From the IMG/VR virus record IMGVR_UViG_3300033146_004985, positions 1-39,873 of that record: DNA of 39,873 nucleotides; one strand, 5' to 3'. The notes under the pieces are model-generated. The model saw only the letters and a list, made by a program, of their open reading frames with translations. It did not search any database and had not been told where the DNA came from. Positions within the stretch are counted from its first letter, which is position 1, and every line of letters begins with the position of its first letter. This DNA comes from a virus. The translations under genes and the position numbers were made by a program. Shown in pieces: positions 1 through 39,873 of this stretch.

Positions 1-114
1 CTTGTAGGTATAGGTACAATGTGAAGTGTAGTTATTGAAGCTAATACAGGAACAGCTTTAACTGTACCAAGTGCAATGATGAGTATGTCTTTTATAAAAA
101 ATCTTAAATTAAAA
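1..114. repeat. Terminal direct overlap, left copy (circle joint)
   Basis: These 114 bases are identical to the last 114 bases of the window (39760-39873). Both copies are read in the same frame of one tail-fibre gene, and joining them gives an uninterrupted ORF. This is best explained as an assembly overlap of a circular or circularly permuted genome rather than a true virion-end repeat, which would rarely sit inside a gene. Confidence 0.9.
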
Positions 115-2337
115 TCAACGGCAACAGGAAATAATTCATCTAAGTTATTTGTAGGTAATTGAACAATGTCAACATTTAAAGATGTTTCTTTTGATTATAA
201 TATTAATAATGGATATACGGAAGCTATAATAGATTTACAAGCAGGTAGTTATAGTTTTACTGGTTGTAAATTTGATTTTGACAGTACTGGAACAAGTGCA
301 GGTGAAAGTAGTTTTATAGTAGCAAGTGGAAGTGTAGATTATAATATAATGCAAGGGTTCGCTACAATGAGTGTAGTTGATATACATACATTAAATCATT
401 TACATTTTATTGATGATTCATCATCTTGAAGTAATTTAGTAAGAGATTTAAATTGTACAGTTGAAGCAATAACAGCAGCTTTTGCTGGACATCTTGATTT
501 TGTACATTCAACAAATTCAGGAGATTTTGAAAGTATTAATAATAATATTATAATCACTACACCAAGTGGAGCAGTAGGTTCTTATGGGCAAGTATATCAT
601 TTAGCAGGTTCAAGTTGATGACATATTCATTCAACAGTAAACAGAATACAAGTAGAATGATTTGCTGATGATTATATAGGAAATATTAATGCAACAGAAA
701 CTCTTATTTCTCATTTTGATGATATAGTAGCAGTAGATTGAATAACTGGCTCAGGAACATACCAATATGTAAACAGTCCAAGTAATGGGAATATACAAAT
801 GAGTGGATTTTTAATAAGAAAAGTAGTAAATATAACAGCTGATTATGATGAAACTGAAGATTGGGAATTTGGAATACTTAATTTAGATACAACAACAGCA
901 ACAGATGTAACAGTAACTATAAAGCCAACAGCTTTTAGTACTGCACCAAGTGGAGCAACAAGAACATTTCTAAATTCAAGCTCAACTTATAATATGGTTA
1001 TTGATCCTAATGGAGTAAACTTTGGAGGCTCAACAGAAGATAGAGTTATTTATCCAGGAGGTTATATAATAGTTGAAAAAATAGGGAGTCAAGGAGTAAT
1101 AACAAGTTCGCACAATACAAGTTTTAATATAGATATAGCAAGTATAGCTAATAAGAGTTTTCATGTAGATTTTTCTAATGCAAGTTCTGTAACAGTAGAT
1201 TGAAGTTCTCATATTACAAATGTAGTAGATAGTGTTAATTCTTTAAATTGAACACCATCGTCAGTTACTTGAGTAGAATATTGAACAACAACTCAAAACT
1301 GATTAAATACAGCTAAGTGGGACACAAATAATACACCTCTTAGTTTTGGAGATAATGATATTCATAGTAATACAGCTTGAAGATGAATGACAATTATAGC
1401 AGTAGTAAAAGCGAATGTTACAAACGATGCAATAATGTCAAAGTATTATGATGCTACACCACAAAGAGAATGGAGATTTTATACAAGTAATGTAACAATT
1501 TATAGTGCTTTAGATGCTAGTGGAAGTGAATGAATAGTTAATTATTCTTCTAATTATAGAGAATGGCAGGTATTACAAATAGAATGGATACCATGAGATA
1601 AAACCAAAGCATATAAAAATGGTTTCTTGATGGGAACTTCATCTTATGATGTTGCAACAATACCAAGTTGAACAGCTAATCTTTTAATGGGTGCAAGTGA
1701 TGCAACAGGGGCTGATTTCTTTGGGGAAATAGGAGAAATATGGGCTTTCTCTGATACATTATCAGAAGATGAAAGAATGTCAGTAACATCTAAGTTGGGG
1801 GCTAAATGGGATATAGATACAGCTACACCAAGTTCTAGTGATAGTTCTCCTTTTGGTAGAAATAGTGATACAGATACAATTAAACCTTTAATAGATAATG
1901 ATAATTTAGATATATGAACTTGAGTATATAAGTGAGTATTAGTAGATTGAATGGAATTAGAGAGTGATACAGCACCAACAACAGATAAATGAATAGCAAA
2001 TAAAAAATATGTAGATGATAGTAGGGTAAATACTATAGCTTCTTCTTCAACACCTACTCCAGTATGAGATACAACTGATATGTTTACTATTACAGCATTA
2101 GCAGTAAATACAACTATATGAGCTCCTACTTGAACTCCTACAGAATGACAAGTTTTAGTTATAAGAATAAAAGATAATTGAACAGCTAGAACTATATGAC
2201 GGAATGCAATATATAGAGCAAGTAGTGACTTAGATTTACCAACTACTACAATTATTTCTAAAACATTATATTTACAATTTGTACGGAACTGAACTGATAC
2301 AAAATGGGATTTACTATGATTATTAAATAACTTTTAA
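1..2337 (+). CDS. Tail fibre, central and C-terminal part (beta-helix, LamG-like, tip domain)
   Basis: Continuation, in frame 1, of the gene that starts at 39283; new sequence begins at base 115. The beta-helix runs to about base 1200. Bases 1250-1830 encode a concanavalin/LamG-like jelly roll (MTIIAVVKAN, then WRFYTSN, a KAYKNG turn and IGEIWAFSDTLS), probably carbohydrate-binding. The C-terminal 100 residues (IRIKDNGTARTI, LPTTT, TKWDLLG) resemble a tip domain found in many phage tail proteins. Two CGG codons (2200 and 2284) fall where that domain carries aromatic residues. Glycine codons change abruptly: bases 1-1200 use about 7 TGA against about 33 GGN, while 1201-2337 use mostly TGA. This suggests the beta-helix was acquired separately. 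Ends with TAA. Confidence 0.85.
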
Positions 2338-2341
2338 CATT

Positions 2342-3049
2342 ATGAAATTACCTTTATTTATATGAACTGGAGTCTCAAGTACTCCTACAAATTGACTACT
2401 GGATGATTTAGTTAGTTATTATAAAGCAGATACTAGTGGTTCTTTTCCTGATTCACATTGAAGTAATAATTGAACTATTAGTGGAGCAATTTATACAAGT
2501 AGTTGAAAAATTAATTGATGATATAATTTTGACTGAATTAATGATAATATTAATATTTGAACAATGTATTCAGAATTTAATTGAAGTTCAACTATATCAG
2601 TTTCTAGTTGGTTTAATAGACAAAAATTAGCCCCTAATCATATTTTTAGAAAAAGAAGTGCAGACCTTATATTAAGAACTAATTACAATATCTGACAAAA
2701 TTCTTGACCTTCGTTTCTAGTTAATACAAATAATTGAGGTAAAGATATTATATATTGAACTAATACAACTATTCCACAAAATGCATTTTATCATTATGTA
2801 TGAGTTTTTAACTGAACCTCAATTAAACTTTATGTTAATTGAGTATTACAAGTGTCTGATACATTCGCAGCATCAACAATATCTTGGAATAATACAAATA
2901 ACTTAAAAATTTGAGCTAATTGAACATCTCAATATTCAAAATGAATAATTGATGAAACTTGATTTTGGAATAGAGAATTAACACAGGCTGATGTAACAGC
3001 ATTATATAATTCTTGAAATTGATTATCTTATGATAACTTTACTTCTTAA
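2342..3049 (+). CDS. LamG/concanavalin-like tail-associated protein
   Basis: 235 residues, starting four bases after the fibre stop. With TGA as Gly the protein is a single LamG-like domain: YNFDGINDNINIG near residue 62, a VGVFNGTSIKLYVNGVL strand pair near 150, LKIGANG, then a GFWNRELTQADVTALYN end motif. Such domains bind sugars, and in phages they occur on fibres or accessory tail tips. The short N-terminal leader (MKLPLFIG) has no obvious signal peptide. Its position directly after the fibre suggests a second adhesin or fibre accessory. About 30 glycines are coded by TGA, so a standard-code gene caller would fragment this gene. Confidence 0.8.
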
Positions 3050-3065
3050 TAACCTAAAATAGATT

Positions 3066-3245
3066 ATGCAAATTATATGAGTAAGGAATAATTGAGAAAG
3101 GTTTATACAATACACATCTAATGAAAAAAATCTTGATGATGATACTATGATATATAGAACAATAGAACTTTCAAAAGAACAATTAAATGAAATAAAAAAT
3201 TGTTATTCTGATAAAATACAAGAAATTTTAAAAACCTATTTGTAA
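3066..3245 (+). CDS. Small hypothetical protein (59 aa)
   Basis: Reads MQIIGVRNNGERF then a charged segment ending KIQEILKTYL, with two in-frame TGA glycines. It begins 16 bases after the LamG-like gene and its stop lies inside the terminator hairpin at 3231. Not recognised. The internal phrase TIELSKEQLNEIK suggests one or two helices. The ATG at 3066 was preferred to the one at 3147 because the frame stays open and coding-like upstream. Confidence 0.5.
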
Positions 3246-3263
3246 AAAGTAGGTTTTTTTTTT
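3231..3263 (+). terminator. Rho-independent terminator after the fibre genes
   Basis: AAAACCTA (3231-3238) pairs perfectly with TAGGTTTT (3250-3257) across an 11-base loop, followed by more Ts to 3263. It overlaps the stop of the 59-residue ORF and should end the late tail transcript before the lysis genes. Confidence 0.8.
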
Positions 3264-3331
3264 GTAATATATTAATAAATATATAAAATACTTATGTTAG
3301 CTAAAATTATTATAATTATTAAACAAAACTT

Positions 3332-3607
3332 ATGGAAGAAATAATAAAGGAGATTTCAGAGTTAAAAACAGAAATAAAATATATTTCTAAATCTATGTGT
3401 AAAATGGAAAAAGTAATAGAAACTATGGCTGTTTTAATTGAAAAACAATCAGTAGCAAATAATAGAATACTAGATTTAGAAAAAAATGATGAAAAAATAG
3501 AAGTAAGAATTAGAAAATTGGAAGATTGGCAAATAAAGATAATAACGATAAGTGTCTTTTTTTGAACAATTTGAGCTTTTATATTAAATAAATTATTTAC
3601 TTTTTAA
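3332..3607 (+). CDS. Coiled-coil protein with C-terminal membrane segment, holin-associated (XhlA-like)
   Basis: 91 residues. The first 70 are a charged heptad-rich helix (EIIKEISELKTEIKYISK to RIRKLEDWQIK), and the last 20 are hydrophobic (ITISVFFGTIGAFILNKLF), with two TGA glycines inside the membrane segment. This layout is that of XhlA/hemolysin-type phage proteins that act with a holin. It lies just upstream of a second small membrane protein and the endolysin, supporting a lysis role. Read in the standard code the gene would lose its membrane anchor, because the first TGA stops it. The assignment rests on architecture and context, not on a diagnostic motif. Confidence 0.6.
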
Positions 3608-3617
3608 ATATTATATT

Positions 3618-3797
3618 ATGTTAAACATAAAGACTAAAAATCAAATCACTGCTTTTTTATGGACTTGTTTCAATTGAATTATTTGAATAATAATATCTTA
3701 TTTAACTTGATTAAATTATGAGTATTTAATAGTTATTATTCCAATATTAAATTTAATTACAAAAGAATTAAATAAAACTTTTAATCATAATTATTAA
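3618..3797 (+). CDS. Putative holin (59 aa, two membrane segments)
   Basis: Reads MLNIKTKNQITAFLWTCFN, then hydrophobic GIIGIIISYLTGL, a short turn, hydrophobic YLIVIIPILNLIT and a basic tail KELNKTFNHN. Two membrane helices, small size and a charged C-terminus are typical of class II holins. It lies ten bases after the XhlA-like gene and about 600 bases before the endolysin. All three glycines in the membrane region are TGA, so standard-code annotation would miss it. Confidence 0.6.
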
Positions 3798-3813
3798 ATA
3801 ACTATTTTGTTAT

Positions 3814-3981
3814 ATGGAAAATTTAAATAGAGCTAAATGTGAAATTTATACAAGAGTTATGGGATATTATAGACCAGTTAGCCAATTTAATATATGAAAA
3901 AAATCAGAGTTTTATTTTAGAAAATGTTATGATTATAATAAAAGTATAAACTCTAAATTTTGTAAAGATTATAAAAACTAA
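3814..3981 (+). CDS. Stand-alone glycyl-radical domain, NrdD C-terminus-like (55 aa)
   Basis: The sequence RAKCEIYTRVMGYYRPV followed by FNIGKKSEF closely resembles the C-terminal glycyl-radical loop of anaerobic ribonucleotide reductase NrdD (family pattern R-V-x-G-Y-x-R-P then W/F-N-x-G-K-x-E-F). The candidate radical glycine is Gly17, coded GGA; the second conserved Gly, in NIGK, is TGA. The zinc-binding CxxC pairs of full NrdD are absent, and no large subunit is encoded in the window. By analogy with GrcA/YfiD-type spare parts it could repair an oxygen-cleaved host glycyl-radical enzyme. That role is inference; the motif match is visible. Confidence 0.6.
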
Positions 3982-3984
3982 ATT

Positions 3985-4143
3985 ATGGAATATATAGAAA
4001 ATGTTAGGAAAATGAATTTAAATCAATGTAATAAAGAATATAATATTATAGATAATATTGAATAATATGATGAAGAAAAAAGATATAAAAAAATAGCTTT
4101 AATTAATAGAATCAAAAAATTAACTGAAAAAATTATTAAATAA
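3985..4143 (+). pseudogene. Small ORF split by an in-frame TAA
   Basis: The frame from ATG 3985 reads MEYIENVRKMNLNQCNKEY to a TAA at 4063-4065. It then continues in the same frame as YDEEKRYKKIALINRIKKL to a second TAA at 4141. The second half has coding character but no ATG. Either a point mutation interrupted a 52-residue protein, or a 26-residue peptide is followed by a fragment. Function is unknown. Confidence 0.4.
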
Positions 4144-4156
4144 TTATAAATATATT

Positions 4157-4375
4157 ATGAAAAAAAACAAACCAAAATATAGAATTAAAAAAATAGAACA
4201 ATTTAATGAATATCCTATATTTTTAATAGAAAGAAGAATATTTTTAATTTGGTGTGAAGTAGAAGATCATTCAGATTTATTTGAATTTTCAGAAAAATTA
4301 AAGTTTAAAACAGAAAAAAAAGCAAGAGACCGGATAAACGAGCAAAATTCATATAAAGAAACTATTATTAAATAA
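4157..4375 (+). CDS. Small hypothetical protein (72 aa)
   Basis: Basic N-terminus (MKKNKPKYRIKKIEQ), a central hydrophobic strand pair (YPIFLIERRIFLIWCEVED) and a charged C-terminus. No family recognised. It contains a CGG codon at 4331 in KKARD-x-INEQN, where Trp would be as natural as Arg. It lies in the lysis operon, ten bases before the endolysin ATG. It has no glycine, so it is one of the few genes visible in the standard code. Confidence 0.6.
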   Translation: MKKNKPKYRIKKIEQFNEYPIFLIERRIFLIWCEVEDHSDLFEFSEKLKFKTEKKARDRINEQNSYKETIIK

Positions 4376-4385
4376 TTATAAATAT

Positions 4386-4892
4386 ATGATTGATAATGAT
4401 ATAAATAATCTAGAAATAAATTTTAAAAAAAAAGTACAAGACTTTCTAGATGAATGTAAACAAAAATGATTTAATATAATGATTATTGAATGATTAAGAA
4501 CTTTAGAAAGACAAAAGCGGCTTTATGAACAATGAAGAACAAGACCAGGCAAAAAAATAACTTGGACTTTAAAAAGTAAACATATTAATTGATTAGCAGT
4601 TGATATTGTTTTTAAGGATAAACATTGAAATCCTACTTGGGTATGAGATTATAATTCTTTGATTGAGATTTGAAAAAAACATTGATTAAAAAATCTTGCT
4701 CCAACTGAAACTTGCCACTTTGAAGATGATATATGAGAATATGAAAAAATGTTTAAAAATAAATATTGAAAATGAACAATATTTAATGATATTGATTGAG
4801 GTTTAGAAAAATGTATTGATAAAAATTGAGAATTAAATGCAAAAGAATTTTTTTATTTTGTTATGATTTGATTAGAAAGGACTAAAAAATAG
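4386..4892 (+). CDS. Endolysin, M15 (VanY-like) peptidoglycan peptidase
   Basis: 168 residues. The core matches metallopeptidase M15 (L-Ala-D-Glu/D-Ala-D-Ala peptidase): IIEGLRTLERQ and LYEQGRTRPG lead to the zinc motif SKHINGLAVDI (pattern S-x-H-x(2)-G-x-A-x-D, about residues 73-83), and a later CHFED supplies the third zinc ligand. A 50-residue C-terminal tail of unknown role follows, possibly for cell-wall binding. It should cleave stem-peptide bonds in the host wall during lysis, released by the membrane proteins just upstream. Nearly all glycines are TGA. A CGG at 4518 lies in ERQK-x-LYEQG. It ends in TAG, inside a terminator-like hairpin. Confidence 0.88.
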
Positions 4893-4903
4893 ACCTTTTT
4901 TTA
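4876..4903 (+). terminator. Probable intrinsic terminator at the endolysin stop
   Basis: AAAGGACTA (4876-4884) and TAGACCTTT (4890-4898) pair with a single A-A mismatch around a five-base loop, followed by a T-run. The endolysin TAG is part of the hairpin. It would separate the lysis operon from the HNH-like gene. Confidence 0.55.
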
Positions 4904-4923
4904 TTATTTAATATTTTGAATTT

Positions 4924-5211
4924 ATGAAAAATAAATTAACAAGACATCATGAAATTTGCCAAAATTGAATAATGCCAAACGGTCAAAAAATAAAAGGGAC
5001 AAACCATAAAGATAATATTATTTTATTATGAAAAACACATCATCAAGCTCAACATAATTTATATAAAAATTATACTTTTCCTGGACAACTTGAAGAATTA
5101 TTTAAACTAAATTATACCTCATTATCTAATTGAGTTAAAAGTGATATAATTGACATTTTAAATCATGATGAATTAAGATATTTTTTTAAAGACCATTGCT
5201 ATAAAAAATAA
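4924..5211 (+). CDS. HNH-endonuclease-like protein (95 aa)
   Basis: The N-terminal third has the spacing of a small HNH nuclease: LTRHHEICQNG, then NHKDNIILLGKTHHQAQHNLY, giving a His-His pair, a central Asn/His and a terminal His-x(3)-His. The zinc cysteines seen in many HNH proteins are reduced to one, so this is a degenerate or Cys-poor member. The C-terminal half (LEELFKLNYTSL and following) is helical. It is the last rightward gene before the convergent early operon. HNH proteins near phage ends may act in packaging or as free homing enzymes; which applies here is unclear. Confidence 0.55.
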
Positions 5212-5213
5212 AA

Positions 5214-5236
5214 AACCACCTAAATTATAGGTGGTT
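5214..5236 (-). terminator. Intrinsic terminator of the leftward early operon
   Basis: AACCACCTA (5214-5222) pairs perfectly with TAGGTGGTT (5228-5236) around a five-base loop. On the minus strand it is followed by a T-rich tract; on the plus strand no T-run follows. It therefore mainly ends leftward transcription just after the gene that stops at 5281. Between the two lies a short tandem repeat of TTGTATGTCGC. Confidence 0.75.
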
Positions 5237-5280
5237 GTATGTCGCTTGTATGTCGCTTGTATATAGGTTGCACCTATTAT

Positions 5281-5955
5281 TTAAGCCATTTCTTTATTAT
5301 GTACAATTTTCTTAGTAGTAAATGGAGAAGGGGGATCTTTTTTTTCAATGTATTTATTAATTTTATTCTTGATTGTTGACATATCAGGAATATTAGAGTA
5401 TAGATTTTCTCATATATTTTTGAACTTTATTTGTAGATTTTCACTAGATTTTTTTCAAGATAATGTTTCAGCAATTTGTTGTCTAGAAAATTCAGGATTA
5501 AGTATTCTTGAATTATTTTCTCATCTAATTAATATTTTTAATTCATCAAATTTTTTAGCTAAAATTGTGAATTTATATCTTGGGATTAAAAACTTTTTTT
5601 CAACTTCATCTCTTTTAAATGATCATTCAAAAAATAAATGTTCTATTAATTCCATTGTTGGAATACCTTCAATTTTATCTTCTTCAATTTTTGGTTTTAA
5701 TTCATTAATTACATTTTTTCAAAAATTAATAATAATTTTATAATTAAAAATCAATCAAAAAGAAAATATTATTTTGGGTAAAGTAAAATTATTATAATTA
5801 TAAATAAATAATAATATTTCTATTGTTTGATCTGTATAAATTAAAATTAAAGATAAAATTACACTTCATAATCAAAGTAAAACACTCATTAATATTTGTT
5901 TAAAAGATTTTTCTTCTAAAATATTTAAAAATTTTTTATATATAATTGTTTTCAT
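5281..5955 (-). CDS. Membrane protein with C-terminal helical, possibly winged-helix, domain (224 aa)
   Basis: With TGA as Gly, residues 1-90 hold two or three hydrophobic segments (LMSVLLGLGSVILSLILIY, then IIFSFGLIFNYKIIINFG). The rest is soluble and charged. Residues 105-165 (PTMELIEHLFFEGSFKR, then YKFTILAKKFDELKILIRG, then FSRQQIAETLSG) look like a DNA-binding-type helical bundle or winged helix. Not assigned to a known family. It is the last gene of the leftward operon. Two ATGs are possible; the upstream one at 5955 is used because the frame is open and the extension is amphipathic. A membrane-tethered DNA-binding or replication-anchoring role is speculative. Confidence 0.6.
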
Positions 5956-5968
5956 TTTTGTTTTTATA

Positions 5969-6151
5969 TTAAAAATTAAGCTCGTTATAAATATCATCTA
6001 TTGCAATTTGCAATAAATGAGCAACTTCTTTTTTTACTCAATTTTTTGTATTTTCAAATACAAAATTAGAGTTGTATTTTTTTTGAGAAAGTTCAAAAGA
6101 CTTTCTCATATTATTAATAATAATGTTAGCTTTTCAAATATGGTTTTTCAT
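5969..6151 (-). CDS. Small hypothetical protein (60 aa)
   Basis: Reads MKNHIGKANIIINNMRKSF with a C-terminal helix KKEVAHLLQIAIDDIYNEL. No recognisable motif. It sits 13 bases upstream of the membrane protein in the same operon. Confidence 0.5.
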
Positions 6152-6225
6152 AAAATATAAGGTTAAAAAATATTGTTATAATAAAGTTATTATCTTTATT
6201 ATTATAAATAATAACACATAAAAAA

Positions 6226-6253
6226 ATAAAGTCAATATATTTTTTGACTTTAT
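6226..6253 (-). terminator. Intrinsic terminator inside the leftward operon
   Basis: ATAAAGTCAA (6226-6235) and TTGACTTTAT (6244-6253) form a perfect 10-bp stem with an eight-base loop. On the minus strand it runs into a T-rich stretch. It separates the genes at 6287 and above from the last two genes, so those may have their own promoter or depend on readthrough. Confidence 0.7.
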
Positions 6254-6286
6254 AGTTTATAAATATATTTTTTCATAATTTATGAA

Positions 6287-6445
6287 TTAAGTAACAATTT
6301 TTATACTTTCTCTGATTGTGTTTCTAGTATGTTTTACTCACATTTGAAATCAGATTATTAAAAATAAAATTAATATTAAAATTCAAACAAATATAATTAT
6401 AATTAAATCTTTATAATCATAAATAGCTATTATTGCAGTTTCCAT
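6287..6445 (-). CDS. Single-pass membrane peptide (52 aa)
   Basis: METAIIAIYDYKDL is followed by about 22 hydrophobic residues (IIIIFVGILILILFLIIGF) and a basic tail GVKHTRNTIRES. This N-out or N-in single-span design is common among phage early membrane peptides. Function unknown. Confidence 0.5.
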
Positions 6446-6517
6446 ATACTTATATTTAAGAAATAATAAATATATTTGTTTTTGTTTTTAATTTATAATT
6501 TTAAATCTTGTATTGCA

Positions 6518-7060
6518 TTATTCTTCATCGTTAAAAACTTTATCTATAATAGTATTAAGAGACTCGCTTCAAAAATCTTTTTTTCAAGTATTTCTTAATA
6601 TATCAATTAATATTTCAAAATATGCAACATCCATTCAAATTAATTGTTCTTCTAATACATCAGGATTTTTTAAATCTAATTCAGAAATTTGAAACATTAC
6701 TTTTAGCATTTCTCATGCTGATATATTCCAACCTCTTTTTAAAAACTTCTTTATTCTAATAATTGTAGTTAATGGGTATAAACTACCCTGATATCTTAAT
6801 TGTTTTGTTAAAATAGATTCTAAGGCTTGTTTATTAGTTACTAATCATTCCTCAAAAGTAAAATAATTCGTTGCATGAATAAAATCAAAAGTTCTATGTA
6901 TTTCTTCATTATTTCAATGAAATCTACAAATAATTTAAATATCATTACTTAATGAAATTGCATTTGGAGAAAAGAAAATTGGAATATATTTTTCAAGTTC
7001 TTTTTCAGTTGCTTTTTCATTAACTCTTAATCCTCATTTTACAACTATTTTAATTTGCAT
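6518..7060 (-). pseudogene. Hypothetical gene interrupted by an in-frame TAA
   Basis: From ATG 7060 the frame reads MQIKIVVKWGLRVNEKATEK for 41 codons to a TAA at 6935-6937. It then continues for 138 more codons (IICRFHGNNEEIHRTFDFIH, later RGWNISAGEMLKVMFQI) to TAA at 6518. The second part is clearly coding in the same frame but has no nearby ATG. A single base change (for example AAA to TAA) would restore a 180-residue protein. No family recognised. Alternatives are initiation at a non-ATG codon or a sequencing error. Confidence 0.5.
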
Positions 7061-7065
7061 AATAA

Positions 7066-7200
7066 TTATTTATTAGTTAAAAATATTTTTAATGTTTTTT
7101 TATTGTCTTGAAAAGATAATATAACTCTTTCACAATTATAGTTTGTATATTGTCTTCAATTTTCATCAATAATTTCTACTCTTGTTACTTTATCTGTCAT
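7066..7200 (-). CDS. Small conserved-looking phage protein (44 aa)
   Basis: Reads VTRVEIIDENGRQYTNYN then CERVILSFQDNKKTLKIFL, a compact beta-rich pattern seen in small phage early proteins. It starts four bases after the ATPase gene stop and is five bases from the next gene, so it is translated within the operon. Function unknown. Confidence 0.55.
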
Positions 7201-7203
7201 AAT

Positions 7204-8511
7204 TTATTGGTTATTTATAAATTTTTCTTTATCTTCAACTATTTCTCAATCATTAATAATTATTGAATCAAATTTATCTATTATTGGTCTTTCAATAAAA
7301 ATTTGGAAGTTATTTTTTATTATTTTTTCTTTAATTTTTTTAAGAGTTTTTATATCTAATTCTCATCAGTTTTCAATTCTTATTAATCTTAAAGGTGATC
7401 AAGATATAAGTATTAAATCAATAGCAACTTCTATTTTTCTTGCTGTATTCAATAGTTTAAACTCCATATCATCAACTAATATTCATAAATCATCTGACAA
7501 ATTCATATATTTTGGTATATTTGAATTTGCTATAATTTCAGTTCTTTTTTCTTTAATTTTTTCTTTTTTATTTTTTATATCTTCAAATTCTTTTTCAGTT
7601 TCATTTGCAAATTGTTTATGCTCTAAATATTTGTCATATTTTTGAGCTTCTTTATTGTTGTTTTCTATTTGTGCTATTTCTTCATCCAATGCTTCAATAG
7701 TTGTTAATCATTGTGCTTTTATTTTTTCATTTAAAGAATTTCAATTCTTTTTTATTTCTTCAAATTCTTTTTTACTTTCTATTAATTTTAATTGTAATTG
7801 TTTTATTTCTTCTTCAAGTTCTTTTACATCTTCTTTTTGTATTTGATAAGTAGAAAGTAAATCTTTTTTTTCATCAAATATTTTTCTTTTTTCAAGAAGT
7901 TCTGATATTGATTTTTGAGTAAATTTTTCAGGAACTCAAGCAACTAAAAAACTATCTAATACATTTTTTGCTTGTGTTTTATTTCTATTAATCTCTGTAT
8001 ATTCTTCTTCAATATCTTTAATTTCTTTGTCTATTTCTCTTGTATCAAGTCAAGTAGTGGCTTTTATTTCCATTATTTGCTCTGTAATTGAACCTTCTCA
8101 TAATTTAAAAGGATCTATTGTTAAACTATTTAATAAAGAATTTAAATCAGCTTGTGAAATTTTATCTCAATTTAAAGTTGCTTCTAAAGAAGTACTTCAA
8201 GTAGGTTTTTTACTAGTTCATTTTTTGAAAATTCTTTCAATAATAATTTCAACTTCTTTTCATTTTATTAAAAGTTTTATTGTTGCTTTATTTTCTCATT
8301 TTTTAACTAAACTTCAAGGACTAACTTTTCAAACTCAATAAAATTTACTTCATTGAATAGAAGTTAAAATTGATTCAATTAGACTACTCTTTCATTTACC
8401 ATTATATCAACCGATTATATTCCAATCTCAAAAATCAGATGAAACATAATTTATATTTTTAAAATTCTGTATATCTATATAATTTATTTTAAGGTTTTTT
8501 ACATTTTCCAT
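7204..8511 (-). CDS. SMC/Rad50/SbcC-like ATPase (435 aa)
   Basis: The N-terminus is KINYIDIQNFKNINYVSSDF followed by a P-loop GYNGKGKSS at about residues 36-44; two of its glycines are TGA. A long central coiled coil (about residues 145-310, rich in Glu and Lys) is followed by a C-terminal lobe ending KNNFQIFIERPIIDKFDSII. The order P-loop, coiled coil, short C-terminal lobe fits RecF/SbcC-like recombination ATPases. The signature motif and Walker B Asp-Glu are not obvious, so the C-terminal half may be degenerate. It lies next to an ssDNA-binding-like protein and near VRR-NUC and helicase genes, consistent with phage recombination or replication-end processing. No SbcD nuclease partner was found. 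Confidence 0.75.
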
Positions 8512-8560
8512 TTTTTATACTAATTTATATAATAAAATAATTAAAAAAATAAACAAGAAT

Positions 8561-8668
8561 ATGTATTTATTATCAAAAATTAAGTTTTCTAAATTTCTTT
8601 TAATTACTCTTTTTTTTGCATTATTTTTATACATAATCTTATTTATTAGTGATAAAAGGTTTAATTAA
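8561..8668 (+). CDS. Possible antisense-oriented membrane micropeptide (35 aa)
   Basis: MYLLSKIKFSK followed by FLLITLFFALFLYIILFI and a charged tail SDKRFN. It lies on the plus strand in the 150-base gap between two leftward genes, and its stop overlaps the stop of the gene at 8661. No minus-strand ORF fills the gap. AT-rich DNA produces hydrophobic ORFs by chance, so this is tentative. Confidence 0.3.
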   Translation: MYLLSKIKFSKFLLITLFFALFLYIILFISDKRFN

Positions 8669-9320
8669 ACTCTTTTTTTTCTATTGTATCAGGTAAAAAT
8701 TCATCTTCTTCATCAAATACTTTTTCAGCTTCTTTTAAAGAATCAATTTCTTTAACTCAAAATAATTCCATATATTCAGTAGATCTTTCAATTCTTCTTT
8801 GAATAAAAGGTGCAAAATTATCAAATAAATCAGAATTATATTCATCTTTAGATAATCAAAAATAAAAAATTTCTTGTTCTTGTTTATGATAAATCATTTT
8901 ATTACTTTCTAATGAGACTGATTCAACTTTTGCATATCAATTATCATTATGTTTAATATTTATTACACATTTTTTTCATAATAAAGCATCTAAACTAAAA
9001 TTTTTTATTTCTTTTGGTTGTTTTCAATAAACTCAAGAAATCATTTTTCATAAATTACTTTTATTTCAAATCGTACAAGTATAATTTTGCTCAACTAAAA
9101 ATACTTTTTCTTCAATTTTTATTTCTTTTCATTCTTCTGAAGTATTTACTTCAGATTCAATTTCATAGAATATTCTAACAAGGTCTTGAATTGTATCATC
9201 TTTGCCAAACTCACTCATTGCAGTACCAAGTTCTGCGATTCAAACTATAATTGCAGGATAACTTCCTATTGGAGCTATAAAAAACCCATTATTCTTTGTA
9301 TAACTAACAACTTTTACCAT
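8661..9320 (-). CDS. ssDNA-binding-like phage replication protein (219 aa)
   Basis: The N-terminal half follows the pattern of a widespread phage family with an OB-like fold: IAPIGSYPAIIVGIAELGT near residue 15, then LVRIFYEIESEV, a YTCTIGNKSNLGKMISG segment, then FSLDALLGKKCVINI with an NDNGYAKVESVS strand. The C-terminal 60 residues are acidic (KEAEKVFDEEDEFLPD), as in single-stranded DNA-binding proteins that contact partners through an acidic tail. It has its own upstream intergenic region with a hairpin. It probably coats ssDNA for the helicase and nuclease pair encoded upstream. The family assignment is by remembered pattern, not a search. Confidence 0.6.
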
Positions 9321-9500
9321 AATATAAAAAATTTAAAAAATATACTCTAAGTTTATACTCTTTCTAGGAGTAAGATGTAAATAGAAGTTTTATTTACATA
9401 TAAGTTTTATTTTTTTTATCTAAATTTCTATTTACATAAACTATGTATAATTAATTTTACTTTTATTGCAAATTTATTTTATATTTTAACTTGACATATA
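9321..9500 (-). promoter_or_regulatory. Intergenic control region with ATGTAAATA hairpin
   Basis: This 180-base gap in the leftward operon holds ATGTAAATA (9375-9383) and its exact inverse TATTTACAT (9391-9399) around seven bases, plus a third copy, TATTTACAT, at 9429-9437. On the minus strand TTGCAA (9466-9471) and TATACA (9444-9449) are 16 bases apart and could be a promoter for the ssDNA-binding-like gene. The repeats would be a fitting operator or mRNA leader. No ORF is seen. Confidence 0.4.
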
Positions 9501-9833
9501 CTAAATTATAAGATTAGATAATCAACTTTTTTCAGATTCTCTTAATTCTTTTTTAATTAATGATAAATATTGTTTAATAAAATCTTCCCATGAATAAACA
9601 ACTAAAGAAATATATCACATTTTATTTAATTGTTTTCTTCTATATTCTTGAAGTTTACTTTCCATTCATCATCGTTTTTTAACTTCTATAAAAAAACTTT
9701 TTCAGTCTCAAATTAAAATTTGTAGATCAGGGATTCAATTTCTATTAGTTTTTATTAAATTAATAGTCATGAATCACTCTTTATCTATAAGATATTTCTG
9801 TATTTTAGTTTGTAATTTTGCTTCTACTCACAT
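9501..9833 (-). CDS. VRR-NUC nuclease (110 aa)
   Basis: The sequence NGIPDLQILIGDGKSFFIEVKK followed by GGMESKLQEYRRKQL and a YISLVVYSWEDF strand reproduces the VRR-NUC fold: P-D, then E-V-K as metal ligands, then S-x-L-Q. Length fits a stand-alone phage VRR-NUC. Next to an SNF2-type helicase it forms a common phage pair thought to process branched DNA. A CGA codon (9672-9674) directly before GG in the EVKK segment leaves the residue there uncertain. The gene ends in TAG and its start is overlapped by the next gene. Confidence 0.8.
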
Positions 9834-10045
9834 TTTTTTATTATAATAATAAAATAATCTAATACTTTTATACAAAATGGCTCAAACATATTATAAAAAG
9901 AATTTTTAATATTTTCTATATGATAGAAAAATCAAAATATAGTATAAATTATTTCATCTTTCTTTTTTCTATAATCTGAAACATTTAAATTTTCATCTTT
10001 GCATATAGCTAAAAATATTTTTTCATCTGTTAATATTTTTTTCAT
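9824..10045 (-). CDS. Small hypothetical protein (73 aa)
   Basis: MKKILTDEKIFLAICKDENL, then a lysine-rich turn, and hydrophobic IIYTIFGFFYHI and VLDYFIIIIKK segments. It ends in TAG and overlaps the VRR-NUC start by ten bases, which implies translational coupling. Not recognised. Confidence 0.5.
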
Positions 10046-10049
10046 TGTT

Positions 10050-10229
10050 TTATATGTTAAATGAAATATTTTTTATTCTTTCTAGTTTATCTAAATATTT
10101 TTTATTCTCTATTTTAAGTTCTCTATTATCTTCTGCTAGATCAAGTCTTTCTTCATTACAACTTTCCCAATTAAATAATAATTGTTCCCAACTTGTATTT
10201 TCTTTTGTAATTTTTATTATTTTTCACAT
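10050..10229 (-). CDS. Small coiled-coil protein (59 aa)
   Basis: MGKIIKITKENTSWEQLLFN followed by a charged helix (LDLAEDNRELKIENKKYLDK). The start overlaps the helicase stop by 13 bases. It could be an accessory to the helicase-nuclease pair, but only position supports that. Confidence 0.5.
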
Positions 10230-11455
10230 TGTTTATATATTTTAGTGGTAAATTTCTTTTTTTCTTGTACTGATTTATAAACTTCATCTTCCATTCATCA
10301 TTCTGAAAAAATCCAGTAAATAGTGTTTTCTTTTCTTTCTTTGGTTGTTAATCTATCTCTAGACTGCCAATAACTGGTCGCTGAGAAGGATATATTATAA
10401 TAAACTAAATACTCTGCCTTTTTTAATGAAATTCACTCTCTTCAACTTACTATTTGTAGCATTATATTTTTAGATGTATTATTAAATTCATCTAAATTAT
10501 CTGTTATATTTTCTCCAAAAACTCATTTTAAAAGCTCTTTTTCTGCTTTAAAATTATAAAATATTCAAATCTTTTTTCATTTAAATTTTTCTTTAATAAA
10601 TAATCATTTTGTATAATCTAAAATAGCAATATCTCAACTTTCAAGTTTAATTGTTCAACTATATAACTGATGTACTTTCTGCATTTCTTTTACTGCTGTA
10701 TCTGCAAGAATTACATCTTTTTTTCATTCTATAACTTTATCTTTTTTTAGTCTTTTTACCATATTATATATTCTTGGTTGCATTTTTACATATAAAATAT
10801 TTTCATTAATTTTTGTTGTAAAATTTGCTTCTTTTTGTGTGAAAGTAATTATTAGTTTTCACAAATCTTTCATTATTAAATCATAATTAGCTTTAGAATA
10901 ATCTCTCACTGTTATTGGTTGATTTTTTTCTCTATCATATCATCTTACAATTTCTCAAGGAATAACAAATTTATAAGCCCATTTATAGAAATTAGTATAA
11001 TTATTCCATAGTCAAAAATTAGAAACAAAAAACTGATGAAATAATTGTGAAAAACTTTCAGGGGAAGGAGTTCAAGAAAGAAGTATTATTGGTAAATTTC
11101 AAAATCTTTTTTTAATATTTTTAAAATTTAAGTTTGGTTTTGGAAAAGTTGATAATGTATGAGATTCATCCAAAATAACTAGATCAAAATTTCACTCTAT
11201 TTTATGCAAACTTTCATAATTTATTATTGTAATGTTAAAAACTTGTTCATAAAATGTTAAATCTTCTTTAATTCATTTTATAGCTTTTTTCTTTGTAATA
11301 AATAAAATATTTTTAGCTCAATATTTTTTTACAGTTTCTAAAGCTGTGATAGTTTTTCAAGTTCTTACTTCCATAAATAAAGCAACTATATTATATTCCT
11401 TCAAAATTTTTGTTGCTTTATCTGAAAGATTTACTTGATAATTTCTTAGTTTCAT
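10217..11455 (-). CDS. SNF2-type DEAD/DEAH-box DNA helicase (412 aa)
   Basis: Begins KLRNYQVNLSDKA (Q-motif-like), then motif I MEVRTGKT near residue 31, motif II LVILDESHTLS near residue 93 and motif III LLSSTPSPES. Near the C-terminus are motif V, GREGISLKKA, and motif VI, YGQSRDRLTTKERK. The length and the RDRL motif fit compact SNF2-like helicases that accompany VRR-NUC in phages. It should couple ATP hydrolysis to translocation or remodelling of DNA during replication or recombination. Five bases or so upstream lies a methyltransferase gene. Motif glycines are mixed: GGA and TGA. Confidence 0.85.
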
Positions 11456-11461
11456 AACATT

Positions 11462-12394
11462 TTAGTTATTAAATATTCTTTCTTTAGCTATATTAAAATA
11501 ATTTTCGTTTAATTCTATTCAAATAAAATCTCTGTTTAAATTTTTACAAGCAACTCAAGTAGTTCAACTTCACATAGTAAAATCTAAAACTAGTTCTCAT
11601 TTATTAGTATAAGTTTTAACTAAATCTTCCATTAATGCAACTGGTTTTTGTGTTGGATGTAATCAAGTATAGTCTTTTTTATATTCAAGTATATTTGATT
11701 TATATTTTTTTCACTTAGGGAGATTAAATCTTTTATTAAATCTTTTATTAAATCTTTTATCTATTTCTTTTAACTCATCATATTTTTTAAATCAATCTAT
11801 TTTATCTATTTTATATCTCTCTATAAGTTTATTATATGTTTTTTCAGTACATAATCAAAATTGCATACTATCATATCTCCAAAAATGACAAACTCATTGA
11901 TGCCCCATTTGTTTAAATATTTCTTTTTTCTTTAATCATACAAAATCTACTATTGATTTTACATAATTCCTTAAAGGATGTGTAAATTCTGTATCATATT
12001 CTTTTGTAAATACACAAATATCTTCAAAGTAATTAACAGGAGCTTTTTTAGCAATTAAACAATTTGCAAAATGATTTTTCTTCCAAAGTAATCTATAATT
12101 AAAAGGTATATTTCAATGTGCATTTGTAATAAGTTTAGAAGTATAAGGTTCTTGCGAAAATAAAATTAAACTTCAATTCATTCTTAATAACTTATTACAT
12201 TTTTCTAATAATTGTTTTAGATTTATTTCAGTATCCCATTCTGTTTTTCATTGCATTCAATGTTTTATATTATCAGAGTTTCAAATATTTTTTACTGTTC
12301 AATATGGGGGGTCTGTAATTATAGCATCTACTTTAATTCATTGTTCTATTAACTTGTCCATTTCTTCTAAACATTCTCAATTTATTAGTTTCAT
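11462..12394 (-). CDS. Beta-class DNA methyltransferase (310 aa)
   Basis: Has catalytic motif IV TDPPYGT near residue 27, then a long target-recognition segment, then HPTQKPVALMEDLV and SAM-binding motif I DFTMGSGTTGVA near residue 275, followed by GIELNENYF. Motif IV before motif I marks a beta-class N6-adenine or N4-cytosine enzyme. Its motif I glycines include TGA. Three tandem 12-base repeats near 11729-11765 encode an RFNK repeat in the recognition region. No restriction partner is seen, so it probably protects phage DNA from host restriction. Confidence 0.88.
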
Positions 12395-12400
12395 AACATT

Positions 12401-12547
12401 TTAGTTATTAAGTATTATTTTTTCTCAATTATTATTTATTATACTTTCATCTTCTGTACTGTCTTTACATTCTAAACATATAATCTCTATAAGTTCACTT
12501 AGTTTATCATAACTATTTACATTTATACATATTATTAAAAGTCAAAT
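12401..12547 (-). CDS. Possible small ORF without an ATG start (about 48 aa)
   Basis: Between two methyltransferase genes the minus strand is open and coding-like: NVNSYDKLSELIEIICLE, then CKDSTEDESIINNNGEKI, ending TAA at 12401. No ATG, GTG or TTG lies in frame, and ATT at 12545-12547 is the only reasonable start. It overlaps the upstream gene's stop. It could be a decayed gene, or be initiated by coupling. Confidence 0.3.
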
Positions 12548-13158
12548 ATTAAATTAAGTTTTGTTTCTTTAGGATATACTCATTTTTTCCATACACAGTG
12601 CATATACTCAACACTATCTGTTTTTCAATCAGGTGTAAAACTCATTCTTCTATTATGAACATAAGCTCTTATTGGCATGTGTTTTTTCCAGAATTTTTGT
12701 CTTACTTTTCATCAAAAATAATTAAGTCTTAAAAGCATTATCACATATCATCACTCTTTGCAACATTCTAAACTTTCGTTTATTATATCTTGTGCTATAT
12801 TGAAAGGTGGATTGGTAATTACAAAATCAAATTCGTGACCTCTAAAACTTCATTTTCAGTTTAGGAAGTCTTCAGTATAAGTAGCTGGACTATCATTTCT
12901 TATATCATTAGTTATGATATTATTATGATCTGCTCAATATTTAAATATTACTGCTGGATAACTCATATCATTGACACTATCTCATCAAGCACATGGATCA
13001 AGTATTAAGTATCTTTTTTTCTCTCACTTTTCATAATTTAAATTTATGTTTTCATCTTTTAAAAATACATCCAAAAAATTATGGATAGATTTTTGTGGTG
13101 TTATATAATAATCTGCAATATGTTTTTTTCTTGCATTACTTCTATTAGTTGAACTCAT
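12535..13158 (-). CDS. DNA N6-adenine methyltransferase-like protein (207 aa)
   Basis: Contains LILDPCAGGDSVN near residue 56 (SAM motif I, D-P-x-A-G-G) and FVITNPPFNIAQDII near residue 111 (motif IV, N-P-P-F). This is the order of phage Dam-like and gamma-type adenine methylases. Then come a GGYVIMLLRLNYF strand and an FWKKHMPIRAYV segment. The N-terminal DYYITPQKSIHNFLD matches the TP-x-x motif common ahead of motif I. It is the second stand-alone methylase of the early arm. Target sequence is unknown. Confidence 0.8.
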
Positions 13159-13173
13159 ATATTATTTATTAAT

Positions 13174-15447
13174 TTATAAAATACCTTTTATTTTTTTATT
13201 TAAAACTCCAAAAAAATTTTTTGGAAAACATCAGATTCATTTAACTTTTTTATCTATTAAGTATCATCTTATTGATTGTCAATTAATATGTATAACAGTT
13301 GGTTTATATTTCATTGATAATCAAGAATTAAAGTATTGTATTTTATATCTATCATCATTATGTTCACTTTCTCATATTTCTGATCTATATATTTCTAATA
13401 AAAATTCTCTTTCTTTGTTTGTTATTTTGTTTATATTTGGATATGTTTTCTCAATCCATTTAAAAAACAAATTTCATACTGTTTCTGATAAAAATTCAAG
13501 ATCTTTTTTGTCTTCATTTTCAAGTGGGAATATTCATTTTTCTTGTTGAATATCAGGGAATAAATCAAATAAATATGCTAAAAAATTTTCTATATTTTCT
13601 TTTTTTTGAATATTATCAAATATTCTTCATCAATCAATTTTATTAATTTTATTTTTAGAAGTTCTAATAATTGAAAATCTGCGGTTTCAACTATCAGTTG
13701 AATCAAGATGAATTGGCTTATTATCATTAGAAGATAATAAAAACCATGCTATATTTTCTACAGAAACTACATCTTTTTGTTTTTTTTCTATTTGTATTTT
13801 TTTCGCAAAAATTAAATTTTTTAGTTTTTGTAAATTTTTTTTAGCTTGTGAAATACTACATTTTCAAACCTCATTGTATTCTACTATTAATTTCTGTCAT
13901 GAATATGTAGAAAATCTACTATCTAAATGTTCTTGTGTTAGATTAGATAAAGTGTTTTTTTCTCCAAAAATCATTATTAATAATTCTGTAAATAATCCTT
14001 TTCAAGTTCATCAGTTTCAGTGAAATACTACTGCTGGGATTATAGAATCGTTAAGATGAGTATATTTATATAATATTGTTTTCATTAACCATTCAATATT
14101 ATATTGGTCGTTATTGCAAATATTTCAGATCAAAAATCATATATCTTCATGAATATCAGGATTATTACTTGGCTGTAACATTTCAGATTTATCAAGTAAA
14201 TTATAAAATCATTTTTTTCATCAATCAAAATAACAAACTCACTCATAACTTGGAATTTTTTTATTTCTTCTAAGTTCTTCTAACTCTTTTGGCTTTATAT
14301 ATAAATGTCTAGATAAATTATGTGAAGTTTGAAATGAAAAATTTTTAATATCAAAATATTCCAGTTTAGTATCATCATAAAAAAATCTTTTTTTAAATAA
14401 TTTTTGTTTTTTTTCTTTTTCAACATCATCTAATAAATCAGATTCTTTTATTAATTTATCAAAATCTTTTTTTCTATATCATTGATTAAATAAATCGTTT
14501 ATATCATATTTATCTAATCAATCTATTTTTGGAAAAAATACTTTTCTAATTGGTCTTCAAATTTTTTTTTGTAATACTTTAGTTCATTTTATTCAGGCTG
14601 GATCATTATCGTATAAGCAAATAATTTTTTTAACATTTTTTACAAGTTTTTGAATTTTTGTAGTATTAGCTCAAACTCATCATAAGTTTCAAATAATACT
14701 TTTAAATCAAAGTATTTTTAATATTAAATAATCTGTTTCTCATTCAGTGATTATTACTTTGTCTTGATTTATTCTATCAAATAACAATCAAGTAGAAAAT
14801 TTCTGAGTTCATTCATAATCTTTAGGTTTTGAAATTGAAATACTTTTTATATAAGTATTTCAAGAAATTATTTTTTCTCAATCACATCTTCTTATTTTTC
14901 ATCAAATAAGTTCTTTTTTGTCATTATAATTAGGAAATATAATAATATCTTTAAAGGTATTTTTATCGACAAATTGATTTTCACAAAATCAAATCTCCTT
15001 TGAAAATTTATTTATATTAGTTTCAAATTCTTGCAATAAATCAAAATCAAAACCTCTGAATCATAAAAATCTTTTAAATTCTGTATTTATTTTTTTTAAT
15101 CTATATTTTTCAAAATCTTCAACTAATTTATATCTTTTGACTGATTTTTTAAATACTTTCTTCTGATCATTTTTAATTCAATACATTTCACAAAGATTTT
15201 TTATTGCTTCACTTTTTTTTAAATTTAAATAATTTATTTGAAAGTCTATTATTGTTCATCAATTAAATCTTCAAGAATAATCAAAATATCATTTTTCTTG
15301 ATCTTTAAAAACTAAAAGACTTGCGGTTTTATCATTCTTACTTGAATGAAACCTGTATCAAAGTGCTTCAATTTTATAAGTTCATAAATATTTTGAAATA
15401 TGATCAAGCAAATTAATGGATGTTTTAAGTTGTTTAATTGCATCCAT
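13174..15447 (-). CDS. Primase-helicase: Toprim primase plus SF3 (D5-like) helicase (757 aa)
   Basis: Residues 1-100 resemble the DnaG/CHC2 N-terminal fold (KTASLLVF, then FNGGTIIDFQINYLNL) but lack the zinc cysteines and histidines. A Toprim domain follows: VIITEGETDYLIL near residue 230 and LYDNDPAGIKG near 280 supply the Glu and the Asp-x-Asp. The C-terminal third is an SF3 helicase: P-loop HGNGGTGKG near residue 476, IVEYNEV (Walker B region) and LLSSNDNKPI, then the arginine segment GNRRFSII, in which CGC reads Arg. Four of the five P-loop glycines are TGA. It should prime and unwind the phage replication fork. No DNA polymerase is encoded, so the host enzyme is probably recruited. Confidence 0.85.
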
Positions 15448-15450
15448 TAT

Positions 15451-15684
15451 TTATATTTTAGTTAATAAATTTTTTATCTTAGAATTTATAATTTTTGCTT
15501 TTTTTAGTGAAATTGAAAATTCCATTTGGTTTCTCCTTAACAATCAAACATATCAAATTGATTCTCAAATAAATGATGATATTTCAACATCACTATATTC
15601 TTTTGAATACAATATTTTTAAATTTTTCAATATTTCTATTTTTTCATTTTGCAATAAAATTTTTTTTGGTATTATTTTTGTCAT
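15451..15684 (-). CDS. Small putative DNA-binding (HTH-like) protein (77 aa)
   Basis: Basic N-terminus (MTKIIPKKILLQNEK), then YSDVEISSFIGESIGYVGLL, which has helix-turn-helix spacing, then RRNQMEF and a lysine-rich end. It is the second gene after the divergent control region, where an early regulator would be expected. Binding to the ATGTAAT repeats is a reasonable guess only. Confidence 0.45.
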
Positions 15685-15686
15685 TT

Positions 15687-15839
15687 TTATTTGTTTAATA
15701 ATATTTTAAGTCTTTTATCCATTATCTCTAATTCATATAAATGTTCTTTTTTTATTTGTTCTATTCTTTTTATCCAAATATAAGAATTAATAAAAAAAGA
15801 AATGACAAAAATAATAGTTATAATTATATATATACCCAT
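15687..15839 (-). CDS. Membrane micropeptide, first leftward gene (50 aa)
   Basis: MGIYIIITIIFVISFFINSY forms one membrane span, followed by WIKRIEQIKKEHLYELEI, an amphipathic charged helix. The ATG lies about 25-32 bases downstream of the promoter-like TTGAAA-TATAGT pair. Function unknown. Confidence 0.45.
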   Translation of the reverse strand: MGIYIIITIIFVISFFINSYIWIKRIEQIKKEHLYELEIMDKRLKILLNK

Positions 15840-15870
15840 AATAAGTAAATTAAAATATAAAAGTATTCTT

Positions 15871-15898
15871 ACTATATGATATTTTAGTTTTATTTCAA
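15871..15898 (-). promoter_or_regulatory. Leftward early promoter candidate
   Basis: On the minus strand TTGAAA (15893-15898) and TATAGT (15871-15876) are separated by 16 bases, with the first leftward ATG about 30 bases downstream. The -10 hexamer is the same as in the rightward candidate. AT-rich DNA makes such matches common. Confidence 0.45.
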
Positions 15899-15953
15899 TA
15901 AAATATTATATTTTAATTTGACAATTATTATATATATTTTTATTCAAAAAAAC

Positions 15954-16222
15954 ATTACATAGTTTTTGCTTTAAAATAGGGGAGTGTGGGAAGTTACAAA
16001 GTTAATTACATTTTTATTACATAGCTTTATGGCTTAGGTTAGCCAATAGTACATACTTACATTATATTTTTAATATATATATATAATAATGTAATAATAT
16101 ATAGATATTTAAAAAAAAGCTGTGCAAAGTTATGTTTTTTCGTGTAAGGTTGTACCATTGGCTTAAGTATGCTTAAAAACCGTGTAATATTGATGTAATT
16201 AACTTGTAATATTACATGTAAT
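15954..16222. repeat. Seven ATTACAT/ATGTAAT heptamers
   Basis: ATTACAT occurs at 15954, 16005, 16016 and 16211; its reverse complement ATGTAAT at 16089, 16193 and 16216. The copies at 16211 and 16216 overlap to form the palindrome ATTACATGTAAT. Confidence 0.6.
16039..16166. repeat. Imperfect long inverted repeat around an AT-rich core
   Basis: TTAGCCAATAGTACATACTTAC (first 20 bases at 16039-16058) is matched by the reverse complement of 16144-16166, with the shared core TAGCCAAT/GTAC and TTAC ends. The 83-base spacer is nearly pure A/T. The arms could extrude a large cruciform or be two oppositely oriented protein sites. Confidence 0.55.
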
Positions 16223-16258
16223 TTGATGTTTTTGACTGTTTTTTCATAAAAAAAGTAG

Positions 16259-16286
16259 TTGTTTTTTATTTTTTTATTATTATAGT
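16259..16286 (+). promoter_or_regulatory. Rightward promoter candidate
   Basis: TTGTTT (16259-16264), a 16-base spacer and TATAGT (16281-16286) lie about 28 bases before the first rightward ATG at 16314. Spacing and -10 mirror the leftward candidate. Confidence 0.45.
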
Positions 16287-16313
16287 GGTTGTAATATTTA
16301 ATAAAAATCACTT

Positions 16314-16544
16314 ATGAAAAATTTAGAAAGGCAAACAATTCTTGAAGAACCAAAGCAAGAAAAAATACAAAAAGTATTGCAAGAGTTAAATAAAACTCTT
16401 ATAAATATTACAAATATTCCACAGATGAAACAAAGAGAGTTAGAAGCTTATGAGATAACAAATTTTCAAAAAGAGTACTTAATGAAAATTTGTGAAAAAA
16501 TAAATAAACAAGTTCATAGAATTACTACTTTAAATAATAAATAA
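16314..16544 (+). CDS. First rightward gene, small helical protein (76 aa)
   Basis: MKNLERQTILEEPKQEKIQK starts a mostly helical, charged protein that ends with HRITTLNNK. No glycine and no TGA. It immediately follows the divergent promoter and precedes the ParB-methyltransferase gene by seven bases. The position fits a regulator or early accessory; no motif confirms this. Confidence 0.55.
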   Translation: MKNLERQTILEEPKQEKIQKVLQELNKTLINITNIPQMKQRELEAYEITNFQKEYLMKICEKINKQVHRITTLNNK

Positions 16545-16551
16545 TAAAATA

Positions 16552-18099
16552 GTGGAAAAAATAAAAATTTTGAAATTTAATGAGTTAGTTAAATTAGAAA
16601 ATAATCCAAGAACAATAAAAGATAAAGATTTTAAAATTCTTTGTAATAGTATAAAAAAGTTTTGAGTTATTGAATGAAGACCATTTTTAATATCAAACAG
16701 AACTTGAAAAAATGTAATTCTTTGATGAAACCAAAGATATGAAGCTTGTAAAAAACTTTGAATAGATAAAATTCCAGTTTATATCTTTGAAAATTTAACA
16801 AAAGAAGAAGAAGAAGAAATAATAATTCGTGATAATATAAGTAATTGAGAATGGGATTTTGAACAATTATCTACTGAATGGAATTGTAAAGAATTAGAAG
16901 AATGGGGACTTGATATTCCTTGATTTGATAATATTGATGATATTGAAGATATTGAAGATAAAACCATTGAAGATGATAATTTTGAAGTAAATGAGTTAAT
17001 AAAAACAGATATAGTTTTATGAGATTTATTTGAAATTTGAGAACATAAATTACTTTGTTGAAATAGTACAAAAAAAGAAGATATTAAAAAACTAATGAAT
17101 TGAGAAAAGGCTGTATTATGACTTAACGACCCTCCGTACTGAATGAAGTTAGAGGCTAAATGAATTGAATGAGATAATATGAATTATAATGATTTACTTA
17201 ATTTTAATATAAAGTGGATAGATTTACAATTTGATTTTTTAGAAGATAATTGAAGTTTTTATTGTTGGGGAACTGATGAACCTTTAATGGATATTTATTC
17301 AGAAATAATGAAACCATATATTAAAAAACAAAAAGCAACTTTTAGAAATTTAATTACTTGGGATAAATGAAATTGACAAGGGCAAAATTCAGAGAATACA
17401 AGGAGTTATGCAATAGCTGATGAAAAGTGTTTGTTTATGATGTGTGGAGTGCAAGGATTTAATAATAATGCTGATAATTATTTTGAGGGGTGGGAACCTA
17501 TAAGAGATTATTTAGAATATCAAATAAAATGATTATGAGAAAGTGATTGAAAAATAGCAAAAGCATTATGATATAAAGATGGGAGAAGTGTAAATCATTG
17601 GCGGAATAAATCACAATTTAATTTTCCAACTAAAGAAAATTATCAAGCATTAAAAGAATATGCAAAAAGTAAAGAATACGATTTATTCAAAAAAGAATAT
17701 GATTTATTCAAAAAAGAATATGATGAGTTAAAAAAAGAATATTACAGCACAAGGGCATATTTTAACAATACACACGATAATTTTAATAATGTTTGGCACT
17801 TTGATAGAACTTCAAACTCTGAGAAAGAAGATACTGAATGACATTATACACCTAAACCATTGAAACTTTGCGAAAGAATAATAAAATCAAGCTGTCCAGA
17901 AAAAGGATTAATTATAGATTTTTTTCTTTGAAGTGGATCAACAATGGTTGCTTCTCATCAATTAAATAGAAAATGTTATTGAATAGAAATACAACCTAAA
18001 TATGTTCAAACAATAATAAATAGAATGCAAAAACTAGCTCCAGAGCTAGAAATTAAAAAAAATTGACAAACTTATATAAATAATAATTTAGAATTATAA
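16552..18099 (+). CDS. ParB-like nuclease domain fused to DNA methyltransferase (515 aa)
   Basis: Residues 1-95 are a ParB/sulfiredoxin-like domain: ENNPRTIKDKDFKIL, then GVIEGRP and GGNQRYEACKKLGI. After an acidic linker comes an adenine/cytosine methylase, with motif IV NDPPYGMKL near residue 192 and, near residue 457, SAM motif I IDFFLGSGSTMVA followed by YGIEIQPKY. This ParB-N6 methylase fusion is frequent in phages and mobile elements. Three near-perfect heptad repeats of EYDLFKK around 17675-17745 form a coiled coil before the C-terminal motif. The start is GTG at 16552. CGG at 17602 is in NHW-x-NKSQF, while a CGT in IIIRDN reads Arg. It is the third methylase in the genome and lies directly upstream of the terminase. 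Confidence 0.87.
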
Positions 18100-18123
18100 T
18101 CTTACAGTGTAACTACAGAGCCA

Positions 18124-18531
18124 ATGAGACAAGTAAAATATAACTGATGAACATTAAATGTAATGGAGAAATGAGAAACATTAAATCCTAAATGAAGACC
18201 AAAAAAAGGTATTTCTTTTGTTAATGCTGAACTTGCAAAAAAATGATATAATCCAGCAGAAAAACAAGACATAGAAGCTACTTATATGAGTATGGTACAA
18301 TTAGAAGAGCAAGAATTAGTTAAGATGTGAAAGGATAAAACAAAGCCAATGCTAGTAAGAATATTGGCTAAAAATATGTTATCTTGAAAATGATTTGAAA
18401 TAATTGAGAAAATACTTGATAGATGAATTTGAAAACCTAAACAAAGTCAAGATACAACAATAAAATGAAATCTTACTTTGACTGATTGATTAATTGAAGT
18501 GACAAAAAATAAACAAAAAGAGGAATTTTAA
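18124..18531 (+). CDS. terS: Terminase small subunit (TerS)
   Basis: 135 residues. Basic N-terminus with ETLNPKGRPKKGISF, then NPAEKQDIEATYMSMV, then KTKPMLVRILAKNMLSGKGF, and EKILDRGIGKPKQS near the C-terminus. This order, especially the final I-L-D-R-x-x-G-K-P-x-Q block, is typical of TerS proteins beside a large subunit. It should recognise phage DNA and load the motor. The gene lies 18 bases upstream of TerL. All six conserved-region glycines tested are TGA. No HTH is sharply visible, so the assignment relies on the terminal block and position. Confidence 0.78.
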
Positions 18532-18549
18532 TTTTTTTAATTCTAAAGA

Positions 18550-20046
18550 ATGGTTTGAAAATGAATACCAATAAATGAATTTCAAGAAATTATACAAAAT
18601 GATCCTATAATATTCCTTGATAGTGTTTTATGAGGTTGGCATTGGTCAACTCAAGATGAAATAATATTATCTGTTTTTAAAAATCAAAGAACTACTGTAA
18701 AAAGTTGTCATGGTGTTTGAAAATCTGCAATTGCAGCAAGAATAATACTCGCTTTTTTGTTTACTTATCCTGATAGTGTTATTGTTACAACAGCTCCGAC
18801 TTTTAGGCAAGTGGAAAATATATTATGGAGAGAGATAAGACAAGCGATAAAAAGGGCTAAAATACCTTTATGATGAAATATTTTAAAAGTAAAATATGAA
18901 ATAGATGAGAAGCGGTATGCTTTATGATTATCAAGTGATAAAGAGGATAATTTTCAAGGTTTTCATGCTAGACATTTATTAGTTGTTGCAGATGAGGCTG
19001 GATGAATAAAAGAATCAACTCTTAAAGTTATGGAGGCTTTACTTACTTCTCAATGAACAAGAATATTATATATTTGAAATCCTACACAAGCTAGTTGAGG
19101 ATTTTATGAATCTCATAAATCAGACCAATATAATAAAATAAGTATTTCTTGTTTTCAAACACCAAATTTTACAAAAAATAAAATAAAAAATGTTGATGAT
19201 ATAAAAAAACTTTCTAAAGAAGAAATAGAAAAACTTCCTTTAGTTTATCCTGAGTTAATAACTCCTTTATGGGTTTTTGATAGGATGAGAGATTGGGGGG
19301 AAGACTCTCCAATGTTTCAATCAAGAGTTTTATCTATATTCCCTGAAGAAGGTGAAGATACACTAATAAAACTTTCACATATTGAAAAAGCTTTATTAAA
19401 AGAATGGAGTAAAGAAGATTGGAAAATGAGACCAAGAAAGAAATGTATTTGAATAGATGTCGCTAGGTTTGGATCAGATACAACTGTTTTAATTTGAATG
19501 GATAACTGAAAAATGCACGATAAAATAATTTTTTATAAATGAAAAGACACGATGACAACCGTTGGAAAAGCTATAAGATTTTTTAATGAATTATGATATA
19601 AAAAAGAATTTGAATATTTTGTAGTTGATGATACAGGGGTTTGATGAGGTGTAACAGACCGCTTAATGGAGCTTTGATATAATGTATTACCAGTTAATAA
19701 TGCAAGTAGTCCAAGTAATAAAGAAATTTTTAGAGATATAAAAGGGGAGATATATTGGATGTTAAGACAAGCTTTTCTTGATTGAAATATAAGAATATAT
19801 GATGTAGATAGATTGATAAAAGATATTTCAAGTATAAAATATGATTATACTATTTGACAACAAAAAATATTTATAAAATCTAAAAAAAATATGAAAAAAG
19901 AGGGGTTAGATAGTCCAGACTTCGCTGATGCTTTAGCTTTAGCTTATTATTGATGTACTGTTTGAGATAGTTGAGATTCTATAATTGAAGACGAAGAAGG
20001 AAATGATACTACTGTTGTTTGAGATGTCAGAAATAAAAAATTTTAA
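18550..20046 (+). CDS. terL: Terminase large subunit (TerL)
   Basis: 498 residues, normal for TerL. Walker A is SCHGVGKSA with the required Gly57 coded TGA. A conserved segment, GLSSDKEDNFQGFHA, leads to Walker B LLVVADEAGG near residue 148. The C-terminal RNase H-like nuclease shows CIGIDVARFGSD near residue 299, VVDDTGVGGGVTDRL near 360 and SPDFADALALAYY near 457. It packages DNA into proheads and cleaves it at the end. It is also decoding evidence: CGG at 18913 stands in EK-x-YALGLSSDK, where this family carries Trp, and CGC at 19660 stands in VTDRL, where it carries Arg. Confidence 0.95.
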
Positions 20047-20081
20047 CTTAATTTTATCAAAAAAAGTATTAATATATTAAA

Positions 20082-20167
20082 GCAGTCAAGAATATTTATA
20101 GACGAAAATAAGACTTCAAATAAAACTTGACTGCAATTAAGTTTATAAATTTTTGAAGTTTTATTTT
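20082..20167 (+). ncRNA. Pseudoknot-capable structured intergenic sequence
   Basis: Between TerL and a micropeptide gene, GCAGTCAAG (20082-20090) is exactly complementary to CTTGACTGC (20126-20134). AAAATAAGACTTCAAAT (20105-20121), inside that loop, is complementary to ATTTTTGAAGTTTTATTTT (20149-20167) with one G-U pair and a small bulge. The order A-B-A'-B' is that of an H-type pseudoknot. It could be a 5' leader, a small RNA or a transcription-control element. No known RNA family is recognised. Confidence 0.4.
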
Positions 20168-20186
20168 TGTTTTAATTTAAAATATT

Positions 20187-20288
20187 ATGAAAAAAATAAT
20201 TAAATATATTATTAATAAAAGATTTAATTATATAGATTTAGTAATCATATCTATAATTAATTATTTAGTAATGATGTTATTAAAATAA
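20187..20288 (+). CDS. Membrane micropeptide (33 aa)
   Basis: MKKIIKYIINKRFNYIDL followed by VIISIINYLVMMLLK, a basic start and a hydrophobic end. Starts in the ATTATG context usual here. Could be spurious; supported only by start context and the lack of another feature. Confidence 0.3.
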   Translation: MKKIIKYIINKRFNYIDLVIISIINYLVMMLLK

Positions 20289-20323
20289 AGAAAAAGTAAA
20301 TTATTTTTATAAAATTTAAAATT

Positions 20324-20743
20324 ATGAAAGAAAAAAAACAGTTTACTGATTTAACTATTGAAGAACTTGAAATACAAGCAAAATTTTTTAATATAAATAT
20401 TAAAAATAATGATAGAACTGAAATATTAAATAAATTAATTTGATATAAAGTAAATAAAAATATTTTGATTACTTTTTTCAGAAAAGAAACTACAATAGAA
20501 ATTGAAAGAGAAAATATAAAAAAACTTGAAAAAGAAAACATAAAAGAAAAAATTAGAAAAGAACAAGAAAGAGAATGTTTAATAAAAAATTATAGAGGAT
20601 GAATAGATAATGAGTTTATTGATATTGAAAACAAGATTTATATTGAAAAAATTATTGAAAAATATTGAATTAGTGAAAAAGATAAAAAAAATATATATGA
20701 AATAATTGAAGATATATTTTGTGATTGAACTTATAATTGTTAA
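20324..20743 (+). CDS. SAP/HeH-like N-terminal helical protein (139 aa)
   Basis: Residues 8-42 (LTIEELEIQAKFFNINIK, then RTEILNKLIGYK) match the two-helix SAP/LEM-like pattern found in small phage proteins that may bind DNA or nucleoprotein. A long charged helix follows (IERENIKKLEKENIKEKIRK), then a globular end with FIDIENKIYIEKII. It lies between TerL and the portal and is closed by a strong terminator. A packaging accessory or head-completion role is possible, but nothing specific is seen. Confidence 0.55.
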
Positions 20744-20756
20744 CTTATAATATTAT

Positions 20757-20788
20757 AAAAAAAGTAAATTAGTTTTACTTTTTTTTTT
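20757..20788 (+). terminator. Intrinsic terminator before the portal gene
   Basis: AAAAAAAGTAAA (20757-20768) pairs with TTTACTTTTTTT (from 20774), followed by further Ts. It separates the terminase operon from the portal operon, so a promoter for the head genes probably lies at 20789-20830. Confidence 0.7.
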
Positions 20789-20830
20789 ATTTCTTTATAC
20801 TAATATAAAATATAAATAATTTAATCATAT

Positions 20831-23650
20831 ATGGCAATATTAGATTTTTTTAAAAAACCAATCAAAAAAGAGGCTACATTAAGTGATTATTGAGTTGTAG
20901 GGACTGATTTACAACAAGGGATAATAATGGAGGAATACAACAATGATTTAAACTTTCCTGAAAGTATAGATATTTTTGATGAAATGAGAAAGTCAGATGG
21001 GACAGTTATTGCTATATTAAGAGCGATAAAACAACCTTTATTAAGTGCTAAGTGGCAAATACAAAGTTGATGAGAAGAAAAAACAGATAAACAAATCCAA
21101 GATTTTGTTAAATATAATTTATTTGAAAAAATAGAGTTTAAGAATTTTTTGAGAGAAAGTTTATCTTTTTTAGATTTTTGATTTTATTATTTTGAGAAAT
21201 TGTTTGAAACGGCAGATTGAAAAATAGAATGGAAAGAGTTTGCTCCTAGAATCCCTAAAGTTCATTACCTTTGGAATTATAAAAATAATGAAAAATGGAT
21301 TAATTGACATCCAGTTTGAGTAACTCAATTATTTAATAGTCTTGATGAAGAAAATAATAAAGAAAAAAACGAAACACAAATCCCTTGGGAAAAACTTATT
21401 TTATTTGCTTTTGAAAAAGAGTGAAATAATTTTGAATGAGTTTCACTTCTAAGAAGTGCTTATAAGCATTATTATTATAAAGATTTACTTTATAAAGTTC
21501 AGTCAATATCAGCTGAAAGATATGGTTCTTGAATACCAACAGCTAAAATTAAAAACTCTACACCTAAAGAGAATAAAAAGAAAATAATTGAATTTTTAAA
21601 AAATATAAGAAGTAACGAGAAAAGTTATTGAGTTTATAATGAAGATGTTGAACAGTTTGAAATAACAACACCAAACGGAACTTCTATAGATATGCAACCA
21701 ATGATAGACCACCACGATCGTAAAATATATGATTCTATTCTTGCTTGATTTCTTAATCTTACAAGTTGAGAGGGTGGAAGTAATGCATTGAGTAAAGACC
21801 AATCAAGCTTTTTTTTAAGAGGTTTGCAGGGTATTGCAGATATGTTTATTGATAATATGAATAAACATATAAAAGAATTAGTTGACTTAAATTTCAATAA
21901 TGTAAAAGATTATCCAACTCTTACGGTTTCTGATATTGGTTCTATTTCTATGGATGAACAAATTGATTCAATAGTTAAAATGAATAATGCTTGATTACTT
22001 AATATTACTGATGATGATAAAAATATTTTTAGAGGTATATTAAAACTTCCAAAATTAACACAAGAACAATTAAAAGAAGTTGAAAAGAATAAAGAAGTTG
22101 AGAAAAATAAAATATGGGAGTGAGAAATAAAAACAATAAAAAATAAAGAAATGGCTAATTTTTTAAAAGAAAAATGATTAACAAATAATTATAAAAGAAC
22201 AGATATTAATAAAACAGAATTAGCACAAGTTATAGATAATTATTCTTGATGTGTAATGTTACAATTAAATAATAGATTATTAGATTTTTTAAATATTTCT
22301 AATATTGATTTATATTATTGAGATGAAATATATAATTGATGATGATTAGAAGATGATTTACATATAACTTTATTATATTGATTATCTAGAGATGTAAGCT
22401 TAAAAGATGTAAAAGAAAAAATAAAATATAATAATGAAACAATTAATATTTTATGAATATCAGTTTTTGAAAATGATGATTATGATATTTTAGTTGCAAA
22501 AGTAGAAAAAGATACATTTTTAACTAAAACAAATAATAATTTAAAAGAATTAGATTATATTAATAGTTTTCCAGATTATGTTCCTCACATAACAATAGCA
22601 TATTTAAAAAAATGAAGAGCTATAAATTATATAAAAGATATAAAAATGGAAAAAATTCCGACTAATTGAATAATATATTCTCCTAGTTGAGAGAGCTGAT
22701 GATATTTATTTTCAGAAAAAAAAAAGACTCCAACCAAAAGGGAAAAAACATTTACTAAAAATATAACAGATTTTGAGAAATATTTAGAAAAGAAATATAA
22801 AGAAGCTGAAAAAATAGTAAAAGAAGTAGAAAAAGAATATCAAACAGAATTAGTAAAATTATATGATGAAAGTGAAAGTACAAGAATTGATTGAGTGGTT
22901 GTTTTAAATTATTCAAAAAAACAAATAAATAAATGAAATAAAATAGTAAACAAAATTGCTAAAAAGCTTGAAAAACAATTAATAGGAAGTAAACTTCAAG
23001 ATGAAATATTTAAAGAGGCTTTGAAACAATGAGAAAATACAATGAATACTAATGATAAAATGTTTAGTGAAAAATTAGAGTTTGCTTGAAATTGACAATA
23101 TCATATAGGAAAGAGGGTAGATATTAAAGAATGACAAATAAATACTTTCATAGCATGATATAAAAGTAATATGCAATGAGTTATTTATAATGAAAATAGA
23201 AGAGTTTTAGAAAATATAACATTAAATTATTGAAGTAATACGAGTGTAGATTTAGCGAAAAAAACAGCGAGTGAAATAAATATAAATAAAAATATTTTAT
23301 CTTTGAGTTTTATCACTCATCCGAGAGCTTTATTTAAGACTTATATTTATAATGATAGTCAAGAAAATTGATTTACATTATTTAAAACATTAGTACCAAC
23401 GAATAAACTCCCTAATGTTATTGATAGACCTTTTGGGATGACAGCAAGTTTTATATTTAAAATAAATACAGTCGCTCAAATAAATAAAGCAGTTAATGTA
23501 GCAACAGCTTGAAAAACAGCTGAGGCAGTAACTTGATTATGATTACATCATTGAAGTTTTGAATATTATTACCCTATTGAAAGTGATAAATTAAAAGAAG
23601 AAGAAGAAATAGCAAAACAACAAAGAAAAGATTTATTAGATAATTTATAA
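20831..23650 (+). CDS. Portal protein fused to a 2H phosphoesterase and a minor-head-like domain (939 aa)
   Basis: Residues 1-410 are a Mu gp29/DUF935-type portal (FPESIDIFDEMRKSDGTV, AILRAIKQPLLSAKWQI, ERYGSGIP, QPMIDHHDRKIYDSILAGF). Residues about 440-620 contain two H-x-T motifs, LHITLLYG (His511) and PHITIAYL (His586), about 75 residues apart. This is the signature of the 2H phosphoesterase superfamily (2'-5' RNA ligase-like, cyclic phosphodiesterases). The remainder, with a coiled coil and a LGLHHGSFEYYYPI end, resembles minor-head or portal-associated domains. The reading frame is unbroken for 940 codons with only TGA inside. The portal ring threads DNA; the enzyme domain's substrate is unknown. 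It is the first gene after a terminator and is followed after two bases by the protease. Confidence 0.82.
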
Positions 23651-23652
23651 TT

Positions 23653-24687
23653 ATGAAAAAATTTAATACATTTATTTTAGATATTAATTTAGCTGAAAAA
23701 GAAAATATTCTTGAAAAAGAATTTGAGTTATTAACAACTGCAAAACAAACAGATTGAAGATATTGAGATTTTGAGTTTTCTAAAGAAGATTTAGAAGAAA
23801 TGGCTAAAAATTTTAATGAAAATATTGTTTGAACTGAAATTCCAGTTGATTTAAATCACGATCCAGAGCATATAGCTTATGCTTGGATAAGTCCATGAAG
23901 TATGATAGTTAAAAAAAGTTCTAAAATGAAAGGGTACAGCTTATATGCAAAGTTATATAAATTTACTCCTGAATGAATAGATATTATTCAGACTTGAAAA
24001 ATAAGATATTTTAGTTTACAGATTCAACATAAATTTGAAAAATTTGTTGACAAAACTAAGAAAATCTATAATAATGTTATTAGAGCTCTTGCACTTACTA
24101 ATATGCCTGTTATTAAAGATATGGCACCGACTTTAAGTGAAGAGAATAATAAAATTTTATTTAATAACCATATAAAAAGTATGGAAAAGGAAAAATTAGA
24201 AGCTCAATTGAGCGAAGTAAATAAAAATTTATCTGATAAAGATAAAATTTTAAAAGAAAAAGAAGCTGAAAATAAAAATCTTTCTGAGAAATTAGAAAAA
24301 ATTGAAGCTGAAAAATTAGAAACTTTTTTAAGTGAAAGTTTAAAAAAATTATCTTTATCTGATAATCAAAAAATTTGATTTAAAGGTGGAGAAAAAGAAA
24401 AAATCTTATCTTTTGTAAAAACTCTTTCAGAAGAACAAGCAAAATTATATTTTGAATTACATCAAGATATTATTACAAGTGCTAATTTTAATGAAGAATG
24501 AGAAACTTGAAAAGAAGAAGATAAAAAAGAATGAAATGCTACTGAAGAAGTAGATAAAAAAGCTAAAGATTTAGCTGAAAAAAAGAATATTACTTATTCT
24601 GATGCTTTAGATATTGTATTGTGAGATGAAAAACTTGCTGATAGATATTATGCAGAAGAAGAAGCAAATATTAAAAAAGTATATTAA
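23653..24687 (+). CDS. Mu I-like prohead protease with scaffold-like C-terminus (344 aa)
   Basis: Residues 1-150 match the phage Mu I protease family: GRYGDFEFSKEDLEEMAKNF, then IPVDLNHDPEHIAYAWI, GYSLYAKLYKFTPEGIDII, KIRYFSLQI and VIRALALTNMPVI. Residues 165-225 are a heptad-rich coiled coil (LEAQLSEVNKNLSDKDK and on) typical of internal scaffolding, and the C-terminus is acidic and helical. It should cleave the scaffold and capsid precursors during head maturation. The protease-scaffold fusion explains the absence of a separate scaffold gene. Confidence 0.85.
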
Positions 24688-24705
24688 TTATTAATTTTTT
24701 AAATT

Positions 24706-25086
24706 ATGTCAAAATGTGAAAATGGTACTATAATCACTATGGTACAAGAAGATACTACTATTAATGAATATAGATTAGTAAAACTTGGAACTGATGCAGA
24801 TGAAGTAGTTGCTGCAACTGACGGCTCAGCTCCAATAATCGGTATTTCTACAGAAAGTGCTGATGCAACAGCTTGAAATCCAGTTGGTATTGTTATTAAT
24901 TGAACTGCAAAACTTACTATTTTAGCAGCTGCTACAAAATGAGCTTATATTATTTGAACAACTGCTTGAAAATGAGTAGGGTCAACTACTGATACTCATA
25001 ATTATGTTTGAATATTACTTGAAACTACTACTGAAGCTAATCAAGTTGCTGAAGTATTAATCTGTCAATGAGTTATTGCAGCATAA
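24706..25086 (+). CDS. Head decoration protein, DUF2190-like (126 aa)
   Basis: Beta-rich sequence with YRLVKLGTDADEVVAATDG, IIGISTESADATAGNP and VGIVINGTAKLTILAAATKG, ending AEVLICQGVIAA. This matches the small capsid-cement family that commonly sits between protease and major capsid genes. Gly and Ala are abundant, and glycine is mixed TGA and GGN. It probably stabilises the expanded capsid. Confidence 0.78.
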
Positions 25087-25098
25087 TAATAATAAATT

Positions 25099-25221
25099 AT
25101 GAAAAATAAATTAAAGGAAAAAGTAATTGATATAGATCCTTTTGATGAAATAAAAAAAGCTATTGATTTTATAAGAAGTGATGATTTTATAAAAGCATAT
25201 ATTATTTTTTATAAAAAGTAA
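25099..25221 (+). CDS. Small hypothetical protein (40 aa)
   Basis: MKNKLKEKVIDIDPFDEIKK followed by AIDFIRSDDFIKAYIIFYK. Starts in the standard ATTATG context 12 bases after the decoration gene. No glycine and no motif. Confidence 0.4.
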   Translation: MKNKLKEKVIDIDPFDEIKKAIDFIRSDDFIKAYIIFYKK

Positions 25222-25281
25222 TTAAATCTAAAAATAATATATAAAACCACTTAAAATTTTATATATTAAAAATAAATAATT

Positions 25282-26217
25282 ATGATTAATAAATCAAATA
25301 TTTATGTTTCTCCTCTATTAACAAGTGTTTCACTTGGATATAGAAACGAAGATTACATAGCGGATAAGATAATGCCAACTATAACAGTTAAAAGAGATAC
25401 TGGTAAAATTGCCGTTTATTGAATGGATAATTTAAGAGTTGTTGAAGCTATTAGAGCTCAATGAAGTCCGTCAAGAGAAGTGAATCATACAGTTACAATT
25501 GGTGATCACTATATATTAGAAGAAAGAGCTTTGAAGGAAAAAGTAACTGATGAAGAAATAGAAGATGCAGATAAACCTATAGATCCAAGTAAGGATGCAA
25601 CTGAAAACCTAACTGATAGAATGGCAGTTATTAAAGAATATGCATTAGCAACAAGAATGGCTGATACCTCTATAATTACTCAAAACACTACATTATCTTG
25701 AACTAGTCAATGGTCTGATCCTGATAATTCTGATCCTTTTGGAGATATAGGAACTGCTATTAATTCTGTTAGAGATGGTTCTTGAAAAAAAGCAAATACT
25801 ATTGTTATGGGTTATTCTGTTATGATGGTATTAATACAACATCCGGCTGTAATAGATAGATTAGTTAATGTTACTATTGTTACTGCTTGAATGGTAATGG
25901 AAGCGATTAAACTTGCTTTTCCAAGTATTAAAGAAATTATAATTTGAGATGCTCAATATAATTCAGGTGTTGAATGATGAACTGATACTTTAACTGATAT
26001 ATGGGGAAAACATTGTTGGGCTTTATATATTGAGAAAAAACCAACAAAGAAATCAAGAACTTTTGCAATAAATTATGCAAAAAAATGAGCTAAAAAGACA
26101 ATGATTTTACCTTATGATGCAGATACAGAAAGCAGATTTGTAAAAATTAAAGATAAATATGATCCAAAATTCGTTGATGTAACTTGTGCATATTTAATTA
26201 AAGATGCTGTTGCATAA
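25282..26217 (+). CDS. Major capsid protein (311 aa)
   Basis: The protein begins INKSNIYVSPLLTSVSLGY and then EDYIADKIMPTITVKRDTGK, a standard start for HK97-fold capsids of Mu-like and related phages. Later segments RVVEAIRAQGSPSREVNH, LEERALKEKVTDEE and ANTIVMGYSVMMVLIQHP, and the DIWGKHCWALYIEKKPT beta strand, complete the family pattern. It is preceded by protease and decoration genes and followed by a very strong terminator, as expected for the most highly expressed gene. About half of its glycines are TGA, so even the most abundant protein uses the recoded codon. Confidence 0.88.
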
Positions 26218-26260
26218 TATTAGACAAGGGATTTATTCCCTTGTCTAATATTATTTTTTT
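26216..26260 (+). terminator. Strong intrinsic terminator after the major capsid gene
   Basis: A perfect 15-bp stem, AATATTAGACAAGGG (26216-26230) with its exact complement at 26238-26252, and a seven-base loop, is followed by a T-run to 26260. It overlaps the capsid stop codon. Confidence 0.92.
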
Positions 26261-26275
26261 AAACTTATAAAACTT

Positions 26276-27348
26276 ATGTGATTTAACCAATTAAAAAGAC
26301 AAATAAATAATATGAGAGTTTTGTCTGCTCTTAGAAATATTGAAGCAATGGGGAATATATACTATGTTTTTAATTCTTCAAATTCTTATTACTCACAATT
26401 TAGAAAATTAGTAGATAATACTTATGAAGACTGAACTGAAGTTTTTCATACTTCATTAACAAGTGCTTATGCTGCTTGTACTTCTTGAAGAAATGATGTT
26501 ATTTTACTTGATTGAAATTCTACTCATACATTAACAGAGGGGCTTGATTGGACTAAATCAAGAATTAATGTAGTAGGTATGGATTGAGGGAATAGATTAG
26601 TTCAACAATGAGCTAAAATTCAAAGTACAGATACTGCAGGAGATGCTTATGTAATTAAAATTACTTGAACTAGAAATAGTTTTAAAAATATTAAATTTAT
26701 TCAAATTGATACTGATGCAGCTGCTTTAACAGTTGCTCAATTATGATGAGAAGGGAATTTATACGAAAATTGTTCTTTTACTTTTTGAGTTGATGATAAT
26801 CTTTGAAGTGCTAGTGCTTTTGAAGTTGTAAACGGTGAAGACTCTTGAACATTTATTAATTGTACTTTTTGAGTTGATGATAATCTTTGAAGTGCTAGTG
26901 CTTTTGAAGTTGTAAACGGTGAAGACTCTTGAACATTTATTAATTGTACTTTTTGAGCTGATACATTATTGACTAGTGAAGCAAGAGCTATTATGAGTGT
27001 GGATCAAGTAACATCATGACAAGAATTTAAATCTAATAGGTTCAAAGGTTGTACATGGATGACTTCTAGTTCTTCAAGTACTGCTACATTTATAAGATTG
27101 GCTGCGATTACTGACATATTATTTACTAATGTATTTGAAGATTGTAATTTTGTCGCTTCAGTTGATACTGCTTGAGGTGCTGCAGTAGCTGAGGCAGTTC
27201 AAACATGAACTTGAACGAATAAATGAACATTATTATTCACAAGACCTTCTGCTTTTAATGTAACTAATGTGGAAGAAATGCTTGAGTTCAAGTTGTTGCA
27301 GCAGTTTCAGTTGCGGCCGCTAATGAATGAATCCAACCAACTGCTTAA
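26276..27348 (+). CDS. Beta-helix structural protein with a -1 frame break near its end (about 357 aa)
   Basis: MGFNQLKRQINNMRVLSALR opens a protein whose later segments (NDVILLDGNSTHTLTEGL, SFKNIKFIQIDTD, GNLYENCSFTFG, FINCTFG) repeat as right-handed beta-helix rungs, like pectate-lyase-fold virion proteins. Two rungs are an exact 84-base tandem duplication. The uninterrupted frame runs to TAA at 27353, but after about 27270 it uses codons otherwise rare here (CAG, TTG, CTG, CGG, CCG). The -1 frame instead reads NVGRNAGVQVVAAV and ends NEGIQPTA at TAA 27346, with TGA glycines, and looks native. So a one-base deletion, a sequencing error or a programmed shift lies around 27266-27275. It may be a capsid fibre or decoration. 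Confidence 0.65.
26780..26947 (+). repeat. Perfect 84-bp tandem duplication within the beta-helix gene
   Basis: Two identical 84-base units (26780-26863 and 26864-26947) begin with ACTTTTTGAG, and a third, partial copy of ten bases follows. Each unit encodes 28 residues, TFGVDDNLGSASAFEVVNGE plus eight more. Absence of any difference points to recent duplication. Confidence 0.93.
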
Positions 27349-27367
27349 TTTTTAATTTAAATATTTT

Positions 27368-27688
27368 ATGTGAAATCTTGAAAAACTTTCAGCAAAAGAA
27401 TTAAAAATTATTGCTGAATCAATGTGATTAGAAAAATGAAAAGATTTTAAAGCTAATGCTTCTGTTGAAGAAATGTTAAAAGTTATAGAATCTAATAATG
27501 AAAATAATAATGATGAAAAAGAATTAGAAGAAATAGATGAGGAAATAGAAGAAATAGATAATAATGTTTTTGAAGTTAAATCAAATTTAAAAAAAGATTG
27601 AAAAGTATTTAAAAAATGAGATAAAATAAAATTTTTTAAATGAATAGAAAAATTAATTGAAGATTGAATAATCTTAGTTTCTGAATAA
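27368..27688 (+). CDS. Small protein with helical N-terminus and beta C-terminus (106 aa)
   Basis: LEKLSAKELKIIAESMGLEK resembles a two-helix HeH/SAP-like start. An acidic run (NNDEKELEEIDEEIEEID) separates it from a small beta domain, VFEVKSNLKKDGKVFKKGDK. Such proteins are common between capsid and connector genes. Specific role unknown; glycines of the C-terminal motif are TGA. Confidence 0.55.
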
Positions 27689-27752
27689 AATCTTTTTAGT
27701 ATCCATCATTAATTTGATGGGTATAATAAAATATTTTATAACTATAATAATT

Positions 27753-28895
27753 ATGAATTTATCAAATTTTAAAAGAAAATCAATTAATTTTTCAAAAGGA
27801 TTTGAATTAAAAGTCGCACAATGAGATGTAGAGTGATATTCTTGGATAGATAAATTTTGAGAAAATACAGAAATTACAACTTGAACAGATCCAGAAGATA
27901 TATGGAGATTTGGATGAACTTATAATTATACTGTTAATACTTGAGTTACTCATTATTTTTCAAGCTCAAATAATTGAGATACACAAACAATAAAATTTCA
28001 ATGTTTAACTGTTGATAGTTCGGATAATTGGAATTTAGAAAACTTTGAGCAAGAATTAGTTTGACAAACAAAAACTGAGTTAACTCCAGGTAGTTGAAAT
28101 AAAATAGTGAGAATATTTAGAGCAGAAAATCAATGAACTACTGATTTGGCTTGAATTTTATATGTATATGAAAATGATACAGTTACGACTTGAGTTCCTG
28201 ATACAGATAATAAAGTTAGATTAATTATTGATGATTGAGATAATCAAACATTAATGGCAATATATACAATCCCTACTTGATATGTATGATTTTTAATGAA
28301 ATGAGAGGTTTGATTAAGTTTTTCTGCTTGACCTTCGGCAACAGATTATGCTAAAATTGATTATAGGAGTAGAAGATTTTGAGAAATATTTAAAACTAAA
28401 AAAAGAATATGTTTAATTACTACTTGAACGAGTATATATAAAAATTTAAGATCTATTCCAGATCCAATACCAGCAAAAACAGATATAAAACTAACAGTAT
28501 GACAAGTTAGTGATACAATGTGAGTTTGGGGAGCTTTTGATATTTTATTAGTTGAAGAAGATGAATTATCAGATGAATATTTAACTTCAATATGACAAAT
28601 AAAAAGAATGCCTGATATTACTGCACCAAGTAAAACTTGAGAAAACTTTACAAGTTTAGATACTCAATGAGCTTCATTTAATTGAACTATGACTTTTGAT
28701 GAATTAGTTGAATGAACTGATTCAGTAGTTATGTCAAATTGATGAACGATTACATCGACAACTTGATATTGAACAACTACACTTACTATAAGTTGAGTAG
28801 CTCCAAATACTGATAATACACAAATTACAGCTATAGTATATGATGAAAATTGAAATAGAAGAACGATTACTTCAAATGTTTATGATTTATTTTAA
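27753..28895 (+). CDS. Phage structural protein of the head-tail region (380 aa)
   Basis: Begins with a basic segment, then VEGYSWIDKFGENTEITTG and EDIWRFGGTYNYTVNTG. This DIW-x-GG-Y pattern occurs in many uncharacterised phage virion proteins found after the capsid gene. A beta-sandwich body follows (VRIFRAENQGTTDLAGILYV, TLMAIYTIPTGYVGFLMKGE). The last 80 residues resemble an Ig-like domain (GTDSVVMSNGGTITSTTGYG to NRRTITSNVYDLF). It may be a head fibre or decoration. An initial 12-residue basic region is retained because no better start is visible. Confidence 0.6.
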
Positions 28896-28900
28896 CAATT

Positions 28901-29665
28901 ATGTATACAACTATAGAAAGAGTTAGAACATTATCTTGATTTGATGATAAAACAAATATTACAGATGAGATAATAAAAAATAAAATATTAATTGCTTCTT
29001 GATACATAAACTCATCTATTGGGTATGTTTATAGTTTGCCTATTGCTTTTCATTATGATAATTATATTTTATTTTCTTGAACGGCAACAAGTTCTTGAAC
29101 TTTAACAATAACAATAAATTGAGTTGATTATGATATAACAATAACAAGTTGAGATACTTCAAACATTATTGCTGATAATTTTAGAATTGTTTGTGATAAT
29201 TCTGATGATTTTATTATTGATGATTTATGATTTTGAACGAAAGTGTTGTTAATAAGTAAATCAAATGTAAAAGCTACGGCTTACAATCAAGTAAATATTA
29301 CTATTGCTTCAGATGAATTTGGAGTAAAAACAAAAATATGAGTTAGAAAAAAAAGATTTCCAGTAATATTAGAACAAATTACAGCTGAAATATCAACTTC
29401 ATTATTATTTATTGATGTTTATTGAGTAGAGTCGCAAGATACCTGAAAAGACGGACAAACAAGAATGGATATAATTAATGAAACATTACAAAAACTTCAA
29501 TGAGTTCATGATAGCGGACAAAGTATAAAAATATTTGATGAGGTAGATAATATAGAGTTAAGTAAATGAACACAAATGACATCTGAAAGTTATCCAAATG
29601 ATACAAGTGATGTAGATACAACTGATCCAACAAGTCCTAAAATATTTATGAATAAAATATTTTAA
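28901..29665 (+). CDS. Head-tail connector, gp36/DUF1320-like (254 aa)
   Basis: The N-terminal YTTIERVRTLSGFDDKTNIT and IIKNKILIASGYINSSIGYV match the start of adaptor proteins that bind the portal (gp6/gp36 type). An insertion of beta structure (LTITINGVDYDITITSGDTS) is followed by VRKKRFPVILEQITAEISTS and an R-M-D-I-I-N-E helix. The gene overlaps nothing and lies five bases after the preceding stop, directly before the Mu G-like gene. The order supports the call more strongly than the sequence does. Confidence 0.6.
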
Positions 29666-29667
29666 TT

Positions 29668-30117
29668 ATGAATATAAAAATAAATGTTGATGATAATGAA
29701 ATACAAAAAATATTAAAAGTTTTAGATGAATGATTTAAAGATTTTAAACCTTTATTAAAAGATATTTGAAAAATACAATTAAAATCTGCAGATGAAAGTT
29801 TTAAAACTAATTGAAAAAATCTTTGAAAATCTTGGGCTAGATTAAAACTTCCAACAATAAAACAAAAATTAAGAATCTGAAAAAATATTTGAATATTGCA
29901 AAGAAGTTGAAAAATGAGAAAAAGTTTTAAAATTTCTAAAATAACAAAAAATGAATTAGAGATAGAAAATACGGTAAAATATTTTAAGTATCATCAATTA
30001 TGATGAAAAAAACTTCCAAAAAGACAGATGCTTTGACATAGTAAAACAATGATAAAAAAACACGAAATAGCAACAATAGATTATATCTTAAAACTTATAC
30101 AAAAATGAATGAGATAA
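29668..30117 (+). CDS. Virion morphogenesis protein, Mu G-like (149 aa)
   Basis: The sequence KTNGKNLGKSWARLKLPTIK, followed by RIGKNIGILQRSGKMRKSF, YFKYHQLGGKKLPKRQ and MLGHSK, matches the phage virion morphogenesis family (Mu gpG): F-x-x-G-x-x-W, then L-x-x-S-G, then H-Q-x-G and P-x-R-x-x-L-G. It functions in head-tail joining or tail completion. Nearly all the conserved glycines are TGA. The stop overlaps the next gene start by 13 bases. Confidence 0.8.
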
Positions 30118-30575
30118 TTGAAGCAATAAGAACACTCTTACAAAATACTTTATGAGGGAAGTATAAGAAGTATTACTATTGAGAAATAAGAGTCCCTAAT
30201 CAAGCATTTTTACCTTTCATCGAAGTAGTACCTATTTGAACTAATATAACTAATAGATGAACTTGATGAATGATGAATAATGAGTATTCAATTTGAATAA
30301 CAATAAAAAATACTCTAAAAAAATATTTAAAACAAAATACAAATGTTGAAGCCTTAGAGCATGTACAAGATTTAATTGAAAAAATGGAGTGAAGAAATGA
30401 TAATTGAGATTTAAAAGATGATACTATTTTATGAATATTGCATAACAATTTACAATTATCAACTAATGCAAATATTAATTGAGATTGGAATATTAGTTAT
30501 GATGAGCTTGATTTATGAGACAGCTATATAACTTTTGCTACTGTATTATTTACAGTTAAAGTAATTACTTATTAA
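30105..30575 (+). CDS. Tail completion/terminator-like protein (156 aa)
   Basis: MNEIIEAIRTLLQNTLGGKY, then FLPFIEVVPIGTNITNRGTG, MNNEYSIGITIKNTLKKYL, and a C-terminal strand DSYITFATVLFTVKVI. This alpha-beta layout, with its position between the Mu G-like protein and the tail tube, fits tail terminator proteins. It overlaps the preceding gene by 13 bases, suggesting coupled translation. Moderately supported. Confidence 0.6.
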
Positions 30576-30586
30576 CTTTTTACAAA

Positions 30587-30676
30587 ATGAAAGATTTTGA
30601 TATAATAAAAAAAATAGAGAATTGAGTTGAAACAGCTAAAATTGTTTATAAAAAAGATAAGAAAAAAGAGAAATAA
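30587..30676 (+). CDS. Lysine-rich micropeptide (29 aa)
   Basis: MKDFDIIKKIENGVETAKIV followed by YKKDKKKEK. It lies in the tail operon between tail terminator and tube genes. Supported only by frame, start and tight spacing. Confidence 0.35.
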
Positions 30677-30697
30677 TATTTTTTAACTATTTAGATT

Positions 30698-32245
30698 ATG
30701 CCTAATTTTAGTCCTTATGCTAATTTTGGTTATTGTTCAATAATCAAAGAAGATACAGCTGGAACTCCTATAATTCCAACTAACTTTTTAAGAATTGTAA
30801 ATGATAGTATAGAGCCTGTTTTTAATAATTCGGCTATACAAGAAATACAATGAAGTAGAGAAAGGAATATTAGAAGTGTTCCTTGAAAAATAGAAATTAG
30901 TTGAGATATTGAATTTTATGTAGAAACAAAACAAATAGGTCATTTTTTAAGATGATTATTTTGAGCTCCTACAACTAATATAATGACAGCTTGAACTTCT
31001 TTCGCTCATTTATTTAAGGTTTCAGACACTGCTTTAACATATACAATAGATATAAAAAAAGCTGATAGCCCTTGGATTTATAGATATTTTTGATGTATAA
31101 TTTCTTGACTGAATTTTGAAGAAGATGAAAACAAAATAAAATGTACCGCTTCAGTTATGCCAAGAAAAGCATTTATTGATGCTAAAATTACTACTTCTGT
31201 TAATTCTTGAACAACTTTAGCATTGAGTCAAACCTCTTGATTAACTACTTCTGATACAATATTAATATTAGATAAAGATGATTGATTTATAACATTAAAA
31301 GAGCTTACAATTACTTCTATTGATTCTGAAACTCAATTAACTGTTAGTACTATTGATGTTCAACTTGATGTAAAAGATTTAGTTGTAATTAAAAAATCAA
31401 CGGCTACTTATGATCAGAATAAAGTTTTAACTTTTCTTGGATGAAGTCAATTATATACTGGAGATGACATTGATAATACAACTGCAGTAAATAAAGAAAG
31501 TTTTATGTTAAATTATCAAAATGAAGTTGAGGCAAAATATTTTGGTTGATTTGAAGAGGTATCAAGATATCCATGAGATGTATTATTAAAATGATATACT
31601 GCAACATGACAAATTGATAAATTTTATGATACTCAAAGTAATATAGATAAAATGATACAAAATGAAAAATTTTGATTAAGAGTTATAATGCAAGGAGAAA
31701 CAGCGATTGAAAGTAATTCAGTTGTAAAAGCCTCATCGGTTTGGGGAACAACTGCAAACGGATTTAAAGTTGAGGCTTCAACAGGTTGAAAAGCTTGAAA
31801 TGATTTTAATATTACTTTAATTATTGCAGATGATGATACTTTGGCAGCGACTTTATCTTGAAATAATATTGTTGTTAGTTTAGCAAATACAACGGCTTCT
31901 AATAATACTTGAACTTTAATAGCTGCGGTTGTTAATGCTTTAAGTTGAGTAGATGGAACAGCTGAATGAACATGAGTAGAAGAGTTTACAACGGCTATTG
32001 ATAATCAAAATCTTTGATTTTATATTTGACAAACAAATGTAATTTGAAGAGATGCAAGTGAAAAACCATATATACAATTTGATAATGCTTGTTCTAAGAT
32101 AGATCCTTATTTTATTGGATGAAGTGAAGATGATATATTAATGGAAGAAATCCCATTAACATTTTATAAAGATACTGAAACACTTATAAATCCTAAAAAA
32201 TGGAGTTCTAAAGTCTTATTAGTAAATTGAGTTTCATCTTATTAA
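30698..32245 (+). CDS. Tail tube protein with inserted domain (515 aa)
   Basis: The N-terminus, TNFLRIVNDSIEPVFNN, then IQEIQGSRERNIRSVPGKIE, SGDIEFYVETKQIGHFLRG and a TSFAHLFKVS strand, matches the phage tube family known from many siphoviruses. It is larger than a usual tube (150-350 residues), because an immunoglobulin-like or similar insertion appears around residues 165-240 (SGTTLALSQTSGLTTSDTIL) and another around 350-430. No tail sheath gene follows, so the tail is probably non-contractile. Closed by a G/C-rich hairpin. Confidence 0.75.
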
Positions 32246-32249
32246 ATAA

Positions 32250-32280
32250 AAGGGGGTTTCTTTAAGTGGTTTTCCCCCTT
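32250..32280 (+). terminator. GGGGG/CCCCC hairpin after the tube gene
   Basis: AAGGGGG (32250-32256) pairs with CCCCCTT (32274-32280) around a 17-base loop, five bases after the tube stop. No T-run follows, so it may attenuate transcription or protect the 3' end of the abundant tube mRNA. Confidence 0.5.
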
Positions 32281-32321
32281 ACAATTAAAAAAACCAAATA
32301 TATTTTTTAAACCACTACATT

Positions 32322-32621
32322 ATGTCAAGATTTGCAAGTAAAAAATTAAAAAAAATAGATTTATGAGATTGAGAATTTGTAAAAATTCCAACGGCTTTAT
32401 CTTTTAATCAAGTAATGAATATAAATAAAGGATGAGATGAATTTGAAACATCTAAATTAATGTTGATTGAATGTATTAAAGAATGGAATATTAAAGATGA
32501 AAATTGAAAAATCCCTAAAGTAAATGAAGAAAATATTTTGAATTTAGATATACAAACAATAACAAAAATATCATGAGAAATAACAAAACTTATTCAAAAC
32601 CAACAAGATAAAAAAAAATAA
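32322..32621 (+). CDS. Tail assembly chaperone, zero-frame product (99 aa)
   Basis: FASKKLKKIDLGDGEFVKIP, then LMLIECIKEWNIKDENGKIP and LNLDIQTITKISGEITKLI, ending QQDKKK and TAA. Small, helical, directly after the tube and before the tape measure, it fits the first tail assembly chaperone. The end is nine consecutive A bases, a typical slip site. Confidence 0.75.
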
Positions 32622-32782
32622 AACATTTACAAAATGCTGTAAATGGTAAAATCTGAAGTGAAATATATATTGATTTTATAATGAGTAAAAAATTTTGACT
32701 AGATCGGGGAGAATATAATTATCAACGAATGCAAGATTTTTTGCTTATTCTTCATATAAAGAATAAAAATAATAAAAAATAA
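32618..32782 (+). CDS. Tail assembly chaperone -1 frameshift extension (54 aa)
   Basis: This frame has no usable start, but it continues the chaperone if the ribosome slips back one base on the A-run at 32610-32618. It reads IKHLQNAVNGKIGSEIYIDF, then SKKFGLD-x-GEYNYQ-x-MQDF, where x are CGG (32705) and CGA (32726). A Trp after GLD fits the family's F-G-(x)-W/T-x-E-x segment. Total fusion is 153 residues. The gpG-gpGT arrangement is usual upstream of the tape measure. Confidence 0.75.
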
Positions 32783-32784
32783 AT

Positions 32785-34701
32785 ATGACACAAACTGAAC
32801 TAATACTTTCAACTGTAGTAGAATGAACTAAAACAGCAACTAAATCTCTTAATAAAATTAAGGGTTCTTTAGATTGAATTAATAAATCAACTAAGACAGC
32901 TACTAAATGAATGACTACTTTTTCAAAAGATAGTTTAAGCGCTTTAAAAATTTTATGAAAATGAATTATTTGACTTTGAACATTAGTCGGGGGTTTGGCG
33001 ATTAATGAGTTTATGGATTTTGAGAAACAAATGTCAAAAGTAAAATGAATTACTAATGCAACAGAAGAACAATTTTCAGACTTAAATAAAATGGCTAAAA
33101 AGATGTGAGCAACTACACAATTTACAGCGACAGAATCAGCGAAAGCCTTTGAATTTCTTTGAATGGCTTGATTAAGTGTTGAAGAGTCAATGGATGCTTT
33201 GCAATGAACTTTGGATCTTGCTAGTGCTTGAACTCTTGAACTTTGAGAAGCTGCAGATATTGCAACAAATATAATGGCTCAATTTTGAATTAAAGCAAAA
33301 AATATATGAAGGGTAAATGATGTTTTAGCTTTATCAGCAACCTCAGCTAATACAAATATATTGGAAATGTCAGAAGCTATGAAATTTTTATGACCAGTTG
33401 CGGCTTCAATGAAAGTATCATTAGAAGAGTCAGCGGCTGCCGTTAATGTATTGGCTAATAATGGTATAAAAGGGTCAATGGCTGGGCAAGCATTTTCATC
33501 TTCATTATTAAGACTTGCTGATATGTCAGAAGAAACTAAAAAACAAGCTGATAAAATGGGGATGACTTTTTTTGATGTAAATTGAAAATTTGTTTGAATA
33601 AGTTGAACTGTAAAAATCCTTGAAAAAAATATGAGAGGTTTTACAGATGAAAATAAAGCGGCTACTATTTCACAAATATTTTGAAAGAATGCGGCGAAAC
33701 AGTGGCTTACATTATTGAAAGAGGGGTCTTGAACTATTGATGAATATACGAAAAAACTAGAAAATTCAACTGGAGCAGCTAAAAAAATGGCTGAAACTAA
33801 TTTAGATAATTTAGCTGGTTCTTTTACAATTCTTAAAAGTGCTGTATCTGGAGCATTAATAGAAATATGAGAAGCTATAAATATTGAATTAAGACCAAAG
33901 ATAGAAGAATTAACAAAAATTATATCAGAAAATTGAGATGAAATAATGAATTTTACAAAAGTAGTTATAAAAGCTTTATCATTAGTTATAAAAGTTATAT
34001 GATTAGTTATAGAAGCTTGGTATAATTTATGAAAAGTTTTATGATTTATTGCGGCTAAAATACAAGTATTTGCAACTCAACAAATACCTCAATATTGGAA
34101 TATATTTTTGAATAGAACAAAACAAATTTGGGAAAATATTCAAACAATTATTTTTTATGTAGTTCAATGAATAATTGAAAATGTTAATAATTTAAAAGTA
34201 TCTTTAGTTAATAAAATAACTGAAATAAAAGAATCTTTAATTAATATATGGGAAAATTTAAAACAATGAACACTTATGGTTTTTGATGCAATTTATGATT
34301 ATACAATTTGAAAAATGCAAGCTATTATAGATTTTGCAATGACTGCGGTTAATATTGTAAAAAATTCATTTAAAAAAGCTGGAGATATAGCTTCAAGTAT
34401 ATGAAGTTGAATATCATCCGCAGCAAGTAGTGTAGGTTCATTCGTTTCTTGAGCTAGAGCAACTTGATGACCAGTTAGTGGATGAAGTTCTTATCTTGTT
34501 TGAGAAAAATGACCAGAAATATTTACACCAAATAATAGTTGAAATATTACACCAAATAATCAATTATGAGGACAATCAATAAATATTAATCTTGGATGAG
34601 TTAATATTAATAATTGAATGGATTTAAATAATTTTATTTGAGTTATAAAAGAAACTGTTTACAATGAAACAAAAAAAGCTAATTTATGACTAATTTATTA
34701 A
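32785..34701 (+). CDS. Tape measure protein (638 aa)
   Basis: A TP901-type tape-measure core is visible: INEFMDFEKQMSKVKGITN, TQFTATESAKAFEFLGMAGL, SATSANTNILEMSEAMKFLG and AAVNVLANNGIKGSMAGQAF, followed by a long stretch with hydrophobic membrane-like helices (about residues 390-470). The C-terminus is ATGGPVSGGSSYLVGEKGPE, a motif at the end of many tape measures. By analogy with other siphoviruses, 638 residues imply a tail of roughly 90-100 nm. It begins three bases after the chaperone extension. Nearly all glycines in the core are TGA. Confidence 0.9.
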
Positions 34702-34704
34702 AAA

Positions 34705-35502
34705 ATGTTTAATGAATTTCAATTTAATGAAAGTGTTTTTAATCAAACAACTTTAGTTGTTGATCCAAAAGAAAGTTTAAATTATTATATAAAATATAAT
34801 GGTTATTATATTCATGATAATAGTACAACTTTTTCTATGATTGAGTATTTGAATCCAAAAGAAATATTTTTTGAAGAAAATCAACATTGATTAAATTTTT
34901 GAGATTATTATAATTTTCAAGAAACACAAAAACAAATAAAAATAAGTTGAACTATAAAAACAAATAGTAGGAGTGAATTATTGGAAGAAATAATAAAAAT
35001 GAAATGATATATTTTAACTCCAAATCAAGATTTAATTATAAAAGAAAGTTGAGAAATTAAAAAAATAAAATGATTTAATAAAATAAGTTTTTCAGAAAAT
35101 CATTATAATATTAACTGGATGAGTTTTGAAATAGAATTTTTAAGTTTTGAATATTTACAAGATTTTAATGTTTTAAGTAAGTTTTGAACACAAGCAACAC
35201 TATCTTTTATTTTCAGTAATGGAGGAACAGCTCAAAGTAAAATAAATCTAGTTATAAATATAAAATCAAGTATTTCTGAAATAGTAACAATAATAAACTG
35301 ACAAATATTAACAATAACTTGAACTTTTATTAGTTGAGATGTATTATTTATTGATTGATACAGTCAAAGAATAACACATAATTGAGAATTAGTTGATTTT
35401 GATTGAGAAATACAAGTTCTAGATCCTTGATATAATGGAGTTAAGATTTTACAAAGTTGAGATATTGATTATCTTATAAGTACATATCCGTCATATAAAT
35501 AA
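34705..35502 (+). CDS. Distal tail protein (Dit-like, 265 aa)
   Basis: MFNEFQFNESVFNQTTLVVD is followed by a sandwich region (LNFGDYYNFQETQKQIKIS, SELLEEIIKMKGYILTPNQD) of the Dit N-terminal type. A C-terminal jelly-roll-like half (QATLSFIFSNGGTAQSKI to GDIDYLISTYPSYK) completes the two-domain form. It starts three bases after the tape measure stop, the usual Dit position. It should form the hexameric hub at the tail tip. Confidence 0.72.
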
Positions 35503-35522
35503 TATTTTTTAATTATAAAATT

Positions 35523-36632
35523 ATGTCTTTTTTAAATTATCATATAGCTGATAATGTTTCGGCTCAACTAGATTGAAGTATAACAAGCTGACAAACTTCA
35601 ATAACTATTAAAAATTGAGTAAATGTTCCGACAGCTTCAAACTGGATTGCAAATATAGTAAAAACAAGCGATTCAACAAGTGAAAAAGTTTTAGTGACAA
35701 ATGTTAGCTGAAGTACTTTAACTATTACGAGAGGATATGATTCAAGTACTCCACAAGCTTTTAATGATGAAGACTTTTTATATTTGACTGTAAATTCAGA
35801 AGTTATAAAAGATGTAAAAGAGGCAAACTTTTATAAATATTCAATAGTATGAAATATTGATTGAACTTCATTAGTTATAACTCTAAAAAATTATAATTGA
35901 GATAATCCTGTGTCAACAGCTCCAGTTAAATCTCAAATATGAGATACTATAAGGAATGTTATAAGTTCTTTATCTATTACAATAGTTGCTTGAATTAATT
36001 GGCTTAATATATGAAGTGCTGAATTATGATGACAAGAGGTTGATTTATTTGTATATTTACAATATAATTCTACTTCACAAGAAGTTGATTTATTAATAAG
36101 TAGAATACCTTGAGCTATTTATATGTGAGATTTTGTAAGTTCTTGAACTGATGAAAAATGAGTTTTTTGAATTATTAATTATAATGCTACTGATAGGGTT
36201 ACTAATATATGAAAATTTACCACTATTTTAAGTTTATCTGCTTGATGATATGTATGGAGTGAACCTACATCAGGGTTTACATTAATAAATGAACCAACTT
36301 TTGAAACTAGTTTATTATCTAGTTTAAGTTTTAATTATAAAATTAAAAATGATATAATCATAATAGAAAAAAAGATTGATTTTAGTATATTATCTTGACA
36401 AGAAAGCTGAAGTACTACATTAATTTTACCTATAACTTATGCTTCGACTGATTATACTGTATTATTATGATGAGTAGATAGTTCTTGATTTTGAAGTGTT
36501 AATGAAACTCCGTTTTTATCATTTAATACTATTACAACAAATAGTATTATTATACTTGCAACTACAAGAAGTTGAACAGTAGCAATTAATAGAAGTTCTA
36601 GTTTTATGTTTAAAAGTGAATGAATTTGGTAA
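35523..36632 (+). CDS. Tail or baseplate structural protein (369 aa)
   Basis: MSFLNYHIADNVSAQLDGSI, then GQTSITIKNGVNVPTASNWI and VLVTNVSGSTLTITRGYDSS. This N-terminal beta domain resembles carbohydrate-binding or baseplate wedge modules whose TRGYD strand is common in phage tail proteins. Later parts are beta-rich (TTLILPITYASTDYTVLLG). Not assigned to a specific baseplate role. Ends SSSFMFKSEGIW. Confidence 0.6.
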
Positions 36633-36650
36633 TATTTAATTATAATAATA

Positions 36651-38600
36651 ATGATAAAAGTATTAAATCCAGACTGAAGTATTTTTGATATAATCTTTGA
36701 TTATAATTTTATAGAATTAAAATATAATAATATAAATCAAATTTCTTTATCTTGAAATCCTGATAAATATATTTGAAAAAATTTTTATATTTATGATTGA
36801 GAAACTTTATTAAGTTCTTGAATTTGTGAAAAATATAATTTTAGTAAAAATACTAATAATTGAAGTGTTTATTTATATCCGCTTTTTTATGATTTAAGAA
36901 AAGATTTTTATGATGATTGAGCTTGAAATTATGTTGTTTATAAAAATGATACTTTTGAAAACATATTAACTGATTTAATAGATCAATATTCAGTCAAAGT
37001 AGATAATCCTATTTTATATTTAAAAACACCTTTAGCTAATAGTTGAAATACTGGAATAACAATAAAATATACATTCAATTATAAAACTTTTCTTGAGGCT
37101 TTTAATATACTTTTTTATACTTTTCTTCCAATGGAAAAAAGTGTATATTTTCATTATGATTGAGGAATTGAAATAATTAATGAACCGACTGAAATAAAAG
37201 CAACTTTTTGAGATGATATAAAAAAAATAAATTATAATAAAAAAACAGATGAAATAATAAATTATATTATTTTTGATAATAAATTAAGTTGAACGGATCA
37301 TATTTTAAAAATTTATGAAGACACTACAAGTACTTCATTATATTGAAAAAGGGTTAAATATTGGAGTGATTCAAGAATAAAATATGAAGAAACGGCAGAT
37401 GAAAAAATAAGTTCTTATTTTACAAAATATGCTTACCCTATAATCGAAATTGAAAATATTATAACAAATAATCAAGAAGTTTGATTATATAATAAATTAA
37501 CTATAAATAATTGGGATAAAACTTTTGATGATAATATTTTTGTTGTTTGAATTTCTTTTCTAAAAAATTGATATAAAAAAATTATTGTATGAACTAAATT
37601 GACACGATCTACATTAAGTAGAGAAGATGATATGGATAGTATAAGTGAAAGCTTAGATTATATAGCAACTATGCCTGATTTACCTGATTATATAAAAGAA
37701 ACTTATATTGATAGTACTGAAATAAGAAGTCCAAATATAGCTTGAAATAATGGTTATTTTTCATCTCTTATGAAAGTATGATCTAGTTGAATTGAAATAG
37801 ATTGAGTAAATAAAACAATAAGCTCAAGTAATTTTGTTACTTGAACTACTTGATGGAATATAGATAATGATTGAAGTGCTGAGTTTAATGATGTAGAAAT
37901 TAGATGAGATATGAAGGCTTGAACTATTGATATTAATGATGAATTTAAAGTAGATAGTTCTTGAAATGTAGATATATGAGCTTGAAGTATTAATATTAAT
38001 GATGAGTTTACGGTTGATAGTTCTTGAAATGTAAAATGAAATGATTTTATAAATGAAACAACTTTATATAATAAATTATGAAGTACTCCAACTGGAGCAG
38101 ATGGTAAATTATGGTGTGAATGAAATCCAACAAATAAAGTGTTATGGTGATTTTTTGGATGAGATACTTCAAATAAACAACAAGTATCAATGTCAAGAAT
38201 GCAAGAGAGTTATGCTTTTGATTTGACAACTCCGTCATGAGCTGCTAGTATAGTGAATAAAATATCAACTCGGTTTCAGCCAAGAACGATAATATTTCAT
38301 TGATTTTATGAAAATACAACTGATGATATATATTGATATACTAATTGACATGCTTGAAGTGTTTCATCTAGAAAATGATATTGTGCAAGTCTTGAGTTCG
38401 ATATTACTAGTTGAATATATATAAATACATATACAAAAACAGATAGGTTTTGACATTGATGAGGTTGAGTAAATTGAAAAGTTAGAGCTGAGGTTTATGA
38501 ATTATCTTCTGTAATAAAATGGGAAGATGATTGAGTAACTGTATATATTCATGCTGATTATTTACGGAGAATTGCTTGAGTTATTACAGTTTTATGATAA
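36651..38600 (+). CDS. Baseplate/tail-tip protein with receptor-region repeats (649 aa)
   Basis: Residues 1-340 resemble the front of siphovirus tail-associated proteins (MIKVLNPDGSIFDIIFDYNF, then KNFYIYDGETLLSSGICEKY, and a FLEAFNILFYTFLPMEK segment). Around residues 420-460, two copies of an INDEF-x-VDSSGNV repeat form a shaft, followed by a C-terminal globular part (QPRTIIFHGFYENTTDDIYG). CGG occurs at 38271 and 38565 and CGA at 37605; whether these are Trp is not decidable from the local sequence. It sits between the structural gene above and the helical and BppU-like genes. Confidence 0.65.
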
Positions 38601-38624
38601 TTTTATTTTTTTACTTTTTATATT

Positions 38625-38951
38625 ATGAATTTATTAGATTTATTAAATAAGGTTCAAGAGATTGATTCAATAAATTGAAATAAAAATATTTTAGAAACTA
38701 ATATTTCTGAATCAGGTTCTAAAATTATTAATTTACAAAATTATATTGAAGAACTTAAAACTCAAAAATGATTAGATGAGATAAGTTTTGAAAATATTAA
38801 AGAAGATCAAATTATGGCAAATGCACAATTTGATTTGATTTATGAAGATTGTAAAAATACTTTAGATTTTACGGACAAAGAAAATATAAGAAAAATAAAT
38901 ATTGCAGAAAAAAGAATGAGTTTAGAATTAACTAAATGATTATGAATATAA
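38625..38951 (+). CDS. Helical tail-associated protein (108 aa)
   Basis: MNLLDLLNKVQEIDSINGNK, then SKIINLQNYIEELKTQKGL and KINIAEKRMSLELTKGLGI; predicted mostly coiled-coil. Its stop overlaps the BppU-like start by ten bases. Small coiled-coil proteins of this kind accompany phage fibres as chaperones or trimerisation factors, but no direct evidence exists. Confidence 0.5.
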
Positions 38952-39271
38952 CTAATATTGAACATACTAGATGAGATACATTTTCAAGAACTTTACAATT
39001 TAATGATACTGATTGAGTTGCAATTAATTTAACTTGAAGTACTATAAAAATGACTTTAAAGCATAATTTTAATGATACTGATTTTATAACTCAATCAACA
39101 GCAATGTTAACAGTTCCATTAGAGGGAACTGCTACTATTGAAATTACTTGAACTGAATTAAATTTAGAAAATTGAAATTATTATTATGATATTGAGTGGA
39201 CTGATAGTATTTGAACAATTGTCACTTTTCTTAAATGATTTTTTATAATTTCATTTGATGTTACTAATTAA
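38942..39271 (+). CDS. BppU-like/tail fibre N-terminal attachment protein (109 aa)
   Basis: HTRGDTFSRTLQFNDTDGVA, then NLTGSTIKMTLKHNFND, TVPLEGTATIEITGTELNLE and YYYDIEWTDSIGTIVTFLKG reproduce the baseplate upper protein N-terminal domain (BppU_N/DUF2479 type): T-R-G-D, then I-D-L-T-G, then Y-Y-Y-D-I, then T-L-L-K-G. It likely anchors the fibre encoded 11 bases downstream. Confidence 0.78.
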
Positions 39272-39282
39272 CTTATAAAAAT

Positions 39283-39873
39283 ATGAGTACAATAACCGTT
39301 GAAGTATGAAATAATACAATAAATATAACTACAGAAGCTCAATGACCAGCTTGAACTCAATGAATACAAGGTATACAATGAATACAAGGTATACAAGGTA
39401 TACAAGGAGATACTTGAGCTCAATGAATACAAGGTATAAAATGAGATACTTGAGATAATGCACCTGATACAGAAATACAATATTCAATTAATTGAAGTAC
39501 TTCTTGGCATGATACATTTGCAAGTTGAGATTTATATATAAGATTTTCTACTGATTGAGGAAGTACACGGAGTAGTTGACAAAAGTTTATATGAGAAGGC
39601 TCAGTAAATTACGAAAATACAATTACAGTTGCAAAAAGTTGATGAGATTATACAACTATTCAAGCGGCTATAAATGCAAGTGTTAGTTGAGATGCTATAG
39701 TTGTTTATCCTTGAACATATACAGAAAGTATAACAACTAAAGCTGGAGCAATGACAACTCTTGTAGGTATAGGTACAATGTGAAGTGTAGTTATTGAAGC
39801 TAATACAGGAACAGCTTTAACTGTACCAAGTGCAATGATGAGTATGTCTTTTATAAAAAATCTTAAATTAAAA
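39283..39873 (+). CDS. Tail fibre, N-terminal part (continues at base 115)
   Basis: This is the first 197 residues of a 937-residue fibre that crosses the circle joint. With TGA read as Gly, residues 21-59 form 13 consecutive Gly-X-Y triplets, a collagen-like stalk; eight glycines are TGA and five GGN, at equivalent positions. Residues 89-97 match an Asp-box (S-x-D-x-G-x-T-W) only if the CGG at 39568 is Trp. From about residue 107 the DYTTIQAAINA and PGTYTE motifs mark the start of a pectate-lyase-like beta-helix, common in receptor-binding fibres. The start lies 11 bases after the stop of the BppU-like gene, so it belongs to the tail operon. It probably trimerises and binds the host surface; the receptor cannot be inferred. 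Confidence 0.85.
39760..39873. repeat. Terminal direct overlap, right copy (circle joint)
   Basis: Second copy of the 114-base sequence at the window start. Collapsing the two gives about 39,759 unique bases. No terminator, promoter or gene border coincides with it, which argues against a physical terminus here. Confidence 0.9.

What the first reader, a model, noticed from the sequence alone, without database searches (positions are those of the whole stretch)
18913..18915. CGG appears to encode tryptophan, not arginine, in this phage
About ten in-frame CGG codons occur. Three lie at positions where the family demands an aromatic residue: the Asp-box S-T-D-G-G-S-T-(CGG) at 39568, TerL EK-(CGG)-YALGLSSDK at 18913, and TI-G-(CGG)-NAIYR at 2200 in the fibre tip domain; 2284 and 32705 agree. 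Meanwhile CGC (19660 in VTDRL; SF3 NRRF), CGT and AGA fit Arg. A second sense reassignment on top of TGA-Gly would be unusual; CGG/CGA to Trp has been reported for some Absconditabacteria, so this also narrows the host.
Basis: partly seen in the sequence, partly recalled or inferred. Interest (0 to 1): 0.88.

Follow-up and report, generated by a model that had tools for sequence, protein, structure and literature searches.

The report
Phage reads CGG as tryptophan
This uncultured phage reads the triplet CGG as tryptophan instead of arginine, as well as TGA as glycine instead of stop, most likely because it borrows the altered translation machinery of a Gracilibacteria host that reads both triplets that way.

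Summary
The window is a 23.6% GC phage genome that reads TGA as Gly (658 in-frame TGA codons). CGG is the commonest CGN codon, with 11 in-frame cases; 27314 is probably not a true codon. Six sites have alignable homologs. Five face W, W, W, W or Y, never Arg, and one is variable. Trp beats Arg by 18-27 nats and every other residue by at least 9.7. An independent contig (L001) has CGG at the same TerL position, so this is not a sequencing error. CGC fits Arg.

The phage encodes no tRNA. Relatives of its genes sit in MAGs of one Gracilibacteria family. A codon comparison there shows CGG = Trp in G120 (18 of 28 partner residues W, 0 R), and a tRNA-CCG with A1:U72 and G73 occurs in 25 of 48 genomes. 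It keeps the Arg element A20, so it looks like a captured Arg tRNA.

CGG=Trp in these bacteria, and phages following a host's sense-codon change, were already published. New in passing: CGA appears to mean alanine in part of that family.

The parts
18913..18915 (+). CGG codon in TerL, read as Trp
   Evidence: W in the closest standard-code homolog (vir525, 36% id) and in phiEf11 and phiCD27; never R among 11 homologs; the same CGG in L001; profile gain W over R +4.0 and +6.3 bits, with -2.1, -0.9 and -0.6 in weaker profiles
2200..2202 (+). CGG codon in fibre-tip domain, read as Trp
   Evidence: W in Mycobacterium phage LifeSavor homolog; both fibre sites together +6.2 bits W over R in phrog_3030
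2284..2286 (+). CGG codon in fibre-tip domain, read as Trp (aromatic column)
   Evidence: Y in LifeSavor homolog
17602..17604 (+). CGG codon in ParB/DNA methylase fusion, read as Trp
   Evidence: TGG (W) in the 60%-identical homolog L002 (VNHW[W]NKSQW), F in three others
39568..39570 (+). CGG codon in Asp-box-like motif STDGGST[CGG] of the tail fibre, read as Trp
   Evidence: W in Klebsiella phage FZ41; +3.3 bits in phrog_3890
4518..4520 (+). CGG codon in VanY-type endolysin; not diagnostic
   Evidence: column A/A/K in solved homologs; W scores 0.6-2.6 bits below R
4331..4333 (+). CGG codon in small ORF 4157-4375 (KKARD[CGG]INEQ); no homolog tested
   Evidence: read from sequence
32705..32707 (+). 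CGG codon in the T part of a -1-frameshift tail-assembly-chaperone pair (FGLD[CGG]GEYNYQ); no profile match
38271..38273 (+). CGG codon in tail-tip protein; no homolog over this part
38565..38567 (+). CGG codon in tail-tip protein; no homolog over this part
27314..27316 (+). apparent CGG codon, probably out of frame (frameshift upstream)
   Evidence: expected C-terminus lies in another frame
18550..20046 (+). terminase large subunit gene (TGA=Gly)
   Evidence: phrog_2 terminase
9672..9674 (-). CGA codon in VRR-NUC nuclease; Arg or Ala fit equally, Trp worse
   Evidence: PHROG bits R 58.3, A 58.4, W 56.4
3814..3981 (+). small NrdD C-terminal-like gene shared with Gracilibacteria MAGs
   Evidence: best nucleotide matches in the family of G120, 76-89% identity; product named from sequence motif, not from a profile search

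Best explanation
The phage genome is written in a host code with TGA = Gly and CGG = Trp, while CGC (and, in the host family, CGT) stays Arg. The phage carries no tRNA, so its CGG codons are read by a host tRNA with anticodon CCG that is charged with tryptophan. The host is most likely a member of one family of Ca. Gracilibacteria in which such a tRNA is widespread. Shown here: homolog columns at CGG sites, the conserved CGG in a second phage contig, CGG = Trp in host-family genome G120, and the CCG tRNA genes. Inferred: the identity of the host, charging of the CCG tRNA by TrpRS, and actual incorporation of Trp.
For: Per-site homologs: TerL W, methylase W (TGG), fibre W and Y, Asp box W, never R at these sites among the homologs fetched. 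Likelihood over all six testable sites: W above R by 18.1 nats (BLOSUM62) or 27.1 (host-empirical); next best Y at -9.7 or -15.7. PHROG profiles gain +6.2 bits (fibre), +4.0 and +6.3 (TerL) and +3.3 (Asp box) for W over R. CGG is present at the identical TerL position in the independent contig L001, 76% identical. CGC aligns with AGA in relatives at both sites. Host family: in G120, CGG partners in G121 are W 18 of 28 and R 0; the best call is W by 57-73 nats, with 59-60 of 62 codons called as table 25; tRNA-CCG in 25 of 48 genomes, with A1:U72 and G73 in all 23 readable copies. Link to the family: relatives of phage genes on contigs of MAGs G113 (59-78% aa in one methylase gene), G010 (37%) and G095 (50%), and the shared NrdD-like gene. 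No tRNA in the window, which has a 114-base terminal repeat and so is probably a complete genome.
Against: Only six of 11 CGG sites have alignable homologs, and several rest on a single homolog. The endolysin site leans to Arg (0.6-2.6 bits) and the methylase profile phrog_498 scores R 2.3 bits above W. In TerL, profile phrog_2 scores F slightly above W (134.6 against 133.3), and more distant homologs have L or M. The host tRNA-CCG keeps A20, an arginine identity element, so its charging cannot be read off the sequence. The host link is indirect: no related prophage or convincing spacer match was found.
Confidence: 0.92

Rival explanations
1. CGG is ordinary arginine and the aromatic columns are coincidence.
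For: Endolysin site 4518 and one methylase profile lean slightly to R.
Against: Arg lies 18-27 nats below Trp over six sites; host-family genome G120 shows no Arg at all among 28 CGG partners.
Confidence: 0.03
2. CGG encodes another aromatic residue (Phe or Tyr) or is read ambiguously as Trp and Arg.
For: TerL profile phrog_2 slightly prefers F; methylase homologs outside the closest have F; the host tRNA-CCG mixes Trp-like (A1:U72, G73) and Arg-like (A20) features.
Against: Tyr is 9.7 and Phe 11.7 nats below Trp; in host G120 CGG is W by more than 56 nats over Y. Ambiguity at a low level is not excluded.
Confidence: 0.05
3. CGG codons are edited to UGG at the RNA level, as in plant mitochondria, rather than being decoded as Trp.
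For: The same CGG-for-Trp pattern in plant mitochondria was once read as a code change and proved to be C-to-U editing (own knowledge).
Against: A dedicated CCG tRNA with a Trp-like acceptor end exists in 25 of 48 family genomes; widespread C-to-U mRNA editing is not known in bacteria (own knowledge).
Confidence: 0.01
4. The CGG codons are assembly or sequencing errors for TGG.
For: Single metagenome-derived record; one apparent frameshift near 27314.
Against: Independent contig L001 carries CGG at the same TerL codon, and host-family genome G120 uses CGG for Trp in many genes.
Confidence: 0.01

Closest known systems
Absconditabacteria code of Shulgina and Eddy 2021 (PMC8629427): TGA=Gly with CGA and CGG both Trp
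   Same: TGA = Gly and CGG = Trp, low GC, rare CGG
   Different: In the phage the testable CGA disfavours Trp; in the linked family CGA is Arg (G121) or apparently Ala (G120, G020), not Trp
Gracilibacteria with CGG = Trp, mentioned in the same paper (some members Trp, others Arg)
   Same: Same codon, same clade, same meaning; most likely the host's own code
   Different: The paper treats it as a possible extension for the bacteria; the passages read mention no phage of these bacteria using it
Phages with AGG = Met (GCA_902730795.1, GCA_902730815.1; PMC8629427)
   Same: Phage genomes that follow a host's sense-codon reassignment without carrying the matching tRNA
   Different: Different codon, residue and host; here a stop-codon and a sense-codon change are combined
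NCBI genetic code table 25 (SR1 and Gracilibacteria)
   Same: TGA = Gly
   Different: Table 25 keeps CGG as Arg and so mistranslates roughly one in ten of this phage's Trp codons

Membership tests
CGG-to-Trp code (Absconditabacteria/Gracilibacteria type) | CGG codons align with Trp columns in conserved proteins | tested here: met
   phage: 4 W and 1 Y of 6 sites, 18-27 nats over Arg; host G120: 18 W, 0 R of 28
CGG-to-Trp code (Absconditabacteria/Gracilibacteria type) | host tRNA-CCG with Trp identity (G73, no A20; weak A1:U72) | tested here: inconclusive
   in the candidate host family G73 and A1:U72 in 23/23, but A20 retained; Absconditabacteria-like copies mostly read as G73, A1:U72 without A20
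CGG-to-Trp code (Absconditabacteria/Gracilibacteria type) | CGC and CGU remain Arg | tested here: met
   CGC 19660 and 13681 align with AGA in relatives; host CGT = Arg and CGC = Arg or nearly tied with Lys
Absconditabacteria subtype | CGA also read as Trp | tested here: not met
   CGA is Arg in G121 and best called Ala in G120; phage CGA 9672 scores W 1.7-3.3 bits below R. Only one phage site is testable, so this is weak for the phage itself
Genetic code 25 | TGA read as Gly throughout | tested here: met
   658 in-frame TGA in 36 ORFs; terminase, portal, methylase and other families intact under code 25
Phage dependent on host recoded tRNA | no phage-encoded tRNA for the recoded codon | tested here: met
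   no tRNA by ARAGORN or Rfam in a genome with a 114-base terminal repeat
CGG-to-Trp code (Absconditabacteria/Gracilibacteria type) | Trp actually incorporated at CGG | not testable with these tools
   needs proteomics or charging assays

The most novel reading that the evidence does not exclude
In part of the phage's likely host family the CGN box is split three ways: CGT and CGC Arg, CGG Trp, CGA Ala, the last read by a tRNA-UCG whose acceptor stem carries the alanine signature G3:U70 with A73. That would be an unreported sense-codon reassignment (CGA to Ala) on top of TGA = Gly and CGG = Trp, and this phage may follow it (probability about 0.2 for the phage itself, whose few CGA codons cannot decide between Arg and Ala).
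Probability: 0.65. Interest if true: 0.85.

Novelty: new member of a known kind. Interest (0 to 1): 0.6.

Why it matters
Phages of these Gracilibacteria translated with table 25 will carry wrong residues at about one in ten Trp positions. A phage that has adopted both a stop-codon and a sense-codon change shows that a doubly altered code is not a lasting barrier to infection, and it ties the phage to hosts with that code. Following the host trail also exposed a lineage in which the CGN box seems to be split among three amino acids, with natural tRNAs that could be tested for charging in vitro.

Tried and rejected
Collection scans with portal and a loose TGA-Gly terminase motif (120 stretches, mostly chance) gave no further close phages; a second motif scan added only endolysin-level similarity. 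A TerL search of 353 genomes of the class found only distant terminases, no related prophage. A DNA search of the class for spacer-like matches gave many short AT-rich hits that look like chance and the shared NrdD-like gene, but no convincing spacer. The tail-tip C-terminus had no phage homolog and TerL no solved relative. My first tRNA patterns missed the Gracilibacteria tRNA-CCG because its T-loop is unusual; a full ARAGORN scan of G121 and an Rfam search of G120 found it. CGG-CGG shared pairs were left out of the counts; some lie in very conserved spurious ORFs, probably inside rRNA genes. RNA editing and sequencing error were considered and judged unlikely.

Full report
What was checked. 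The window is an IMG/VR virus record of 39,873 bases, 23.6% GC, with a 114-base direct terminal repeat, so it is probably a complete genome. Under genetic code 25 (TGA = Gly) it is densely coding, with 658 in-frame TGA codons in 36 ORFs, including terminase, portal, methylase, primase-helicase and endolysin genes. In these ORFs Arg is written AGA (252) and AGG (21); CGA, CGC and CGT occur twice each and CGG nine times. With the -1-frame tail-chaperone part (32705) and a small ORF (4331) the CGG total is 11. In a genome this poor in G and C one would not expect CGG to be the commonest of the four.

Which sites can speak. Six CGG sites lie in columns with alignable homologs. TerL 18913: Trp in the closest standard-code homolog (vir525, 36% identity) and in phiEf11 and phiCD27, mostly other hydrophobic residues in the rest, Arg in none of 11. 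Methylase 17602: Trp, codon TGG, in L002 (60% identical), Phe in three others. Fibre tip 2200: Trp; 2284: Tyr. Asp-box-like site 39568: Trp in Klebsiella phage FZ41. Endolysin 4518: variable column, Ala or Lys in solved relatives. The remaining sites have no homolog, and 27314 is probably out of frame.

How strong. Taking one closest homolog per site, the likelihood over all 20 amino acids puts Trp first; Tyr is 9.7 nats behind and Arg 18.1 (BLOSUM62), or 15.7 and 27.1 with substitution frequencies measured in the host family. PHROG profile scores agree for the fibre (+6.2 bits), TerL (+4.0 and +6.3, with small losses in weaker profiles) and Asp box (+3.3), and go slightly the other way for the endolysin and one methylase profile. 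A second contig from another metagenome, L001, has CGG at the same TerL codon, which rules out a sequencing error. CGC codons at 19660 and 13681 face AGA in relatives, so Arg is kept there.

Who decodes it. No tRNA is found in the window. A scan of the species collection for translation-factor genes with TGA at a conserved Gly gave 27 loci, nearly all from Gracilibacteria and related MAGs, and from them 353 genomes of the class could be searched. DNA of the window matched contigs of MAGs in one family. This is the family of G120, which also holds named Ca. Gracilibacteria MAGs such as UBA6489, STD1_101, DOLJORAL78_24_7 and BROCD037 (loci L022, L008, L012, L026). The matches are two methylase genes in G113, a primase in G010, a tail protein in G095, and a small NrdD-like gene at 76-89% identity in the best-scoring genomes. 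The matching contigs are themselves TGA-rich, 24-27% GC, and use rare CGG. This is indirect evidence that the host belongs to this family; no prophage or spacer was found.

The host family's code. I compared codons of about 0.78 Mb of G120 with the residues of orthologs in the 1.34 Mb single contig of G121, masking CGA and CGG, and asked for every codon which amino acid best explains its partners. In G120, 59-60 of 62 codons came out as in table 25, and the exceptions are CGG, CGA and, in one setting, CGC (Lys just ahead of Arg); in G121, 61 of 61 did. CGG in G120 came out as Trp: 18 of 28 partners W, none R, 57-73 nats ahead of Tyr. Examples are the LeuRS motif HPMG[CGG]DAFGLPAE and the motif SYPHC[CGG]RC. 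In G121 CGG is too rare to call on its own, but 4 of its 6 unmasked partners are W. Both genomes have a tRNA with anticodon CCG, and it occurs in 25 of 48 genomes of the family. All 23 readable copies have A1:U72 and G73, as in the family's own tRNA-Trp. The tRNA also keeps what reads as A20 in the D loop, an Arg identity element, so it looks like an Arg tRNA captured by TrpRS; the codon evidence, not the tRNA, carries the conclusion.

The published Absconditabacteria code reads both CGA and CGG as Trp (PMC8629427). The one testable phage CGA codon (9672) disfavours Trp by 1.7-3.3 bits and fits Arg and Ala equally; G121 reads CGA as Arg. So the phage fits the Gracilibacteria side better. The same paper already notes that some Gracilibacteria were predicted to read CGG as Trp, and that two phages follow an AGG = Met code. 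The phage is therefore a new member of a known kind. I found no report of a phage with CGG = Trp (open-access library only).

A by-product that may matter more. In G120, CGA came out as Ala, 5.6-10.7 nats ahead of Ser and far ahead of Arg, with partners in conserved motifs such as the DEAH box (VVDE[CGA]HN). An independent test in G020 (8 sites) also chose Ala, 13.6 nats ahead of Arg but only 1.9 ahead of Pro, with FtsZ GSGENRAVE[CGA]ARAAIDSPL. Pfam scores summed over seven proteins picked by eye (so a biased set) are Ala 1298.7, Ser 1289.5, Arg 1279.3 and Trp 1272.7 bits. The tRNA-UCG of G119, G120 and G020, and only theirs among 48 genomes by a sequence pattern, has the acceptor stem of the tRNA-Ala of G120 including G3:U70 with A73, whereas G099, G101 and G106 have ordinary Arg-type tRNA-UCG. 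I found no report of CGA = Ala. The share of Ala among partners (11 of 78) is lower than for GCA codons (about half), so CGA codons sit at variable sites or are read ambiguously; this is why I give it 0.65 and not more.

Limits. The number of phage sites is small, the homologs are few, and the host is inferred. Actual charging and incorporation were not tested.

Noticed in passing
host-family genomes G120 (L369-L407), G020 (L454-L468), G119; tRNA at L263:428-503 (-): CGA appears to mean alanine, decoded by a tRNA-UCG whose acceptor stem matches the genome's tRNA-Ala (G3:U70, A73) and has a 4-bp anticodon stem. No report of this reassignment found.
   Followed up: partly
family of G120, e.g. 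L442, L443: tRNA-CCG carries Trp-like A1:U72 and G73 but keeps Arg element A20 and has an unusual D loop and T loop, a chimera that looks like an arginine tRNA captured by TrpRS.
   Followed up: partly
window 32322-32779: Tail-assembly chaperone pair with a run of A before the stop and a downstream -1 frame, like lambda G/GT.
   Followed up: no
window 27250-27355: The ORF 26276-27355 seems to leave frame near its end; an alanine-rich C-terminus lies in another frame. Frameshift in assembly or programmed shift.
   Followed up: no
window 20831-23650: Mu-type portal followed in the same ORF by an Acb1-like (anti-CBASS) domain (Pfam Acb1 at residues 507-605, E 1e-7); the related ORF in L001 is colinear.
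   Followed up: no
window 3814-3981: Small NrdD C-terminal-like gene shared with many Gracilibacteria MAGs at the nucleotide level, a likely host-derived gene.
   Followed up: partly
window 26276-27355: Two near-identical stretches (TFGVDDNLGSASAFEVVNGEDSGTFINC) in tandem within the protein.
   Followed up: no
window 1-114 and 39760-39873: 114-base perfect direct terminal repeat; the tail-fibre ORF at the right end continues into the ORF at the left end, so the genome is probably circular or circularly permuted and the two ORFs are one gene.
   Followed up: yes
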